A DNA stretch of 64,000 nucleotides from positions 1-64,000 of the forward strand of contig NZ_CP084912.1 in the NCBI RefSeq assembly GCF_020535245.1, given 5' to 3'. This DNA is from Asticcacaulis sp. AND118 (GTDB lineage: Bacteria; Pseudomonadota; Alphaproteobacteria; Caulobacterales; Caulobacteraceae). This document shows positions 1-64,000 of the stretch, piece by piece (positions within the stretch are counted from its first letter, which is position 1; the number at the start of each line of letters is the position of its first letter). The notes under the pieces are model-generated. The model made no database searches. It was not told where the DNA came from and worked only from the letters and a program-made list of their open reading frames with translations. The position numbers and the translations under genes are program-made.

Positions 1-2234
1 TCCCAGGCCGAGCCCATATAGTAGACGAACGGCTTGCCCGGCGTGACGCGGACGAGGATCAGATAGTTGTCGGCGTCTTCGGCAAAGCCTTCGACCGTGG
101 TCGGATCGACGGCGACGGTGATGGCGATATGACCGTGGTCCTGCACGTCCGGTTCCCAGAAGCTGAGCCGGCCGGCCCTGGCGTCCTTCATCACGACGCC
201 GGAACCGGCGTCGGTCTTGCGCTTGTTGATGCCGATGCCGACGATCAGCGGGTCTTTGGTGTCCGATTGCAGCGTCGAGGTCATGCGGGTGAAGTTGGAC
301 CCGAGCGGCAGGGAGAAGGTCCGCGTCTCCCATACCTTGCGCGTCACATCCACGGGCCACGGGCGGTAGTCGACGGTGAATTTCGCCTCGTCCGCGCCGG
401 TCTTGTCGATCTTGTAGGTCGAGAAGTTGCGCGAGGTCCACAGCTTGTTGTCGAACCAGATGCCGAGGCCGCCCGCGCCGCGTCCGCGCCCGACGTCGTA
501 ATAGTCGAGGCCTTCGCCGCGGTCGGTGTGGTAGTTGGGGAATTTCAACTGGCGGTCCATATAGGGGTAGCGCACGCGTTTGGCCCACACGTCGATGCCG
601 GAACCCGAAGGGGCTTCGCGCGCCTGCAGGGCCGGGCCGTAGATGCGATGCGCGACGCGATCGTTCTCCCATAGCAGATCATCGAAGCGGTCGGGCGCGA
701 AGCGGGCCACGGCGCGCGGCGTCTGATCTTGCGGCGGCGTCAGGCGCTCGACGGCCGCCCGGCGTTTCAGCGTCGCCGGATCGTAGGCGAGCGCGCGGGT
801 GGCGCGCATTTCCTGCTCGCGCCGGGCCTTTTCGGCTTCGCCCACCACGGTGGCGGGCGGCGGCGGGGTCGGCGTCGTCGCTGCGATGGTTGCCTCATCG
901 TGACGCGGCAATAGCGCTTCGGGCAGGGTCTGGACCGGACCGTTGAGGTCCATCACCTCGATCCCGGCCAGCAGATAGGCACCGGTGGCGTAGGGACCGG
1001 TCTCATCGGCCTTGGTCGGCACCGGGCGGTCGCCGGTCTTTTGCGCCGCGCCGATCAGACCGTTGGGCAGGATGTGACGGTTGAGCGCCGCCCAGCCCCT
1101 GGTCACGGCGGGCTGATAGGTAGCGCGGTCGAGCAGGCCGTGATTGATGCCCCAGGCCAGTGCATAGACGAAGAAGGCCGAGCCGGAAGTTTCGGCTTCG
1201 GGGAAGCCCTTCGGGTCGTTGAGGTCGCTGCGCCACAGGCCATCGGTCTGTTGCAGTTCGACGATGCGGCTCGACATCTTCCTGAAGATGTCGACATAGA
1301 AGTCGCGGCCTTCGAAATCGGCGGGCATGACTTCGAGCACGCGCGCCAGACCGCCCATGACCCAGCCATTGCCGCGCGCCCAATAGATCGGCCGGCCGCC
1401 CGTGCCGAGGTGATTTGGGTCCTTGAAGCGTTCGTCGCGCAGGAAGAGCCGGTCCTGTTCGACCCACAGACGACCGGCGGTGCGCCGCCATTCCTTGTCC
1501 ATGGCCTTGATATATTTCGGATCGCCGGTCAGGGCCGACTGACGCGCCAGCACCGGCGGGGCCATGAACAGGGCGTCGCACCACCACCAGATGAGGGACG
1601 GGGTTTCCTGCGAGCGGTTGAGGTGAGGCACCATGAAGTCGAGCCGCTGCGACAGCGGCATCAGCGTGCCCTGCTGACCGCGGCGGGCATAGAGTTCCTG
1701 ATAGAGGTCGCCGATGGCCACGTCGTCGGCATTGAGCAGGGTGCGTTCCGAACGCGCGCCGCGCAAAGAGTAGTTATAGTGCTCGGCGACGGCGGTGAGG
1801 AAGCGCAGCGTCTCCTTGTTCTCGGTGACGCGCGTCAGGCGCGCCGCGCCGACATAGAAGGTGGCGGCGACCCAGTTGGACGAGGCTTCGGTGAGGTTCG
1901 ACCCGGTGGCCATCTGGAGCGGACGGCGGCTCATATCGGCAACCTGCGACAGGGCGACATAGTCGAGCACGGGCAGGACGGCTTCGCGCGCAGGCAGCTT
2001 TTCCGGGGTAAAATTCGTGTTCGGACGCGCCGGCGGGGTGAGCCAGACGGCTTCGATCCCGGCAACGGGCTGGGGGGCCGTCGTGACAGGCTTTTGGGCA
2101 AAAGCGGGAAGGGGCGAGGCCATAAGGCTGGCCCCCACGACACTGGAAATGACGAGCGACAGGGCGGTCTTTCGGATAACGGCGCGCAAGGTGCGACCAG
2201 AGGCGAAGGAGAGCAGAGTCTGGCGCAGGGTCAT
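1..2234 (-). CDS. GH105 unsaturated uronyl hydrolase fused to DUF4861 (3' end beyond window)
   Basis: The frame is open from an ATG at 2234 to base 1 with no stop, so the C-terminus lies outside the window; 744 codons are visible. An N-terminal signal peptide ends near AFA-QK (residue about 46). Residues about 60-430 look like a GH88/GH105 (alpha/alpha)6 barrel: ADDVAIGDLYQELY, WWWCDALFMAPP with Asp220 matching the catalytic Asp of YteR-type enzymes, and YWARGNGWVMGGL. A Pro/Ala-rich linker (about 440-460) leads to a second domain from about 500 that resembles DUF4861 (YPYMDRQLKFPNYHTDRGEG, GIWFDNKLW). GH105 enzymes remove the unsaturated uronic acid left by lyases from rhamnogalacturonan or pectin oligosaccharides, probably here in the periplasm. 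It lies 135 bp downstream of a TonB receptor and a PL10 lyase, which fits a pectin operon. The fusion is the odd point. An ATG inside the long n-region could be the real start. Confidence 0.85.
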   Translation of the reverse strand, partial: MTLRQTLLSFASGRTLRAVIRKTALSLVISSVVGASLMASPLPAFAQKPVTTAPQPVAGIEAVWLTPPARPNTNFTPEKLPAREAVLPVLDYVALSQVADMSRRPLQMATGSNLTEASSNWVAATFYVGAARLTRVTENKETLRFLTAVAEHYNYSLRGARSERTLLNADDVAIGDLYQELYARRGQQGTLMPLSQRLDFMVPHLNRSQETPSLIWWWCDALFMAPPVLARQSALTGDPKYIKAMDKEWRRTAGRLWVEQDRLFLRDERFKDPNHLGTGGRPIYWARGNGWVMGGLARVLEVMPADFEGRDFYVDIFRKMSSRIVELQQTDGLWRSDLNDPKGFPEAETSGSAFFVYALAWGINHGLLDRATYQPAVTRGWAALNRHILPNGLIGAAQKTGDRPVPTKADETGPYATGAYLLAGIEVMDLNGPVQTLPEALLPRHDEATIAATTPTPPPPATVVGEAEKARREQEMRATRALAYDPATLKRRAAVERLTPPQDQTPRAVARFAPDRFDDLLWENDRVAHRIYGPALQAREAPSGSGIDVWAKRVRYPYMDRQLKFPNYHTDRGEGLDYYDVGRGRGAGGLGIWFDNKLWTSRNFSTYKIDKTGADEAKFTVDYRPWPVDVTRKVWETRTFSLPLGSNFTRMTSTLQSDTKDPLIVGIGINKRKTDAGSGVVMKDARAGRLSFWEPDVQDHGHIAITVAVDPTTVEGFAEDADNYLILVRVTPGKPFVYYMGSAW

Positions 2235-2298
2235 GGATCTGTGTCCTGTGGGCATGAATTAAAAACAGGGTTTTGCCGGAAAGTTCACCTGAAAAGAT

Positions 2299-2325
2299 GT
2301 CCGGCCCTGCGGAACAGGGCCGGAC
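2299..2325 (-). terminator. Hairpin between receptor and GH105 genes
   Basis: A perfect 11-bp stem (GTCCGGCCCTG) with a 5-nt loop lies between the receptor stop and the GH105 start. On the minus strand it is followed by ATCTTTTC, a weak T-tract. A run of nine T residues lies just upstream, straight after the receptor stop. It could be a partial terminator or an mRNA-stabilising hairpin that sets different levels for the two genes. Confidence 0.5.
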
Positions 2326-2369
2326 TCAAGGCGTGGCAAAAAAAAAGACGCTTTTACTGATAGAGGGGT

Positions 2370-5300
2370 TTAGAAGGTGGTGATGATACCGAAGTAGTAA
2401 CGGCGACCATAGTACAGGGTATCGAAGACGTAGGGCACACCGCCGCCGACATCACGGAACTCCGTCGGGGCGTAGCGTGTGATGGTGTCGTCGAGCAGGT
2501 TCTTGCCTTCGGCAAACAGTTCAAGCTTCTTGTTGACCTTGTAAGACATGCGCGCGTCGAGTGATTTTGAACCGTTCTTGTAGATAGGTGTAACGGTTTT
2601 AAAGTAGCTCGTTGCTCCGCCGTAAGGCTCCAGATTGATCCCGATCGCTTGCTGGGTCGCTTGAGTGGGGACGCGATTGGTGCCTTCACTGGCGTCCATG
2701 CGGTCATAATAAAAGTCGCGTTTCTGATAGGCGACACGGGCGTTGAGGCGACCGTCGTCATACCAGAGATTGACGTTATAGTAGTAATTGGACTGCTTCG
2801 CGGGTGGTAGCTTTTTGCCAGTGAGAGGATCGAAGTCGTTATTAGCCAGATTTGACTCCGTATTGGAGTAGTTGAAGCCCCCTCCCGTGTATTTGAAATA
2901 CCAAGGCAGGAAGGTGAAGGCGGTACGCGCCGAGACCTCAAAGCCGGTCTGCTTCAGGCCGCCGACCCCATCCTCATAGGTGTCGGCGATATATTTGGTC
3001 CCCTCAAGCTCGTACTCCGGCAAGGTGATGGTGTCCGGGCGGTCCGTTTTTACATCGATGGCGTAGGTCGCCACAGACACCTGGGTGTCCTTATTGGGAT
3101 ACCATTCCAGCGACAGGTTGGAGGTGGTGGCTTCATAACCCTTCAGTTCCGGATTGCCGATGCGGCCCGAACAACGGGTGGCGGTTGACGCCGTGGGGTC
3201 CTCGGTATCCGGGTCGCCGTCATCGAAATAGCCGGGATTGTTATTATAGAAATCGAGCAGGGCCTGATCGAGTTTATAGCAATTGGCTGCGCTGGTTCCG
3301 GTAAGTTGCGTCATGCTGGGGCGTGCACGTTGCTTGGCGATTGAATAGCGCACGACCACTTGATCTTCCACGGGCCAGACGGCGAGGTTGAAGCTCGGCA
3401 GGAAGTCTTCCGATTCCCGGTCGACCTGACTGACGCGTCTCGACACGAAGACGTCGGTATAGGGGGCCGGATTACTGGCCGACACCTTCGTAGCGTCGAG
3501 TGTGCGGTTATAGAAGTTGACCGATGGAGCGGCATGAACCTCGATCTTTTGATATCGGAAGCCGAGGTTACCCATGACGTCCATGCCAAACAGGCGGGTT
3601 TCAAAATCCCCCATCAGATAGGCTGAGGTCGTAGCTTCTTCGGTTGAATAGCTGGGGCGCGTGTAGGTCTTTCCGTCCGAAGCGATACATTCGTAGAGGC
3701 AGTCCAGAGTGTGGTGGCTGAGGTCTGCGTACTGGCCGAGCGTGCCAAAGAAGCTATCGAAATCGAACGCCGTCCAGGAGTTGATCAAATTACCGCGGTC
3801 AGGCATTCCGTCGAAATAGTTGGCCCCCGGCATCTTGATTATGCTGTTTTCTAAGATCTCCCGATACTGTGCCGGAGTGAGCATGTGCTCCTTTTCCAGA
3901 CGATCCTGACTGGTCGGGCTGGTCACCAGGGTGCGAGAGCCGTACTGACAGGCGCCGCCGCTGACGCTGGGGTCGCACAGACGGATATAGTCGAGGCTGC
4001 GCGCCCGTGAGAGGGTAACGCCCGGTGCGATATTAAAGCCGCCTTCCCGCCACGTCTCGTTTTCCCGCGCCGTGTGCGAGAAACCGAACTTGACCGTTTT
4101 CAATGGGCCGAACGACTCAAAGAAACGGGTTACGTCGAGTTGAACGTTCAACTCGTTATTCTTGTCGGCTTGCGGTGTATATTCCAAACGCGCCGTCGTC
4201 GTCGGGTTCTGGAAAACACCCGGACGCGGCGTCGCCCCAGCATTGTCCGCAGCAGTAGGGAAAAAGGCTGCGGGACTGCTCAGATCGACATTCGGAACCT
4301 CGAACGTCCACAGACCGTTTTCGGGGATCATGTAGAAACGAGCAGAAGGGATGGAAGCGATGATCTTGAAGGCATCATCTTCGCGCTCGCCCTTGGCGAA
4401 ACCATACTGGATGCGGCCTTTTGCCAGCCATTGACCCTGTTTGTAGTCGAGACCGACTTGAGTGTAATGCTGTTCATTGGTCCGCTGGATGTCGCGGATT
4501 TGGCTGTCATAGTTCAGCGTGGTGACGCCATTCCCTCGGATCAGGTCATACTGCGTGATGTAGTGGTTTTTGTTGACCACGACATTACGCATGTTGGTGC
4601 TCAATGCACCTGCCGTTGACGTTGTGCCGGATGGAGCTATGATTTGCAGGTTATAGGCCTGAAAATCCTGCTCGCGGATATTGGGGTTGTAGGAGATGAA
4701 GCCCGTCAGATTGTCGTTGAAGCGGTAATCAGCGCGCAACTGGAACGAAGTGCGGGTGTCGCGGCGGTTTTCGCGACGCATGCGCGGCAGGGACGGGGCG
4801 TAGTCTTCCCACTGGGCGTAGCAGTTGAGTCGGCTGTTGATGCCCGTCGTCGGCAGGGCGGCACATCCGGCCTTGGTCGTGATCGCCGCGGCAATGGGGT
4901 CGTAAGGTGTGGTGAAGGTTTTTTCCGGCGAATTGTCATGATCGCCGAACGGCTGATAGCCGACCTGCTTGTCCGACACGCTGTTGAAGTCGGTCGAGGT
5001 GCGCGCGTCGTCATAGGTGAAGTTGAACAGGATACCCAGACGGTTATCGAGGAATTTGCGCGTCAGGATCAGGTTGGCGCGCGGCGACCAGTTACCGTCC
5101 AGCGTATTGCGCTGATATTGCAGGTTGAACTTGTACAGCGGCTTGGCGAAGTCCAGACCGCCGCGCTGTTCGATCTTCACCGTGCCGCCGACGCCGCCGG
5201 GTCGCATGTCGGCGGTCTGGCCCTTGATGACGTCCACGCTCTTGATCAGGTCGGAGGACATGTCGTTTAGAGCGGTGACTGAACGGCCATTCTGCGAATC

Positions 5301-5681
5301 GGTCGGCAGAACGGACATGCCGTCCACTTCAATACGGATCAGATCGGCATCTTGACCGCGTATAGTAAAGCCCGCTTGGTCGCCAGCGTCGCTGATATTG
5401 GGAGCCACGCCGGCGATACGGGCAATGGCTTCGCCGACATTCTTGTCCGGGAAGTTGCCGACGTCGTCGGCGACGATGGAATCCTGTGCTGTGGCGGCAC
5501 GCTTCTTACGGTTGATGGCCGACTGTTCGGCCCGTCGGGCCCCGACAACGACGACTTCCTGAACGTCATCCGCACCGGCGGTCGGCTGAGCCGGCGCGGT
5601 TTGGGCCATCGATCCGCTGGCGGCGGTCAGCGCGACCAGGGAGGCGCTGAGCATGAGTATGGTGCTGCTTCTGAGTTTCAT
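2370..5681 (-). CDS. TonB-dependent receptor of the pectin locus
   Basis: This 1103-residue outer-membrane receptor probably imports pectin oligosaccharides. The ATG at 5681 is chosen because it has a GGGAAGGG-type ribosome site and begins a clear signal peptide (MKLRSSTILML...SMAQ); a longer in-frame start at 5795 would overlap the lyase gene. After cleavage come a TonB-box-like stretch (EVVVVGARR), a plug domain (about 55-230, DKNVGEAIARIAGV) and a long beta-barrel ending in the terminal Phe usual for outer-membrane proteins. It follows the PL10 gene by 82 bp in the same direction. It is a full-length paralogue of the receptor at 10658-13843: the plug start is nearly the same at protein and DNA level, and barrel motifs such as YYNVNLWYDDG are shared. 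The substrate is inferred from neighbours only. Confidence 0.9.
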   Translation of the reverse strand: MKLRSSTILMLSASLVALTAASGSMAQTAPAQPTAGADDVQEVVVVGARRAEQSAINRKKRAATAQDSIVADDVGNFPDKNVGEAIARIAGVAPNISDAGDQAGFTIRGQDADLIRIEVDGMSVLPTDSQNGRSVTALNDMSSDLIKSVDVIKGQTADMRPGGVGGTVKIEQRGGLDFAKPLYKFNLQYQRNTLDGNWSPRANLILTRKFLDNRLGILFNFTYDDARTSTDFNSVSDKQVGYQPFGDHDNSPEKTFTTPYDPIAAAITTKAGCAALPTTGINSRLNCYAQWEDYAPSLPRMRRENRRDTRTSFQLRADYRFNDNLTGFISYNPNIREQDFQAYNLQIIAPSGTTSTAGALSTNMRNVVVNKNHYITQYDLIRGNGVTTLNYDSQIRDIQRTNEQHYTQVGLDYKQGQWLAKGRIQYGFAKGEREDDAFKIIASIPSARFYMIPENGLWTFEVPNVDLSSPAAFFPTAADNAGATPRPGVFQNPTTTARLEYTPQADKNNELNVQLDVTRFFESFGPLKTVKFGFSHTARENETWREGGFNIAPGVTLSRARSLDYIRLCDPSVSGGACQYGSRTLVTSPTSQDRLEKEHMLTPAQYREILENSIIKMPGANYFDGMPDRGNLINSWTAFDFDSFFGTLGQYADLSHHTLDCLYECIASDGKTYTRPSYSTEEATTSAYLMGDFETRLFGMDVMGNLGFRYQKIEVHAAPSVNFYNRTLDATKVSASNPAPYTDVFVSRRVSQVDRESEDFLPSFNLAVWPVEDQVVVRYSIAKQRARPSMTQLTGTSAANCYKLDQALLDFYNNNPGYFDDGDPDTEDPTASTATRCSGRIGNPELKGYEATTSNLSLEWYPNKDTQVSVATYAIDVKTDRPDTITLPEYELEGTKYIADTYEDGVGGLKQTGFEVSARTAFTFLPWYFKYTGGGFNYSNTESNLANNDFDPLTGKKLPPAKQSNYYYNVNLWYDDGRLNARVAYQKRDFYYDRMDASEGTNRVPTQATQQAIGINLEPYGGATSYFKTVTPIYKNGSKSLDARMSYKVNKKLELFAEGKNLLDDTITRYAPTEFRDVGGGVPYVFDTLYYGRRYYFGIITTF

Positions 5682-5763
5682 GGTTTTAATCCCTTCCCAT
5701 TTGTGTGTCCCCGGATTGGCTTCCGGGTGGTGTTGATTGACGATGATGCGGCCGCTACCGGTG

Positions 5764-7089
5764 TCATTTCGGGTGCTTTTTCGCCCAGTCGGCATAGGCG
5801 TCCAGGGCCTTTTTCGGACCGGCGCCGTACCAGGAGTAACCGTTGCGGCGGCCCTTGGAGATGTTGTTCACATCGTCCTGGATCGACTTGTCCCAGTCGC
5901 CGAAGATCGGTTTGCCGGTCGTGATGTCGTAGTTGCGCGACCAGATCGGCCCCGCGCCCGGCTTGTCGATCAGCTTGCGGCCTTCGTCCTTGCTGACCTC
6001 GGTAAAGGCCTTGTCGTAGATGGCATGGGCTTTGAGCCACGCCACCCCGGCATGAACGGCGGCACGGATTTCCGGGGTCGGTTTCGGTTGGCGCATCAGG
6101 AACAGAAGCACGTCGGTGCTCTCGGCGCTGGCCAGTGAACGCATTTCGTAGTTGCGCGCCGAGATGGGCGTCAGGGTCAGGGCGTCGACCTGCTGCGGCC
6201 ATATGGTCTTCTTACCGTCGACCACGATTTGCGCGTCGAGGATCGGACGGATGGCGCGGGCGCTGGCGGCTCCGGCCTTCTGACGCAGATCGGCCGGCAC
6301 GAAGGCGAAGCCTTCCTTGCCTTCGGCGATGTCTTCGAGGATCAGGGCGGCCTGCGCCACCGCATCGTCATTGAAGGTGATGCCGTCGTGGAAGCCGCCT
6401 TCGAGCGGATAGTTCTGAGGCCAGCCGCCATTCGGGTACTGGGCCATCAGCAGATAGTGGATGCCCTTGATAATGCTGGCGCGATAGGCGTCGCCGTCCT
6501 TGCCGGGCTGTTGCGCCTGAACGCGGCCAAGGAAGCGCATTTCGGTCCAGGTCGCGCCATTGTCCAGCGTGCCGACAAAGGTCCAGAAACGGTCGTGCGG
6601 GGCGTCGAAGCTGCCGGTATTCAGCTCCATCGTCTCGGCATTGTTGGCGTACCGCTGACCGCGCAGGCGTGGCGGCTTGGTGCGGTCCTGATTCTTGCTC
6701 CAGCCGCCCGACGGGGTCTGAAAGCTGACGATGGTGTCGGCCATAGCGCGCGCTTCGGGCGTCGCGTACCACGCGGCGTCCTTGTTGAGGACCATCTTGC
6801 CCCTGCCGGCAGTAGGCGGGGGTGGCGGGATTTCGCCGGGCTGAAGCTCGGCAGCCAGCGTAGCGCGGTCGAAGGCCATCTGCTTTTGCGAGCGGGCGAT
6901 ATAATCGGCCCACGCCGCGCGCTGATTGGCCGGAAGTTCGCCAAGACGCGCCGCGCTCACTTCGGGCGCGGGCGTGTTCGTGCCGATCACCGCGGCCCCC
7001 GCCATATTGGGGATGGCGGCAAACGACACGGCAAGGCTCATCGCGTAGATCGGGGCAGAAATCAGACCCACCCACCTGGCAGAAGGCAT
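5764..7089 (-). CDS. Pectate lyase, polysaccharide lyase family 10
   Basis: The 441-residue secreted protein has a signal peptide (about residues 1-32) and the PL10 pectate lyase fold region from about residue 90 to the end. Diagnostic stretches are FQTPSGGWSKNQDRT, AQYPNGGWPQNYPL, FNDDAVAQAALILEDI and IWSRNYDITTGKPIFGDWD; Arg385 in WSRNYD matches the catalytic arginine position of PL10 enzymes. Such enzymes cleave de-esterified polygalacturonan by beta-elimination and release unsaturated oligogalacturonides. The ATG at 7089 has AAAAGGGACG upstream. It is the first gene of a minus-strand set that continues with the TonB receptor and the GH105 fusion, giving cleavage, uptake and trimming of the unsaturated end. 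A small hairpin (5710-5727) lies in the gap to the receptor. Confidence 0.92.
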   Translation of the reverse strand: MPSARWVGLISAPIYAMSLAVSFAAIPNMAGAAVIGTNTPAPEVSAARLGELPANQRAAWADYIARSQKQMAFDRATLAAELQPGEIPPPPPTAGRGKMVLNKDAAWYATPEARAMADTIVSFQTPSGGWSKNQDRTKPPRLRGQRYANNAETMELNTGSFDAPHDRFWTFVGTLDNGATWTEMRFLGRVQAQQPGKDGDAYRASIIKGIHYLLMAQYPNGGWPQNYPLEGGFHDGITFNDDAVAQAALILEDIAEGKEGFAFVPADLRQKAGAASARAIRPILDAQIVVDGKKTIWPQQVDALTLTPISARNYEMRSLASAESTDVLLFLMRQPKPTPEIRAAVHAGVAWLKAHAIYDKAFTEVSKDEGRKLIDKPGAGPIWSRNYDITTGKPIFGDWDKSIQDDVNNISKGRRNGYSWYGAGPKKALDAYADWAKKHPK

Positions 7090-7531
7090 TTTCGTCCCTT
7101 TTATTGGAATGTATTTTTTAAAATAGATACTCGATGCCTTTGGGGGTGTAAACGAAAATGCTCAATTTCGACATATTTTTTGAAATTCTTTTCATTTGCG
7201 AAATATTGCAGTGCCGAAGCTTAAATTAGTGAAAAAACGTGTGGTTTTTAGGTCGAGATTTGATCGTTCATGCGTGTTGTTGCAAAAAATACAGCTATCT
7301 GCGCGGTTGTCAGTGTGACACGGCGGGACTATGAAGAGGGAATTGTTTCACCGCAGATGCGTTCGCCGCACTGAAAAGGGCGTGCATCGGACGCGCAAAT
7401 GCCAAAACGGTGAAACGAGACTGCATATAATGACACTAATGACCTGACATCGCTGTCAGGCGCTCAGGGCCGGAAACGGAGGGTGTGTGCGCCGTCCGTA
7501 TTCGCACACAGACAAAGGAAGGCTCCCCGTC
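7090..7531. promoter_or_regulatory. Divergent promoter region of the pectin locus
   Basis: These 442 bp separate the PL10 gene (minus) from the six-hairpin protein (plus). The part nearest PL10 is AT-rich and holds the inverted repeat AATTTC-N12-GAAATT (7164-7187). A second perfect inverted repeat, CCTGACA-TCGC-TGTCAGG, lies at 7443-7460, about 70 bp before the plus-strand start. Either could be an operator, but no regulator gene is adjacent and no clear -35/-10 pair was identified. Confidence 0.5.
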
Positions 7532-9808
7532 ATGCGCCCGATTTCGCTCCCCCGCCGCCATCTTTTGCTGACCGCCGCTGCATCGGCGGCGGCCCTGACC
7601 GTGCCAGCATTGGCCGCCACATCTTCCCCCATAGACCGCAAGGCGTTGGTCACGCGGCACAATCCGGTACTGACGCAGGTCGATCCCCACGCGCCGTTGA
7701 TGCTGGGCAACGGCAGTATCGGGTTCACGGCAGACATTACCGGCCTTCAGACCTTCACCGAGCCCTATTCGAAGATCGCGCCATTGCTGACCGAGGCGCA
7801 GTGGGCGTGGCACGCCTTCCCCAATCCGCAGACCTATACGGTGCGCGACACGCAGATCGAGATCGACGTGCGCGGACATAAGCGCCGCTATGGCTACATC
7901 AAGGATTGGACCGACGCTGCCAAAAACCCGGCCGTGGCGTGGATACGCGAAAACCCGCACCGTTTCTCGCTGGGTCGCCTGTCTCTGGATCTGCGCGCCA
8001 GGGACGGTTCGCCGGCGCGTTTCGCGGATATAAAAGACACCAGACAGACGCTCGACCTGTGGACGGGGACGCTGACCAGCCGCTTTGTCTATGACGGTGA
8101 GGCGGTGACAGTCGTCACCCGCGTCCTGCCGGACTGCGATGCGATCATGGCCGAGGTCACCTCTGCGCTGGTGGCGCAGGGCCGTCTGGCCGTCGTCGTG
8201 CGTTTCCCCGGCGTGTCGAGAACGCTCAATCCCGATCCGTCTGACTGGAATAATCCGGACGCCCACACCACGACCGAAATATCGCGCAAGGCGGGCGAGG
8301 TGCGCCTGAAGCGTCAGATCGACGCCACGACCTGTCATGTGGCCATCGGTGCGCCGGGCGCGACGATCGAAAAGACCGAAGCGCATTCTTATAAGGTTAG
8401 CACCAGAGCAAAGACCCTGACCGTTATGGCGCAGTTCTCGGCTGAGCGCGGTGCGACCCTGCCAACGCCTGCGGCGGCGAAGGCCGCCACGGCCAAACAC
8501 TGGAACGATTACTGGTCGAACGGCGGCATGGTCGATTTCGCCGGCTCTACGGATCCGCGCGCCCCTGAACTGGAACGTCGGGTCATTCTGTCGCAATATC
8601 TGATGGCGGTGAATGCCGCCGGCGTTTTCCCGCCGCAGGAAGAGGGTCTTTTCTCCAATAGCTGGAACGGCAAGTCGCACCTTGAGATGCACCCGTGGCA
8701 CTCAGCGCACTTCGCCCTGTGGGGCCGTCCGCACCTGCTGGAAAAGAGCCTTGGCTGGTATGTCGGCTTCCTGCCCAAGGCGCGTGCGCGCGCCACCGAA
8801 CAGGGGCTGAAGGGGGCGTGGTGGCCCAAGATGATCGGACCGGACGGGGTGGACAGTCCGTCCAAGGTGTCGCCCTTCATCATGTGGCAGCAGCCGCATC
8901 CGATCTATATGAGCGAACTGCTCTATCGCGCAGGCGATAGTGCGCGTGTGCTCAAGACCTATGGCGAACTGGTCGAGGCCAGCGCCGAACTGCTGGCCTC
9001 CTTCCCCTATCTCGACGAGCAAAGCGGCAAGTACCGCCTCGGCCCGCCGATCATCCCGGTGCAGGAGAATTTCGATCCCCTGACCACCTTCGATCCGGCC
9101 TTCGAGGTCGCCTATTATCGCTGGGGCATCGAGACGGCGCAGGCGTGGCGCGAGCGGGCGGGCAAGGGCCGTCGCGCCGACTGGGACGCAGTGCTGGCCA
9201 AATGGCCCGACCTGCCGCAGAAGGATGGGTTGTATCTGCCCGTCCGGTCCGAGCCGGGCTTCTGGGACAAGGCGGCGGGCGCGTGCAAATCGAACGCGCT
9301 GGAAGAAACCTGCCAGAACCGCGACCACATGTCCTTCCTCATGCCGCTGGGCTGGCTGCCGGGCAATGAGGTCGACACGCCGACCATGCGCCGCACGCTG
9401 GATCGCATGAAGCGCGACTGGGACCTGCGTCAGACCTGGGGCTGGGACTATGCCATGATCGCCATGACCGCCGCTCGGCTGAACGCGCCGGAGGAGGCCA
9501 TCGACTGGCTGTTCTTCGATGCGAAAAACAACAAGTATGGAAAGAGCGGCATGACGCCGCGCGTGCACCTTGACGCGCACGCCCAGGCCTTCGTGCCGAC
9601 GGCCACGGGAGCCGGGGCGCAGGCCGATGCCGGGCCGGACGGGACGGGATATCAGCGTGCGGCGGAAACCTACTTCCCCTCGAACGGCAGTCTGCTGCTG
9701 GCCGTGGCGCTGATGGCGGGCGGCTGGGACGGGCAGGGCGGTCACGCCCCCGGCTTCCCCAAGACGGGCTGGACCGTGAAGGTCGAAGGCATCCGGCCTT
9801 CGCTTTAA
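7532..9808 (+). CDS. Tat-exported six-hairpin glycosidase-like protein
   Basis: The ATG at 7532 is preferred over an upstream ATG at 7487 because it has AAAGGAAGG before it and begins a compact Tat signal (SLPRRHLLLTAAASAAAL). The mature protein of about 730 residues resembles the family of secreted (alpha/alpha)6 'six-hairpin' glycosidase-like proteins that also occurs in Bacteroidota polysaccharide loci. It has an N-terminal beta-sandwich (LMLGNGSIGFTADITGLQTF, FSLGRLSLDL) and a C-terminal helical barrel with a strongly patterned HLEMHPWHSAHFALWGRP. I cannot assign a CAZy family or a substrate; an activity on a pectin side chain is a guess from position next to PL10 and GH105. It is divergent from the lyase operon and followed by a possible small ORF and a terminator. 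Confidence 0.7.
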   Translation: MRPISLPRRHLLLTAAASAAALTVPALAATSSPIDRKALVTRHNPVLTQVDPHAPLMLGNGSIGFTADITGLQTFTEPYSKIAPLLTEAQWAWHAFPNPQTYTVRDTQIEIDVRGHKRRYGYIKDWTDAAKNPAVAWIRENPHRFSLGRLSLDLRARDGSPARFADIKDTRQTLDLWTGTLTSRFVYDGEAVTVVTRVLPDCDAIMAEVTSALVAQGRLAVVVRFPGVSRTLNPDPSDWNNPDAHTTTEISRKAGEVRLKRQIDATTCHVAIGAPGATIEKTEAHSYKVSTRAKTLTVMAQFSAERGATLPTPAAAKAATAKHWNDYWSNGGMVDFAGSTDPRAPELERRVILSQYLMAVNAAGVFPPQEEGLFSNSWNGKSHLEMHPWHSAHFALWGRPHLLEKSLGWYVGFLPKARARATEQGLKGAWWPKMIGPDGVDSPSKVSPFIMWQQPHPIYMSELLYRAGDSARVLKTYGELVEASAELLASFPYLDEQSGKYRLGPPIIPVQENFDPLTTFDPAFEVAYYRWGIETAQAWRERAGKGRRADWDAVLAKWPDLPQKDGLYLPVRSEPGFWDKAAGACKSNALEETCQNRDHMSFLMPLGWLPGNEVDTPTMRRTLDRMKRDWDLRQTWGWDYAMIAMTAARLNAPEEAIDWLFFDAKNNKYGKSGMTPRVHLDAHAQAFVPTATGAGAQADAGPDGTGYQRAAETYFPSNGSLLLAVALMAGGWDGQGGHAPGFPKTGWTVKVEGIRPSL

Positions 9809-9832
9809 ATATATAGATAAAAGGAAACGCTC

Positions 9833-9958
9833 ATGAATCGTCGCGTCGGTGAAAGCCGCGATCTATTCCGGCGTGGAACGTCAAAAACGCCTGATCGTCG
9901 GGATTTGCACGTTTTGGCGTGCGATGCTGCGTCAAATGTGGCGAACCTGCCGGGCTGA
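9833..9958 (+). CDS. Possible 41-residue small ORF
   Basis: An ATG at 9833 follows a very good ribosome site (AAAAGGAAAC, 6 nt spacing), 24 bp after the six-hairpin gene, and opens a 41-codon frame (MNRRVGESRDLFRRG...) that is basic at its start and contains one Cys. I recognise no family. Downstream come a compact hairpin (GGAGG-AGCC-GAC-GGCT...CCTCC, about 9969-9993) and a terminator. It could be a small protein, a leader peptide or a chance ORF in a structured 3' region. Confidence 0.35.
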   Translation: MNRRVGESRDLFRRGTSKTPDRRDLHVLACDAASNVANLPG

Positions 9959-10011
9959 GTACCTTCGGGAGGAGCCGACGGCTCAAATCCTCCGATCTCT
10001 GAACACATTTG

Positions 10012-10043
10012 CCCGTCTTTCGCTGTGCGGAAGACGGGTTTTT
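10012..10043 (+). terminator. Rho-independent terminator
   Basis: The stem CCCGTCTT/AAGACGGG with an 11-nt loop is followed directly by five T residues on the plus strand. It ends the transcript of the six-hairpin gene and the possible small ORF, and separates them from the receptor at 10658. Confidence 0.8.
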
Positions 10044-10657
10044 CGCGCCGGTAGTCTTTGGTTGGTGGGGCGGGTCTTTTCGCTGAGGTCCGGTTGTATA
10101 AATATTGCAATATTGAAATGCAATGCGGCAAATGTGTTTCAAAGTAGAAATAAATATATGTGTTCAAATCATATCAGTATTGAAACAAATATACACTATT
10201 GTATTAAATAAATAATGTGACATATTGATCACTAATCTGCATTCAATTATATTATCTGCCATTTGCTGAACAATTTTGCTTCGATCCGCCTTGACCGTTT
10301 CAACTTCGATCAATAATGATCAAAATTGTCCGACAGGATTGCGTTCAGAGACCCGCACAAAAAACAAGGGTCCTGAGCTGGGAGTGAACACAGTTTAGCG
10401 AATTCCGACTGGTGATATCGCAATGCCCGCCGCTCTGCGTGCGGCGGCTGATCGATTGCGCCTTTCCGAAGCCCGCACCGGTGCGGTTGCGCTTTTGCGC
10501 GCCGGTTTCCGGTTGCGTTCCCCCCTGCCTCCTGCGGCGCTAGTGAAATGTGATTTGGAGCGCATTCCGAAAAGTGTGCAGCGGTTTTCGGAATCAAATG
10601 CGCGGCAAAACAAAAAATTAGGGGCACGCCGCTTCGGTGGCTGAACGGAGAACCAAG
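10044..10657. promoter_or_regulatory. Long AT-rich leader before the second pectin-locus receptor
   Basis: This 614-bp stretch has no convincing gene. Bases about 10090-10330 are far richer in A/T than the rest of the window and contain three related words: TGTGTTTCAAAG (10133-10144), TGTGTTCAAAT (10159-10169) and the reverse-oriented ATTGAAACAAAT (10179-10190). They may be operator half-sites for the receptor gene. A palindromic repeat (10558-10604) lies close to the start codon. Confidence 0.4.
10558..10604. repeat. Palindromic repeat, TTCCGAAAA type
   Basis: GCGCATTCCGAAAA pairs with TTTTCGGAAT and, after three unpaired bases, ATGCGC. A near-identical copy is at 26336-26380. Elements with this GTTCCGAAAAGTG...TTTTCGGAA core are common between genes in alphaproteobacteria. 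This one lies about 50 bp before the receptor start and would be in its 5' leader. Confidence 0.7.
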
Positions 10658-13600
10658 ATGTCAAACACACGCAACGGGGCGCTGGTCCGGTACCTGATGG
10701 CGGGAACGGGGCTGGCCATTCTGATGGCGGCGCCGGGTCTGACCGCCGCGCAGGAAGCAACGAGCAAGGCCGACGAAAAGGTCGAGGAGGTGCTGGTCGT
10801 CGGGGTGCGCAAGTCCGAGCAGTCGGCCATCAACCGTAAGAAGCGTGCGGCGACGACGCAGGATTCCATCGTCGCCGATGACGTCGCGCAGTTTCCGGAC
10901 AAGAATGTCGGCGAGGCCATCTCGCGCATCGCCGGCGTGGCGCTCGACCGCAATGAAGACGGTTCTTCGGGGGGCATCAGCATCCGCGGCATGTCGTCCG
11001 CCGAAGTGCGTATCGAAGTGAACGGCATGACGACGCTGGGCGCGAGCACGGATGGCCGGACGGCCAATCTGACTGACCTGTCGTCCGATCTGATCAAGAG
11101 CGTAGATGTGGTCAAGGGCCAGACCGCCGACATGACCTCCGGCGGCATCGGTGGCACGGTGCGCATCGAACAGCGCACCGGGCTCGATTTCAAGAAGCCC
11201 TATGTCCAGTTCAATCTGCAATACCAGCACATGAGTCTGGTAGACGGATGGACACCGCGCGCCACCCTCGTCGCATCGCGCAAGTTCCTCGATGGCCGTC
11301 TGGGCGTTCTGTTCAACTACACCTACGACAAGACGACCTATGGCGGCGATATCGCCCGTACCTCCAACAGCAATCAGGGCTATATCCTGACCGCCGACCT
11401 CGACGGATCGGCGGAAAAGACCTTTACCCAGCCTTGGGACGCTGCCGCAGCGGCGGTAACAACCAAGGCGGGTTGCGCCGCGTTGTCTAACAGCACCTCG
11501 AACGGCGGCACCAACAGCCGCGCCAACTGCTACAATCAGTGGAACGACTACGTGCCGTCCCTGCCGCGCTATAGCCGCTGGCTGCGCTACGACACGCGTC
11601 AGTCATTGCAACTGCGCCTCGACTACAAGGCAACGGACAATCTCAACGTTTTCCTGAACTATAATCCCAACCTGCGGCAGATCCGCAATAACGACAACAA
11701 TTTCAGCCTGACCCAGCCGTCCGTGACGCTTGTCTCGACCGGCGTCGTGCAAACGTCTATGACCAATATGACGTTCAGCGAAAACCACTTCCTGACGTCG
11801 GCGACGCTGAGCAATGCCGGCCTGACGACGCAGGCGCGCGACTTCCAGTCGGAAACCGGCACCAGCTATCTGCAAACCGGCTTCGATTATAAAAAGAACG
11901 GCTGGCTGGTGACGGGCCGCTTCGGCCATTCGGAAGCCAATTACGAGTACGAGCAAAACGTCATCTCGTACTCGATTTCGGGCATTTCCTCGATCACGTG
12001 GAAGGTCGATCCGACCAACGGCCTGTGGAATTACACATTGCCGTCCTCGCTCAATACGATGAACCCGGCGGCCTATATGCCGACGGCTTCGTCCGGCGCG
12101 CCCTATTCGGCAAACGTGCGCATCGACTATACGCCCTACGAAATCGAAACGACCGAAGATGTGGCGCAGATCGACGTCACTAAGACCTTCGAGTCGCTGG
12201 GGCCGCTCAAGAGCATCAAGTTCGGGGTTCAGGCGCGTAACTACGCCAACCAGACGTGGACCGGCGCCGGCATGGAAGTGAAGACGGGCGTTTACGTGCC
12301 GACCGCCATCATTCAGGACAATTTCCGCGTCTGCTATCCGAACTACGTCACCACGACCGCCTGCAGCTATGCGACGACGGCAGGCACCGGCACCGCCTCC
12401 CGCCGCAATGTCTATACGCTGACGCCGGATCAATACCTGTCGCTGGTGACCAATACCCTGATCGACCTGCCGGGCGGGCAGTTCATGTCCGGATATAGCG
12501 ATCGCGGTTCGCTTCAGAACACTTGGGCTACGATCGACGTCAACAAAGCCTTCGGCATGATGAAGGACTGGTTCGGTCTGACCAACCATAATAATAGCTG
12601 TCTGAAGGTCTGCACGGGCTCCGACGGCAACGTCTACGAGCAGCCGGTCAGCACGGCTTCGGAAGAAACCCGTACCGCCTATCTGATGGCCAATTTCGAA
12701 CAGCGCCTGTTTGGCTTCGACGTAACCGGCAATATCGGCGTCCGCTACAACAAGTGGGATGTCGACGGGACGAGCTTCATCCTGTTCAACAACTCGGTGC
12801 CGGTGTCGAACGGCAACGGGGGCTACACCTTCACCAACACCTTCCGCGCCATCGAAAAGCGCACGGTGGACCGCAGCACCGAAGACGTCCTGCCCAGCTT
12901 CAATCTGGCGGTCTGGCCGATCGAGGACAAGCTGGCGGTGCGCTATTCTCTTGCCAAGGTCGCCGCCCGTCCCGACGTCAAATATCTGGTGGCCTCAGGC
13001 GTCGTGACCTGTAACGAACTGGCCGATCAGTATGACAACTGGACCGACGCCGATGGCAACGACATCGATTCGAGCTGCTCGGGCCGGGTCGGCAACCCGG
13101 AACTGAAGGGTTATCAGGCGCGCACGACCAACCTGTCGGTCGAATGGTATCCGAACAAGGACAGCCAGCTCAGCCTGGGCTTCTTCCGCATCAACAAAAG
13201 CTCCGACCTGCCGATCTATGCGACGCTCTATGATGTCGATATGTACGGCAAGAAGTACGACATCCCGACCTATGCCGACGGGCCGGGTGCCATCACCGAA
13301 GGCTTCGAACTGGCGGCGCGGACGGCCTTCACCTTCCTGCCGTGGAAGTTCAAATATATGGGCGGCGGCTTCAACTTCGGCACGTCGGAGATCGTCAGCA
13401 ACGCTACGCAGTATGATGCTCTGACCGGGCGGAGCCTGCCGGGCTTCCAGCAGTCCGACTACTATTACAATGTCAATCTGTGGTACGATGACGGCCAGCT
13501 AAGCGCGCGTGTCGCCTGGCAGGATCGTGACGAATATCGGGTGGCCAACGGCGGTCCGCGCAATGCCTATCTCCCCGACGGGACGGTCGGCGTGACCAGC

Positions 13601-13843
13601 ACCTTCTACCCCGGCTCGCCGATCTTCCGTCAGGCGGCGGGTTATCTGGATGCCCGCGTCGCCTACAAGGTCAATAAGACCATCGAATTGTTCTGGGAAG
13701 GCAAGAACCTGACCAATCAGGTCGTGACACGCGATAATTCCGATTATCTCAGCTTCGACTCGTCGGGCTCCATCCCGATCAATCTCGACACTTCCGACAA
13801 TGGCCGCCGCTTCTATTTCGGCTTCCGGGCCAAGTTCGAGTAA
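10658..13843 (+). CDS. TonB-dependent receptor, paralogue of the receptor at 2370-5681
   Basis: This is a 1061-residue outer-membrane receptor. The ATG at 10658 follows ACGGAGAACC and begins a signal peptide that ends at LTAAQEA; an ATG 21 bp upstream has no ribosome site. A TonB-box-like EVLVVGVRK, a plug (about 50-210) and a beta-barrel follow. It shares QSAINRKKRAAT, QDSIVADDV, FPDKNVGEAI, TTKAGCAAL and YYNVNLWYDDG with the receptor at 2370-5681, so the two arose by duplication, while their middle barrel regions differ and may suit different pectin fragments. It is followed by a strong terminator, which makes it probably monocistronic. The substrate is inferred from the adjacent pectin genes. 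Confidence 0.9.
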   Translation: MSNTRNGALVRYLMAGTGLAILMAAPGLTAAQEATSKADEKVEEVLVVGVRKSEQSAINRKKRAATTQDSIVADDVAQFPDKNVGEAISRIAGVALDRNEDGSSGGISIRGMSSAEVRIEVNGMTTLGASTDGRTANLTDLSSDLIKSVDVVKGQTADMTSGGIGGTVRIEQRTGLDFKKPYVQFNLQYQHMSLVDGWTPRATLVASRKFLDGRLGVLFNYTYDKTTYGGDIARTSNSNQGYILTADLDGSAEKTFTQPWDAAAAAVTTKAGCAALSNSTSNGGTNSRANCYNQWNDYVPSLPRYSRWLRYDTRQSLQLRLDYKATDNLNVFLNYNPNLRQIRNNDNNFSLTQPSVTLVSTGVVQTSMTNMTFSENHFLTSATLSNAGLTTQARDFQSETGTSYLQTGFDYKKNGWLVTGRFGHSEANYEYEQNVISYSISGISSITWKVDPTNGLWNYTLPSSLNTMNPAAYMPTASSGAPYSANVRIDYTPYEIETTEDVAQIDVTKTFESLGPLKSIKFGVQARNYANQTWTGAGMEVKTGVYVPTAIIQDNFRVCYPNYVTTTACSYATTAGTGTASRRNVYTLTPDQYLSLVTNTLIDLPGGQFMSGYSDRGSLQNTWATIDVNKAFGMMKDWFGLTNHNNSCLKVCTGSDGNVYEQPVSTASEETRTAYLMANFEQRLFGFDVTGNIGVRYNKWDVDGTSFILFNNSVPVSNGNGGYTFTNTFRAIEKRTVDRSTEDVLPSFNLAVWPIEDKLAVRYSLAKVAARPDVKYLVASGVVTCNELADQYDNWTDADGNDIDSSCSGRVGNPELKGYQARTTNLSVEWYPNKDSQLSLGFFRINKSSDLPIYATLYDVDMYGKKYDIPTYADGPGAITEGFELAARTAFTFLPWKFKYMGGGFNFGTSEIVSNATQYDALTGRSLPGFQQSDYYYNVNLWYDDGQLSARVAWQDRDEYRVANGGPRNAYLPDGTVGVTSTFYPGSPIFRQAAGYLDARVAYKVNKTIELFWEGKNLTNQVVTRDNSDYLSFDSSGSIPINLDTSDNGRRFYFGFRAKFE

Positions 13844-13878
13844 TACAATTTACTATACCCCTGAGCAGGGGGCACCTT

Positions 13879-13911
13879 GCCGCCGTCCGGTTTTCCGGGC
13901 GGCGGTTTTTT
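13879..13911 (+). terminator. Rho-independent terminator after the receptor
   Basis: The stem CCGCCGTCCGG/CCGGGCGGCGG (one G-U pair) with a TTTT loop is followed by six T residues, 36 bp after the receptor stop. Confidence 0.9.
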
Positions 13912-13950
13912 CGGTTATAGCCATAGGTAGCCATGGCTACGGGAGGCAGA

Positions 13951-14056
13951 CTAGAGCGAGATGATTTAAAGTGGAAACATCATCTCGCTCTCAGTTTTTG
14001 AGTGGTCGCGCAATTTTTCCGAAAAGTGGTGCCCACTTTATCGGATTGCGCTCTAG
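13951..14056. repeat. 105-bp palindromic element, copy A
   Basis: The element runs from CTAGAGCG to CGCTCTAG and holds two hairpins: one built from GAGCGAGATGAT and ATCATCTCGCTC, the other from TTTTTCCGAAAAGTGG and its partner near GGATTGCGCTC. The inverse copy at 60658-60762 differs at only a few positions. It lies between the receptor terminator and the convergent ATPase gene. Just beyond it is the perfect 16-bp palindrome TAGGGTCCGGACCCTA (14054-14069), just downstream of the ATPase stop codon. Confidence 0.9.
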
Positions 14057-14076
14057 GGTCCGGACCCTAATAATGT

Positions 14077-15372
14077 TTATCGAATTCTGTCGCTCTTGGG
14101 CCAAGTCTTTGCCCAGAACACCGATAACGGCAGAGCAAACAATCGGTCGCCGAGGCTTACGGGTTGAGATCCAAGGTAAATAATAATGCCGGTCGCTTTC
14201 CAGCTTTTGCCGGGCCCCTGGGACATGAACCACCTCAGGTTTTTAAGGTCTGCCGGCGTGATCGTGGTAGAGGCCTTGATCTCAAACGCGACGAGTTCTC
14301 GTCCTGTTTCAAGTAGTATATCCACTTCGCGGCCAGCGTCGCCACGCCAATGCCAGGGCCGCCATTCGGAATCGGCGTAAGGAAGGTTTTTGATTAATTC
14401 GCTTAAGACCCAAGTTTCCACGAGGCCGCCCAACGCCGCCGCATGGGCGTCAGCGGCAAAGCTATCGGCGCCCAGGTTGCGTAGGGCGCAGGCAATCCCC
14501 GTATCCAGCATATGAATTTTGGGGTGACGGATGTCGCGGCGCACCTCCCCAGATGCCCAGGCGGCCAGGCGCTTAACCAGAGACAATCGTTCAAGGACAT
14601 CGCAATATTGATCCGCCGTTTGGCGCTGGATGCCGACATTCGAGCATAGCTCCTGGATGTTCAGCTCATTTGCGGTACGTGTGGCCAATTGATCGATCGT
14701 GCGGCGCAGGGCGTCTGTTTTGCGGACTTTCAGAATATCGGCGACGTCGCGATCGACAATGCTGTCGATATAGGCGCGGTAACGGCGCTGTCGGGCACGC
14801 TCGTCGAGCGCCCGGATTTCAGGGTAACCGCCCCGCGTTATGAGGTCGATAGCCTCAGCGCGCGTGAACTTGGGTAGGTTGGGCAGGTCGGCCAGGTCGG
14901 CGGAATGTTGTGCCCAATCCAGGAGCGCGGTCGGGGCTTCACGGTAGATTTCCGCGGCCGACAAGGGGTGCAGTACGAGCGTCTGAACGCGCCCCGCGAG
15001 CGAATCCAGGACTTCGGCGCTCGAAAATACATTCGATGATCCCGTTAGAAGGACCTGGCCCCTGCGGCGATGCAGGTCAACATGGGCTTTGATTGCCATG
15101 GCGAGGCGTTTTGATCGTTGCGCCTCATCGATGATAAGAGGCGGGGCGCCTTCGGCAATGAGCGCTTCAAGGTGTCCGGCCGGATCATTTTCGAATGCGG
15201 TAAATGTCGTTTCGTGATCAAGCGTTACGAAACGGCCGCGCCCATAGAGTTCCCTCACGAGTGTGGTCTTGCCGACCTGTCGTGGACCAATGATATTCAC
15301 GACGCGGGCCGACTGCAAAGCCTCTGTCAACATCGAGGTCATGTGCCGGAGGAAAAGATCGTCGTTCATCAT
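14077..15372 (-). CDS. AAA_14 / DUF4143 ATPase
   Basis: The 431-residue protein has a Walker A motif near residue 29 (GPRQVGKTTL), a Walker B (PPLIIDEAQ, about 95), the sensor-like LLTGSSN, a central winged-helix-like part (NELNIQELCSNVGI) and a C-terminal DUF4143 nuclease-like domain with GREVDILLE and FEIKAS, which resembles a restriction-endonuclease-type core. This matches the widespread solitary AAA_14-DUF4143 family, often linked to mobile or defence genes but with no settled role. Two ATGs (15372 and 15369) are possible starts. It stands alone, its codon use looks less GC-rich than its neighbours, and it is flanked by repeats, so acquisition by transfer is plausible. Its promoter has paired direct repeats (15417-15456) that may serve self-regulation. 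Confidence 0.9.
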   Translation of the reverse strand: MMNDDLFLRHMTSMLTEALQSARVVNIIGPRQVGKTTLVRELYGRGRFVTLDHETTFTAFENDPAGHLEALIAEGAPPLIIDEAQRSKRLAMAIKAHVDLHRRRGQVLLTGSSNVFSSAEVLDSLAGRVQTLVLHPLSAAEIYREAPTALLDWAQHSADLADLPNLPKFTRAEAIDLITRGGYPEIRALDERARQRRYRAYIDSIVDRDVADILKVRKTDALRRTIDQLATRTANELNIQELCSNVGIQRQTADQYCDVLERLSLVKRLAAWASGEVRRDIRHPKIHMLDTGIACALRNLGADSFAADAHAAALGGLVETWVLSELIKNLPYADSEWRPWHWRGDAGREVDILLETGRELVAFEIKASTTITPADLKNLRWFMSQGPGKSWKATGIIIYLGSQPVSLGDRLFALPLSVFWAKTWPKSDRIR

Positions 15373-15416
15373 CTCATAAGGGCTTATCGCGGCTTGCCGT
15401 TTGTATATTATGGGGC

Positions 15417-15456
15417 GTGCGAAATGTACATTAGGAAATGTGCGAAACTAACATTA
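15417..15456 (-). promoter_or_regulatory. Paired direct repeats before the ATPase gene
   Basis: GTGCGAAATGTACATTA (15417-15433) and GTGCGAAACTAACATTA (15440-15456) agree at 14 of 17 positions and are 23 bp apart, close to two helical turns. A further inverted repeat, ATAAG-GG-CTTAT, overlaps the leader near 15375-15386. The positions, 45-85 bp before the start codon, suit an operator. Confidence 0.5.
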
Positions 15457-15595
15457 TAGATGAACCCGGGCCGCGTTTATGAATTGAGGTCTCATAGAGG
15501 GCGATACTGTCGCGGAGGGTGAAGTTGACGGCGTGTCGATGTTACGGGAGATGGCGATTTCGCTTACGAAGCGTTCGTCGGCTTTACGGCGTTGG

Positions 15596-16069
15596 TTAGC
15601 CTCTAACCGCCGCCTCGATCCTGGCCACGTCGATCTTCTGCATGGTCATCATGGCCTGAAAGGCGCGCTCGGCCACGTCACCGCCCTGTGCCATGGCCGT
15701 GGTCAGGACGCGCGGCGTGATCTGCCAGTTCAGGCCCCACCTGTCCTTGCACCAGCCGCACGCGCTTTCCTTACCGCCATTGCCGACGATGGCGTTCCAG
15801 TAACGGTCGGTTTCGGCCTGATCCTCGGTGGCGATCTGGAACGAGAAGGCCTCGGTCTGTCTGAAGGCGTCGCCGCCATTGAGGCCGAGGCAAGGTATGC
15901 CCACAACGGTGAATTCCACCGTCAGCACTTGCCCGGCCTTGCCGCCCGGAAAGTCGGCCGGAGCCTTGTGCACGGCGGTGACGGCCGTGTCCGGGAAGAC
16001 GGTGGCGTAGAAGCGCGCGGCCTCTTCGGCGTCTTTATCGTACCACAGGCAGATGGTGTTCTTGTGCAT
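15596..16069 (-). CDS. VOC-family (PhnB-like) protein
   Basis: The 157-residue protein fits the glyoxalase/VOC superfamily, PhnB-like or '3-demethylubiquinone methyltransferase-like' branch. It has the beta-alpha-beta start TICLWYDKDAEEAARFYATV, the strand VLTVEFTVVGIPCLGLNGG and the pair CGWCKDRWGLNWQITP. The start has GGAGGATCACC directly before it. Proteins of this branch often lack a known reaction, so no substrate is proposed. It is not evidently in an operon. The 220 bp between it and the ATPase gene show no gene that I can support. Confidence 0.85.
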   Translation of the reverse strand: MHKNTICLWYDKDAEEAARFYATVFPDTAVTAVHKAPADFPGGKAGQVLTVEFTVVGIPCLGLNGGDAFRQTEAFSFQIATEDQAETDRYWNAIVGNGGKESACGWCKDRWGLNWQITPRVLTTAMAQGGDVAERAFQAMMTMQKIDVARIEAAVRG

Positions 16070-16148
16070 GGTGATCCTCCCTTATTTTGGGCCGCACCTT
16101 ACAGACGGGTGAGGCGAACGGCTAATTAAATTCCGATCAGGACAGGGC

Positions 16149-19100
16149 TTAGCGCTGCAGACTGATGCCCATAAGGCCGATCACCACCTCATTGGCCACG
16201 GCGCGAACGGTGAGGCTTTTCAGCGTCTTGTCCGGGTCGAGATCGAGGCTGAGCACGGTCGCCGCGCCCCCATCGATCTTTTCGCGGTCGGCCCGGCCCT
16301 TCCAGTCCGGGCCCGGCGTCCACACCTTACCCGTCTTGAGATCCACGCGCACCGGCGCTTCGCCGCACAGGCGGAACTGATAGTCGTCGATGAAATAGTC
16401 GCGCTCGATCGGCCACCAGTTTTCCGGATTGCGTAAGGTCAGGGTCTGCGTCGTGCCGTCGGTGTAGGTGACGACGACCTCGCCATTGGTTACGCGGCTT
16501 TGCATATGGTTGGTCGAACCCGCCATCAGCAGATAGGCGCGTCTGGCCTGACCGCTCAGCGCGACGCTGACCTCGTCCGGATAGTTGTCCCACAGCGAGG
16601 CGAAGGCGATATTGTTGCCGTCGCCCGGTGTGCGGAAGCGCAGACCGTTGACTATCACGACTTCGCCGCCCGCCTGACGTAAGCCCGCGTCATCGATATT
16701 GGCCGTGGCGTTGACATGGCCGGCCCACGCGCCGATGCCCTGCGCGGGCATGGCCAGTGACACGAAGGGCGAACGTGGAGAGCGGTACTTGCCCGGCTGG
16801 AAGATATTTGTGACCTTATCGTTGAAGGCGGCGCTGACATCCACCGGTTCGGCGCTGACCGTCTGGCCCGCCATGGCCCAGCCCGGCGCGGTGATCGGGC
16901 AGGTGGCCAGAGTCGTCGCTGTGGTCCTGGGCGTCAGCCACTGGAAGCGGCCCTGATACAGGGCGTTGAAATAGGTTTCGGCACCCGGAACGCTTTGGGC
17001 CTTGGCCGGATCGATGGCCTGACCGCTCCAGACGATGCGCACCTCGGCACGGCCGTTCAGCAGGGCCTCAATGCGCAGCTTCGGCGCGCCGACGCCTTCG
17101 GGCGCCTCCCATTTGACCGCCTTACCATTGATCGTCACGCTCGCTACGGCGTCACGGCGGGCAGGCAGGTCGAGCACCACGCGCTCGAACCGTTTGTCGG
17201 CAGGGGTCACTGTCCAGGTTTCGGTTTGGCCGCTGCGGTTATAGACAAAGCTCAGGTTCGGATGAGTCAGGCGTGCATGGTCCCATTCCGGCGGCAGGCC
17301 GGGGACCAGAGTCAGGGTGCGGCTGAGGGCATCCGGACGCACGCCGAACAGGCCTTCGACCACGGTGCGGGCCATGACGCCGGTGCCGTCGGCGAAGTCG
17401 CGCTGCGACTCGCGGCGGTAAACGTCGAGATAGTTCATGCTGCCGACATTGCCCGGCGCTATGCCCATGTAGAAGCTGGCCAATATGCCGCCGCGCGTGA
17501 TCTCATAAGCCGTGTCGGCCTTGCCCGCCTGCCAGAGCGCCAGTGCGGTATGCAGGTTTTCGCCCATGACCACATTGTTGATCGACCAGCTGTAGGGCAT
17601 CCAGTCGGACGACGGCAGCACACGATAGGGCCGGTCATTCGGAACGCCTTCGCCGGTGACGGGCAGGGGTCGCAGGCTACGTTCCAAATCGGCGGCCATG
17701 CGCGCGGCCTGAAGCGCATCGGGCGCGCCGGAATCGATGCTGTGGTAAAAGCTCCACACGCCATAGCTGGGGTGCAGCATCTGCTTGCCCAGATAGTCGC
17801 GGAACTCGCCATAGGCCCCGCGATCCTCCATCCACAGATAGGTCTGCATACCTCTTGCGATCAGGTCGGCCTCGGCCTCATAGGGGGCCGGGTCCTTGCC
17901 GATCAGCCTGGCGACGCGCGCGGCCATGCGGTTGTGATAGAGGTTGTAGGCCGTGGTGTAGGCCGTGCCGCCGCCCGAATACTGCATGTCGTCCGACGCC
18001 CAGATCGCGGCGTAGGCTTCGTATAGCGGCAGTTTTTCCGGGCCGAATTCGCGTCGGAACAGGCGCTTTTCCCACGCCAGATGCCGCTCGATCACCGGCC
18101 AGACGCGCCTGGCGTATTCGACATCGCCGGTCCATAGCAGATGCCGGAACATGGCGTCGAAGAAGCCGATATTCATGTCGTAGTGCGTGTTGGACAGGTC
18201 GCCATTGGTGTGCAGCCCGTCCGGATTGCGCGCCAGGTTGGTCTTTTCTTCGGGGGGCGCGACGTAGTCCGGGATGGGCTTGGTGTTCTGCTTGCGCGTC
18301 CACCCGGCGAAATTCTGGCGCGCCCGGTCGTGCCAGCCCAGCGCATCGAGCGCATACGGCCCGCGCCAGCCGAGAAGCCGCGCGCGCCAGGCAATGGCCC
18401 CGTGCATGACGCCGCCGCCGTCGCGTTCGTCCCACTGACCGTCCGCGGCGACGTTCAGCGCGCCGACCGCCGCATCGAGATAGGGGTCGGGGGTTTCGGT
18501 GCGCACACGGCCGCGCAGTGCGGCGAAGTGCTTGCGTGTCGCTTCGAAGCGCGCCGCCAGTTCCTTGGCGGCGTAAGCCTTGGTGGTGGCTAGCGTCTCG
18601 GTGCGCGCGCCGGTATGGCCGGCGGTCACGTCGCGATAGGTGCCCAGTTCTTCCGCCGCGCCGCGCCGCGTGACCTGCACCGCCAGATAGACGGGGGCGG
18701 TGCTCAGTGCCACGTGACCGGTCACGACCTGGGTGGCGGCGGTGCCGGACGAGGCCAGCAGGCCCGCTGCATCGCCCCATTGCGTGGCATCCCCCAACTT
18801 GAGCGAAGCCGGGGCCGACACCGTGCCGGTCAGGCCCGCCGTGCGGCTGTCGGTGTGGAAGCTCTGCCCATTGACGGCGTAGCGTGTGCCTTCGGCATAT
18901 TCGGGATTGAACTGGAAATATTCACTGATCGGCACCTTTTCCGTACCGATGTCGCCGTCGCGGTTGCCGCGCTGACCGTTGCCGGCGCCGTAGGCGAAGA
19001 CCAGTTCCGCCCCTTTTGGCAGGCCTCGCCCTGTGGCGCGCAGGAGGATGCCTTCGTTGGTGTGGTCCGACAGGACCTCGATCTCGATGCGGCCGTTCGT

Positions 19101-19508
19101 CCCCATCAGCGGATCGCGGATCGTGTAGAGCATTTCGCCGGGGCGATAGCGGCTCTCGATGTCGCGGGCGTCATTGAACCATTTGACGCCCAGCGCCGTG
19201 CGGACCCCCAGACGGATATTGCCGCCGCGTCCGGGCAGGTAGAGCGAAAATTCCGGCTTGTCGCCGGCATCGACGCGAAAGGCGGTGTGACCGCCATAGA
19301 GGGCGCGGTTGAAATATTCCGCCCCGTTGCGGATGACGAAATCGCCCTTGTCCGGCCGATAGCGCAGCGGCGTCGAAATCTGACCTTCCAGATTGGGTTT
19401 CAGCCCGCCGGAGGCCGATGGGGCCTGAGCCAGGGTCGGAGTCGCCGCCAGAGGGACGGAAAGCAGCAGGACGCAGGCGAGCGCGGACGCGCATTTCACG
19501 CGGGGCAT
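16149..19508 (-). CDS. Large secreted DUF4450-like putative glycosidase
   Basis: The 1119-residue protein has a signal peptide (to about residue 27, TLAQAPS) and an excellent ribosome site (AAGGAGGT). The N-terminal part (about 45-330) contains LRYRPDKGDFVIRNG, FNRALYGGHTAFRVDAGDKP and LYLPGRGGNIRLGV, which I recognise as DUF4450-like. The middle (about 340-760) looks like an (alpha/alpha)6 helical barrel (WDERDGGGVMHGAIAWRARL, NTHYDMNIGFFDAMFRHLLW). The C-terminal third is beta-rich and may bind carbohydrate. Proteins of this kind occur in pectin and rhamnogalacturonan loci of other phyla, so a secreted glycosidase is likely, but I cannot name the bond cleaved. It is transcribed alone and has no receptor beside it. 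Confidence 0.7.
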   Translation of the reverse strand: MPRVKCASALACVLLLSVPLAATPTLAQAPSASGGLKPNLEGQISTPLRYRPDKGDFVIRNGAEYFNRALYGGHTAFRVDAGDKPEFSLYLPGRGGNIRLGVRTALGVKWFNDARDIESRYRPGEMLYTIRDPLMGTNGRIEIEVLSDHTNEGILLRATGRGLPKGAELVFAYGAGNGQRGNRDGDIGTEKVPISEYFQFNPEYAEGTRYAVNGQSFHTDSRTAGLTGTVSAPASLKLGDATQWGDAAGLLASSGTAATQVVTGHVALSTAPVYLAVQVTRRGAAEELGTYRDVTAGHTGARTETLATTKAYAAKELAARFEATRKHFAALRGRVRTETPDPYLDAAVGALNVAADGQWDERDGGGVMHGAIAWRARLLGWRGPYALDALGWHDRARQNFAGWTRKQNTKPIPDYVAPPEEKTNLARNPDGLHTNGDLSNTHYDMNIGFFDAMFRHLLWTGDVEYARRVWPVIERHLAWEKRLFRREFGPEKLPLYEAYAAIWASDDMQYSGGGTAYTTAYNLYHNRMAARVARLIGKDPAPYEAEADLIARGMQTYLWMEDRGAYGEFRDYLGKQMLHPSYGVWSFYHSIDSGAPDALQAARMAADLERSLRPLPVTGEGVPNDRPYRVLPSSDWMPYSWSINNVVMGENLHTALALWQAGKADTAYEITRGGILASFYMGIAPGNVGSMNYLDVYRRESQRDFADGTGVMARTVVEGLFGVRPDALSRTLTLVPGLPPEWDHARLTHPNLSFVYNRSGQTETWTVTPADKRFERVVLDLPARRDAVASVTINGKAVKWEAPEGVGAPKLRIEALLNGRAEVRIVWSGQAIDPAKAQSVPGAETYFNALYQGRFQWLTPRTTATTLATCPITAPGWAMAGQTVSAEPVDVSAAFNDKVTNIFQPGKYRSPRSPFVSLAMPAQGIGAWAGHVNATANIDDAGLRQAGGEVVIVNGLRFRTPGDGNNIAFASLWDNYPDEVSVALSGQARRAYLLMAGSTNHMQSRVTNGEVVVTYTDGTTQTLTLRNPENWWPIERDYFIDDYQFRLCGEAPVRVDLKTGKVWTPGPDWKGRADREKIDGGAATVLSLDLDPDKTLKSLTVRAVANEVVIGLMGISLQR

Positions 19509-19844
19509 TGTACCTCCTTGGGCATTTTATTTATAAGATTATATTCTAACTATAGAGACGGGTGGGCAGCCTCAAGCCTCAATTGCGGAGGCTGAGCATA
19601 AACCGTTTCATGGGTCAAAAAAAGAACCCCTCCATTTTCAGGAGGGGTTTAAATGATGTATTCCGTGTCAGGGAGTGAGCAACCGGAACACAGTTCTGTC
19701 TCCGTTTGCCAGGATGATGGGGCATCGGGAGACGGGGATGAACTCTCATATCGGGACATTATTACAGATATAGAAACATGACAAGCGTCATTGCGCGCAG
19801 AAACAACCTTTGCGCGTTGAAAATGTCTGCGCGCATGGGCGGGG
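19509..19844. other. Intergenic region between the DUF4450-like and Kef genes
   Basis: No gene was seen in these 336 bp. They hold an AT-rich stretch just before the DUF4450-like start (19527-19556), a weak hairpin AGCCTC/GAGGCT (19574-19592), a terminator (19617-19650) and an inverted repeat TGCGCGCAGA/TCTGCGCGCA (19792-19835). Confidence 0.5.
19617..19650 (-). terminator. Rho-independent terminator for the Kef-type gene
   Basis: On the minus strand AACCCCTCC pairs with GGAGGGGTT over a 7-nt loop and is followed by C and seven T residues. It lies about 195 bp after the antiporter stop and before the DUF4450-like gene. Confidence 0.8.
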
Positions 19845-21632
19845 TCAGGAGACGATGCCGGTCTCTTGTTCGGCGCGACGACGGCGGCTCAGATAGTCCG
19901 CGCCGCCGTGGAATATACGTTTGCCGGCTTCCAATCCGCCGGTCAGTTCGATCTCAAATCGCGTTTCGTCGCGTTCGCGCACGGCGTCGGTCATTTCGGC
20001 GATCGTGTCCTCGTCCTCGCCCAGCGTCTCCAGCGTCTTGCGCCCCAGCACCAGCGCGGACTCGAAGGTGTCGCGGATCTGGAAATCCACGCCCGCCTCG
20101 ACCAGCTTTAACGCCTGATAACGGTCGAAAGCGCGCGTCAGCACAGGGATGAGCGGGAATTCGGCCTTCATCAGCTCGACGATTTTCAAGGCCTCGTCCG
20201 GCTTGTCGACGCAGACCAGCACCGCACGCGCGTGGTGCGCGCCGGCGGCGTGCAGGATGTCCAGCCGCCCGCCGTCGCCGTAATAGACCTTGAAGCCGTA
20301 TTCGCCCGCCGTGCGGATCATCTCCACATCGTTGTCGATGGTCGAGACCTTATGCCCGGCGGCCATGACGAGCTGACTGGCCACCTGACCGATGCGGCCG
20401 AACCCGATGATCAGCACATGGCCTTCGTCTTCGCGCGGGGCGTCCATGCCGTCCATATTCTGGGTTTTCTTGGGCATGATGTATTTGAGGCCGATAATCG
20501 TCAGCGGCGTCAGCACCATCGACAAAATGACGATGGCGGTCAGCATGGCGTTCTGTTCGCCAGTGATGATGCCGGCCGCTGCCGCGGCACCATAGAGGAC
20601 GAAGGCGAACTCACCGCCCTGCGCCATGAAAACCGCGCGCTCCAGCGCCTCGGCATGGTCGGACTTCATCACCCGCGCCACGGCGTAAATGGCCGCCGCT
20701 TTCACGATCATATAGGCGGCGACGTAGAAGGCGATCATCCGCCAGTTGGCCGCCACGACACCGAGGTCCAGCGACATGCCGACGGCGAGGAAGAACAGGC
20801 CCAGAAGGATGCCGCGAAACGGCTCGATATCGGCCTCAAGCTGATGGCGGAAATGCGATTCCGACAGCAGCACGCCGGCCAGAAACGCGCCCATGGCCAT
20901 GGATAGGCCGCCGAGTTGCATGACCCAGGCCGCGCCCAGCACCACCAGCAGCGCCGCCGCTGTCATCACCTCGCGCGCCTGCGCATTGGCCAGAAGCGCG
21001 AACATCGGATTGAGCAGGTAACGCCCCGCCAGAATCAGCCCGGCCAGACACCCCAGACCGACGGCCACCGCCACCCAGTCTATGCCGCCCGCATGGCCCG
21101 GCGCGACCGGCGCCAGAAACGTGACGAGGATCAGCAGCGGCACGATGGCCAGATCCTCGAACAGCAGGATCGACACCATCTTCTGCCCGTCGGGTTCCGA
21201 CAGGCGTTTTCTTTCCTGCAGAATCTGCATGACGATGGCCGTAGACGTCAGTACGAAGCCCGCCCCCGCGACGAAGGACGGCGCGACCGGAAAGCCCGTC
21301 GCGATCCCGACCCCGGTCAGCAGCAACGCGCACAGACCCACCTGCGCCGCGCCCAGCCCGAAGATCTGCCCGCGCATGGCCCACAGTCTTGCCGGGCGCA
21401 TCTCCAGCCCGATGACAAACAGGAACATCACCACGCCCAGCTCGGCGACGTGCAGGGCGGTCGACGGCTCGGCGATGATCTTCAGCCCGAACGGCCCCAT
21501 CGCGATACCGGCGGCCAGGTAGCCCAGCACCGAACCCAGCCCCAGCCGCCTGAACAGCGGCACGGCGACCACTCCGGCCCCCAGCAAGGCCACGACCGGC
21601 AGCAGATCGACTCCGTGCGACGCTTCGGACAT
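19845..21632 (-). CDS. CPA2-family cation:proton antiporter, KefB/KefC type
   Basis: The 595-residue protein has an N-terminal membrane domain of about twelve segments (residues 5-385), with VMFLFVIGLEMRP and the GAGFVLTSTAIVMQIL stretch typical of CPA2 exchangers. A cytoplasmic TrkA-N/RCK domain follows (about 405-520), with the Rossmann motif HVLIIGFGRIGQVASQL and the acidic TIDND after strand 2, which suggests NAD(H) binding. Such proteins exchange K+ or Na+ for protons and are gated by nucleotide or, in true KefB/C, glutathione adducts; the glutathione part is not proven here. The start has AAGGGGAG upstream. It is an isolated housekeeping-type gene with its own terminator. Confidence 0.92.
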   Translation of the reverse strand: MSEASHGVDLLPVVALLGAGVVAVPLFRRLGLGSVLGYLAAGIAMGPFGLKIIAEPSTALHVAELGVVMFLFVIGLEMRPARLWAMRGQIFGLGAAQVGLCALLLTGVGIATGFPVAPSFVAGAGFVLTSTAIVMQILQERKRLSEPDGQKMVSILLFEDLAIVPLLILVTFLAPVAPGHAGGIDWVAVAVGLGCLAGLILAGRYLLNPMFALLANAQAREVMTAAALLVVLGAAWVMQLGGLSMAMGAFLAGVLLSESHFRHQLEADIEPFRGILLGLFFLAVGMSLDLGVVAANWRMIAFYVAAYMIVKAAAIYAVARVMKSDHAEALERAVFMAQGGEFAFVLYGAAAAAGIITGEQNAMLTAIVILSMVLTPLTIIGLKYIMPKKTQNMDGMDAPREDEGHVLIIGFGRIGQVASQLVMAAGHKVSTIDNDVEMIRTAGEYGFKVYYGDGGRLDILHAAGAHHARAVLVCVDKPDEALKIVELMKAEFPLIPVLTRAFDRYQALKLVEAGVDFQIRDTFESALVLGRKTLETLGEDEDTIAEMTDAVRERDETRFEIELTGGLEAGKRIFHGGADYLSRRRRAEQETGIVS

Positions 21633-21865
21633 CGGCGGTTCTCCCCTTGTTAAGCGAAGGGCGACTGTGAACGGATTGACCGATGCTGTCCATCGGGGCG
21701 CAGGGCAAGGGGTATGGTTTCAGGGGAAAAGAGGCGTTTAAGGACGCTGGGGCCGCAGGCCCCTGCACCCCATAACCGGACGCGCAACGGTGAGGCGTTA
21801 GCGAACCTGCGGTGTTCGCAAGCGAGGGCGAGCCCTGCGTCTTGCGGTCTCCTTACCTTCAGACA
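21633..21865. other. Intergenic region without a supported gene
   Basis: An open frame crosses this stretch on the minus strand but has no ribosome site and no recognisable domain. The region holds the perfect palindrome GGGGCC-GCA-GGCCCC (21749-21763) and should contain the promoter of the antiporter gene. Confidence 0.4.
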
Positions 21866-21901
21866 TAAAAAAGCGCATCCGCCGGGTGAGGGCGAATGCG
21901 C
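21866..21901 (-). terminator. Rho-independent terminator of the GlcNAc operon
   Basis: On the minus strand GCGCATTCGCC pairs with GGCGGATGCGC (one mismatch) and is followed by six T residues. It lies 55 bp after the kinase stop and ends the receptor-GH89-NagX-kinase group. Confidence 0.85.
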
Positions 21902-21955
21902 GAAGTTTCCGAAACCGTACACGCTGACGTCCGGGATTCGGGGAGGAAGGGTGTT

Positions 21956-22867
21956 TCAGGCCAGGACCTTGCCGGGGGAGGGCAGGCCGTTGCCCGCGCC
22001 CTGCGCCAGCAGGATCGCCCCTTCAACGGCGTCCTGTTCCGGCGCGCTGAGCAGTTCGGCGTCGCGGCTGGACAGCCACGGGCGGATGGGTTCGCCCAGG
22101 CCCCCGACCAGCGCGATGCGTCTGGCCCCCAGATGGTGCAGGCGGCGCAGGTAGAGTCCGATATCCTCAGCCACGGCGCGCACCAGAGCCGTCGCGACCA
22201 GATCGCCCTTTTCGGCATAGGCCATGATGGTCGGGGCCATGGCGCCATAATCGCTGGGGGTGGCCGTGGTGACGAAGGCGATGACGTCGGCGGGCTGGCC
22301 CCCGAAAGAGGCGATCATCTCGCGCGTGAAGTCGGTCGCGGGCGCGACCTTGTCGAAGCCGCGAAGCGCGGCGCGCAGGGCGGCGCGACCGAGACCGGCT
22401 GCCGAACCGTCGTCGCCGACCTCGAACCCCCAGCCGCCTATGCCGTGACCGACGCCGTCCGAAAGGATGTAGCCCGCGCTGCCCGTGCCGCAGATCTGGA
22501 TGGCTCCGTCCCGGCCCGAAAAGGCCCCCAGGCAGGCGGCGTGCGCGTCGCTGGCGACGAAGATGCCGCCGAAGTCAGGCCCCGCGTCGATCGTCACCTG
22601 TGCGCTGGTGGCCGAGGTGACGCCCGCCAGACCGAGACCGATATGGATGTCGGGCAGGTCGGCGTGGGTCAGATGCGCCTGCGACAGGGCCTCATCGACG
22701 GCGGCCATGATGTTGCGCCAGACCAGCCCCAGCCCCAGCCGGATATTGCCGGCGCCGCCGAAGCCTTCGCCCAGCACCTGACCCGCCCGGTTGCGCAGGC
22801 GGGCCCGGCAGCGCGTGCCACCGCCGTCGACGCCGATATAGTAGAGGGGAGGAATGATCTCGCTCAT
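21956..22867 (-). CDS. N-acetylglucosamine kinase, BadF/BcrA ATPase family
   Basis: The 303-residue protein belongs to the ASKHA fold. It has the phosphate-1 loop YIGVDGGGTRCRARL at the N-terminus, ICGTGSAGYILSDG (about 125) and ALVGGLGEPIRPWL near the end. It would phosphorylate free GlcNAc (or glucosamine) with ATP in the cytoplasm. The ATG at 22867 is chosen because it opens directly on the nucleotide-binding strand; an in-frame ATG 72 bp further would run into the NagX gene. It follows NagX by 35 bp and is the last gene of the operon. The order GH89, NagX, kinase points to GlcNAc, although the exact sugar is inferred from context. Confidence 0.85.
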   Translation of the reverse strand: MSEIIPPLYYIGVDGGGTRCRARLRNRAGQVLGEGFGGAGNIRLGLGLVWRNIMAAVDEALSQAHLTHADLPDIHIGLGLAGVTSATSAQVTIDAGPDFGGIFVASDAHAACLGAFSGRDGAIQICGTGSAGYILSDGVGHGIGGWGFEVGDDGSAAGLGRAALRAALRGFDKVAPATDFTREMIASFGGQPADVIAFVTTATPSDYGAMAPTIMAYAEKGDLVATALVRAVAEDIGLYLRRLHHLGARRIALVGGLGEPIRPWLSSRDAELLSAPEQDAVEGAILLAQGAGNGLPSPGKVLA

Positions 22868-22902
22868 GATACTCACGCTTATAATAGAAACAAACTTTTC
22901 CG

Positions 22903-24021
22903 TCAGAGTTTGACGATGATGCCCCGGCGGTCCATCCACCAGCCCAGTGCCCAGCAGACGAGCATGTAGACGATGGCGCAGGCGAGCGCCCCGAGGGAAC
23001 CGGTCAGCGGGGTCTGGAACAGGTGCAGGCCGATCAGGTCGTAGAGGCCGTGACCTTCGGAGTTTTTGAAGGTTTGCAAGGATATGACCAGCAGTTCTGA
23101 AAACAGGTAGATGACCAGCGGGTTGCGGCCGAAGGTCTCGAAAAAGCCGAGCCCCTCACGTCGTTTGGCCAGATCGACCCAGGCGATGACGCCCGACAGG
23201 ATCAGGCAGTCGAGGCCGATGGTCAGGAGCGCAAAGGACGAGGTCCACAGGCGCTTCGAGAACGGAAAGCCGAGGTTCCATACCAGCGCGGCCGCAACCA
23301 AAGCCAGCCCGGCCCCGCTGAGGATCAGGACTGTGCGGCGACGGTCCTCGCTGTGCAGGATCAGACGTCCGCACAGATAGCCTGCCAGCACGTTGACGAT
23401 CGCCGGCAGGGTCGACAACAGGCCTTCGGGGTCGTAGCCCTTCGCCCCGCCGCGATACATGTGATCGAGGCCCAATACGAACTGATCGACCTTTGCTCCC
23501 AGATTGCCGGCCATGCTCATCGCTTCGGAGGCCGGGGTGACCGCGTAGAGCAGTCCCCAGTAGCCCAGCAGCAGGACGACGCAGAGGATGGCCACGCTCC
23601 TGACGGACAGATAGCGCGCGGCCAGAGCGGCGAACAGGTAACAAAGGGCGATGCGCTGAAGCACGCCCATGATGCGGATATGGCCGATATCGTTGAAGGC
23701 CCATGCCCCTTCGGGCGTCTGATGCACGAAGGGAAACCAGTACATCAGGAAGCCCAGCAGAAAGATCAGGGCGGCGCGCCGCGCGACCTTGAGCAGGAAC
23801 TCTTTGTGCGGCAACGGCTTGCGAAACGCGAAGACCATCGAATTGCCGATGGCGAACAGGAAGGACGGAAACACCAGATCGGCCAGCGTGAAGCCGAACC
23901 ATGGCGCGTGCTGAAGCTGCGCGAAGGGCTCGGCGCCGGCGGGCGAGGTGTTGACGACGATCATGACGCAGACCGTCAGGCCGCGAAAAACGTCAAGCGC
24001 CGTGTAACGTGCCGCGCTCAT
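22903..24021 (-). CDS. nagX: NagX-like membrane protein (heparan-glucosaminide acetyltransferase family)
   Basis: The 372-residue integral membrane protein has about ten hydrophobic segments. It opens with YTALDVFRGLTVCVMIVVN followed by TLADLVFPSFLFAIGNSMVF, the signature of the DUF5009/DUF1624 family that includes bacterial NagX and human HGSNAT. In chitin and GlcNAc loci of proteobacteria NagX is thought to aid GlcNAc uptake or acetylation at the inner membrane; its reaction is not settled. The start codon overlaps the stop of the GH89 gene by ATGA, which indicates translational coupling. The kinase follows. Human HGSNAT acts on the same heparan end that GH89 (NAGLU) cleaves, which makes the pairing notable. 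Confidence 0.88.
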   Translation of the reverse strand: MSAARYTALDVFRGLTVCVMIVVNTSPAGAEPFAQLQHAPWFGFTLADLVFPSFLFAIGNSMVFAFRKPLPHKEFLLKVARRAALIFLLGFLMYWFPFVHQTPEGAWAFNDIGHIRIMGVLQRIALCYLFAALAARYLSVRSVAILCVVLLLGYWGLLYAVTPASEAMSMAGNLGAKVDQFVLGLDHMYRGGAKGYDPEGLLSTLPAIVNVLAGYLCGRLILHSEDRRRTVLILSGAGLALVAAALVWNLGFPFSKRLWTSSFALLTIGLDCLILSGVIAWVDLAKRREGLGFFETFGRNPLVIYLFSELLVISLQTFKNSEGHGLYDLIGLHLFQTPLTGSLGALACAIVYMLVCWALGWWMDRRGIIVKL

Positions 24022-26306
24022 GCGGGCTTATCCAGTTGCGCGATCAGCGCGCGGGCGGCGCTGAGCGGCTGGCGCGGGATGTGGCGGGTGAAGGCGATGT
24101 CCGCCCTGACCCAGGCCTGTTCCCAGCCGATCAGGTCGCGGGTGAAGGCGGCCTGATCGAAGGGTTTGCCGCTGACGGCGGATTGCCGCACGTCGCTGAG
24201 CAGCTTGGTCCAGCGCGGCAGATAGAAGTCCTTGTACAGGCCTTGCCACGCCTTCGACGCATAGTCGTTGAGATTGCCCTTACCGCCCCACACCGTGACC
24301 TGAGCTTTGGCGTTCAGGACATAACAGGCCTTCTCTTGCGGGGTGTCGCCGTAGGCGCGGGCGGCGTCGATCCAGGTGGCCAGCGTGTCGGGCTGCGCGC
24401 CCAGAAGCGCATCGAGCGCCGTCACCAGCCCGCTGATATCATCGCGCAGCGCGTCGCCGGTTTTCACCTCGCCGGCCTTATAGGCCTTCAGCGCCGCGAT
24501 CAGGCGATCGTCGATCTCTTCCGACACCAAGTGGCGGACCGCATCGATGACGTCGTGGCGATAAAGGGCCGAGGTTTCAAAGCCTTTCAGTGACAGCAAG
24601 GCATCAATAGCGGAGCGAAGCTTGTTGCGGTCACCCGGATGGCCCTCGAATTCCACCATGTCCGCCGTCGGACGCTTGCACAGGAGGTAAGCCCCGGCCT
24701 TGCTGCGCCACCAGCGCGGCGTCCAGTAGCGGGTCGAAAAGACGGCGTCGACATACGTGGTCCACGCCGAAACAAGCGCCGGCGTGACCTGCCCGTAACG
24801 GCTTTGCAGATAGGTGTGCAGCCATTCGGCGACGGTCTTGTCGGTTTGGCCCCACGCCAGATCATAGGCATATTCGTAGACGATCGAATTGTTGTGCAGG
24901 CCTTCGGGGAAAAGGCCGAAGCCCTTGAGATCGCCCGTATCCTTGCGCGCCAGAAGGCCCTTGATGTCGTCGCGGTAGAAGCCGAGATCGCCATAGACCG
25001 GATTGGAGCCGCCGTAATTATGGACGTAGCCATAGATCCACGGCTTGCCCTGAAACGCATCGCTCGATTGCCAGACGCCGGGATAGCGGTCATTGCCGAT
25101 ATCGAGGATCATCAGCCGGTCCTGCGGCACGTCGCGGAGAAACGCGCCGATGGCGTCGGGCGTCCAGAAATGCTTGTCCGCGCCGAACAGCCAGCCCTGC
25201 ATGGTCCACACGGCGTCGGGGTTGGCCTGACGGATGGAGTCGTAGATGGCCTTACCATAGGCGGCGAGGCGTTCGGCCTTTACCGCCGGATCGACCGTGA
25301 TTTCGGTCTCCTTGGTATTGGCGGTCGAGTCGCCGTATTTGGCCGCCTTCACATCGGAGCCGTCTTTGGAGATCGGCGGGAGCATCTCGTTGAACGAATC
25401 GGCGAGGTAGTAACGGCCTTCGCCGTAGGTCTCGGTATAGAGGGCGATAAATCGCGCGGCGATCTTCGCAAACAGCGGATCGGCCGGGTCGAGCCAGTAG
25501 GTCTCATGAAAGCCTTCCCACGGGCGCATGGGATAGATGCGCGCCTCAGGATGCTTCTGCGCGAAGGCCTTGGGCACATAGCCGCCGAAGGCCGGCAGGA
25601 TCGGCGTCATGCCCAGATCCGTCATACGACCGAGGATCCGGGTTTGCAGCTTGTGCTTCTTGTCGATCCACGCCTGCGGTAAGGGGGCCAGATAGCCTTC
25701 GATATTGCCCATGCGGTGCCAGGGCGTGAAGGCGGGGCCGGAGAAGTAATCGCCCAGTTCGGCGTCGTTCAGGCCCAGTTCGCGCCACAGCGCCTGCCAG
25801 ACATAGTCTTGCCCTTCCATGGCCAGCGGCATGTCGATGCCGTGCAGCGCCATCCAGTCCAGTTCGCGCTCCCAGCGCGGCCAGTCCCAGAAAGGCGTCG
25901 TGTAGCCGAAGGTGCAGGTATTCATATAGACGCGGTGGGCGAAGGGCGTTTCGACCTTTGCGCCGTTGCTGGCCGGAAGACGCGCGGGCAGGGCGACGCG
26001 ATCGCCCTCCCAGCCCATATGGGCGGCCCCGGCACCTTTGAGGTAGCTGTAGGCTCCATGCGTCAGGGCGATGGCGGAATTGCCGGTAATGGTGACGGTT
26101 GCGCCGGTCGTGGCGGCGTCGTACCACGGCGCGCGGCCTGACGCATCGAGTTTCAGACGTACACGCGCCGCGTCCTTGCCCAGAAACCGCTTCAACACCC
26201 CTTCGGCGGCGGTCGCCGCCGCCGCCGGGCTGCGCAGTGGAAGGGCCGCGCCGAGGCCTAAAGCGGCGGCGGACAGAAGCAGGCGGCGGCGGGGCAGGTC
26301 GGCCAT
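24018..26306 (-). CDS. Alpha-N-acetylglucosaminidase, GH89
   Basis: The 762-residue protein starts with a Tat signal (LPRRRLLLSAAALGLG) and is a full-length GH89 enzyme. It has an N-terminal small domain (about 45-130), a (beta/alpha)8 barrel (about 135-480) and an all-alpha C-terminal domain. NTCTFGYTTPFWDWPRWERE and GMTPILPAFGGYVP are diagnostic. The two catalytic acids are Glu307 (YLADSFNEMLPP) and Glu468 (FPEGLHNNS), matching the human NAGLU pair. The enzyme would remove terminal alpha-linked GlcNAc from glycans in the periplasm. It is followed by NagX with a 4-bp overlap and preceded by a GlcNAc-locus receptor, from which it is separated by repeats. The ribosome site is weak (ACGGAAC). 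Confidence 0.93.
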   Translation of the reverse strand: MADLPRRRLLLSAAALGLGAALPLRSPAAAATAAEGVLKRFLGKDAARVRLKLDASGRAPWYDAATTGATVTITGNSAIALTHGAYSYLKGAGAAHMGWEGDRVALPARLPASNGAKVETPFAHRVYMNTCTFGYTTPFWDWPRWERELDWMALHGIDMPLAMEGQDYVWQALWRELGLNDAELGDYFSGPAFTPWHRMGNIEGYLAPLPQAWIDKKHKLQTRILGRMTDLGMTPILPAFGGYVPKAFAQKHPEARIYPMRPWEGFHETYWLDPADPLFAKIAARFIALYTETYGEGRYYLADSFNEMLPPISKDGSDVKAAKYGDSTANTKETEITVDPAVKAERLAAYGKAIYDSIRQANPDAVWTMQGWLFGADKHFWTPDAIGAFLRDVPQDRLMILDIGNDRYPGVWQSSDAFQGKPWIYGYVHNYGGSNPVYGDLGFYRDDIKGLLARKDTGDLKGFGLFPEGLHNNSIVYEYAYDLAWGQTDKTVAEWLHTYLQSRYGQVTPALVSAWTTYVDAVFSTRYWTPRWWRSKAGAYLLCKRPTADMVEFEGHPGDRNKLRSAIDALLSLKGFETSALYRHDVIDAVRHLVSEEIDDRLIAALKAYKAGEVKTGDALRDDISGLVTALDALLGAQPDTLATWIDAARAYGDTPQEKACYVLNAKAQVTVWGGKGNLNDYASKAWQGLYKDFYLPRWTKLLSDVRQSAVSGKPFDQAAFTRDLIGWEQAWVRADIAFTRHIPRQPLSAARALIAQLDKPA

Positions 26307-26335
26307 GTACGGTGTTCCGTTTATGCAAACTTAAA

Positions 26336-26430
26336 GCGCGTTCCGAAAAGTGTTCAACGGTTTTCGGAATCACATGCGCGATAAAACAAAAGTTTAGAGC
26401 GTAATTCCGATCCGATCGGGAAACGCTCTA
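26336..26430. repeat. Two adjoining palindromic repeats
   Basis: Bases 26336-26380 repeat the element at 10558-10604 (GCGCGTTCCGAAAAG...TTTTCGGAATCACATGCGC). Bases 26395-26430 form a second, imperfect hairpin beginning TAGAGCGTAATTCC and ending GGGAAACGCTCTA, with the same TAGAGCG end as the elements at 13951, 47585 and 60658. Both lie between the receptor and GH89 genes, in the transcript if the two are co-transcribed. Confidence 0.7.
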
Positions 26431-26436
26431 AAGAAG

Positions 26437-26536
26437 GCCGGATGCGGCGAGGGGGCAGATACGCGCCCGGCCTCACAGCATCCGGCGATTGACCGGCGGG
26501 GACAAGGGGGAGGGTAATGCAGGGCTCCCGCCGGTC
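26437..26536. repeat. Two inverted repeats after the receptor gene
   Basis: GCCGGATGC (26437-26445) pairs with GCATCCGGC (26478-26486), and GACCGGCGGG (26491-26500) pairs exactly with CCCGCCGGTC (26527-26536). The second lies 13 bp after the receptor stop. No T-run follows on the minus strand, so stabilisation of the receptor mRNA is as likely as termination. Confidence 0.5.
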
Positions 26537-26549
26537 AAACTATACGGGC

Positions 26550-29228
26550 CTACATCTTGTACTGAAACGAGAGGTAATAGCTGGGGCCGGTGACGGCGGT
26601 CATCTGCCAGATATTGTCCTTCAGATAGTAGGCCTCTTCGGTTTCGCCGGTGATGTTCTGCGCCCCGAAGGACAGGCTGAGCTGCGGGTTAACCGTATAG
26701 CCCAGCACCACATCGACCTGCGTGCGATCCTTGATCACGTGCGTTTCGCGGGCAAAGAAGCTGTCGGCGGAATTTTGCAGATATTCCGAGCGATAGTTGG
26801 CCGAAACGCGGGCGCTGAACACCGAGTTTTCCCAGTAACCGGTCAGGTTGGCGGTGTTTTCGGAGAGGTTGCGCAACTGGAACTTGGCGCTCTTGTCCTG
26901 CGTCACGTGGGTGTAGTTGGCGATGACGCCGAAGCCGCTGACCGGGATCAGGCTGTCGAGCGACTGCTGCCAGTTGACCTCATAACCCTTGATCATGTTC
27001 TTCGACGGGTCGTTGGCCTTGACCGTGATGTCGTAGATGGCGCCGTTGGTCCCCACGCAGTCGGTGCCGTTGTCGCTCAAGGCAACGCCCTCGAAGCTGG
27101 CCGGGCAGACGAAGGTGTCGTAGGTGCCGTTCTTCACCTCTTTGGTGAAGGCGGCGAAGCTCAGGGCGTTGCCCTTGCCGTAGTACCATTCGATGCCGAG
27201 GTCGGCCTGATTGGCGGTCAGCGGCTTGAGGCTGGCTTCGCCGAGCGCGATCGAATAGGTGGTCACGCCGCCGGACACCGACGAATTGATGGTAGTGGCC
27301 AGGCTGGTGTTGGAGTCGAGGATCGGACGCACCAGCACCTTGGCCGCCGACGCGCGCACCAGCAGGTTCGGGCTCAGGTCGAAGACGAAGTTGGCCGAGG
27401 GCAGGACGTTATTATAGTCGGTGCCGGTCGAATAGGTGCCGGCGGCGATACGGACGTCGGCGCTGGAATTCGGGTTCGGCGTCGTCAGATAGCCGCTGAC
27501 CGTTTGCTTGGTCGCTTCGGAGCGCACGCCGACATTACCGCGGAAGGGCACGCTGAAAACCTCACCCTTCAGATCGGCCAGGAAATAGACCGACTTGACG
27601 TCGCGGCCGAGGCTGTAGGTGGCTTCCGGCGCGAATTGCAGCGGAATGGTCACGCCTTCCTTGGCCAGCATTTCGCGATAGCCGACGATGTCGGGGGTAA
27701 CCCAGCCGTCGTGGAAGCCGCCTTCGCCGTCAAGAAAGCCGGACACGGCGTCCGCCGTCGTCATCGCCGGGGTGAAGGCCGCCGTCGGATAGTAGCCGAG
27801 CACCAGACGGTCGCGACGGTGGCGCAGGCGGTTAAAGTTTTCCTTCTTGTACTTCAGGCCGAAGCTGACCGATTGCAGCACGCCCTGATCGATCCAGTAT
27901 TTGGCGTCGAGCTGACCCGAGGTCTCGTCGGTGTCGTTATGCGTCATACCGCCGTTCGGATATTCGTTGCGCGTCAGCTTCGAGAAGGCGTAGGAGGCGG
28001 GGTCTGCCAGATTGACCGACGTGGTGAATTTCACGTTCGCCGGGTCGGACATGTCGAGCGTCGCCGAAGGAATGGCGATGGCCAGGATGGCGGCCTCTTC
28101 GGTCAGATACGACTTGCCCTCGGTATAGTTGAGCACGCCCTTGATCGTCAGCTTGTCGATGCCGGTATATTTGAAGTCCGCCGTATAGGCCGATGAGGTC
28201 AGGTCGCGCGTTTCGAGCTGACGATTGTTTTCCATCGAGAAGTTGTTGGCCACGATCTTGGTCGCCAGACCGTCCTTCACCTCGTTGACCTGAATGGTGC
28301 CGAGGCCGCCGAACAGAAAAACCTGCTGATTGACGTCGTAGGTGGTGTAGTCGTGCGAATAGACGGCGGTGAAACCGATATCCGTATAGGCGTTGGGCTT
28401 GTACTGAACGGCGGCGTTAAGCTGTGCGCGTTCGGTCTCGCGATCGATGCGGCGGTAGCGGGGGCGGCGCGGCACGGTCGTGCCGGCGGGCACGGCCACC
28501 GAACCGGCGGCGTAGGTGTTGCTCGACGTCGTTGTGTACCAGCGGTCCATGAAGCTGTAGTCGGCGCGGTCGGTCAGCTTCTGATAGCCGCCGCCCACGA
28601 ACAGGCCCAGCTTGCCGTCCAGAAACTGATCGGCGTAAGTGAAGGTCAGCTTCGGCGTCATGTCGCCGTCGGCCAGTTCGGATTTCTGCGCCTTGGCGGC
28701 GAAGACCAGCTTGCGGCCCTTGAGGTTCAGCGGACGCACCGTATCGATGTTTACGGTGCCGGCCAGGCCGCCGGCGTCCATATCGGCGGTCGGCGATTTG
28801 ATGACCTGAATGCCGGAGGCCAGTTCGGTCTGGATCACATCATAACGGAAGCCGTCGGTGAAGTTGGCGGTCTTGAAGGTCTGGCCGTTGACGGTCGTAT
28901 AGGCGTATTGCGGGCCGAGGCCGCGCACGCTGATCGTCGCACCGCGTCCGTTGACATTGCCGATCTGCACGCCCGGAATGCGCTGGATGGCTTCGGCGAT
29001 GTTTTCCGACGGAAACTTGCCGATGTCTTCGGCCGAAATACCGTCAGACACGCGGATATCGTTCTTCTTGACCTTGAGCGCGTCGGCAAGGCTCTTTTTG
29101 AAGCCGACGATGACCATTTCCTGAATGTCTTCTGCCGGTGCAGGCTCGGTCGTCTGGGCAAAGACGGAAGAGGCCAGTAATACCCCGGACAGGGCCGTGC
29201 TCACCAAAGCATAGTGTTTGAACGCCAT
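26550..29228 (-). CDS. TonB-dependent receptor of the GlcNAc locus
   Basis: The 892-residue receptor starts at the ATG at 29228 (GGGGATAAGACT before it), which opens a signal peptide ending SVFAQTT; an upstream in-frame ATG at 29273 is unlikely. It contains a TonB-box-like EMVIVGFKKSL, a plug (about 45-190, FPSENIAEAIQRIPGVQIG, DADAGG-like segment MDAGGLAGTVNID) and a barrel. It would bring GlcNAc-ended oligosaccharides through the outer membrane for GH89 in the periplasm. It is the probable first gene of the operon with GH89, NagX and the kinase. An operator-like palindrome at 29378-29395 lies about 150 bp upstream. The substrate is inferred from context. Confidence 0.9.
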   Translation of the reverse strand: MAFKHYALVSTALSGVLLASSVFAQTTEPAPAEDIQEMVIVGFKKSLADALKVKKNDIRVSDGISAEDIGKFPSENIAEAIQRIPGVQIGNVNGRGATISVRGLGPQYAYTTVNGQTFKTANFTDGFRYDVIQTELASGIQVIKSPTADMDAGGLAGTVNIDTVRPLNLKGRKLVFAAKAQKSELADGDMTPKLTFTYADQFLDGKLGLFVGGGYQKLTDRADYSFMDRWYTTTSSNTYAAGSVAVPAGTTVPRRPRYRRIDRETERAQLNAAVQYKPNAYTDIGFTAVYSHDYTTYDVNQQVFLFGGLGTIQVNEVKDGLATKIVANNFSMENNRQLETRDLTSSAYTADFKYTGIDKLTIKGVLNYTEGKSYLTEEAAILAIAIPSATLDMSDPANVKFTTSVNLADPASYAFSKLTRNEYPNGGMTHNDTDETSGQLDAKYWIDQGVLQSVSFGLKYKKENFNRLRHRRDRLVLGYYPTAAFTPAMTTADAVSGFLDGEGGFHDGWVTPDIVGYREMLAKEGVTIPLQFAPEATYSLGRDVKSVYFLADLKGEVFSVPFRGNVGVRSEATKQTVSGYLTTPNPNSSADVRIAAGTYSTGTDYNNVLPSANFVFDLSPNLLVRASAAKVLVRPILDSNTSLATTINSSVSGGVTTYSIALGEASLKPLTANQADLGIEWYYGKGNALSFAAFTKEVKNGTYDTFVCPASFEGVALSDNGTDCVGTNGAIYDITVKANDPSKNMIKGYEVNWQQSLDSLIPVSGFGVIANYTHVTQDKSAKFQLRNLSENTANLTGYWENSVFSARVSANYRSEYLQNSADSFFARETHVIKDRTQVDVVLGYTVNPQLSLSFGAQNITGETEEAYYLKDNIWQMTAVTGPSYYLSFQYKM

Positions 29229-29377
29229 AGTCTTATCCCCTGAATTCGGGCGCAGTTGCGCCGCCGGAGACACGTGGGTCCCCGCTGATCATCTGAAACG
29301 GTGCTGGAAGCAGTCGCGTTGTTCACGAAGTGCGCGGGTCGTGGAACGCTGTTTGCTGTGGATGACTATGAGCGCAA

Positions 29378-29395
29378 AAATTGGCCTGTCAATTT
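29378..29395. promoter_or_regulatory. GntR-type operator before the receptor gene
   Basis: AAATTGG-CCTG-TCAATTT agrees at 13 of 14 arm positions with the perfect palindrome at 30591-30608. A further half-site, CCAATT, lies at 29427-29432. It is the only strong copy near the receptor promoter, which suggests direct control of the GlcNAc operon by one of the two GntR proteins. Confidence 0.6.
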
Positions 29396-29616
29396 CAATA
29401 TTCACATTTGTGACGTTTTTTGTAGGCCAATTCAGAAAATTTCATTGATTTCGCAAGCGCAAAAAATGAAATATCTATAAATTACAATGACAAAATAAAG
29501 ATATTTCGTATACAAAGCGGTCAACCAAACAACGCGCATTCTGATTTTGTGTCACATAAATAACACGACGACACTTTGGCACTTGCGTTCCAAGCGGGTT
29601 TCGCAGTTATTCTCGC

Positions 29617-29656
29617 ATTGGTTGGCCAATGAAGGGCTCCGGATTGGCCAACCATT
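29617..29656. promoter_or_regulatory. Two GntR-type operators before the FCD-type regulator
   Basis: ATTGG-TTGG-CCAAT (29617-29630, perfect arms) and ATTGG-CCAA-CCATT (29643-29656, one mismatch) lie 50-90 bp before the regulator start. They have the same ATTGG-N4-CCAAT layout as the sites at 29378 and 30551-30608. Self-control by the downstream regulator, or cross-control by the second one, is likely. Confidence 0.6.
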
Positions 29657-29703
29657 TGGGTATCTCCACCGCGTCCGGTTGACCGGAATTCGAATGACGG
29701 GTT

Positions 29704-30519
29704 ATGGCTTTGAAAGCGACTGTAAAACAGGGCAGGACTCCGCCGATGGCAAATGATGAGGTCGTTACGGATCAGATCCGCTCCGAGCGCGATCTGCGGG
29801 CCTATCAGGTCATCGGCAAGTCGTTGCTGGAGCGCATCCGTTCGGGTGAGTTCCGCACGACGGGCAAGCTGCCGACCGAGCGCGATCTGGCCGAGGTTTA
29901 CGGCGTCGGCCGCGCGGTCATCCGCGATGCGCTGGTCATGCTCGAAGTCAAGGGACTGGTTCAGTCGCGTCAGGGCTCCGGCATCTATATCACGCGCCAC
30001 GCCTATGAGAGCGAAGGCGATGTGGTCGAAGAGACGCCAGGCGGAGATCCCGACCGCGTTTCGCCGCCGAATCCGTCGGACCTGATGGCCGCGCACCAGT
30101 GGCTTGACAGCCAGATCGCCCGGCAGGCGGCTTCGCGCATCGACGAAGACGGTATGGTGGCGGTCGAGAAAGCGCTGGAGGCCCTGACCACTTCGCTGAT
30201 TACCGAGGAGTATAACGGGCTGAACCTGCGCTTCCACCGCGCCATAGCGCTGGCGGCGCATAATTCGGAATTCGTGGTGATGGCCGATCAGATGTGGCGC
30301 CGCCGCGAGCAGTCGCCGGCGTTCAAGAACCTGTCGGCCCTGCTGTGCGGGGAACGCTACCGCGCCATCCTGCTGGCCGATCACCGCCGCACGGTGAGTT
30401 TTCTGCATCGCGGCGATGGCGAAGGCGCGCATTACGCCATGTGGCACCACTACGAAAACCTGAAGGCCGCCATGGCCGTCAGCGAAGCCCTGCCGCAGAT
30501 CCGCCCCGTAAACTCATAG
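29704..30519 (+). CDS. GntR-family regulator, FadR/FCD subfamily
   Basis: The protein of 271 residues (257 if the ATG at 29746 is used) has an N-terminal winged helix (about 30-100; GKLPTERDLAEVYGVGRAVIRDALVMLEVKG, then QSRQGSGIYI) and a helical FCD ligand-binding domain (about 125-245) with the family's Asp/Glu and His pattern (LNLRFHRAIALAAHN). Members usually bind small sugar acids or amino sugars and repress uptake genes. It is divergent from the GlcNAc receptor and carries two operator palindromes in front. ATTGG-N4-CCAAT has the layout known for UxuR/FadR-type sites, so this protein is a good candidate for binding them. The effector is not known. Confidence 0.88.
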   Translation: MALKATVKQGRTPPMANDEVVTDQIRSERDLRAYQVIGKSLLERIRSGEFRTTGKLPTERDLAEVYGVGRAVIRDALVMLEVKGLVQSRQGSGIYITRHAYESEGDVVEETPGGDPDRVSPPNPSDLMAAHQWLDSQIARQAASRIDEDGMVAVEKALEALTTSLITEEYNGLNLRFHRAIALAAHNSEFVVMADQMWRRREQSPAFKNLSALLCGERYRAILLADHRRTVSFLHRGDGEGAHYAMWHHYENLKAAMAVSEALPQIRPVNS

Positions 30520-30550
30520 GTGCCTGCCTAGATTGGGCGCATCGCGATTT

Positions 30551-30608
30551 AAATTGACAAACCAATCTAACGTTTCATAGTTGATTTTGCAAATTGGTTT
30601 TCCAATTT
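30551..30608. promoter_or_regulatory. Two GntR-type operators before the HutC-type regulator
   Basis: AAATTGG-TTTT-CCAATTT (30591-30608) is a perfect 7+7 palindrome ending 17 bp before the GTG start. AAATTGA-CAAA-CCAATCT (30551-30568) is a weaker copy exactly 40 bp upstream, about four helical turns, so cooperative binding is possible. Confidence 0.65.
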
Positions 30609-30625
30609 AGCGTGTCGTTTTTCGG

Positions 30626-31429
30626 GTGCAGATGATGAGCGGTCCGGCTTTACAATTCAGAGATCCTCAGTCGGTGCTGGCCTCGCCGGTATGGAGCGGA
30701 CTGCGCGCCGCGCTCAACAAGGGCGATCGTCAGCCTTTGCACCTTCAGTTGACGCGCCTGCTGCGTGAGACGATCACCCGCGCGGACATGGTGGCCGAAG
30801 AGCCTATCCCGCCCGAACGGCAACTGGCCGAGGCGCTGGACGTATCGCGCGTGACGGTGCGCAAGGCCCTGACCCAGTTGACTGGCGAAGGTCTGCTCAA
30901 TCGTCGCCGCGGTGCAGGTACGTTTGTCGCCCCGCGGATCGAAAAGAACTTCAGTCATCTGACCTCGTTCTCCGAAGACATGTTGTCGCGCGGCCACCGG
31001 CCCAGCTCACAATGGCTGGACAAGACCCACAGCATGGTGACGCCGGACGAGGCGCTGGCGCTCGGTCTGTCACCGGGGTCGCGCGTGGCGCGTCTGCGCC
31101 GCCTGCGTTTTGCCGACGATGAGGCCGTGGCCATCGAATCCACCGTCCTGCCGGCCTATGTCCTGCCCGATCTCGCCGCGGTGACGCACTCGCTTTACGA
31201 CGTGCTGGCGCGCGGCGGTTTTCGCCCGACGCGCGGTCTGCAAAGACTGCGAGCCGTCATCCTCACCCCGGCGCAGGCCGAACTGCTTAACGTCGCCGAA
31301 GGCTCCGCCGGTCTGCATATCGAGCGGCGCGGCTATCTGCCGGACGGACGGGTGTGCGAAATCAATCACTCCGTCTATCGCGGCGACGCCTACGACGTGG
31401 TGGCTGAGGTCCACGCCTTCGGCGAATAG
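30626..31429 (+). CDS. GntR-family regulator, HutC subfamily (NagR/NagQ-like)
   Basis: The protein of about 265 residues has a winged helix (about 35-105; PIPPERQLAEALDVSRVTVRKALTQL, then RRRGAGTFVAP) and a UTRA effector domain (about 115-265; SFSEDMLSRGHRPSS, ARLRRLRFADDEAVAIES, LHIERRGYLPDGRV). HutC-type regulators of GlcNAc genes sense GlcN-6-P or GlcNAc-6-P, and that role fits this locus, but it is inferred. The start is a GTG at 30626, with ATGs at 30632 and 30635 as alternatives; none has a strong ribosome site. Two operators lie immediately upstream, which suggests autoregulation. It converges with the phosphatase gene, 14 bp apart. Confidence 0.85.
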   Translation: MQMMSGPALQFRDPQSVLASPVWSGLRAALNKGDRQPLHLQLTRLLRETITRADMVAEEPIPPERQLAEALDVSRVTVRKALTQLTGEGLLNRRRGAGTFVAPRIEKNFSHLTSFSEDMLSRGHRPSSQWLDKTHSMVTPDEALALGLSPGSRVARLRRLRFADDEAVAIESTVLPAYVLPDLAAVTHSLYDVLARGGFRPTRGLQRLRAVILTPAQAELLNVAEGSAGLHIERRGYLPDGRVCEINHSVYRGDAYDVVAEVHAFGE

Positions 31430-31443
31430 CCGCGCCGTTGCCG

Positions 31444-32814
31444 TTATTGCGCCAGATCGCCGTTGGTGTTCTTTTTCTTGCCCGGCGTCCACAGTTCGGG
31501 TGTGGCCGGCTTCATCTCGATGCGCGTCTTGCGGCCCTTCGCATCTTTTTGCAGGGCGAAGGCGTCGTAGAGCACGCCATTGGCGGTATAGGCCTTATAG
31601 GTCAGGCGATCGCCTTCAACGGTCAGATGCTGGAACAACTGGGTGCGCGACGCCTTGCGGTCGGCCCACGACAGATCGGAGACGGAATACATCTTCGGAC
31701 CGGCGACCGAGACGACATAGACGGTGGCGTCAGCATCGGGGCGGGCTTCGCCCTTGGGCGTCGGGGCGGCGCCGCGCGCATAGCCGTGGTCGTGGCCTTG
31801 CAACAGGAGATCGACCTTATACTTGTCGATCAGGGGCTTGAGCGCGTCGCGCACGCGCGGATTATCGCGGTCGGGCTCGGACGAATAGAGCGGGAAGTGC
31901 AGGCTGATCACCGTCCAGCGGTTCGGATTGTTGGCCAGAATCTTGTCGAGCCACGCCACCTGCGCCGCGCGTTCGGCTTCATCGCCGTGCAGCAACGGCG
32001 CATCGACCGAGATCAGGCGCACGCCCTGATAGTCGACGTAGAAGGCGGTTTCCTTCAGCTTGGCGCGGCCTTCGGGGCCATTTTCCGGCAGGGTGTATTG
32101 CGGCCGCCATTGGGGCGACAGGCGCGCCCCGGTATCGTCTATGGGGCGGCCATATTCGTGATTGCCGGGCGTCATGATCGAGGGTGTCTGGGCGTGGATG
32201 AAGCCGCCGGCGGCGAACCATTCGCCCCATTCCTTATCGGCGCTATGACGGTTGATCAGGTCGCCGGCGTGCAGCATGAAGGCGGCCTTGCCGTCTTCGC
32301 GCAACGCCTCGCGCAAAACGCGCGACCAGTGCTCCCACACATTGTTCTGGGCGTCGCCCAGATAGATGAAGCTGAATTTTTCACCGGATTTTCCGGCGGT
32401 AGAAAACTGGAACCATTCCGACCAGTGCGTGCCGTCGCCGACGCGATAGACGTAGCGGGTCGAGGGCATCAGGCCCTTCAATACCACGGAATTATAGGTC
32501 GCCTGAAAGCCGGTCTGTTCCTGCACGTCAAGGGTCAGGTTTTCGCTTCTGGCGTCGACCTCGCGCGTGCGGTTCACAAAGTCCGGACCGGCTTCGGAGA
32601 CCGCAAACTGCACCTTGCCCGGCGCGCTGCCCGCCGCCTGACGCCAGGTGATGGCCATTTCGTGCTGCGGGTCAGCGGTCAGGTTGAGAATAATGCGTTC
32701 GGGCTGCGCGGTGGCGGCGGCCAACGGCTCGGCAGCCGTTTGGGCGGACGTGACGCTGGCGAGGGTCAGCCACGACACCGCCGCGATCAGAGGGAATTTC
32801 ATGAGGCGTTTCAC
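31444..32814 (-). CDS. Secreted metallophosphatase, purple-acid-phosphatase-like
   Basis: The 456-residue protein has a signal peptide (to about TSAQTA, residue 25), an N-terminal fibronectin-like domain (about 38-140; MAITWRQAAG, TRYVYRVGD) and a calcineurin-like metallophosphoesterase domain (about 145-400). The metal-binding blocks are visible: FIYLGDAQNN, MLHAGDLI, MTPGNHEYG, ISLHFPLYS and LLLQGHDHGYARG. This layout matches bacterial purple-acid-type phosphatases that release phosphate from organic esters in the periplasm or outside. The start is a GTG at 32814 with AAAGAG close before it; an ATG at 32802 is the alternative. It follows the STN receptor gene by 71 bp, past a terminator. 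The link to the receptor suggests use of phosphorylated compounds. Confidence 0.88.
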   Translation of the reverse strand: MKRLMKFPLIAAVSWLTLASVTSAQTAAEPLAAATAQPERIILNLTADPQHEMAITWRQAAGSAPGKVQFAVSEAGPDFVNRTREVDARSENLTLDVQEQTGFQATYNSVVLKGLMPSTRYVYRVGDGTHWSEWFQFSTAGKSGEKFSFIYLGDAQNNVWEHWSRVLREALREDGKAAFMLHAGDLINRHSADKEWGEWFAAGGFIHAQTPSIMTPGNHEYGRPIDDTGARLSPQWRPQYTLPENGPEGRAKLKETAFYVDYQGVRLISVDAPLLHGDEAERAAQVAWLDKILANNPNRWTVISLHFPLYSSEPDRDNPRVRDALKPLIDKYKVDLLLQGHDHGYARGAAPTPKGEARPDADATVYVVSVAGPKMYSVSDLSWADRKASRTQLFQHLTVEGDRLTYKAYTANGVLYDAFALQKDAKGRKTRIEMKPATPELWTPGKKKNTNGDLAQ

Positions 32815-32828
32815 GGGGCTCTTTCACG

Positions 32829-32866
32829 AAAAAGGGCGGCAACCGCCCTCACGGAAGGTTGCCGCC
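32829..32866 (-). terminator. Rho-independent terminator after the STN receptor
   Basis: On the minus strand GGCGGCAACC pairs perfectly with GGTTGCCGCC over a 12-nt loop and is followed by C and five T residues. It ends the receptor transcript, or attenuates it before the phosphatase gene. Confidence 0.85.
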
Positions 32867-32885
32867 AGTTTCTGGGGACACTTTA

Positions 32886-35800
32886 TCAGTAACGGTAGTT
32901 GAAGCTCAGGCTGACGGTGCGGCCGTTCTTGACGAAGGCGCGCGAGGAAGCTTCCGTCGGACCGTAGGACAGCCAGTAGGTGTGCTCGTCGAACATGTTC
33001 TGGACGTTGAGGCTGACGGTCGCTTTGTCCGTCAGGTTACGGCGCAGGTTCGCATCGACGAAGGTGTAGTCCTGCTCATACGGATTGTTGCCGAAATCCT
33101 GAATGCCGTTGAGCATTTCCGACTGATGGTTGACGGCCAGATAGCCTTCCCAGCCGTACTTTTCGTAGAACAGTTCGAGATTGTAGACGCGCTCCGGCGT
33201 TTCCATCAACGGCAGCTTGTAGCCGTCCGGGTGCCAGCTCATGCCGGTGACGGCTTCCGAAGTCTGGAAGGTGCCGTTGAACGACACGCCCAGACCGTCG
33301 AAAGGCGAGGGCAGCCAGTGCAGGATCTGACGGGCGCTGATCTCGACACCCTGCACTTTGGCCTTTTTACCGTTATTGGCCATGGTGATGAGGACGCCGT
33401 TCGGGTCTTCGTTTTCACCTGCCGTACCGTTACGGATGTTGGACGAGGACGAGCGGAACAGGAAGTTCCGGATGTCCTTGTAATAGGCCGCGACCGAATA
33501 GGCGCCGGTCTTGCCGTTATACCACTCCAGCGACACGTCGAAATTGGTCGCCTTCATCGGCTTCAGGTCGGGATTGCCCTTCTCGATGGCCACCAGTTGC
33601 CATTCGGCCACCGGGTTCTGCGTGCCGTTACCGTCCGGGTCGGTGTTGTAGCTATATTCTTCCGCCGAACTCATGCGGGCAATGTCCGGGCGGGCGAAGC
33701 TGGTCCAGATGGCACCACGCAGGATGACGTCGGGCCGCAGGCGGTAATTGGCGTGGATCGACGGCAGGACGTTGGTGAATTCGCTTTCGGTTTCCGAATA
33801 CTGGTTGCCGCGCTTCGGGTCCATCATCCACGCGCGGACGAGGTTCTCGGTCTTTTCGACGCGCACGCCCCCGATCAGGTTGAGCTTGCCGAACTGGGCC
33901 TCCGCCATGGCGTAGGCCGCGGTGACCTTTTCGTCGAAACCGAAGCTGTCCTCGTCGGAAATGGTCGCCTCATCCGGCGTCAGGGCGTCGCCGTCGAAGA
34001 AGGTCGAGGTGCCCGCCGTGGCGCGCGCCAGTTCGGCCAGCATCTTGTCGTCGTCGAGCACGATGCCGAGGCGATGATCGCCGCTGTACTGTCCGTCGAA
34101 CAAGCTGGTGACCGGTGTGCCGTAGAAGGGTGCGAAATCGGCCAGGGTGCCATTATTGTCGAGGTTGAGGAACGAGCCTTCGAACTTGGTGCGGTCCGAT
34201 TTGTAGATCTTGGCCCCGCCCTTCACGTTGCGCAGCCAGTCGTGATCGAACGCATAGGTCAGATTGATCTGGGCCTGTTTCAGGTCTTCCTTGACCGCCG
34301 ACACACCGGCTTCGAGACCGGCAAAGGCGAAGTTGGCCGGATCGTGGACGGCCTTCATGCCCGCGTCGTTCAGCACCCACTTGGGGTAGCGGGAATCGGC
34401 GCGGTTATCGACGCCGACGCCATTGTTGCCGAGCCAGTGATACTTGTCCGAGCGGAATTCCAACTCATATTCGCCATCGGCCTGATCCTCGGACTTCGAG
34501 GTCGAAAGGTCGTAATCGACCGTCAGACTGCCGAAGCGGCTCTTGCCGCCGAAGTTCAGCGACGACAACAGGCCGGTCGAATAGCTGCCCTCCCAGAAAC
34601 GCCGCAGGCGGAAGCCCTGCGGGTCCCACACGCCCGACGCGCCGTCGAGCGAATAGAGCGACTTGGTCGACTTGTCCTTGTCGGTGATGACGCCGTCCTT
34701 GTCGCGGTCGACGATCTGCGCCGTCGTGTAGCCGTAGATCTTGCCGCGGCTGTCCGAGCCGATGATCATCTGGTCCGGCGTCTTCAGCGTCTTGTCGGTC
34801 TTGTTGACCTGCGACAGGCGCGTCGAGAACTGACCCGTATCGTTACGGAAGTTCAGGCGCGTGGAAAATTCCTTTTCCTTGTATTCGTTATAGGTGCCGC
34901 GCAGGTGGAAGTCGTGGTCGTCGCCGCGCCAGTCGAGGGACGAGTTGATGCCCTTGCGCTCGATCTCGGTATGGCCCGTGGCGATCTGCATGCCGCGGAA
35001 GACGAAATCGTTCAGATCGGCGTCCAGCGTTTCCGAATTGGAATACCAGGTGCGCGGCTGGCTGTCGCCATCGCCGCCGTTTTCCTCGAACTGCGTCTTG
35101 CGCTTGGCGTAGGAGGCCGTGACGAACAGACCCAGACGATCGGAGAACTGACGGCCGAAGGACACCGAGGCCTTGCCGGAGGTCGGGTTGTCGAACTTGT
35201 CCATCACCGCGCCCTGTACGGCGACGCCGAAGAAGAGCGGCTTGACGTTGAAGGCGGTCGGCGTGTCGATCTCGACCGTGCCGCCCAGCGCGTCGCCGTC
35301 CATGTTCGGCATAATGGTCTTGTGCACCGTAATGCCGGCAATGCCTTCGGGCGGCAGGAAGCTGAGGCGGACGCCGCGATAGAACTGCGCGTCGCGCGAC
35401 CCCGCGCCCGACATCTTCACGCCGTTCATGGTGTAGTTGTTCAGTTCGGTCGACAGGCCGCGCACGGTGATGCGGTCGCCTTCACCGGTGCGGGCATCGC
35501 GCACGGCGTTGACGCCCGGCACTTTTGCGAGGGCTTCGGCGACGTTTTCGACCGGCAGGCGGCCCATGTCATCGGCGCTGACGCGATCCGAGACGTTCTT
35601 GTTACGTCGCTTGTCTTCCAGCGAGTCGAGCATGGCCCCGCGATAGCCGCGCACCACGATGGTTTCAGGTTCTTCGACCACCACGGCGGCGGTGTTCGAG
35701 GGTGTGGCCGCCGAAGCGGTCGCGCCGGCCTTGCGCAGGATGACCGAGCCGTCGCGGATGTCGGCGCTCAGGCCCGTCCCGGCCAGCAGCGCCTCAAGCG

Positions 35801-36053
35801 CAGCGCGCGGCGTCAGGTTGCCCGATACCGCCTTGCCTGTCTTGCCGGTCAGCAGCGCCGGATCGGCGACGACCTGAAGGCCCGACTGGCGCGAAAAGTC
35901 ATTGAGCGCACCCGACAGCGCCTTGGACTTGATGTCAAAGGTTTGCGCCGAACGCGCGGCGGGCTGAGCCAGAACCTGAGCCGGCGTCAACGCCCCGAAA
36001 GCCCCCAGGGCCACGGCCGACAGGCCGCAGACCAGTTTCAGTTTCGTCTTCAC
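32886..36053 (-). CDS. TonB-dependent receptor with N-terminal STN signalling domain
   Basis: The 1055-residue receptor starts with GTG (GTGGAGAG six bases before it), then a signal peptide ending near VLAQPA (about residue 30). An STN (secretin/TonB short N-terminal) domain follows (about 36-108; FDIKSKALSGALNDFSRQSG, SADIRDGSVILRK). A linker leads to the TonB box ETIVVRGYR, a plug (about 145-300; MGRLPVENVAEALAKVPGV) and a barrel ending SFNYRY. STN domains contact a FecR-type anti-sigma factor, and the FecR and sigma genes lie directly upstream. The receptor therefore probably reports its own substrate to the nucleus of this regulon. The substrate is not known; the downstream phosphatase hints at a phosphate ester or a phosphorylated glycan. 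Confidence 0.92.
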   Translation of the reverse strand: MKTKLKLVCGLSAVALGAFGALTPAQVLAQPAARSAQTFDIKSKALSGALNDFSRQSGLQVVADPALLTGKTGKAVSGNLTPRAALEALLAGTGLSADIRDGSVILRKAGATASAATPSNTAAVVVEEPETIVVRGYRGAMLDSLEDKRRNKNVSDRVSADDMGRLPVENVAEALAKVPGVNAVRDARTGEGDRITVRGLSTELNNYTMNGVKMSGAGSRDAQFYRGVRLSFLPPEGIAGITVHKTIMPNMDGDALGGTVEIDTPTAFNVKPLFFGVAVQGAVMDKFDNPTSGKASVSFGRQFSDRLGLFVTASYAKRKTQFEENGGDGDSQPRTWYSNSETLDADLNDFVFRGMQIATGHTEIERKGINSSLDWRGDDHDFHLRGTYNEYKEKEFSTRLNFRNDTGQFSTRLSQVNKTDKTLKTPDQMIIGSDSRGKIYGYTTAQIVDRDKDGVITDKDKSTKSLYSLDGASGVWDPQGFRLRRFWEGSYSTGLLSSLNFGGKSRFGSLTVDYDLSTSKSEDQADGEYELEFRSDKYHWLGNNGVGVDNRADSRYPKWVLNDAGMKAVHDPANFAFAGLEAGVSAVKEDLKQAQINLTYAFDHDWLRNVKGGAKIYKSDRTKFEGSFLNLDNNGTLADFAPFYGTPVTSLFDGQYSGDHRLGIVLDDDKMLAELARATAGTSTFFDGDALTPDEATISDEDSFGFDEKVTAAYAMAEAQFGKLNLIGGVRVEKTENLVRAWMMDPKRGNQYSETESEFTNVLPSIHANYRLRPDVILRGAIWTSFARPDIARMSSAEEYSYNTDPDGNGTQNPVAEWQLVAIEKGNPDLKPMKATNFDVSLEWYNGKTGAYSVAAYYKDIRNFLFRSSSSNIRNGTAGENEDPNGVLITMANNGKKAKVQGVEISARQILHWLPSPFDGLGVSFNGTFQTSEAVTGMSWHPDGYKLPLMETPERVYNLELFYEKYGWEGYLAVNHQSEMLNGIQDFGNNPYEQDYTFVDANLRRNLTDKATVSLNVQNMFDEHTYWLSYGPTEASSRAFVKNGRTVSLSFNYRY

Positions 36054-36170
36054 GTTATCTCTCCACTAACGCGGCCCCCACGGCCCGCTTATGGGAAAGA
36101 TGCGAAGGGTGTTTCCGGCCCGACAAATAATTATATGAATTAATTATGTATTTCGGATTTCGGTTTTGTG

Positions 36171-37106
36171 TCACCTATCCAGGATTGTGCCTTCATCCGT
36201 GTGGGTGACGCGCAAACCATAGCCGTTTTCAAGGGCTTTAATGACCAGATCCGGGTCCGAGACGCGGAAACGCCCGGAGACGGTCAGCCTACCTGTGGTA
36301 GCGTGACGCAGACGCACCGGCACCTTCGAGAAACGGTTGACCTCTTCGACGAGACGGCTGAGCGGCACGGCTTCGGCCTCAAACCAGCCGGAGCGCCAGT
36401 CGGGTTCGATCGACGGGTCGAAGCGCGACAGGGGCGGCGGCGCCCCGGCGGTAAAGCGATCTCCGGCGCGCAGGTCGTGGGCCTGACCATCGTCGCGCAC
36501 GCGCACATGGCCGCGATAGACCGACACCTCGGCCCCGCCGGGCAGCAGGTCGGTATTGAAGGCCGTGCCCAGCACCTCGATCTCGGTCCTGCGCGCGGCG
36601 ATAACGAAGGGGCGCGCCTCATCGCGGGCGACGTCGAAATAGGCTTCGCCACGCACCATCTCGACCACGCGCCGCTTTGCGCCGTAACGCACTTTCAATT
36701 CGGTGCCGCCGCTCAGCTCGATGCGCGTGCCATCCGGAAGCGGCGCACTCAGATGCTCGCCGGGGCCGGTCGTGAGGGCCACCAGATGCGCCGGCTCCGC
36801 CGGTTGCGGTCGGTGGCTCCAGACGCCCCAGCCGATCAGGCCGACCACAAGCACTGCCGCCGCCCCGGCCGAATGCGGCAGCCATTGGCGCCAGCGCCGG
36901 GCGTGCAGTCCTGTGGCGGCGGCATTCAGGGTCGGCGCATCGTAGGCCGCCAGACAATCGGCATAAAGGGCGGCGTGTTCGGGCGCGGCGGTGATCCACA
37001 GCTCGAACTGCCGCTCGACATGCGGCGGCACTTCGGGCTCGGACATGACGGCGACCCAGTGGGCGGCCTGCATTTCGGGGGTTTCGCTATCGACGGCGTG
37101 GATCAT
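36171..37106 (-). CDS. FecR-family anti-sigma factor / signal transducer
   Basis: The 311-residue inner-membrane protein has an N-terminal cytoplasmic DUF4880-type domain (about 1-60; AAHWVAVMS, FELWITAAPEHAALY), one transmembrane segment (about 80-97; AAAVLVVGLIGWGVW) and a periplasmic FecR domain (about 110-210; LTTGPGEHLSAPLPDGTRIE, VEVVRGEAYFDVA-like stretch, EVLGTAFNT). A C-terminal STN-like half (VPLSRLVEEVNRFSKVPVRL) would touch the receptor. It holds or activates the sigma factor in response to the STN receptor. The start overlaps the sigma stop by ATGA, so the two are co-translated. Confidence 0.93.
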   Translation of the reverse strand: MIHAVDSETPEMQAAHWVAVMSEPEVPPHVERQFELWITAAPEHAALYADCLAAYDAPTLNAAATGLHARRWRQWLPHSAGAAAVLVVGLIGWGVWSHRPQPAEPAHLVALTTGPGEHLSAPLPDGTRIELSGGTELKVRYGAKRRVVEMVRGEAYFDVARDEARPFVIAARRTEIEVLGTAFNTDLLPGGAEVSVYRGHVRVRDDGQAHDLRAGDRFTAGAPPPLSRFDPSIEPDWRSGWFEAEAVPLSRLVEEVNRFSKVPVRLRHATTGRLTVSGRFRVSDPDLVIKALENGYGLRVTHTDEGTILDR

Positions 37107-37630
37107 GACTGGCCCTCCGCGTGACGGGCCTGCCAGCGCTGGCGGGCGGCGTGGAGATCGCCCAGGGCACGGGTGATGTGCTTTTCGACGGCCTTGGGGT
37201 TGAGCCCCAGTTCGCGGCCGATCTCCTGACAGCTCTGGCCCTCGACGCGGCGGCGCAGGAAGACGTCGCGGCGCAGCGGGGGCATGGCGTTCAGCACCTG
37301 CATCATGGCGCGGGTCTCGGCGCGATCCTCGGCGATCCGGTCGGGCAGGGGATCGCTGCTGGCGATGTCATGGGCCGCGTCGAGTTCGGCCACGGGTTTT
37401 TGCCGTCGGTAATGTTCACGCACCAGGTTGGCGGCGATGCGGAAGGCCAGGGCGTGCATGCTGATGACGATGTTCGACTGCTGGTACTCGATGGCCTTGA
37501 GCAGGGTCTGCTGGGCGATGTCCTCGGCCAGATCCGGGTGTCGCGTGACGTTGAGCGCGTAGCGCGCCACCGCCTGTCGCAGATCTGCCCATTCTTCGGC
37601 CATAGGGTCGGCGCACCGGACCGCAGGCAT
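37103..37630 (-). CDS. ECF sigma factor, FecI type
   Basis: The 175-residue protein has a sigma-2 region (about 15-80; RHPDLAEDIAQQTLLKAIEY, AFRIAANLVREHYRR) and a sigma-4 helix-turn-helix (about 110-165; MPPLRRDVFLRRRVEGQSCQEIG, NPKAVEKHITRAL). The ATG at 37630 is chosen because GGAGG lies nine bases before it; an ATG at 37657 has no site. It would direct RNA polymerase to the receptor and phosphatase genes once released by FecR. The order sigma, FecR, receptor, phosphatase on one strand is that of a trans-envelope signalling locus. Confidence 0.92.
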   Translation of the reverse strand: MPAVRCADPMAEEWADLRQAVARYALNVTRHPDLAEDIAQQTLLKAIEYQQSNIVISMHALAFRIAANLVREHYRRQKPVAELDAAHDIASSDPLPDRIAEDRAETRAMMQVLNAMPPLRRDVFLRRRVEGQSCQEIGRELGLNPKAVEKHITRALGDLHAARQRWQARHAEGQS

Positions 37631-37777
37631 GCGGGACCGCCTCCAGATTATCGTCAAGGCGCACCTCTTAGACGCTTAAGATGACAGTTTTGCGCAAGAG
37701 TGAGCGCAAGCCATCTGTCTTAGATGCGCGAGGCCCGCAAAACCCGACAGGGGAGGCGTATTTTGGCGTCTTAGGCA

Positions 37778-37948
37778 TCAGGCTGCGGTGCGGGCCTTCA
37801 CATCTTCCAGCAACTGAACCAGAGCCACGACATCGGCTTTCGGGAAAAGCCCGCTGACGCCCTGATCGTCAATATAGGTAAAAGCGCTATCGCCGAAGCC
37901 CTCCTTAAAGTCTCCGGTGTGATCTCTTCCGGTATGGTTGAGTATCAC
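37778..37948 (-). pseudogene. Small ORF or remnant, 56 codons
   Basis: A minus-strand frame from a GTG at 37948 to a TGA at 37778 encodes a well-behaved peptide, with GFGDSAFTYIDDQGVSGLF followed by a helical end (ADVVALVQLLEDVKARTAA). A stop lies just upstream in the same frame and there is no good ribosome site. It looks like the C-terminal part of a longer protein whose 5' end is gone, or a small gene with a poor start. I do not recognise a family. Confidence 0.4.
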
Positions 37949-37980
37949 TCTTGTTGCTAATTAATTGCTCATAATGTTTA

Positions 37981-38214
37981 TTATACGATATTCTGATGTG
38001 GCTGGGTGGACTCTATTTTGAAACCGTCCTTCTTCATCGTCAGGAAAGACTGGCCCGTCGACAGGCGCAGTTCATCGCCGGCGGCAAATTCGACTTTTCG
38101 CGTCGTCGGGTCGGCGACCCGGCGCTCCAGCGCTACGTTCTGCGCCCAAACCGGCACGACCATGCCGATCAAAAGACCCAGCCCCAGACCGCCCGCAAAT
38201 ATCACCTTCGTCAT
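37981..38214 (-). CDS. Small secreted protein of unknown function
   Basis: The 77-residue protein has a strong ribosome site (GGGAGGAATGG directly before the ATG) and a clear signal peptide (MTKVIFAGGLGLGLLIG...VWAQ). The mature part of about 52 residues is polar and beta-prone (VEFAAGDELRLSTGQSF). I recognise no family. It is divergent from the HTH-TPR protein at 38344, with 129 bp between the starts, so control by that protein is possible. Confidence 0.7.
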   Translation of the reverse strand: MTKVIFAGGLGLGLLIGMVVPVWAQNVALERRVADPTTRKVEFAAGDELRLSTGQSFLTMKKDGFKIESTQPHQNIV

Positions 38215-38343
38215 CCATTCCTCCCACGTCGTTTCGGCCCATCATGGACGGCCTGCATCAGAAAGCCAGACACATTTCGCGTTGCGGGATCGGCGGTATG
38301 CCGTTAGCCTCGGGCCAAATGCGGGCAGAGGGGATGGCGAGGC

Positions 38344-39681
38344 ATGGTGACCTCACGACGGCTTGACGGCTGGAAGGCGATCGGCGGCCATTTCGGGCGC
38401 GACCGGACGACCGTCATGCGCTGGGCCCAGCAGCGGGGCTTGCCCGTACGGCGTCTGCCCGGCGGCAAGACCGGCACGGTCTACGCCTTCGTCCACGAAC
38501 TCGATAGCTGGGCCGCCCATCAGGGCGATCTCAACGAAGCCTCGACCAATGCGGCCGACGAGCCACCGCAAGTGGATGTGACGCCCGGTTTCTGGGCGCG
38601 CAACTGGCGGCGTCTGGCCGTGGCCGGACTAATGGCGCTGGCGCTGGCCTTCGCCATCGGCAATGTCTGGCCGCGCGGTCCCGCGACGACCGCACCGCCC
38701 GCCCTGCCGTCGGACCCGGCCCTCAGCGCCATGTACCTGGAAGCGCGCGACGCCTGGGCCCAGCGCACGCCCGAAAGTCTGGCGCGCGCGCTGGGTCTGT
38801 TCGAGGCCATTACGCGCAAGGAACCCGGTTTCGCCCCGGCTTGGGCCGGGCTGGCCGACGCCTACCTCTTGTCGTGCGAGTTCGGCACCTTGCCGGCGAC
38901 TGTGGTGTTCCCCAAGGCGAAACATGCGGCGCAGACCGCTCTGAAACATGATCCGCAACTGGCATCGGCCTACCGGGCGCTGGGCTTTGTGCAGTATTGG
39001 TGGGAGCACGATCCGACGGCGGCAGGCAAATCCTTTCGCCACGCGTTGAAGCTGTCGCCGCGCGATGCCCAGAGCCATTTCTGGTACGGCAATGTGCTGG
39101 TCGACAACGGTCAGACGGTGGCGGGCGTGCGCGAACTGAATGCCGCGCGGCTGATCGAACCGGGCAATGTTGCGATCCAGACCGATTTTGCCTGGGCGCA
39201 ATGGTCTGCCGGTGACGATGCGCCCGCGCGCTCGGCGCTCAACGGGCTGGCCCAAAGCCATCCGAACTTCGCCAATATTCACGACTATCTCAGCGTCATC
39301 AAACTCGCCGACGGCGACTATGTCGGCTATGTGCAGGACCTGTCGGAATTCGCCCGACTGGTGAAGGATGAGAGCCTTATGCGGCACTGCGACGAACTGC
39401 GCGCCGCGTTGAAGGTCGGGGTAGAGGCCGTCCAGACGCTGCTGATGGACCGCGCCATAGCCGAGATCAAGGCCGGCACGCGCCAGACCCACGCCTGGCC
39501 GGTTTTTCTGGCCAGCGTGGCGCAGAACCGCCGTCAGACCCTCGACCTGCTCGAAGCCGCCGACAGGCGCAACGAGATGTGGGGCTCCGCCGGACGTAAC
39601 GCGCGGATCGCCCGTTTGTGGATGGACGATGCCGAGATCAACCGTCTATTGCGCCAGCGCAAGGGCACGCCCGTCGAATAG
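38344..39681 (+). CDS. Membrane HTH-TPR protein, possible one-component regulator
   Basis: The 445-residue protein opens with a helix-turn-helix-like domain (about 1-60; LDGWKAIGGHFGRDRTTVMR, then WAQQRGLPVRRLPGGKTGTV) of the MerR/AlpA-like kind found before TPR regions. A single transmembrane segment follows (about 88-107; LAVAGLMALALAFAIGNVW), then several TPR-like repeats on the far side (about 130-330; FAPAWAGLADAYLLS, ASAYRALGFVQYWWEHDPTA, DAQSHFWYGNVLVDNGQ). This layout recalls CadC-type membrane regulators, with DNA binding inside and sensing outside. It precedes the secretin-like operon by 145 bp and faces a small secreted gene. A regulatory link to either is inferred. Confidence 0.75.
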   Translation: MVTSRRLDGWKAIGGHFGRDRTTVMRWAQQRGLPVRRLPGGKTGTVYAFVHELDSWAAHQGDLNEASTNAADEPPQVDVTPGFWARNWRRLAVAGLMALALAFAIGNVWPRGPATTAPPALPSDPALSAMYLEARDAWAQRTPESLARALGLFEAITRKEPGFAPAWAGLADAYLLSCEFGTLPATVVFPKAKHAAQTALKHDPQLASAYRALGFVQYWWEHDPTAAGKSFRHALKLSPRDAQSHFWYGNVLVDNGQTVAGVRELNAARLIEPGNVAIQTDFAWAQWSAGDDAPARSALNGLAQSHPNFANIHDYLSVIKLADGDYVGYVQDLSEFARLVKDESLMRHCDELRAALKVGVEAVQTLLMDRAIAEIKAGTRQTHAWPVFLASVAQNRRQTLDLLEAADRRNEMWGSAGRNARIARLWMDDAEINRLLRQRKGTPVE

Positions 39682-39826
39682 CGACGCTCTGCGACGCAGG
39701 CGCGCGGCAGGTTTCCGCCCTTTGCAACAATTTGCGACATGGGCAAACCCCAGAAAATATTCATGCTTTCCGTAGATTGCGGCAACCGCTCCGTTTCGGG
39801 GCCGGACCGCGGTCACGGAGGCATTT

Positions 39827-40477
39827 ATGGCGATCCTGACGCGCAGAACCCTGTTCAGACTGACGGCCGTGTCGCTGTCGGCAGCGGCGGTCGCGTCGGC
39901 CCCCGCCACACAGGCGGCCTTCGTGCCCCATACCGCCGTCAAGGCGCTGATCACGGCGCGTCAGACGGCTGTCTGCCACATCGCCGATCAGGACGGCATC
40001 CAGACCCTGCTGCTGATCGTCAATGGCAATCCCACCGAAGCCCATGCGCGTCGCAACGGCCTCTATCAGACGAAGGACCTGCGCCGCTCGCGCTCGGCCA
40101 AGGCCATTACCCCGGTCGACTTCAACCGCCTGATCGCGCTGGCCGGCGGTCTCAATCAAGGCGTCAACGGCACGCCGCGCGCCGCCGATTTTTTCAATCT
40201 CTATAACGCGCTGTCCTCGGCTCCGGCGACGCCCGACCCCTGCCCGCGCGATTTTTCTCAGCGCTCAAAGGCCGAACGCGCCCTGATCCGCCGCGACCTG
40301 GGCTTGAGCGAAAACCGGCGATACGCGCCCTGCTTCACCTTGGGCAGCAACGCCGTTCGGCTCGACTTCGCCGACGATCCCTTTTTCGATGCCTGGACGT
40401 TCGAGCGCGACGTTCAGGGACATTTTTACGGCCTGAGCCTTCCCGGTCTTCAGGCCATCTGGTCGCTGGAGCCCTAA
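39827..40477 (+). CDS. Tat-exported protein of unknown function
   Basis: The 216-residue protein has a Tat signal (LTRRTLFRLTAVSLSAAAVA, cleavage near TQAAF) and GGAG before its ATG. The mature part of about 185 residues contains three Cys (AVCHIAD, PDPCPRDF, YAPCFTLG). I recognise no domain. It ends one base before the start of the TPR-secretin lipoprotein gene, so the two are almost certainly co-transcribed and perhaps translationally coupled. The context suggests an exported partner of the secretin-like protein, but no function can be given. Confidence 0.75.
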   Translation: MAILTRRTLFRLTAVSLSAAAVASAPATQAAFVPHTAVKALITARQTAVCHIADQDGIQTLLLIVNGNPTEAHARRNGLYQTKDLRRSRSAKAITPVDFNRLIALAGGLNQGVNGTPRAADFFNLYNALSSAPATPDPCPRDFSQRSKAERALIRRDLGLSENRRYAPCFTLGSNAVRLDFADDPFFDAWTFERDVQGHFYGLSLPGLQAIWSLEP

Positions 40478-40478
40478 A

Positions 40479-42143
40479 ATGATGAGACACTTTATGAAGA
40501 TGCCCTCTTTCGTTCGCGTAACCCTGAGTGCCCTGCTGCTGTGCAGCGTGTCCGCCTGCGCCACCGCACCCGCCTCTGGGCCGGCCTCTGTCCCGCAACT
40601 GACCGCCGCGACCGCCAACCCGGCGGCGGCGCTGCAAAGCGGCGATTATGACGCCGCGTTGAAGGGGTTCGGCGATGCCGCGGCGCGTGAGCCGTCCGAT
40701 CCGGCGCGTCAGACCCTGCTGGGGTTGGCCTATCAGGCCTCGGCGCAAGGTTCAGGGCAAGGTTCAGGGCAAGGCGACCCGGAAAAACTCGACCTCGCTC
40801 TGGCCGGCTACGATCTGGCGCTGCGCAGCGGTCAGGACGCCTTCTGGGCCGCCGCGCTGGCCGGCAAGGCGGCGTTCGACAAGGGCCGTTATACGCAGGC
40901 CCAGAGCTACTATGCGCGCGCCGTCATCTCCCGCCCCGACGATCCGCGCGCCCTGCTCGGCCTGTCGATGAGCGCCTACATGGCCGGCGACCCGCAGATG
41001 GCGGCGCTGGTCGCGGAACGCGCCGCATCTGTCGCCAGGGATCGACCGACGCAGGCCTCGGCGCTACGTATGGCAACGCTATCGAACACCGCCGCCGGAC
41101 AGACCAACAGCGCGGCCCTGACCTATCAGAAGCTGGCCCTGATCGCGCCGGAAGAGGCGATGCAGGTACAGCCCCGTCTCGGCGATCTGACGCGCACACA
41201 GGCCGCCGACCCCGTCATGACGCCTGAGCCCGTCTCCGCTGCCGCCCCGGATCAGGTATCGGTCGATGTCGCCATCATCCTGTCGCAGAATTCGCAACGC
41301 GACTCGATCGGTCTGAATCTGCTCGACGGCCTGCAGGTCCAGTACGGCCGGCAGGATCTTCAGACCCATTCCGGCAGCGATGCCGGCGTGGCGCGGACCA
41401 TCACCGACACCATCAGCATTCCCCAGCTCACCTATAATCTCAACCTCTTCAACCGTTTCGGCCAGCACTATCAGGTCGTCGCCCGTCCGATGCTGACCGC
41501 CTATCGCGGTGAGCCTTCGGACTTCTTCGTAGGGCGCTCGACCAAGGTGGCGGTGAAGGGCGTCAACTTCTCCCAGCTCGAAAACATCGACATCGGCACG
41601 CAGGTCAAGGTGACACCTGTCGACATCACCGCCGAAGGTTCGCGCCTGCGCATCGAAGTCACGCGCTCCTTCCTCGCCGGCGAACCGGCGGGCAATTTCA
41701 ACGAAGCGCTGAACACCTGGCGGCAGACCGTTTCGACCACGGTCGAGGTGAAGTTCGGCACCACGCTGATCCTGTCGGGCCTGTCCGAAAGCGTGCGCGA
41801 CTCCTCGGTGACCAAGACGCCGATTCTGGGCGATGCGCCCCTGATAGGGTCTGGCTTCAACCGCCGCGTCACCAATGATCGCCGCGACGCCGTGCTGGTG
41901 CTCGTCACCCCCTCGCCCGCTCAGGCCTTCAAGAGCGAGCCGTGGGCGCGCCCCGCTGATGTGGAGCGCCTGATCGGCTTGTGGCACACGACCGTGTCCC
42001 CCGGTTCCGATCTCGGCACCATCACCACCAACCTGTCGCGTTCACGCCTGTTCAGCCGGGCGCGCAAAACCGATGCGCCGCTGAACTGGCCCAGCCTGCC
42101 CCGCGATCAGGGCGAAATCCTGAAGGAACTCATCCTGCCCTGA
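40479..42143 (+). CDS. Lipoprotein with TPR-like repeats and a secretin-like core
   Basis: The 554-residue protein has a lipoprotein signal with lipobox SVSAC and lipidation Cys27. Residues about 50-225 form TPR-like helical pairs (AALQSGDYDAALKGFGDAA, GRYTQAQSYYARAVISRPDD). Residues about 260-495 resemble the C-terminal secretin core of type II/III secretion systems: EVTRSFLAGE, STTVEVKFGTTLILSGLSES, the hallmark KTPILGDAPLIGSGF, then AVLVLVTPSPA. The usual N0/N1 periplasmic domains are absent and replaced by TPRs. Lipidation would place it at the outer membrane, where secretin cores form gated pores. No ATPase, inner-membrane platform or pseudopilin gene is nearby. It follows the Tat protein by one base and precedes two secreted proteins. 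A short tandem repeat (40746-40774) encodes Gly-Ser-Gly-Gln units between TPR helices. Confidence 0.8.
   Translation: MMRHFMKMPSFVRVTLSALLLCSVSACATAPASGPASVPQLTAATANPAAALQSGDYDAALKGFGDAAAREPSDPARQTLLGLAYQASAQGSGQGSGQGDPEKLDLALAGYDLALRSGQDAFWAAALAGKAAFDKGRYTQAQSYYARAVISRPDDPRALLGLSMSAYMAGDPQMAALVAERAASVARDRPTQASALRMATLSNTAAGQTNSAALTYQKLALIAPEEAMQVQPRLGDLTRTQAADPVMTPEPVSAAAPDQVSVDVAIILSQNSQRDSIGLNLLDGLQVQYGRQDLQTHSGSDAGVARTITDTISIPQLTYNLNLFNRFGQHYQVVARPMLTAYRGEPSDFFVGRSTKVAVKGVNFSQLENIDIGTQVKVTPVDITAEGSRLRIEVTRSFLAGEPAGNFNEALNTWRQTVSTTVEVKFGTTLILSGLSESVRDSSVTKTPILGDAPLIGSGFNRRVTNDRRDAVLVLVTPSPAQAFKSEPWARPADVERLIGLWHTTVSPGSDLGTITTNLSRSRLFSRARKTDAPLNWPSLPRDQGEILKELILP
40746..40774 (+). repeat. 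12-nt tandem repeat inside the secretin-like gene
   Basis: CAAGGTTCAGGG is present 2.4 times in a row and encodes Gln-Gly-Ser-Gly units in a loop between TPR-like helices. Copy number could change by slippage without a frameshift. Confidence 0.8.
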
Positions 42144-42175
42144 TCCTGTTGTGAGCCCGTTTGGAAAACCTCATC

Positions 42176-43567
42176 ATGCGCTACCTTCTTTTCCTCACCG
42201 CCGCGGTCCTTTCCCTTACCGCCCCGGCTGCCCACGCCGCCGTCGAGTCCGTCCACAGCGCCGCCCTGCGGGAGAGTAATGGCAACTGCAAAGGCGATCA
42301 GAGGACGTGGCAAGCCTCGCGTCTATCGGACATGGGCAAGGTGCTCAATCTGATCGGGCCGGGCGAGTTCACGCTCGAACTCTTCGCGCACGGCATAGAT
42401 ATCGATCCCAACGCGATCCATATCAGCGGTTCAAACACCATTCGGATCGTCTCGCGCAAAGGGACGAACGGTCCCGCCAATCTGCGAGCCGGATGCGGCG
42501 GTATCGGCTCGGTTCAACTCACTCTCAAGGTCAGTTCCGTGACGTCGCACCAAGACGCCAGGCTGCATGTCGGTGACGAATTTCTGGCGGTCACCGCCAA
42601 GACGCGCAATGTGACAGAACTGTACTGGCGGCCTCAGGAAGTCACGGTTGCGAGCAACTGCCTCAAACGCTTCTATACCGACTCGCTGAGAGGCGCGATC
42701 GACATGCCGACCGCGGTGCGAATGCTTCAGAAGCCCGATACACCATCGTCGCTTGAACTCCGGATATCGCCCTCGGCCCTGAAACAGGCCTGCCGCGACC
42801 ATCTCAATGGCACGCTTGCGCTCAATTTCGACTGGAAGCGCGAAACACCACCCGGCCATGCCCTGTATGACTCTGCGGCCACCGAACCGGTCCGGATTAC
42901 GGTGAAGCGCACCCAACAGGCCAACAATATCGTCAATTTCGCCCTGCCCCCCTATGAACGGACGCAAGAATGGACCGAGACATCGCTGCGTCTCGACCTG
43001 AGCGACCTCTCCGACTTTATCGGCACCACCACTTACGAAATCAGCGCAACGCCGGCCTACCCCTCGCAAAAGCCGTTGATCCTGACGGTGCAGTCCGAAC
43101 CGGCCAATGGCGTGCGCGATATGACCCTCAGTGCACCTGCGCCGGTCAGCGCCGACCGTCGGCTGCGCGCCAGCTACACGCTTCAGGTGCCCACCGCACC
43201 CGGCACGCAACTGCAATGGTCCACCCTCGCGTTCAACGAGGCCACATTGCAAAGCCTGCACACCTGTTACGCGGTCCCGGAAGGCACGATCACGCCCCGC
43301 GACGGCGTCACCACGGGCATGCTGGAACTGCTCCTCACCGACGCACCGGGCTGCGCCGGGGCGCTCGGTTCCGTCACCGTGAAATTCATCCGCGACAACC
43401 GGCCATCCAGCTACACCGGCAGCAGCCAGGACGAACCGCTGGCGGGCAAGACGGCCAATATCACCCTCCCCCGGAAGGTCTCGCTCGACCGGCCCTATCT
43501 CGCCCCCGTCACCGCCGCTCCGACTCTGGCGCAACCGCCCAGATCGATCGGTACGACCAAACCGTAA
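42176..43567 (+). CDS. Secreted beta-rich protein of unknown function
   Basis: The 463-residue protein starts at the ATG at 42176, which opens a typical signal peptide (MRYLLFLTAAVLSLTAPAAHA); a TTG 15 bp upstream is also possible. The mature part is beta-rich with several paired Cys (SNGNCKGDQ, LRAGCGGIGS, VASNCLKRF, SLHTCYAVP, DAPGCAGAL) and repeated strand patterns such as TLSAPAPVSADRRLRASYTL, suggesting several Ig-like domains. I recognise no family. It follows the secretin-like gene by 32 bp and precedes another secreted protein by 40 bp. It may be a cargo or a surface partner of the secretin-like lipoprotein. Confidence 0.75.
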   Translation: MRYLLFLTAAVLSLTAPAAHAAVESVHSAALRESNGNCKGDQRTWQASRLSDMGKVLNLIGPGEFTLELFAHGIDIDPNAIHISGSNTIRIVSRKGTNGPANLRAGCGGIGSVQLTLKVSSVTSHQDARLHVGDEFLAVTAKTRNVTELYWRPQEVTVASNCLKRFYTDSLRGAIDMPTAVRMLQKPDTPSSLELRISPSALKQACRDHLNGTLALNFDWKRETPPGHALYDSAATEPVRITVKRTQQANNIVNFALPPYERTQEWTETSLRLDLSDLSDFIGTTTYEISATPAYPSQKPLILTVQSEPANGVRDMTLSAPAPVSADRRLRASYTLQVPTAPGTQLQWSTLAFNEATLQSLHTCYAVPEGTITPRDGVTTGMLELLLTDAPGCAGALGSVTVKFIRDNRPSSYTGSSQDEPLAGKTANITLPRKVSLDRPYLAPVTAAPTLAQPPRSIGTTKP

Positions 43568-43607
43568 GCGTCCGCGTTTTTCCCCTCAGCTCCAAAAGGA
43601 AATCCCG

Positions 43608-45239
43608 ATGTCCAGACATCTTTTCGCGGCCCTGCTATGCGCGGGCGCCAGCACCCTCCCCTTGTCCGCAATCGCCCAGATCCGCACCCCGCAGATCGTG
43701 CCCGGCGCGCAGCAATCCCTGCTTGAAAACCGGCTGGAAACCACGCGCAAAGCCAAGCTGTCGCACATTATGGGCGTCGACACCTCCGACAGCCAGTGCG
43801 GCACCTACGACCCGGCGGGCCTGAGCAACCCGGTCATCTATCGCAACGATTCCGGCGCGGGGCGTCACATCGAACTTTTCGCCGGCGACACCGGTCTGGT
43901 GCTGATCGGCGATAATCTCGACCTGGTGGAAAAGGTCGTGCTGAACTACGACCCTGGTGAAGGCAGCGACATCACCGGCACCATCGTCTCGCGCCGCAAC
44001 GGCAATGCGGCCTGCGGCGAAGAACCGGCCGACAAGGTGCTGACCGTCCGCCTGAACATCCCGGTCGTCAATTCGGCCCGAAAGACCTACGGCGCGCTGG
44101 AACTGTACGCCAAGACGGCCTCGCTGCTCAAAAACCCGCCCAAGGTGCAAAATCCCAACGATCCGTGCCTGCCGCAGAACATCAATCTCGAAGCCGGTCT
44201 GCCGCCGCAATGCGCCCCCGGTTACGTGCCGCTGAACGAAGTCGTCGGCCTGGTCATTCTGCCCCTGCCGGAACTCACCGGACAGCGGGGCATCGATGAA
44301 ACCGACTTCGCCCCGGACATGGCGCGCGACCTCACGGTCGGCGGCATCAATCTGGATCAGTTCACCAACCTGCGCCTCGATCCGGGCAATCTGTCGCAGG
44401 CCGGCGGGCGCGGCTCGATCAGCGGTTCGCGCTTCGTCCGTCCGACCAGCCCGCCGCAGCCTGAAAGCCGCATCGAGACCAGGGCGGCATGGGAAGGCGT
44501 CCCGGGCTTCGCGATATGGAATTTCGCGCTGGTGCCGCAGATTCAGATGAAGCGCCAACCCAGGGGCGGCGCGGCGCGTCCCTTCGCCAGCTCCGCCACG
44601 CTGCGCGAGGTCAACGACACGATGTGGGGCGCCGCCGACGATCGCCGCCGGACCTTCCGCTCCACGCGATTTGCCGGTGAGCCGCTCAACTTCCGCTTCG
44701 AGATGCGGGCTCGCGTCAACAACCCGCCGCCGGAGACGTCGCCCATCGACGGCTTCGATCCCGGAAACCGGCTGTATGAAACGACCGGCGGCACGACGAT
44801 GGTCGGCAACAGCCCCGGCGAAAGCCAGCAGATCCTCACGGCCCTGAAAAGCAAGGCCTGGTGCTCGACCCTGCCGGTGCCGGCGCCCGGTCCGAACGGC
44901 GCGCGCACTGTGGCTCTGGGCACGACGACGCTCGGCCCGATACAATGGGGGGTGAAGAATATCAGCACGACGGCTTTCAACGGCAACATCACCGCCGAAC
45001 TGAAGCTGGGCGGCCGAACGGTCGACACGCTGAGTTTCAACGGCACGCTGGCCGCCGGCGGCACACAGGTCAAATCCTACACCCGTCCGACCCAGACCGT
45101 GAGCGTCGCCCGCGAGAGCCTCGGCGACGTCTGCTATCACGTTGGTCAGGACAGCGATCCGGTCGTTGAAAACAACGGCTACACTATCCGCATCACCACG
45201 CCCGGCTCGGCCACCGAGAGCCTGCGCACCTTGCCGTAA
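43608..45239 (+). CDS. Secreted protein with C-terminal CARDB-like domain
   Basis: The 543-residue protein has AAAAGGAAAT before its ATG and a signal peptide (MSRHLFAALLCAGAS...AIAQ). The first half has Ig-like strands (VIYRNDSGAGRHIELFAGDT, LVLIGDNLDLVEKVVLNYD) and a Cys-Pro stretch (NDPCLPQNINLE). The C-terminal 115 residues resemble a CARDB-type adhesion domain (QWGVKNISTTAFNGNITAEL, AAGGTQVKSYTRP, DSDPVVENNGYTIRI). It is the last gene of the four-gene set and is followed after 11 bp by a perfect 26-bp hairpin. A surface or adhesion role is possible but unproven. Confidence 0.75.
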   Translation: MSRHLFAALLCAGASTLPLSAIAQIRTPQIVPGAQQSLLENRLETTRKAKLSHIMGVDTSDSQCGTYDPAGLSNPVIYRNDSGAGRHIELFAGDTGLVLIGDNLDLVEKVVLNYDPGEGSDITGTIVSRRNGNAACGEEPADKVLTVRLNIPVVNSARKTYGALELYAKTASLLKNPPKVQNPNDPCLPQNINLEAGLPPQCAPGYVPLNEVVGLVILPLPELTGQRGIDETDFAPDMARDLTVGGINLDQFTNLRLDPGNLSQAGGRGSISGSRFVRPTSPPQPESRIETRAAWEGVPGFAIWNFALVPQIQMKRQPRGGAARPFASSATLREVNDTMWGAADDRRRTFRSTRFAGEPLNFRFEMRARVNNPPPETSPIDGFDPGNRLYETTGGTTMVGNSPGESQQILTALKSKAWCSTLPVPAPGPNGARTVALGTTTLGPIQWGVKNISTTAFNGNITAELKLGGRTVDTLSFNGTLAAGGTQVKSYTRPTQTVSVARESLGDVCYHVGQDSDPVVENNGYTIRITTPGSATESLRTLP

Positions 45240-45250
45240 TATGGCGTCCA

Positions 45251-45308
45251 GTCTCCTGCGAAGGGGTGACACATTCGGCAAAGAATGTGTCACCCCTTCG
45301 CAGGAGAC
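45251..45308. repeat. Perfect 26-bp inverted repeat after the secretin-like operon
   Basis: Bases 45251-45276 (starting GTCTCCTGCGAAGGGGTGAC) are exactly complementary to 45283-45308 around the loop GGCAAA. The next bases, GCTTATATC, do not form a T-run, so this is not a classic terminator, although such a stem could block readthrough or exonucleases. It begins 12 bp after the stop codon. Confidence 0.9.
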
Positions 45309-45446
45309 GCTTATATCAGGGTTGGATTTTCTGACCTGCCAGCACAGCGCCCGCCTCATCACCCGGCGCGAAACGATCAGCAATGAATCAGGCCTCGCTC
45401 ATTCAAGCGATTAGACATGCACAGGAATAGCGCCCACGGCTTCGGC

Positions 45447-45836
45447 CTATTTCCCCGGCGCCGCGTAAGCGCCCCCGCCAAAGTCGACGCGTTCAGAGCC
45501 GACCTTCGCGCCGCCACGGAAATAGATGGCCAGCAGAGAGCCGTCCGCCTGACGATACAGTTCCAGACAACGATCCTGTCCGCCGCCGACAAAGATACAG
45601 ACATTCTCCTTGCCGATCTTGTAGCTGCCCGACGATAGGCCATAACCCTCGGCACGGTATTCACCGCCCTGTCCGAAATAATGGGTGATGTTTGCCGCCG
45701 TGCGCATCTGCGCGCCTTCCACCAGCGCCTTCAGTTCCTTGCCCTGAACCGGCTTGATGTCTTCCTTCGCGGACGACAGGCCCGGAAAGGCGGCAAGCGC
45801 AACGAGCAGGGCCATCTTTTTCGATACAGTATTCAT
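45447..45836 (-). CDS. Small secreted protein of unknown function
   Basis: The 129-residue protein starts at the ATG at 45836 (GGGAGTTTTTG before it) with a signal peptide ending LSSAKED. The mature part has GKELKALVEGAQMRTAANIT, repeated Gly-rich beta turns (FGQGGEYRAEGYGLSSGSY) and two Cys (NVCIFVGGGQDRCLELY). The spacing of the last motif suggests a small beta-barrel-like fold. I do not recognise a family. It converges with the secretin-like operon across the 26-bp hairpin. Confidence 0.75.
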   Translation of the reverse strand: MNTVSKKMALLVALAAFPGLSSAKEDIKPVQGKELKALVEGAQMRTAANITHYFGQGGEYRAEGYGLSSGSYKIGKENVCIFVGGGQDRCLELYRQADGSLLAIYFRGGAKVGSERVDFGGGAYAAPGK

Positions 45837-46087
45837 CAAAAACTCCCGTAAATATATGCGTGTCTGGTCAATATGAAGCATCGGCCGGCGATGGGGCCGT
45901 TCGTAGCGGGCTCAGTGCACGAAGCGCGCCAAAATGCGCGCCTGACGTGTTCTTTAGCGTGTTTTTTTAAAAGATTATTAACCAGGCGTCCCCGGCGGCA
46001 AGCAGAGCCAGACGCAACCTGACATTACTTTAACTTGTGCACCGACACGCCAGGGGTAGTGTTCTCTCCACGCATCGGGAGCCTGTC

Positions 46088-47587
46088 ATGCTGGAACCTC
46101 TGTTATTCGCCGCGTCTCTTCTGGCCACGCCGGTAATGGCCGAAGCGCCCGATCCCCGCATGGCACGCATCGAGGCGGCCGCCGCGGAGGTTCCGCAAGG
46201 CGAAGGCGCTCCCCCGCTTCGACTCAGCCTCGACGCTCTGATGAAGGCCTATGATGCGCCCGGCCTCAGCATCGCCGTTGTCGAGAAGGGCCGGATCGCC
46301 TGGGCCAAGGGTTACGGCGTCACAGAAACCGGCGGCACAACGCCCGTGACCACGCACACCCTGTTTCAGGCCGCCTCGATCAGCAAACCCGTCGCCGCCG
46401 CAGGCGCCATGGTACTGGTTCAGACCGGGAAGCTGGACCTCGATACCGACGTCAACACCCGGTTGAAAAGCTGGAAAGTGCCAGACAACGCCTTTACGGC
46501 CACCCAGAAGGTGACGCTGCGCCGCCTGATGTCGCACACGGCGGGCCTGAGCGTACATGGCTTTCCCGGCTACGATATCGACGCCCCTCTGCCCACCGTG
46601 ACACAAATCCTCAACGGTGAGGCTCCGGCTAACACGGCCGCGGTGCGCGTTATTTTCGAACCCGGATCGAAACAGCAGTATTCGGGCGGCGGCATCACCG
46701 TCGAACAGCTCCTGATGACCGACGTCACCGGCGAAAGCTTTCCGGCGCTGATGGATCGATTGGTGCTGAAGCCCTTCGGCATGATCGACAGCAGCTACGC
46801 CCAGCCTTTGCCCACGGCGCAGGCGGAGGCCACGGCCGCAGGCACTTACGGCAACGGTAAGCGCGTTCATGGCCGCTCGCACATCTATCCCGAAATGGCC
46901 GCGGCGGGGCTGTGGACCACGCCGTCCGATCTGGCCCGCTTCTCCATCGCTATCGCCAATGCGCGTAGCGGCCGTAAAACGGACGTTCTTACTCAGGCGA
47001 CCGCCACCGAAATGCTGACCAAGGCCCCCAATGGCGATGCGCTCGGCTTCTTCACCGACGATAAGGTTCCGGGCCTCTTCGGCCACAATGGCGCCAATGA
47101 AGGCTTTCGCTCGCTGATGGTGATGAACTGGCAGACTGGTCAGGGCATCGTCATCATGGTCAATTCCGACAACGGCAGCGAGATCAGCGCCATGATCATG
47201 CAGCGTTATGCCGCAGAATACGGCTGGAAGCAGGATCTCGGGCCGGTCAAGGGCTTCTCCCTTATTGCCAAAACCCAGGGCGTGGATGCCGTGCTCGCCC
47301 GCTATGACGCCCTGCGCAAGGCCAATCCTTCCAGTGTGGCCGAATGGGAACTGAACAGTCTGGCCTATACCCTTCTGCGCGGCGGTCAGAATATGGAGGA
47401 TGTGCTGAAACTGCTGCAGCACAATGCCGAACTCTATCCGGAGTCCGGCAATGTCTACGACAGTCTGGGCGAGGCCTATATGGTCATGGGCCAGAAGGAA
47501 AAGGCGATTGCCAATTACCGCAAGTCTCTAGAGAAGGACCCCGGCAATACCAATGCCGTCGCCAAGCTCAAAGAGCTTGATCGTTAG
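46088..47587 (+). CDS. Beta-lactamase-fold serine hydrolase with C-terminal TPR
   Basis: The 499-residue protein starts at the ATG at 46088 (GGGAG nine bases before it), with a signal peptide ending PVMAEA. Residues about 50-365 form a class C/esterase-type beta-lactamase domain: Ser97-Ile-Ser-Lys100 is the SxxK motif (QAASISKPV), LMSHTAGL follows, YSGGG takes the place of YxN, and GHNGANEGF matches the third active-site block. The C-terminal 100 residues carry TPR-like helices (NVYDSLGEAYMVMGQKEKA). Such proteins are more often peptidases or esterases than resistance enzymes. The stop codon TAG forms the beginning of a hairpin repeat at 47585. Confidence 0.88.
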   Translation: MLEPLLFAASLLATPVMAEAPDPRMARIEAAAAEVPQGEGAPPLRLSLDALMKAYDAPGLSIAVVEKGRIAWAKGYGVTETGGTTPVTTHTLFQAASISKPVAAAGAMVLVQTGKLDLDTDVNTRLKSWKVPDNAFTATQKVTLRRLMSHTAGLSVHGFPGYDIDAPLPTVTQILNGEAPANTAAVRVIFEPGSKQQYSGGGITVEQLLMTDVTGESFPALMDRLVLKPFGMIDSSYAQPLPTAQAEATAAGTYGNGKRVHGRSHIYPEMAAAGLWTTPSDLARFSIAIANARSGRKTDVLTQATATEMLTKAPNGDALGFFTDDKVPGLFGHNGANEGFRSLMVMNWQTGQGIVIMVNSDNGSEISAMIMQRYAAEYGWKQDLGPVKGFSLIAKTQGVDAVLARYDALRKANPSSVAEWELNSLAYTLLRGGQNMEDVLKLLQHNAELYPESGNVYDSLGEAYMVMGQKEKAIANYRKSLEKDPGNTNAVAKLKELDR

Positions 47588-47619
47588 AGCGGAATGATTT
47601 CTGATGGAATCATTCCGCT
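47585..47619. repeat. AGAGCG-ended palindromic repeat overlapping a stop codon
   Basis: GAGCGGAATGATT and AATCATTCCGCTC form a 13-bp stem around TCTGATGG. The preceding TAG is the stop codon of the serine hydrolase. The TAGAGCG end is the same as in the elements at 13951, 26395 and 60658. Confidence 0.8.
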
Positions 47620-47684
47620 CAAGCCGCCATTGCGGCGGCGGCCAAGGTGGCGGAGCCACCGCCCGGCGAGGGCGTAAACAAAAT

Positions 47685-47724
47685 CTAGATCATTATGTTT
47701 CCATAAGAAAACATAATGATCTAG
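47685..47724. repeat. Perfect 16-bp inverted repeat
   Basis: CTAGATCATTATGTTT pairs exactly with AAACATAATGATCTAG around an 8-nt loop. It is AT-rich in a GC-rich genome and lies between two other hairpins in a convergent gap. Confidence 0.9.
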
Positions 47725-47733
47725 CCAATGAAA

Positions 47734-47759
47734 CAGGCCGCAGCCTAAGCTGCGGCCTG
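47734..47759. terminator. Bidirectional terminator between convergent genes
   Basis: CAGGCCGCAGC and GCTGCGGCCTG form an 11-bp stem with the loop CTAA. TGTTTTG follows on the plus strand and TTTCATTG on the minus strand. It serves the serine hydrolase (plus) and the autotransporter (minus). Confidence 0.75.
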
Positions 47760-47779
47760 TGTTTTGAGACTAACCCGGC

Positions 47780-50700
47780 CTAGTTCAGGCTGTAGCTCAG
47801 GCCCGCACGGATCGACCAGCTTTCCAGACGGTCGCCATTATGCACATTGGCTTTGACAAACCCCTTGAGGTCCGGCGTGTTGCGCATCTGCGCGGTCAAG
47901 CCCGCAGAGACCTGACCGAAGCTGTCGAGGCGCTGACCGGCGATCCACACCGGCGCGCTGCCCGCACCCGAACGGTAGGCCGTCTGGGTGTCTGACGCGT
48001 CTTCGTTCCACACGCTCAGTTCGCCATAGGGCTGCCACAGGACGTGGCGGCTGCCGAGTTCCGTGCCGACCTTGACACCGAAGTGCAGGGCGCGGCTTTT
48101 GAGGCGCGCGACCTCGACCGAACCCAGGCCGGTCGGCAGGGTCAGGGCGTCGAGATCGATCAGGCTTTCGACATAGCCCGCCGACGGTTGGACCGTGTAG
48201 TGGCCGAAGGTCTTGACGCCGGACACCGTGGCCGAAACCGTATCGCCGCGGCCCTTGAGTGCAGCGCCCGCCACGGTGAGAACCGGGTTGGACACCTTGA
48301 GGCGCAGCAGGTCGTGACGGTTCTGCAGGCTTAAGCGCAGGCCGCCGCGAGTGACCAGCAGATAAGCGCCATAGTGCGGCACGTCATAGGTCGTTACCGC
48401 GCCGAAGAGGTCGGTGTCGCGGCTCTTGCCGTCGGTCGAACCGGCGAGGATACCGGCGCGCAGATTCACGCCCGAACCGCCGATATTATAGACCCCGGCG
48501 TCGAAACCGTATTGCGTACCGTCCTGCAAGGCCTTGGCGCGGCTGATACCGTCACGCGAATAGGTGTCGGAAATCGCCGCACCGGATTCCAGATCGGTTT
48601 GGCTGGTATAGGCTTCGGCCCAGGTCCGGCCCATCCACTGGTTGGCGCCGAACTGACCCTTAGTGTCGATCGCGCTATCGGGCAGGTCGGACAGGGTCAG
48701 GTTCTGGCCGGTGACGAAGGCGGTGACGCCCGTCGCTAGGCTGGCGAGCGCCGGGGTGTTCAGGGTGGAAACGATGCCCCAGTCATTGCCGCCGTCGATC
48801 TTGCGGAAGTCATAATTGATCAGGGCGCGCGTGTTGAGCGCCGCTTGGGTGTCCGCATCCGTCGCAACGGTGAAGGTGGCCGTGCTGTTGCCGGCGGCGA
48901 TCAGCACGACCGGGGCCGACAGATAGGTCTTGGCCGCGTTGAGGTTACGCAGGCGGATGGTCGACTGTCCCGCCAGGCTGGCGGCGGTCAGTCGGTCCGC
49001 CGCACCGGTCGCCAAGTCGACGTCGAACGACAGGACCGAACCGGCCGAACCCGTATAGGCGCCGGTCAGGGCGATGGTGTCGCCGGTGCGGCCGTTGAGC
49101 ATGGCCACGGTGCCGGCATTGCTCAGCGAAGCGGCGTTGAGGTGACCTGCCCCGGCGGTTGTGCCGACCAGTATCGTCGCATTGGCGGCATTGGTGACGC
49201 TGCCCGCGCCGCTCAGCGTCGTGGCGTTGACGTTCAGCGTGCCCGAATTGGCGATGGCTGCGCCGTTGAACGACAGGTCGCCAGTCAGGGTGAATACGCC
49301 TGAATTGGTCAGAGCGCCGTTGATCACGCCACGCGCCTGCGCCGTGCCGCTGTTCGTCACGGCGCCATTGATGCGGTTGGTGGAGATCAGGGTGCCCGAA
49401 GAGGCGATGGCGCCGTTCCAGACGCCGCTATTGGTCAGGGTGCCGGTGTTCGAACGCACCGCGCCCGTCCACATGCCGGTGGCGCGGTTGAGGATCGTGC
49501 CGCCATTGGTGTTGACGATGGCGTTGGCCACGCCCGCATTATCGATAGTCCCGGCGTTGTCCAGATCGTCGGTCAGCGTGCCGCCCTGAGCGATAACGAT
49601 TTGACCACCGGTCAGGTTGGCGACGCCGCCCGCCGTCAGCGACGTGCCGTTACCGATAGCGACGGTACCTGTGTTAGTCAGCGGGCCGGTCGTCGTCAGG
49701 CTACCCGTCGTCGTCAGAGCGCCGGAATTATCGATCGCGCCGGTCGTGCCGCGCGCCTGCAACGTGCCGGTGTTGGTGACCACACCATTGATCGTGCCCG
49801 TCGTGACCAGCGTCCCCGAAGAGGCCATATTGCCGTTCCAGACACCGCTATTGGTCAGGGTGCCGGTGTTCGAACGCACCGCGCCCGTCCACACACCCGT
49901 GGAATCGTTCAGGATCGTCCCGCTGTTGCTATTGACGATGGCGTTGGAGGTCCCGGCGTTTTCATACGCACCGGCATTGTCCATATCGTCGGTCAGCGTC
50001 CCCCCCTGAAGGACGATCACCTTGCCGCCCGCCAGATTGCTTAGACCACCCGCCGTCAGGGTGCCGCCATTGCCGACAACGAAGACGCCGCCGTTACTGA
50101 CCGTAACCCCCGACGTGTTGAGAATGCTGCCTGTGAGACGGACCTCGGCGCCGTTTTCGATCGTCGTTGCACCCGTATAGGTGCTGACGCCCGTGAGGAC
50201 CAGATAACCGCCGGAGCCGCTGTTGATAAAGCGAATGCCGCCGCCGCTCGTGGCGTCTGTAAGCTGCCCGCCGAGAGTATTGATCAGGCCCGATACATCG
50301 AGGGCGTTACCGGCATTATTGGCCAGTTGGAAATGGTCGGCATAGGTGTGGTTGCCGCTCGTGAAGTACAGCGTACCGCCATTGAAGACCGGATTGAGCG
50401 TCGAGCCGAGATTGGCCGCGTCGAAACCCGATGCCGAAGACGTATCGATATCGGTCGTGGTCGGCGTGCCGGCGAAGGTGCCCCAGTTGAAGGTCGTGCC
50501 CGTGGCGAAGAACGAAACCGGCGTGGTGAACGCCGTATTCGGTGAGTAGGTCGACAGGAAGAGATAGTAGGTCTGACCCGCCGTCAGATTGGCTCTGAAA
50601 GCCGAACAGACACCGCCGCAACCGATCGAGGTGACCCCCGCCTGAGCCAGCAGTCCGGCATTGTCGTCATTGCCGACCAGCGCGTTGACGCTGGGGTTCA

Positions 50701-51022
50701 GCGGATCGAAGCTACCGCGGTAAAGGATCGAGATGGGGTCGAAGTTCGCTTCATAAACCCCGAACAGCGCGTTGGTCACATCGGTCGTCGGCGTAAAATA
50801 GACCGTCACATAGTTGTAGAGATAATTGCCCGTCGCCAGATTCGAGAGATTGGAGAGCGGACCGTTGCCGAGATAGGCCTGATTAAGGCTGATCTGCGCG
50901 GGCGTCTGACCGGTGACGCTGTAGGTCGAGGTCTGGGCACTGGCCGACAGCGCGGCAGCAGACACGAAAGCGAAGGCGGATGCGCCGGCCAGAAGCCGGG
51001 TTACTGAACTGAGTTTACGCAT
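47780..51022 (-). CDS. Autotransporter (type Va) with tandem passenger repeats
   Basis: The 1080-residue protein has a signal peptide (to ALSASAQTS, about residue 30). A beta-sandwich-like region follows (about 31-190; VTVYFTPTTDVTNALFGVYE, two close Cys in IGCGGVCSAF), then a long Gly/Asn/Thr-rich beta-helix passenger (about 210-760; TYTGATTIENGAEVRLTG is the typical PATR-like autotransporter motif). The C-terminal 270 residues form the autotransporter barrel (WMGRTWAEAYTSQ, GFDAGVYNIGGSGVNLRAGI). The passenger contains two tandem units of 140 residues that are partly identical in DNA. It would present or release a surface protein; no protease or adhesion motif is evident. The ribosome site is weak. 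The final residue is Asn rather than the usual Phe. Confidence 0.88.
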   Translation of the reverse strand: MRKLSSVTRLLAGASAFAFVSAAALSASAQTSTYSVTGQTPAQISLNQAYLGNGPLSNLSNLATGNYLYNYVTVYFTPTTDVTNALFGVYEANFDPISILYRGSFDPLNPSVNALVGNDDNAGLLAQAGVTSIGCGGVCSAFRANLTAGQTYYLFLSTYSPNTAFTTPVSFFATGTTFNWGTFAGTPTTTDIDTSSASGFDAANLGSTLNPVFNGGTLYFTSGNHTYADHFQLANNAGNALDVSGLINTLGGQLTDATSGGGIRFINSGSGGYLVLTGVSTYTGATTIENGAEVRLTGSILNTSGVTVSNGGVFVVGNGGTLTAGGLSNLAGGKVIVLQGGTLTDDMDNAGAYENAGTSNAIVNSNSGTILNDSTGVWTGAVRSNTGTLTNSGVWNGNMASSGTLVTTGTINGVVTNTGTLQARGTTGAIDNSGALTTTGSLTTTGPLTNTGTVAIGNGTSLTAGGVANLTGGQIVIAQGGTLTDDLDNAGTIDNAGVANAIVNTNGGTILNRATGMWTGAVRSNTGTLTNSGVWNGAIASSGTLISTNRINGAVTNSGTAQARGVINGALTNSGVFTLTGDLSFNGAAIANSGTLNVNATTLSGAGSVTNAANATILVGTTAGAGHLNAASLSNAGTVAMLNGRTGDTIALTGAYTGSAGSVLSFDVDLATGAADRLTAASLAGQSTIRLRNLNAAKTYLSAPVVLIAAGNSTATFTVATDADTQAALNTRALINYDFRKIDGGNDWGIVSTLNTPALASLATGVTAFVTGQNLTLSDLPDSAIDTKGQFGANQWMGRTWAEAYTSQTDLESGAAISDTYSRDGISRAKALQDGTQYGFDAGVYNIGGSGVNLRAGILAGSTDGKSRDTDLFGAVTTYDVPHYGAYLLVTRGGLRLSLQNRHDLLRLKVSNPVLTVAGAALKGRGDTVSATVSGVKTFGHYTVQPSAGYVESLIDLDALTLPTGLGSVEVARLKSRALHFGVKVGTELGSRHVLWQPYGELSVWNEDASDTQTAYRSGAGSAPVWIAGQRLDSFGQVSAGLTAQMRNTPDLKGFVKANVHNGDRLESWSIRAGLSYSLN
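49235..50074 (-). repeat. Two tandem 420-bp coding repeats
   Basis: The autotransporter passenger contains two units of exactly 420 bp (about 49655-50074 and 49235-49654). They share 49 identical bases in a row (49425-49473 and 49845-49893) and motifs such as GGTLTDD, GVWNG and TGAVRSNTGTLTNSG. Outside that core they have diverged, so the duplication is old or is being kept similar only in part. Confidence 0.8.
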
Positions 51023-51168
51023 GAAAAAGACGATACCTTACTATAATACAGGATGCCCTCTCCTAAACCTTAAAGTTCTAAGATCGCCTTTACGGCGAAA
51101 AATTACGTTGATATTCGAAAAGCTGTGGATCTAATGGGCGACGGCGGAAACGCCCGCTTCTTTGCCTC

Positions 51169-52392
51169 TCACGCCGGCCGTGACGGATAGGCGCGGCTGA
51201 AGTGCAAAACCAGCACCGCCGCCAGATAGACCGTGCCCGCCACAAGGAAGATCGGCACGTAAGAGCCGGTGAATTCCAGAACCACGCCCGACAGCATGGC
51301 CGTCAGCATGGCCCCGATCGCGCCTGCCGCACCGCCGATGCCGACGACGCTGCCCACCACGTCCTTGGGGAAAAGGTCCGACGGCAGGGCGAGCAGATTG
51401 GCCGAAAAGGCCTGATGCGCGGCGGCGGCCAGAGCGACGATGGCGACCGACACCCACAGCCAAGGGCTGAACGGCACCGCGACCAGCGGCAGGATGAGCA
51501 GCGCACAAGCCGCCATCACGCCCTTGCGCGCGCGGCCGACCGACAGGCCTCTGGCGATCAGGCGTGACGATGCCCAGCCGCCGATAATGCTGCCGATGTC
51601 GGCCAGCGCGAAGATCATCAACAGGGGCAGGCCCAGCACGCTGAGGTCGAGACTATGCGTGCGATGGAGAAAGTCCGGCAGCCAGAACAGGTAAAGCCAC
51701 CAGACCGGCACGGTAAGGAACTTCACCACGATATAGGCCCAGGCGCGGCGCTCCTTCATCAGGCTCGCGAACACGGCCCAGGTCAGACGCGGGGACGGCG
51801 CGGATGGAACTGTGTCTGCCATCGGTGGCTGACGATAGACCGCCAGCCACAGACCGAGCCACAGGAAGCTGAGCGCGCCCGTGATCAGAAACGCCCCGCG
51901 CCAGCCGTAGGTTTGCGTAAGGATGGGCACAGCGGCGAGCGTCAGCAAGGCCCCGGACGAGGCCCCGGCATTGAACAGACCGATGGCCAGCGCTCGTTCC
52001 TGCGGCTTGAACCACTCCGAAATAGCCTTCAGACGTGCCGGAAAGGTGCCGGACTCCCCGACCCCCAGCACGAAGCGGATCAGGCCGAACTGCGCCAGAC
52101 TGCTGGCCAGACCGAGCATCGTGTGCGCCGCCGCCCAGACGGTGAAGGCCGCCGCATAACCCCGGCGCGCGCCGAAGCGGTCCATGATCGGGCCGAAGGT
52201 CAAAAAGCCGAGGAAGAAGGCCGCATGAAAGGCGATGACGACGCCGGAATAGTCGATTTCCGACCACCCCAACTCGGCCTGCATCATCGGCTTCAGCAGG
52301 CCGAACATTTGCCGGTCCATATAGGTCAGGCACGACGCCAGAAAGATGAGGCCGACGACCCCCCATCGTTCGCGCCGCGCGCCCGTTTCCAT
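51169..52392 (-). CDS. MFS transporter, hexuronate (ExuT)-like
   Basis: The 407-residue protein has twelve predicted membrane segments. It resembles the anion:cation symporter branch: WGVVGLIFLASCLTYMDRQM at the start, FGPIMDRFGARRGY in loop 2-3, RFVLGVGESGTFPARLKAIS and WFKPQERALAIGLFNAG are typical of ExuT/GudP-type carriers. It probably brings hexuronates or similar sugar acids into the cytoplasm. The ATG at 52392 gives the normal family length; starts further upstream have no ribosome site. It follows the acetylesterase gene by 82 bp in the same direction, and the operon is opposite the receptor-LacI genes. Confidence 0.85.
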   Translation of the reverse strand: METGARRERWGVVGLIFLASCLTYMDRQMFGLLKPMMQAELGWSEIDYSGVVIAFHAAFFLGFLTFGPIMDRFGARRGYAAAFTVWAAAHTMLGLASSLAQFGLIRFVLGVGESGTFPARLKAISEWFKPQERALAIGLFNAGASSGALLTLAAVPILTQTYGWRGAFLITGALSFLWLGLWLAVYRQPPMADTVPSAPSPRLTWAVFASLMKERRAWAYIVVKFLTVPVWWLYLFWLPDFLHRTHSLDLSVLGLPLLMIFALADIGSIIGGWASSRLIARGLSVGRARKGVMAACALLILPLVAVPFSPWLWVSVAIVALAAAAHQAFSANLLALPSDLFPKDVVGSVVGIGGAAGAIGAMLTAMLSGVVLEFTGSYVPIFLVAGTVYLAAVLVLHFSRAYPSRPA

Positions 52393-52474
52393 AAGTGTCT
52401 CTGCCCCGTCTTTTTTTGTGTCTCCGATCATGGGCCAAAGACCGAGCCTTGTCACGCCGCTGTAAGCGGTTCGC

Positions 52475-54445
52475 TCACGGCCGTGTCGGTATGGCCACGC
52501 TGAAAGGGACGACGGGCAGGCCGCCCTTGCCGTAGAGATTGACCGGCGGCGAACCCTGCCAGGCGTAACGGACCTGACGCGCGGTGGCATCGGCGGGCAG
52601 GCGGACGCTGTCGCCCTCGACCTGCGCCGGTACGAAGCGGCACTTGCCCGCGCCGTCGCACAGCTCAAACGTCGCCGCCTCGTGCGAGCCGTAGGCGATC
52701 AGGCTGCCGCCCGTATCGGCAAGGCGCACACGGATGCCATCCGCCGCGGTTTCGACGGCGGCGGGTGAAGGCGCAGGGAGGATTTTGCGCCCGTAGGCCA
52801 GACGCAGCATCTCGTTGCCCAGCCGCTCGCCGACCTCGTCCTTGTGCGCCGGGTGGATGTCGTAGGAGACGCCAAGGTCGATCAGAACGGCCAAGCCCAT
52901 GCGCGGATCCTTCGCCACGGTCAGGCGCTGCGCCTCGCGCAGTTTCGCCCAGTCGCCATCGGTCGGTACGGCGCTGCGCGGGCCATAACCGGGCAGTTGC
53001 GCGATAACGACCGGCAGGGTCGGATCGTTGAAGAAACGCCGCCACGACGAGGCCCACAGCCCCAGCAAGGCCGGATAACCCTCGGCATCGGCGGTGTTGG
53101 TCTCCCCCTGATACCAGGCGATGCCCTTGAGCGGGAAGCCGTCGAGCGGGGCGACCATGCCGTTCCACAACATGCTGACGCCACGCGGCGCGGCCCACGG
53201 CACGAAGGGCGGTTCGGCCTTCCAGTTCCGGCGCTCGGCGCCCGTCTGATACTTCCACGGTCCGGACAGATCGACCGCCGGCGCGCCGCTGAGATCGAGA
53301 CGCACATCGCCCGCCTTACCCATCAGGCCCCCGGCCCCGCGCTCGTCGAGGACGCGGATAGCGATAAGATTGCGCCCGGCCTTCAGCACCCCCGCCGGAA
53401 TGGCGTAGGCGCGGTTTTCGCTGCCCAGCAGCGTCGCCCCGACCAACTGACCGTTGATCCACACCTGATCGCGCTCGTCGATGCGCCCCAGTTTCAGGGT
53501 GGCGGTTTTGCCCGCCTGTTCCGCCGTCAGCTCCACCGCGCGCCGATACCACATCAGGCCGTCGAAGGCGCGCAAGGACCCGATGCCCGAACGCTCCCAT
53601 ACGCCCGGCAACGGCATTTGCGGCCATTGCGAGTCGTCGAAACCGGCGGTGTGCCAGGCGCTCGCCGCCGGATCGGCGGTTTTGGCCCAGGCGTCCGTCG
53701 CGGCGACAAGCTCCGCCGTCGCGGCCCTGGGGTCGGCAGCATAGGCGCTCAGGCGCTTTATGTCGTCAGCATAGGCCGGGAGGGTCGCCAAAGATTCGGG
53801 CGATATCCAGTCCTCGATCGAGGTGCCGCCCCAGGAGGATTGCACCAGACCGATGGGCGCGCCGGTGCCGGCCCCCGCCAGGGTGCGCGCCATATGCCAG
53901 CAGGCGGCGGAAAAGTCCGGCAGGCTGTCGGGTCCGGTGGCCGACCAGCCCAGATCAGGCGTCACGAAACGGTCGGTACGCGGGCTGGCCGTGCGCTTGA
54001 CCTTGAAGATGCGCACGGGCTTGCCCTGCCCTTCCTCGGCGGTGCGCTTCGGATAAGAGGTGTCGCTGACCGACAGGTCCATGTTCGATTGACCCGAACA
54101 GAGGAACACGTCCCCCGCCACCACATCGTTCAGGCGCAAGCTTCCACCCGATGAGGCATCGACCTCCAGCACGCCGCTCGCCCCGTCAGGAATGGCGGGG
54201 AGTGTCACGCGCCAGCGGCCGTCGCTGCCTGTCTTGCCACTGGCCGACACCGTGGAAAAGCGCACCGTGACGGTCGCACCCGCCGGCGCGTCGCCGCGCA
54301 GGCTGACGGCCTTGCCGCGCTGAAGCACCATATGGTCGGTGAACAGCGGATCGATTCTAATCGCAGTCTGGGCGTGGGCGGCCGAAGCGAGAGCCATTAG
54401 GCTCACCCCGAAGACCGCGGCCCGGGGGGCGGCAATCCTGATCAT
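52475..54445 (-). CDS. SASA-family carbohydrate acetylesterase
   Basis: The 656-residue secreted protein has AGGAAG before its ATG and a signal peptide ending SAAHAQTA. It has a SASA (sialate O-acetylesterase-type, SGNH fold) catalytic domain: Ser120 lies in FLCSGQSNMD, GIAWYQGETN is the oxyanion block, and Asp529/His531 in SYDIHPAHKDE complete the triad. A beta-sandwich inserted at about 290-410 (LMWYRRAVELTAEQAGKTAT) resembles a galactose-binding domain. Despite the family name, the neighbours (uronate-type MFS, receptor, beta-helix protein) suggest removal of acetyl groups from a pectin- or xylan-type glycan rather than from sialic acid. It is the first gene of the operon. Confidence 0.88.
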   Translation of the reverse strand: MIRIAAPRAAVFGVSLMALASAAHAQTAIRIDPLFTDHMVLQRGKAVSLRGDAPAGATVTVRFSTVSASGKTGSDGRWRVTLPAIPDGASGVLEVDASSGGSLRLNDVVAGDVFLCSGQSNMDLSVSDTSYPKRTAEEGQGKPVRIFKVKRTASPRTDRFVTPDLGWSATGPDSLPDFSAACWHMARTLAGAGTGAPIGLVQSSWGGTSIEDWISPESLATLPAYADDIKRLSAYAADPRAATAELVAATDAWAKTADPAASAWHTAGFDDSQWPQMPLPGVWERSGIGSLRAFDGLMWYRRAVELTAEQAGKTATLKLGRIDERDQVWINGQLVGATLLGSENRAYAIPAGVLKAGRNLIAIRVLDERGAGGLMGKAGDVRLDLSGAPAVDLSGPWKYQTGAERRNWKAEPPFVPWAAPRGVSMLWNGMVAPLDGFPLKGIAWYQGETNTADAEGYPALLGLWASSWRRFFNDPTLPVVIAQLPGYGPRSAVPTDGDWAKLREAQRLTVAKDPRMGLAVLIDLGVSYDIHPAHKDEVGERLGNEMLRLAYGRKILPAPSPAAVETAADGIRVRLADTGGSLIAYGSHEAATFELCDGAGKCRFVPAQVEGDSVRLPADATARQVRYAWQGSPPVNLYGKGGLPVVPFSVAIPTRP

Positions 54446-54523
54446 GCGTGTCTTCCTGTGTTCCGTCTTGTTTTCCCCATCTGCGCAAAACAGCGGGCTT
54501 TGCACAAGGCGTAATGCAAAACC

Positions 54524-54625
54524 GATACCGGTGTCTATTTTTTTCTCGGCCCTAAGACCTAAGTCTAATTCCTTTATTGAAAAGACCAAACCGTTCCACA
54601 CAGATTCAAACTTGACACCGGTATC
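54524..54625. promoter_or_regulatory. Two LacI-type operators in the divergent promoter
   Basis: GATACCGGTGTC (54524-54535) and GACACCGGTATC (54614-54625) are the same pseudo-palindrome in opposite orientations, with centres 90 bp apart. Each has the ACCGGT core with a central CG that LacI-family proteins prefer. The second overlaps a TTGACA -35-like hexamer for the receptor. They probably bind the LacI protein encoded at 57859 and control both directions. Confidence 0.7.
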
Positions 54626-54687
54626 GAATTTGATTTACCCAAATGGGATAATCGGGCGAAAGACAAAACAGCCCCGGAGGAACACCC

Positions 54688-57600
54688 ATGATGCCATCTC
54701 TCCCTACGGGCTTCCGGCCCTTTAAAACCGCGTGCCTCACCTCGGGCGCCGTTTCTTCGCTGATCCTGCTGGCGGGCCTCAGCCAGCCGGCCATGGCGCA
54801 AACCAGCGAATCCGCCGCCAATGACGACGGCGTCGAAGTCGTTGTGGTGCGCGGCATTCGCGGCTCGCTCAACGACGCCTTGGAAATCCGCCGAAAATCG
54901 GATGTCATTCTGGACGGCATTTCCGCCGACGATATCGGATCGACCCCCGACCTCAATCTCGGCGAGGCGCTGCAGCGCATTCCCGGCGTACAGATCAATC
55001 GCTCCGACGACCGCCGTGACGCGACGATCAGCGTGCGCGGCCTGCCCAGCGAATACACCAAGACGACGGTGATGGGCCAAAGCATCGCCGCTCCGACCCT
55101 GGGCACGCGCGGGTCGGGCAATCCCTTCGGCATTTACGACGCTTCGATCTTCGGCGGTGCCGATGTGGTCAAGTCCTTCTCGGCCGACATGCCGGCGGGC
55201 GGGCTCGGCTCGGTCGTCAATCTGCGCATCCGCCCGGCCCTGTCGCGCAAGGAAGGCGGCGTTTTCCGCGCCGAAGCGCAATGGGAAGAGACGACGGCCA
55301 AGCTCAATCCGGCCTTTTTTCTCACTGGCTCAAAGAAGCTGTCGTCCGATTTCGGCATCTACGGCACCCTGTCCTATTCGCGTCAGTTGTTCCGCCGCGA
55401 CACCATCCGCATCAACGCCTATACCGCCTATACGCAGGCCCGCCTGACGCAACTGGCGGCGACCAATCCGGCCTTCGCCATCCCGGCCACAACTGACGGC
55501 GTCGCCAATCAGGTCGTTTATCCGTCAGAAGTCCGTCAGTATTCGCGCACCTCGGACGGCTATCGCCTGTCGGGCGCCGCCGGCTTCGAATGGCGCGTCA
55601 ATGACGCCCTGAACGTCCGCGTCGACGCCATCGCCACGCGCCGCGACCTTGACGAGGCCAATCTCGACATCCTGACCGCCTTTGCCTCGGACACGACGGG
55701 CATCGTCACGCCGCTGAGCAATCCGGTGAAGGTGGGGCAATTCGACCGCGGCTCGGACGGCACGGTCGAAAACGTCTATGTCGTCAACAAGATCCAGGCC
55801 AGCGACGTGCAACTGCCGATCGGCAATCGCGGTATGCCGTCGATCGACGAAAGCTTCGCCCTCTATCCGCAGATCAATTTCCGCACCGGGGCCTGGCGTC
55901 TCGACGCCATCGGCACGATTTCCGAAGCGCTCGGTACACGCGATGAATTCCTCTACGAACAGCGCGTTCAGCCGACGACCGGCCGCACCGACACCAATGG
56001 CGACGGCATAGACGATACGACCAACGGCATCACCGCCGTGCTCGACACCGGTCTCGGCAATTACAAAAACTACCAGTTCGACCTCAACCTGCCCTCGCGC
56101 CTGCTCAACGTCACCGGCCCCTATACGGTCAGCGGCGGCAACGGCACCCAGGCGCGCAATGGCCTGCGCCCGGAAAACGTCGTCCTCACCGCCAGCGGCG
56201 CCAACCACCGCGTCCGTCGCAACATGTACGCGCTGGACCTGAAGGCCGCGCGCGAACTGGATTTCGGACCCGTAACCAGCGTCGAATTCGGCGTCTACTA
56301 TTCCAAGGAGAAGGCGCGCCAGATCTATCAGGAAAACGCCAATCTGGGCCTTCAGCTCAACAATCTGACCAATGACATCTTCAAGCTGAACGACGCGGTG
56401 ACGTCGGGCGGCAACTTTTTCGGTTCGGGCGCGCCCAATGCCGAGATCAATAACTTCTGGTCCGTCGATTACCGCCTGATCCAGCAGCAGATCTTCCCGG
56501 TCCTCAACACCATACCGACCAATGTCGGCTTCACCATGACGACGGCGCAACTGGCGACCTTCTTCCCGGAACTGACGCCCGCCGCGCGCACTCGCATCAC
56601 CTATGCCAAGATACTGGAACTGGCGCCGCGCAACGAACTGTCGGGCATGATCCAGCGCTTCCCGCTCAACCGCGTGGCGGGCCAGAACTTCCGCGCCTCG
56701 CGCGAAAACCTGGAGGCCTTCGCCCTGACGCGCTTCGACTTCTCCGAAGTGATGGACCTCAAGGTGCGCGGCAATCTGGGCCTGCGCTACGTGAAGGCCG
56801 ACCTGACGGGCCTGATCGAGGATCAGGCGCTGAAATTCTATCAGGCGCTCGGCTTCACCAGCGCGGACTTCCGCCCCGGCTACTTCCTGCCGCCGGAGCC
56901 CGCGGGCGGCAGCTACGACGCGCTCTTGCCATCGATGAACCTGATCGTCGACCTGACGCCGAAGCTGGTGGCGCGCGCCGCCTATTACGAGACGTTCGAG
57001 GCCTTCGACATGGTCGAGTTCTCGCCCGCCCCCACCCGCGTGCTCGAAAACGTCGATCCGGACACCGGCGAATCGCTCAGTTCCATCCGCATCGACATGA
57101 ACCGCTTCGACCTCAAGCCGCGCAGTTCCAAGGCCTTCGACCTCGGCCTGTCGTGGTATAACCGCCGCGGCAATGTGGTCGCGCTGGGCTATTTCCACAA
57201 GACGATCGAGAACAATATCGTCGAGCAGAACAATTACTGCCCGGTGGGTCAGAATTTCGAGGTGGAAGGCCAGTCCTTCGGCCCGCTCTATGTCGACGGC
57301 ACGGGCTTCTGCCGCATTCAGCAGGGCGCTACGACCGATATCGGCAATCAGCGCATCACCATCAACCGCACCATCAACGACCCGAACGAACTGACGGTCG
57401 AAGGCTTCGAGTTCCAGATCCAGCAGGATTTCTCCTTCCTGCCCGGCCTGTGGAAGAATTTCGGCATGGTGTTCAACGCTACCCAGGTCACCTCCAGCGG
57501 GGCTAATGGCTCGAAGCTCTATGGCGTCGCCGACAGCACCTACAACCTGATCGGCTATTACGAGGACGACAAGTGGCAGGCGCGTCTGGCCTATAACTAC

Positions 57601-57840
57601 GCTTCCGACATCCTGCTTGAAGGCGGCTCGACCTTCACCGGCTCGTCCAGCCGTGTGCGGCCGCGCGGACAGCTCGACTTCTCTGGGGCCTATACGCCGA
57701 ACGCCACGACCGAGGTTCGGCTTGAGGTCTACAACATCACCAATTCGCGCCGCGAAGAGTACGAGGGGGTGGAAGCCTTCAACCGCGTTGCAGATTATGA
57801 CGGCATCACCTATTCCCTTAGCGTAACCAAGAAGTTTTAA
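54688..57840 (+). CDS. TonB-dependent receptor of the acidic-glycan locus
   Basis: The 1050-residue receptor has CCGGAGGAACACCC before its ATG and a signal peptide ending PAMAQTS. It contains the TonB-box-like VEVVVVRGIRGSL, a plug (about 55-200; DLNLGEALQRIPGVQINRS, FSADMPAGGLGSVVNLR) and a barrel with the terminal Phe. It starts an operon with the LacI gene (18 bp) and the beta-helix gene (13 bp). The two LacI operators lie upstream. It would import the product of the secreted beta-helix enzyme or the substrate of the acetylesterase opposite; the exact sugar is unknown. Confidence 0.92.
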   Translation: MMPSLPTGFRPFKTACLTSGAVSSLILLAGLSQPAMAQTSESAANDDGVEVVVVRGIRGSLNDALEIRRKSDVILDGISADDIGSTPDLNLGEALQRIPGVQINRSDDRRDATISVRGLPSEYTKTTVMGQSIAAPTLGTRGSGNPFGIYDASIFGGADVVKSFSADMPAGGLGSVVNLRIRPALSRKEGGVFRAEAQWEETTAKLNPAFFLTGSKKLSSDFGIYGTLSYSRQLFRRDTIRINAYTAYTQARLTQLAATNPAFAIPATTDGVANQVVYPSEVRQYSRTSDGYRLSGAAGFEWRVNDALNVRVDAIATRRDLDEANLDILTAFASDTTGIVTPLSNPVKVGQFDRGSDGTVENVYVVNKIQASDVQLPIGNRGMPSIDESFALYPQINFRTGAWRLDAIGTISEALGTRDEFLYEQRVQPTTGRTDTNGDGIDDTTNGITAVLDTGLGNYKNYQFDLNLPSRLLNVTGPYTVSGGNGTQARNGLRPENVVLTASGANHRVRRNMYALDLKAARELDFGPVTSVEFGVYYSKEKARQIYQENANLGLQLNNLTNDIFKLNDAVTSGGNFFGSGAPNAEINNFWSVDYRLIQQQIFPVLNTIPTNVGFTMTTAQLATFFPELTPAARTRITYAKILELAPRNELSGMIQRFPLNRVAGQNFRASRENLEAFALTRFDFSEVMDLKVRGNLGLRYVKADLTGLIEDQALKFYQALGFTSADFRPGYFLPPEPAGGSYDALLPSMNLIVDLTPKLVARAAYYETFEAFDMVEFSPAPTRVLENVDPDTGESLSSIRIDMNRFDLKPRSSKAFDLGLSWYNRRGNVVALGYFHKTIENNIVEQNNYCPVGQNFEVEGQSFGPLYVDGTGFCRIQQGATTDIGNQRITINRTINDPNELTVEGFEFQIQQDFSFLPGLWKNFGMVFNATQVTSSGANGSKLYGVADSTYNLIGYYEDDKWQARLAYNYASDILLEGGSTFTGSSSRVRPRGQLDFSGAYTPNATTEVRLEVYNITNSRREEYEGVEAFNRVADYDGITYSLSVTKKF

Positions 57841-57858
57841 GTTAAACAGGCGCTTTCA

Positions 57859-58953
57859 GTGGACGAAAAGAAACGGACCCCGGCGGCGAAGGCCCGCGAC
57901 ACGGCGACGGTCGTGCCCCTCCCGCGCAAGCCGGGGGCGGCCCTGACCATTACCGATGTCGCGGAATTCGCCGGAGTCTCGAAAAAGACGGTCAGCCGCG
58001 TCATCAACCGCGAGCCGATGAAGGCGGCGACGCGGGCGAAGGTCGAGGCGGCCATCGAGACGCTGGGCTTCGTGCCCAATGCGCAGGCCCGCGCGCTCGC
58101 CTTTCGCAAGAACTTCGTCATCGTCCTGTTCATCCACGACTCGACCTCGCCCATGGCGATGAAGTTTCAGCGCGGCGTGCTGTCGGCCATAGGCGACAGC
58201 GAGCTGGCGCTGGCGGTGCGACCGGTCGATCGGGAATCCCCCGACCTGCTGGCCGACATTGAAACCTTCCTCGGCCGTCAGAAGCCGATGGGGGCCATCT
58301 TCCTGCCGCCCCTGTCCGAGCGCGACGACATCGGCGAAATGTGCCAGCGGCTGAACATCAAATATGTCCGCGTCGGCTCGGCACAGCTCGACATGATGTC
58401 GCGCAGCGTCTGGTCGAACGACCGCGAGGCGGTGATGGGCGTGGTGCGCGACATCGTGGCGCTGGGTCACCGCCGCATCGGCTTCGTGCGCGGACCGCAA
58501 GGCTTCCTGTCGGCGCGCGAGCGCGAGGCGGGCTTTCGTCAGGCGCTGCAGGCGGCGGGGATCGCGCCGGACGAGGCCCTGTTCGCGGACGGTCTGTACA
58601 GCTTCGAGTCGGGTGTGACCGCCGGTCATGCCCTGCTCGACAGCCCGCAGCCGCCGAGCGTCATCTTCGCCAGCAACGATTCCATGGCCGCGGGCGTGGT
58701 GCGCGCGGCGCACGAAAAGGGCCTGCGGCTCCCGCGCGACCTGTCCATCGTCGGCTTCGACGACGGCCCCGTAGCGCTGCAACTATGGCCCTCCCTGACG
58801 ACCGTCCACTGGCCGGTGGCCGAGATGGGCGTGCTGGCCGTGCACAAGCTGGTGCCCGAAACCCTGCCGGCCGGCGAAGACCCGGCCACCCTGCCCTCCA
58901 TGGTCGTCTCGTCGCTGATCCGTCGAGAGTCCCTGGGCGAACCCCCGCGATGA
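57859..58953 (+). CDS. LacI-family transcriptional regulator
   Basis: The 364-residue protein starts with GTG (AGG eight bases before it). It has an unusual 28-residue Arg/Ala/Pro-rich extension before the helix-turn-helix (about 31-77; ITDVAEFAGVSKKTVSRVIN, then GFVPNAQARAL). A periplasmic-binding-protein-like sensor domain follows (about 90-355; HRRIGFVRGP, VIFASNDSMAAGVVRAA, PRDLSIVGFDDGPVA). It most likely represses the divergent receptor and esterase operons through the two ACCGGT operators until an imported sugar binds. It sits inside the operon it would control. Confidence 0.92.
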   Translation: MDEKKRTPAAKARDTATVVPLPRKPGAALTITDVAEFAGVSKKTVSRVINREPMKAATRAKVEAAIETLGFVPNAQARALAFRKNFVIVLFIHDSTSPMAMKFQRGVLSAIGDSELALAVRPVDRESPDLLADIETFLGRQKPMGAIFLPPLSERDDIGEMCQRLNIKYVRVGSAQLDMMSRSVWSNDREAVMGVVRDIVALGHRRIGFVRGPQGFLSAREREAGFRQALQAAGIAPDEALFADGLYSFESGVTAGHALLDSPQPPSVIFASNDSMAAGVVRAAHEKGLRLPRDLSIVGFDDGPVALQLWPSLTTVHWPVAEMGVLAVHKLVPETLPAGEDPATLPSMVVSSLIRRESLGEPPR

Positions 58954-58966
58954 AAGGTTACACGCC

Positions 58967-60661
58967 ATGTCCGACACGCCTTCCCGCCGCGACGCTTTGC
59001 GCCGCCTGTCTGCCTTCGGGGCGGTCGGCATGACGGGGATGTTCCTGTCCGGTGAGGCTTTGTCGCAGACGCCGTTCACGCGCTCGGAGTCGCTGCCGTC
59101 ATTGAAAGGGCTTCCGGACTATTCCTATGCCGGCTATGGCTTTGGCGTGACCGCGATTCCCAGCGAACCGGGCACGATCATCGACGTCGCGTCGCACGGC
59201 GCAAAGGGCGACGGCGAAACCGACGATTCCCGGGGGGTGCGCGCCGCGATTGAGGCCGCGCACAAGGTCGAGGGTAAGGTGACGCTGCGCTTCCCGGCGG
59301 GGCGCTTCGTCCTGACCGAGGTGCTGCGCATCGAGCGCGGCGACTTTGTCCTCGAAGGCGCCGGGCGCGACGAAGGCGGCACCGTCCTCTACTTCCCGCG
59401 CCCGCTGCGGCTGGTGGACGAGACCCAGACCCTGAAAGAACTGCGCGAATATATCCGCAAGGAGAACAAGCGGCAGATCGAAAAAGAGCGCAATATCGAC
59501 TACTGGTTCAGCGAATATAGCTGGAGCGAAGGCTTTATCCGCGTCGGCATCCCCGGCACGCGCTACGCCGAATATCTCGCAGAGTACGATACGCCGCCGG
59601 ACGTCCTGACGACCGGCACGGCGGGCAGCAAATGGGCGCGCCATTTGGATGTCGCCGACGCTTCAGGCATTAAAGCCGGACAGATTGTGCAAATCCAGTG
59701 GTTCTCGGACAAGGGCCGCGACAGCGCCATCCTCCGTTCGCTCTATGGCGACACCCCCCGCACCCTCGGTCAGCGCCACTACGATAATCCGGCGCGCGCT
59801 CTGGTCAGCCAGACGACGCGCGTCATCGCGGTCAAGGGCAACCGGCTGGAGCTGGGCGATCCGCTGCTGCACGCCGTATCCGCCGCCCAGCCCGCGCGCA
59901 TCGTGCGCAAGGCGTTTCTGACGAATGTCGGGATTCAGGGCTTGCGCATCGAATTTCCCGATGCCCCGGCCTTCGGCCACCATCTGGAGGAAGGTTACAA
60001 CGCCATCGCCCTGAACGAGATGTTCGACGGCTGGGTGCGCGACGTGACCATCCACAACGCCGATTCCGGCGTCCTGACCTATGACAGCGCCAGCCTGACC
60101 CTGAGCGGCATCTCAACGACCGGCGAACGCGAGGCCCACTATTCGGTCCATGTCGGCAATGCGCACAATGTGCTGGTCAAGGATCTGCTGGTGGCCAATC
60201 CCGTCATCCATCCGCTCAGCGTCAACACGCAGGCCACCCGCGCCGTCTATTCGCGCGCCGTGGTCCTGACGCGCGGCCTGATCGATCAGCACGCCGGGGC
60301 CAACCACGAAAACCTGTTCGATGCCGTGCGCCTGCACGTCCGGCCGAAAAAGGTCGACAATGCCTGGGTCCACGACACCTGGGCCGGAGGCGGCGCGGCC
60401 TACTGGCAGCCCAATCACGGCCTGCACAACACGACGTGGAACCTTGAGGTTATCGTTGAAGGCGGCGCGCCGTGGGACGCCGAAGTCGCTCTACGCGGCC
60501 TCAAGCAGGGCATCGGGGAAAACGTCATCGGCGTCTATGGTAACCGGCGCTTCAGCGTGACCTATCCCGACGCGGCGCGCATCGAAGGGGTCAACACCTG
60601 CTTCCATAAGGCGGTCTCTCTCTATGATCACCAGTTGGCGCGGCGCATACCCGCCCGCTAG
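58967..60661 (+). CDS. Tat-exported right-handed beta-helix protein, pectate-lyase superfamily
   Basis: The 564-residue protein has a Tat signal (PSRRDALRRLSAFGAVGMTG; cleavage near EALSQTP). From about residue 65 it shows the Pectate_lyase_3-type start (IIDVASHGAKGDGETDDSRG, then RFPAGRFVLTEVL) and later beta-helix coils (IALNEMFDGWVRDVTIHNAD, HVGNAHNVLVKDLLVANPV). I cannot place it in a named PL or GH family, so cleavage of an acidic glycan is inferred from the fold and from the receptor and LacI genes before it (13-bp gap). Its TAG stop codon belongs to the repeat element that begins at 60658, so insertion of the element may have set or changed the C-terminus. Confidence 0.75.
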   Translation: MSDTPSRRDALRRLSAFGAVGMTGMFLSGEALSQTPFTRSESLPSLKGLPDYSYAGYGFGVTAIPSEPGTIIDVASHGAKGDGETDDSRGVRAAIEAAHKVEGKVTLRFPAGRFVLTEVLRIERGDFVLEGAGRDEGGTVLYFPRPLRLVDETQTLKELREYIRKENKRQIEKERNIDYWFSEYSWSEGFIRVGIPGTRYAEYLAEYDTPPDVLTTGTAGSKWARHLDVADASGIKAGQIVQIQWFSDKGRDSAILRSLYGDTPRTLGQRHYDNPARALVSQTTRVIAVKGNRLELGDPLLHAVSAAQPARIVRKAFLTNVGIQGLRIEFPDAPAFGHHLEEGYNAIALNEMFDGWVRDVTIHNADSGVLTYDSASLTLSGISTTGEREAHYSVHVGNAHNVLVKDLLVANPVIHPLSVNTQATRAVYSRAVVLTRGLIDQHAGANHENLFDAVRLHVRPKKVDNAWVHDTWAGGGAAYWQPNHGLHNTTWNLEVIVEGGAPWDAEVALRGLKQGIGENVIGVYGNRRFSVTYPDAARIEGVNTCFHKAVSLYDHQLARRIPAR

Positions 60662-60762
60662 AGCGCAATCCGATAAAGTGGGCACCACTTTTCGGAAAAA
60701 TTGCGCGACCACTCAAAAACTTAAAGCGAGATGATGTTTCCACTTTAAATCATCTCGCTCTA
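60658..60762. repeat. 105-bp palindromic element, copy B (inverse of 13951-14056)
   Basis: The sequence reads as the reverse complement of copy A with about three differences: the GAGAGCG/TTAAAGCG junction and one end base. It begins CTAGAGCGCAATCC and ends ATCATCTCGCTCTA, and forms two hairpins. The TAG in its first bases is the stop codon of the beta-helix gene, and its other end lies a few bases from the GGDEF gene stop. Confidence 0.9.
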
Positions 60763-60765
60763 AGA

Positions 60766-62346
60766 TCAGGCCGCGTCCCGCAACAGGCTGTGCGCTTCGG
60801 CATCGGTCAGGAAATCGCCATAGGTCTCGCCCTGAACCAGGGCGCAGCCCTCGGTCATCAGCGCGCCGGCTTCGTCCAGCGAGCCGACGCCGTCGGCGAC
60901 GACCGCCAGCCCCAGACCGCGACCCAGCCCGATCAGGGCATTGGCCACCGCGCGCCCATCGGAATCGCGTGCGGCCGCATCCGTCACGCCACGATCCAGC
61001 TTGATGCGGTCGGGCTTGAAGCGTCTGAGTTGCGAAAGCGTCGAATAGCCCGCGCCGAAATGGCTGAGGGTCACCGACACGCCGGCGGCGCGCAGGGCCT
61101 GCAACAGGCCGATGGCGGCGTCGGTTTCGGACACGAAGGTCGTTTCCGGCAAACGCACCTCCAGACGGTCGGCGCTGAGGCCGCGCGTCATCAGGGCCGA
61201 GGCGATGCGCAACGGCAGGGCCTGTTCGCTGAGTTGCGCCGGATAGAGGTCGATCGACAGGCGCACCTCAGGCGGCCATTGGGCCGCCGCGTCGCAGGCC
61301 TGCCCCAGAGTCAGCCCCGCGATGTCGTGGATCAGACCTATCTCTTCGGCGATGGCCAGAAAGCGCTCCGGCGGCACCGCCTGCCCCTGATCGGTCAGCC
61401 AGCGCGGTTCGGCTTCGAAGGCGCGGACCTGACGGGTGCGGATATCGACGACCGGACGGAAGACGGTCGTAATGCGTTCTTCGCTCAAGGCCTGGCGCAG
61501 GGCGTGCTCCATAGCGGCGCGTTCATTGACCTGACGGTCCATATCCTCGTCGAAGAAACGCATGGCCGAGCGGCGTTCGGCCTTGGCGCGGTAGAGCGCC
61601 ACATCGGCCTTGCGCAGCAGTTCTTCGGCGTCCTCGGCATTCTGCGGGAACAGGGCGATGCCGATGCCCGTGCCGACATCATGGCTGGCCTTGCCGATGC
61701 GAAGGGGGGTTTTCAGCGCCTCGATGACGCGCAGCGCGATGGTGGTGGCGGTTTCCGGATTGGCAATATGGCGCAGGACGATGGCGAATTCGTCGCCGCC
61801 GAAGCGCGCCACCAGATCGCCCGCACGCATGACACCTTTCAGCCGCCCGGCGACCGCGATCAGCGCCTGATCGCCCGTTGCGTGCCCGTAGACGTCGTTG
61901 ATGCGCTTGAAGCCGTTAAGATCAAGCAACAACAGGGCGTGCGACCCACCGGCCGCCGGGGTCTCGCCCAAAGCCGCGTGCAGGGTCTCGTCGAACTGCC
62001 GGCGATTGGGCAGACCCGTCAACTGATCCTCGAAGGCCAGCGAACGGACGTGGCGCTCCGCTTCGATACGGCCGCGGATTTCGCGCTTCTGGTCGAAATA
62101 ACGGCGCAGGGAAAAGCCGAACATGCTGAGCGTCAGCAAGGTGCCGAGCAGCAGGGCCTCGTCCAGCTCGACGGCCTTTTCTTCCGAAGACAGACGGCCC
62201 TGATGGACGAAGATGTCGATCTCAAAGCCCAGATAGGCGGCGACGGAGAGTGCGGCGCCGATAACCGTCAGGTCTTGCAGGCTGTAACGGTGACGCATGA
62301 TAAATCGCACAATAAACGCAAGGAACTGGGGAAACGCAAGGAACAT
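60766..62346 (-). CDS. Membrane GGDEF protein with degenerate EAL domain
   Basis: The 526-residue protein has two transmembrane segments (about 25-45 and 65-85), a GGDEF domain (about 105-265) and an EAL-like domain (about 280-520). The diguanylate cyclase motif GGDEF is intact at 183-187 and the inhibitory I-site RAGD is present at 174-177, so c-di-GMP synthesis is likely. The EAL domain lacks key residues: EAL is EAE (311-313), the metal-binding DD pair is Ser428-His429 (TLSHFGAGYS), the Asn of SVN is Asp (SIDLYPAQL) and the Glu of AEGVE is Asp (ADGVGS). It is therefore probably a binding or structural domain and not a phosphodiesterase. It follows another GGDEF-EAL gene by 71 bp. Confidence 0.9.
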   Translation of the reverse strand: MFLAFPQFLAFIVRFIMRHRYSLQDLTVIGAALSVAAYLGFEIDIFVHQGRLSSEEKAVELDEALLLGTLLTLSMFGFSLRRYFDQKREIRGRIEAERHVRSLAFEDQLTGLPNRRQFDETLHAALGETPAAGGSHALLLLDLNGFKRINDVYGHATGDQALIAVAGRLKGVMRAGDLVARFGGDEFAIVLRHIANPETATTIALRVIEALKTPLRIGKASHDVGTGIGIALFPQNAEDAEELLRKADVALYRAKAERRSAMRFFDEDMDRQVNERAAMEHALRQALSEERITTVFRPVVDIRTRQVRAFEAEPRWLTDQGQAVPPERFLAIAEEIGLIHDIAGLTLGQACDAAAQWPPEVRLSIDLYPAQLSEQALPLRIASALMTRGLSADRLEVRLPETTFVSETDAAIGLLQALRAAGVSVTLSHFGAGYSTLSQLRRFKPDRIKLDRGVTDAAARDSDGRAVANALIGLGRGLGLAVVADGVGSLDEAGALMTEGCALVQGETYGDFLTDAEAHSLLRDAA

Positions 62347-62417
62347 AGAGAGGCTCCGGTGAGCTTGGTCCTAACCTACACGCCTTCGGTTAAATTTTTC
62401 TCCACCCTTCCCGTCGC

Positions 62418-64000
62418 TTACACCGCCACCTTTCGAGCACCTGCCCCCGGCCGCCGCGCATTGCGCGAGCGCGGACCGGCTGCGCCATACGGATCGACCT
62501 CTTCCGGCATGACCTTTGACGGACCCAGACCGCTGTTGTCCGTGCCGAGCAGTTCGTCCAGCGGCAGCGGTCTGGCGAAATAATAGCCCTGCAAACTGTT
62601 GCAGCCGGCGATCCTGAGAAGCCGCGCCTGAGCGAAATTCTCAACCCCTTCGGCGGTGACCTCGATCGACATGGCCTGAGCGATATTGACCGCCCCGGCA
62701 ACCAGCGCCGCTGCCTGGCATTCGCGGTCGATATCGCCGGCCAGACTGCGGTCGATCTTGATGCGGTCGAACTTGAAACGGCGCAGCGAGCCGATGCTGG
62801 AATAGCCTGTGCCGAAATCGTCGAGCGCGAAGGTGACGCCGTGCTTTTTCAACTGGGTGATGGCAGTGATGGCGCGTTCGGGGTTTTCGACCAGATAACC
62901 CTCGGTGACCTCCAGTTCCAGTCGCGTGGACTCGAACGTTGTCTCGTTCAGGATGTCCACGACCCGCGCCTCGAAGTCCGGATCGCGGAACTGCGCCGGC
63001 GAGATGTTGACGCTGAGCTTCATCGGGCTGTGCGGCAGAAGCTGCTGACAGGCCCGCTTCAGCACGTACATGCCCAGATCCTCGATCAACCCGCTATCTT
63101 CCGCAATGGGAATGAATTCGTGCGGAAAGAGCGCGCCTTCGGGCCGCCGGGGCCAGCGCACCAGGGCTTCGACCGCGGTGACCGCGTAGGTCTTGGCGTC
63201 GACGATAGGCTGATAGACCACCTCGAACTCGTCGCGCTTCAGCCCCTCGCGGATGCCCTGCTCGATTTCCTGAATCCGCAGGCGTTCGGCGTCCAGATCG
63301 CGATTATAGCTGACGATCTGGTTCTTGCCCGACACCTTGGCGTGGTACATGGCGACATCGGCGCGGCGGAACATTTCCTCGACCGACACGGCCTTGAGGT
63401 CGTCGCTGGCGATACCGATGCTGACGCCGACCTGTATGGCCCGCTCGCCGATGCGCACAGGGTTTTTCAGCGAGGTCAGCACGCGCTTGCCGAACTGGCG
63501 CGACTGGTTGCCACTGGCCCCACCCATGACCAGCATGGCGAATTCGTCGCCGCCGATACGCGCCAGCATGGCGTCGCGCGGCATATAGGATTTCAGCACC
63601 TCGGCCATCTTGCTGATGATCTGGTCGCCGACGATATGGCCGTAGATGTCGTTGACCTCCTTAAAGCCGTCGAGGTCCATGAAGACGATGGACACCGGCA
63701 CGGCCTCGCGGCGGCGGCTGATCTCCTGCAGCCGCTCATACAAGGCCCGACGGTTGGGCAGACCGCTCAGGCTATCGGTCAGGGCCGTGAGTTGCGCGGC
63801 CTCCTCGCTGCGCGCCAGTCGATGCAGGCCGTAGGCGCTGACGAGAACCAGCGCCAGCACCAGCCCGCCGACCAGGAGGGTGATCTGCTGAATTTCATCT
63901 TCCGCCGCGCTCGACGCCACCGCGCCGCTCAGACGCTGCGTCCAGGCCAGTTCGCTGATGACGGCGCCGTTGGCTTCGAGCAGCGGCAGGGTCGCTTCGT
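62418..64000 (-). CDS. GGDEF-EAL protein, 5' end beyond window
   Basis: The frame remains open to the window edge, so the N-terminal sensor part is missing; a GTG at 63920 is an internal codon and not the start. Visible parts are one transmembrane segment (ITLLVGGLVLALVLVSAYGL), a GGDEF domain with intact GGDEF (ARIGGDEFAML) but no I-site RxxD, and an EAL domain with its catalytic residues: EALVRW, SVNISPAQF, ELEVTEGYLV, LDDFGTGYSS and AEGVEN. It is likely a working c-di-GMP phosphodiesterase, perhaps bifunctional or regulated by the GGDEF part. The C-terminal 50 residues are basic and low in complexity. It and the degenerate-EAL gene downstream form a pair. Confidence 0.92.
   Translation of the reverse strand, partial: EATLPLLEANGAVISELAWTQRLSGAVASSAAEDEIQQITLLVGGLVLALVLVSAYGLHRLARSEEAAQLTALTDSLSGLPNRRALYERLQEISRRREAVPVSIVFMDLDGFKEVNDIYGHIVGDQIISKMAEVLKSYMPRDAMLARIGGDEFAMLVMGGASGNQSRQFGKRVLTSLKNPVRIGERAIQVGVSIGIASDDLKAVSVEEMFRRADVAMYHAKVSGKNQIVSYNRDLDAERLRIQEIEQGIREGLKRDEFEVVYQPIVDAKTYAVTAVEALVRWPRRPEGALFPHEFIPIAEDSGLIEDLGMYVLKRACQQLLPHSPMKLSVNISPAQFRDPDFEARVVDILNETTFESTRLELEVTEGYLVENPERAITAITQLKKHGVTFALDDFGTGYSSIGSLRRFKFDRIKIDRSLAGDIDRECQAAALVAGAVNIAQAMSIEVTAEGVENFAQARLLRIAGCNSLQGYYFARPLPLDELLGTDNSGLGPSKVMPEEVDPYGAAGPRSRNARRPGAGARKVAV

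What the first reader, a model, noticed from the sequence alone, without database searches (positions are those of the whole stretch)
38344..45308. Possible undescribed outer-membrane system: TPR-secretin lipoprotein with Tat and secreted partners
One lipoprotein combines TPR-like repeats with a secretin-like core (KTPILGDAPLIGSGF hallmark) but lacks N0/N1 domains. It is tightly linked (1, 32 and 40 bp gaps) to a Tat protein and two large secreted proteins of no known family. No secretion ATPase, platform or pilin gene is near, and a membrane HTH-TPR protein stands in front. A self-standing secretin-type pore that exports or anchors the neighbouring proteins would be new to me. Seen: gene order, lipobox, TPR and secretin motifs. 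Inferred: pore formation and partnership.
Basis: partly seen in the sequence, partly recalled or inferred. Interest (0 to 1): 0.78.

Follow-up and report, generated by a model that had tools for sequence, protein, structure and literature searches.

The report
Stand-alone TPR-secretin with swappable secreted partners
Asticcacaulis and other Alphaproteobacteria carry an outer-membrane pore gene of the secretin type, fused to its own anchoring module and lacking the usual secretion motor genes, next to a changing set of secreted proteins; this points to a small, undescribed protein-export or surface-display system that has not yet been tested in the laboratory.

Summary
Gene 40479-42143 encodes a lipoprotein with a TPR domain and a true secretin domain (PF00263, E 1e-22), with no N0/N1 domain found. 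The genome's only other secretin, its T2SSF platform pair and its CpaF ATPase form a Tad pilus cluster; no type II or type IVa machine is present to drive it.

Of 25 Asticcacaulis genomes, 11 have the secretin; in 10 the order HTH-TPR regulator, Tat protein, TPR-secretin is fixed. What follows is variable: at least four families of secreted proteins (the window's two and two others) mix and match. All 11 secretin genomes carry at least one such family; none of the 14 others does. Orthologues at 45-52% identity in Sphingomonadales, Caulobacter and Aquisalinus replace regulator and Tat protein by a histidine kinase and LuxR-type regulator, yet several keep relatives of the window's secreted proteins nearby.

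My reading: a self-piloted lone secretin (TPR lipoprotein pilotin fused to a secretin core) that exports or displays Sec-delivered, Ig-like proteins. Pore formation and export are inferred, not shown. I found no description in the papers I could search.

The parts
38344..39681 (+). Membrane regulator: N-terminal HTH, one TM segment, periplasmic TPR domain
   Evidence: Pfam TPR hits and weak HTH_17; HTH motif DGWKxI..FGRDRTTVMRWA nearly invariant in 9 orthologues; also present in 4 secretin-free congeners
39827..40477 (+). 216-aa Tat-type exported protein of unknown fold, directly before the secretin in 10 Asticcacaulis genomes
   Evidence: S/T-R-R at the N terminus in all 10 orthologues; found in 10 of 390 family genomes, all with the secretin
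40479..42143 (+). TPR-secretin lipoprotein: lipobox (C27), TPR about 45-243, secretin core about 257-480, conserved C-terminal tail 530-554
   Evidence: PF00263 E 1.1e-22 and TPR; AlphaFold and Foldseek; lipobox in 18 of 22 orthologues
42176..43567 (+). Secreted protein, cargo family A, Ig-like beta-sandwich domains
   Evidence: relatives beside the secretin in four other Asticcacaulis loci and in or near Novosphingobium, Sphingomonas and Aquisalinus secretin loci; N-terminal beta-sandwich at block pLDDT 72-85
43608..45239 (+). Secreted protein, cargo family B
   Evidence: orthologues after the secretin in two congeners and a 36% relative near a Novosphingobium secretin
45251..45308 (.). Perfect 26-bp inverted repeat with 6-nt loop, probable end of the transcription unit or a small palindromic repeat
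   Evidence: no T run; only this place in the window

Best explanation
A lone, self-piloted secretin. The TPR domain plus lipid anchor does the work of a TadD/PilF-type pilotin in the same chain as the secretin core, so the protein can reach the outer membrane and assemble a ring without a separate pilotin. The neighbouring Ig-like proteins are exported through the inner membrane by Sec and then cross, plug or are displayed by this ring, which needs no GspE/GspF-type motor. The cargo genes are swapped between species; regulation is by the HTH-TPR membrane protein with its Tat-exported partner here, and by a histidine kinase and response regulator in other lineages. Shown: architecture, linkage, co-occurrence, cargo exchange, absence of a T2SS/T4aP motor and platform. 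Inferred: ring formation, self-piloting, export or display, and the regulatory roles.
For: Secretin domain nearly complete, with Foldseek matches to GspD, InvG and PilQ and TPR matches to MamA and PilW. Lipobox in 18 of 22 orthologues; a conserved C-terminal tail (block pLDDT 74-86 after a poorly modelled stretch), and the four orthologues without lipobox also have divergent tails. In the Tad system the C-terminal residues of RcpA bind the groove of the TPR pilotin TadD (PMC10499894). Several structural alignments of the model to TPR domains run on to residue 553/554, which suggests that the tail packs on the TPR. The genome has no GspF and no GspE-type ATPase; its only T2SSF pair and CpaF belong to Tad, and T2SS presence in the genus is unrelated to the secretin (Fisher p 0.66). 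Cargo families occur in 11 of 11 secretin-positive and 0 of 14 negative genomes, unlinked copies included. The pattern extends over several orders.
Against: No experiment. The secretin part of the model is of middling to low confidence (block pLDDT about 25-83) and no ring was predicted. Known secretins that pass folded proteins work with a motor; none is apparent here, though the Tad motor and three VirB11-like ATPases are in the genome. Co-occurrence counts are not corrected for descent: on an rpoB tree the secretin needs about 5 gains or losses and is clustered more than chance. The secreted proteins could be ordinary periplasmic partners.
Confidence: 0.5

Rival explanations
1. Outer-membrane scaffold, not an exporter: the TPR-secretin forms a ring to which the Ig-like proteins attach in the periplasm or at the surface, strengthening or patterning the envelope.
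For: TPR domains are binding modules; cargo A is in part an Ig-like beta-sandwich protein; no motor.
Against: The whole secretin core is kept under strong conservation, odd for a mere scaffold; cargo exchange fits passengers at least as well.
Confidence: 0.25
2. Alternative or accessory secretin of the Tad pilus, borrowing its CpaF motor and TadB/TadC platform.
For: Tad is the only other secretin-type machine in the genome, and TadD is a TPR lipoprotein (PMC10499894).
Against: The Tad cluster has its own CpaC-like secretin; T2SSF pairs are in all 25 genomes but this secretin in 11; no pilin gene seen beside it.
Confidence: 0.1
3. The linkage is only shared ancestry of a genomic island; the genes work separately.
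For: Different flanks in most species, as in an island.
Against: The secretin is linked to cargo A or B relatives in different orders with different regulators; stand-alone cargo copies occur only in secretin-positive genomes.
Confidence: 0.12
4. Relic of a filamentous phage exit pore.
For: PHROG 1012 (pIV of M13) matches at 8e-16, as well as the GspD and SctC models do.
Against: No phage gene nearby, no relative found in viral contigs, spread with regulators and cargo across orders.
Confidence: 0.03

Closest known systems
Tad secretin RcpA/CpaC with TPR pilotin TadD
   Same: Secretin core plus TPR lipoprotein; the pilotin binds the secretin's C terminus (PMC10499894)
   Different: Here both lie in one chain, no N-domain found, no CpaF, TadB/TadC or pilin gene beside it; a separate CpaC-like secretin is in the genome
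GspD of type II secretion
   Same: Secretin domain; neighbouring proteins carry Sec or Tat signals, as T2SS substrates do
   Different: No N0-N3 domains found, no T2SS genes nearby; GspE-type ATPase and GspF absent from the genome
PilQ with PilF/PilW of type IVa pili
   Same: Secretin plus TPR lipoprotein pilotin; the TPR fold resembles PilW (2vq2, Z 14.7, rmsd 4.7, 179 aligned)
   Different: Fused in one chain; no type IVa motor or platform in the genome
Filamentous phage pIV
   Same: Secretin outside a full secretion machine; similar profile score
   Different: Cellular, TPR-fused, linked to secreted Ig-like proteins

Membership tests
Secretin superfamily (PF00263) | Secretin domain above the curated cut-off | tested here: met
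   80.9 bits against 27.5, positions 7-165 of 169; solved secretins found by profile
Secretin superfamily (PF00263) | Multimeric outer-membrane ring | not testable with these tools
   No multimer prediction available
Type II secretion system | GspE-type ATPase and GspF platform | tested here: not met
   Only the Tad T2SSF pair and CpaF, plus VirB11-like ATPases, in the genome
Type II secretion system | N0/N1-type periplasmic domains in the secretin | tested here: not met
   No STN or Secretin_N at E<=1; the N-terminal half is TPR
Tad pilus | Secretin in a cluster with CpaF, TadB/TadC and Flp pilin | tested here: not met
   None near the gene; the Tad cluster lies on contig 1 with its own secretin
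Tad pilus | TPR lipoprotein pilotin bound by the secretin C terminus | tested here: inconclusive
   TPR, lipobox and conserved tail present in one chain; packing only suggested by the model
Type IVa pilus | PilB/PilT-type motor and PilC platform | tested here: not met
   No GspE/PilB-type ATPase or PilC-type T2SSF in the genome
Type III secretion system | Export apparatus and basal body rings | not tested
   Only the neighbourhood was inspected: none seen

The most novel reading that the evidence does not exclude
A minimal, motor-free secretion or surface-display system of Alphaproteobacteria: one self-piloted secretin that handles exchangeable Ig-like cargo, with interchangeable regulatory modules.
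Probability: 0.4. Interest if true: 0.82.

Novelty: new variant of a known kind. Interest (0 to 1): 0.66.

Why it matters
Secretins are taught as parts of large ATP-driven machines. A secretin fused to its own pilotin, kept over several alphaproteobacterial orders next to changing secreted proteins, and in a genome without a matching motor, would show that a secretin can serve as a free-standing gated exporter. It would make the question of what powers passage through a secretin directly testable in a simple setting of few genes.

Tried and rejected
Common origin of cargo families A and B, or A and D: profile comparison gave 0.6% and 0.4% probability, so no support. Phage origin: no viral relative found. 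Hidden T2SS in the genome: not found. Solved-structure matches for cargo A and B: none by sequence; the whole model of cargo A is poor (mean pLDDT 52) and its Foldseek matches are generic Ig-like proteins with low TM-scores. The first rpoB tree used wrong reading frames and was replaced. Literature searches for lone or TPR-fused secretins found nothing relevant, but only open-licence papers are held. In the second structural look TPR domains fill the list, so the secretin part was judged by Foldseek and profiles instead. The two structure jobs went to the secretin and cargo A, so the Tat protein and cargo B were not folded.

Full report
What is there. Five co-directional genes lie at 38344-45239, closed by a perfect 26-bp inverted repeat at 45251-45308. 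The third, 40479-42143, is a 554-aa lipoprotein with TPR repeats and a Secretin domain (PF00263, E 1.1e-22, 80.9 bits against a cut-off of 27.5); no STN, Secretin_N or similar domain was listed at E<=1. NCBIfam models of SctC, GspD and PilQ all match the core far below their curated cut-offs, and PHROG pIV matches at 8e-16: a secretin, but no member of any named subfamily. The flanking Tat protein and the two large secreted proteins match no family in Pfam or PHROGs, and none meaningfully in NCBIfam.

No motor. The genome (99.9% complete) has two secretins: this one and one on contig 1 at 324 kb, close to the only two T2SSF proteins (318-320 kb) and a CpaF-type ATPase (321 kb), that is a Tad cluster. 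GspE-type ATPases occur in some congeners (G005, G007, G011, G022, G023), and extra T2SSF proteins in those and G021, without relation to the secretin (2 of 11 against 4 of 14; Fisher p 0.66). Three VirB11-like ATPases in the window's genome are not excluded as power sources.

Conservation within the genus. The secretin has orthologues (59-79% identity) in 10 of 24 other Asticcacaulis genomes. In 10 of the 11 positive genomes the order HTH-TPR regulator, Tat protein, TPR-secretin is fixed; the Tat protein is found in those 10 of 390 family genomes and nowhere else in the family. The regulator also occurs in four secretin-free genomes, without the rest, so it is a portable regulator. Flanking genes beyond the unit mostly differ between species. 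Gene calls in related loci come from my own codon-model caller, so small genes may be missed.

The partners are exchangeable. After the secretin come one to three proteins that mostly bear N-terminal signal sequences, from at least four families without detectable kinship: A (window 42176-43567), B (window 43608-45239), C and D, plus singletons. Union of A-D: 11 of 11 secretin-positive, 0 of 14 negative genomes (Fisher p 2e-7). Copies away from the secretin locus, alone among other genes, occur in four positive and no negative genome (p 0.026). These counts are not independent: on an rpoB tree the secretin needs about five changes and is clustered. In Asticcacaulis sp. AC402 a 29-residue copy of a secretin C-terminal end, 62% identical to the window's, sits just before the gene after cargo B (L007 6797-6883), a trace of recombination at the secretin's 3' end.

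Other orders. Orthologues at 45-52% identity lie in Novosphingobium, Sphingomonas, Sphingopyxis, Aquisalinus and Caulobacter MAGs. There the HTH-TPR and Tat genes are not at the locus, and a membrane histidine kinase and a LuxR-type response regulator lie beside the secretin in most loci. Cargo A relatives follow the secretin in two Novosphingobium loci and one Sphingomonas locus and lie nearby in Aquisalinus, and a cargo B relative (36%) lies near the secretin in another Novosphingobium. More distant TPR-secretins, also without N-domains in Pfam and with no ATPase of the searched motif within about 9 kb, occur through the class. Secretin plus secreted neighbours is therefore the constant part, regulation the variable part.

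Mechanism. The AlphaFold model (22 sequences) gives a confident TPR domain (about 45-243), the secretin strands at middling to low confidence, and a confident C-terminal segment 530-552 after a poorly modelled stretch. Foldseek matches the core to GspD, InvG, PilQ and RcpA; structural alignments of the TPR part to other TPR proteins include residues up to 554, consistent with the tail packing on the TPR, though coordinates could not be inspected. In the Tad system the last residues of RcpA bind the groove of the TPR lipoprotein TadD, and this is needed for assembly (PMC10499894). Both parts in one chain, with a lipobox in 18 of 22 orthologues and altered tails in the four that lack it, suggest a self-piloting secretin. 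Cargo A folds in part as an Ig-like beta-sandwich. I infer that Sec-exported Ig-like proteins pass or dock at this ring. What drives passage is open.

Verdict. A real, conserved and apparently undescribed arrangement of a known protein fold. The literature check covers open-licence papers only.

Noticed in passing
window 45251-45308: Perfect 26-bp inverted repeat with 6-nt loop and no T run directly after the last gene; single in the window.
   Followed up: partly
L007 6797-6883: Remnant of a secretin C-terminal end (29 aa, ending in a stop) between cargo B and the next secreted-protein gene, a trace of recombination at the secretin's 3' end.
   Followed up: yes
L064 7875-11623: Two TPR-secretin genes in tandem near a 1098-aa exported protein with Vps62-like and ricin-B-like matches.
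   Followed up: partly
L125 5752-7212, L127 6758-8230, L129 16226-17698: Putative HerA-like ATPase (motif GNSGSGKS) next to the kinase/regulator genes at three sphingomonad TPR-secretin loci; may be chance synteny.
   Followed up: no
window 32886-37657: TonB-dependent receptor with an apparent STN-like N terminus, FecR-like anti-sigma factor and ECF-like sigma factor in a row (by eye).
   Followed up: no
window 47780-51022: 1080-aa repeat-rich protein that looks like an autotransporter (by eye).
   Followed up: no
L161, L162, L163, L164: Orthologues (about 57%) of the HTH-TPR regulator in secretin-free Asticcacaulis genomes, in other neighbourhoods.
   Followed up: partly
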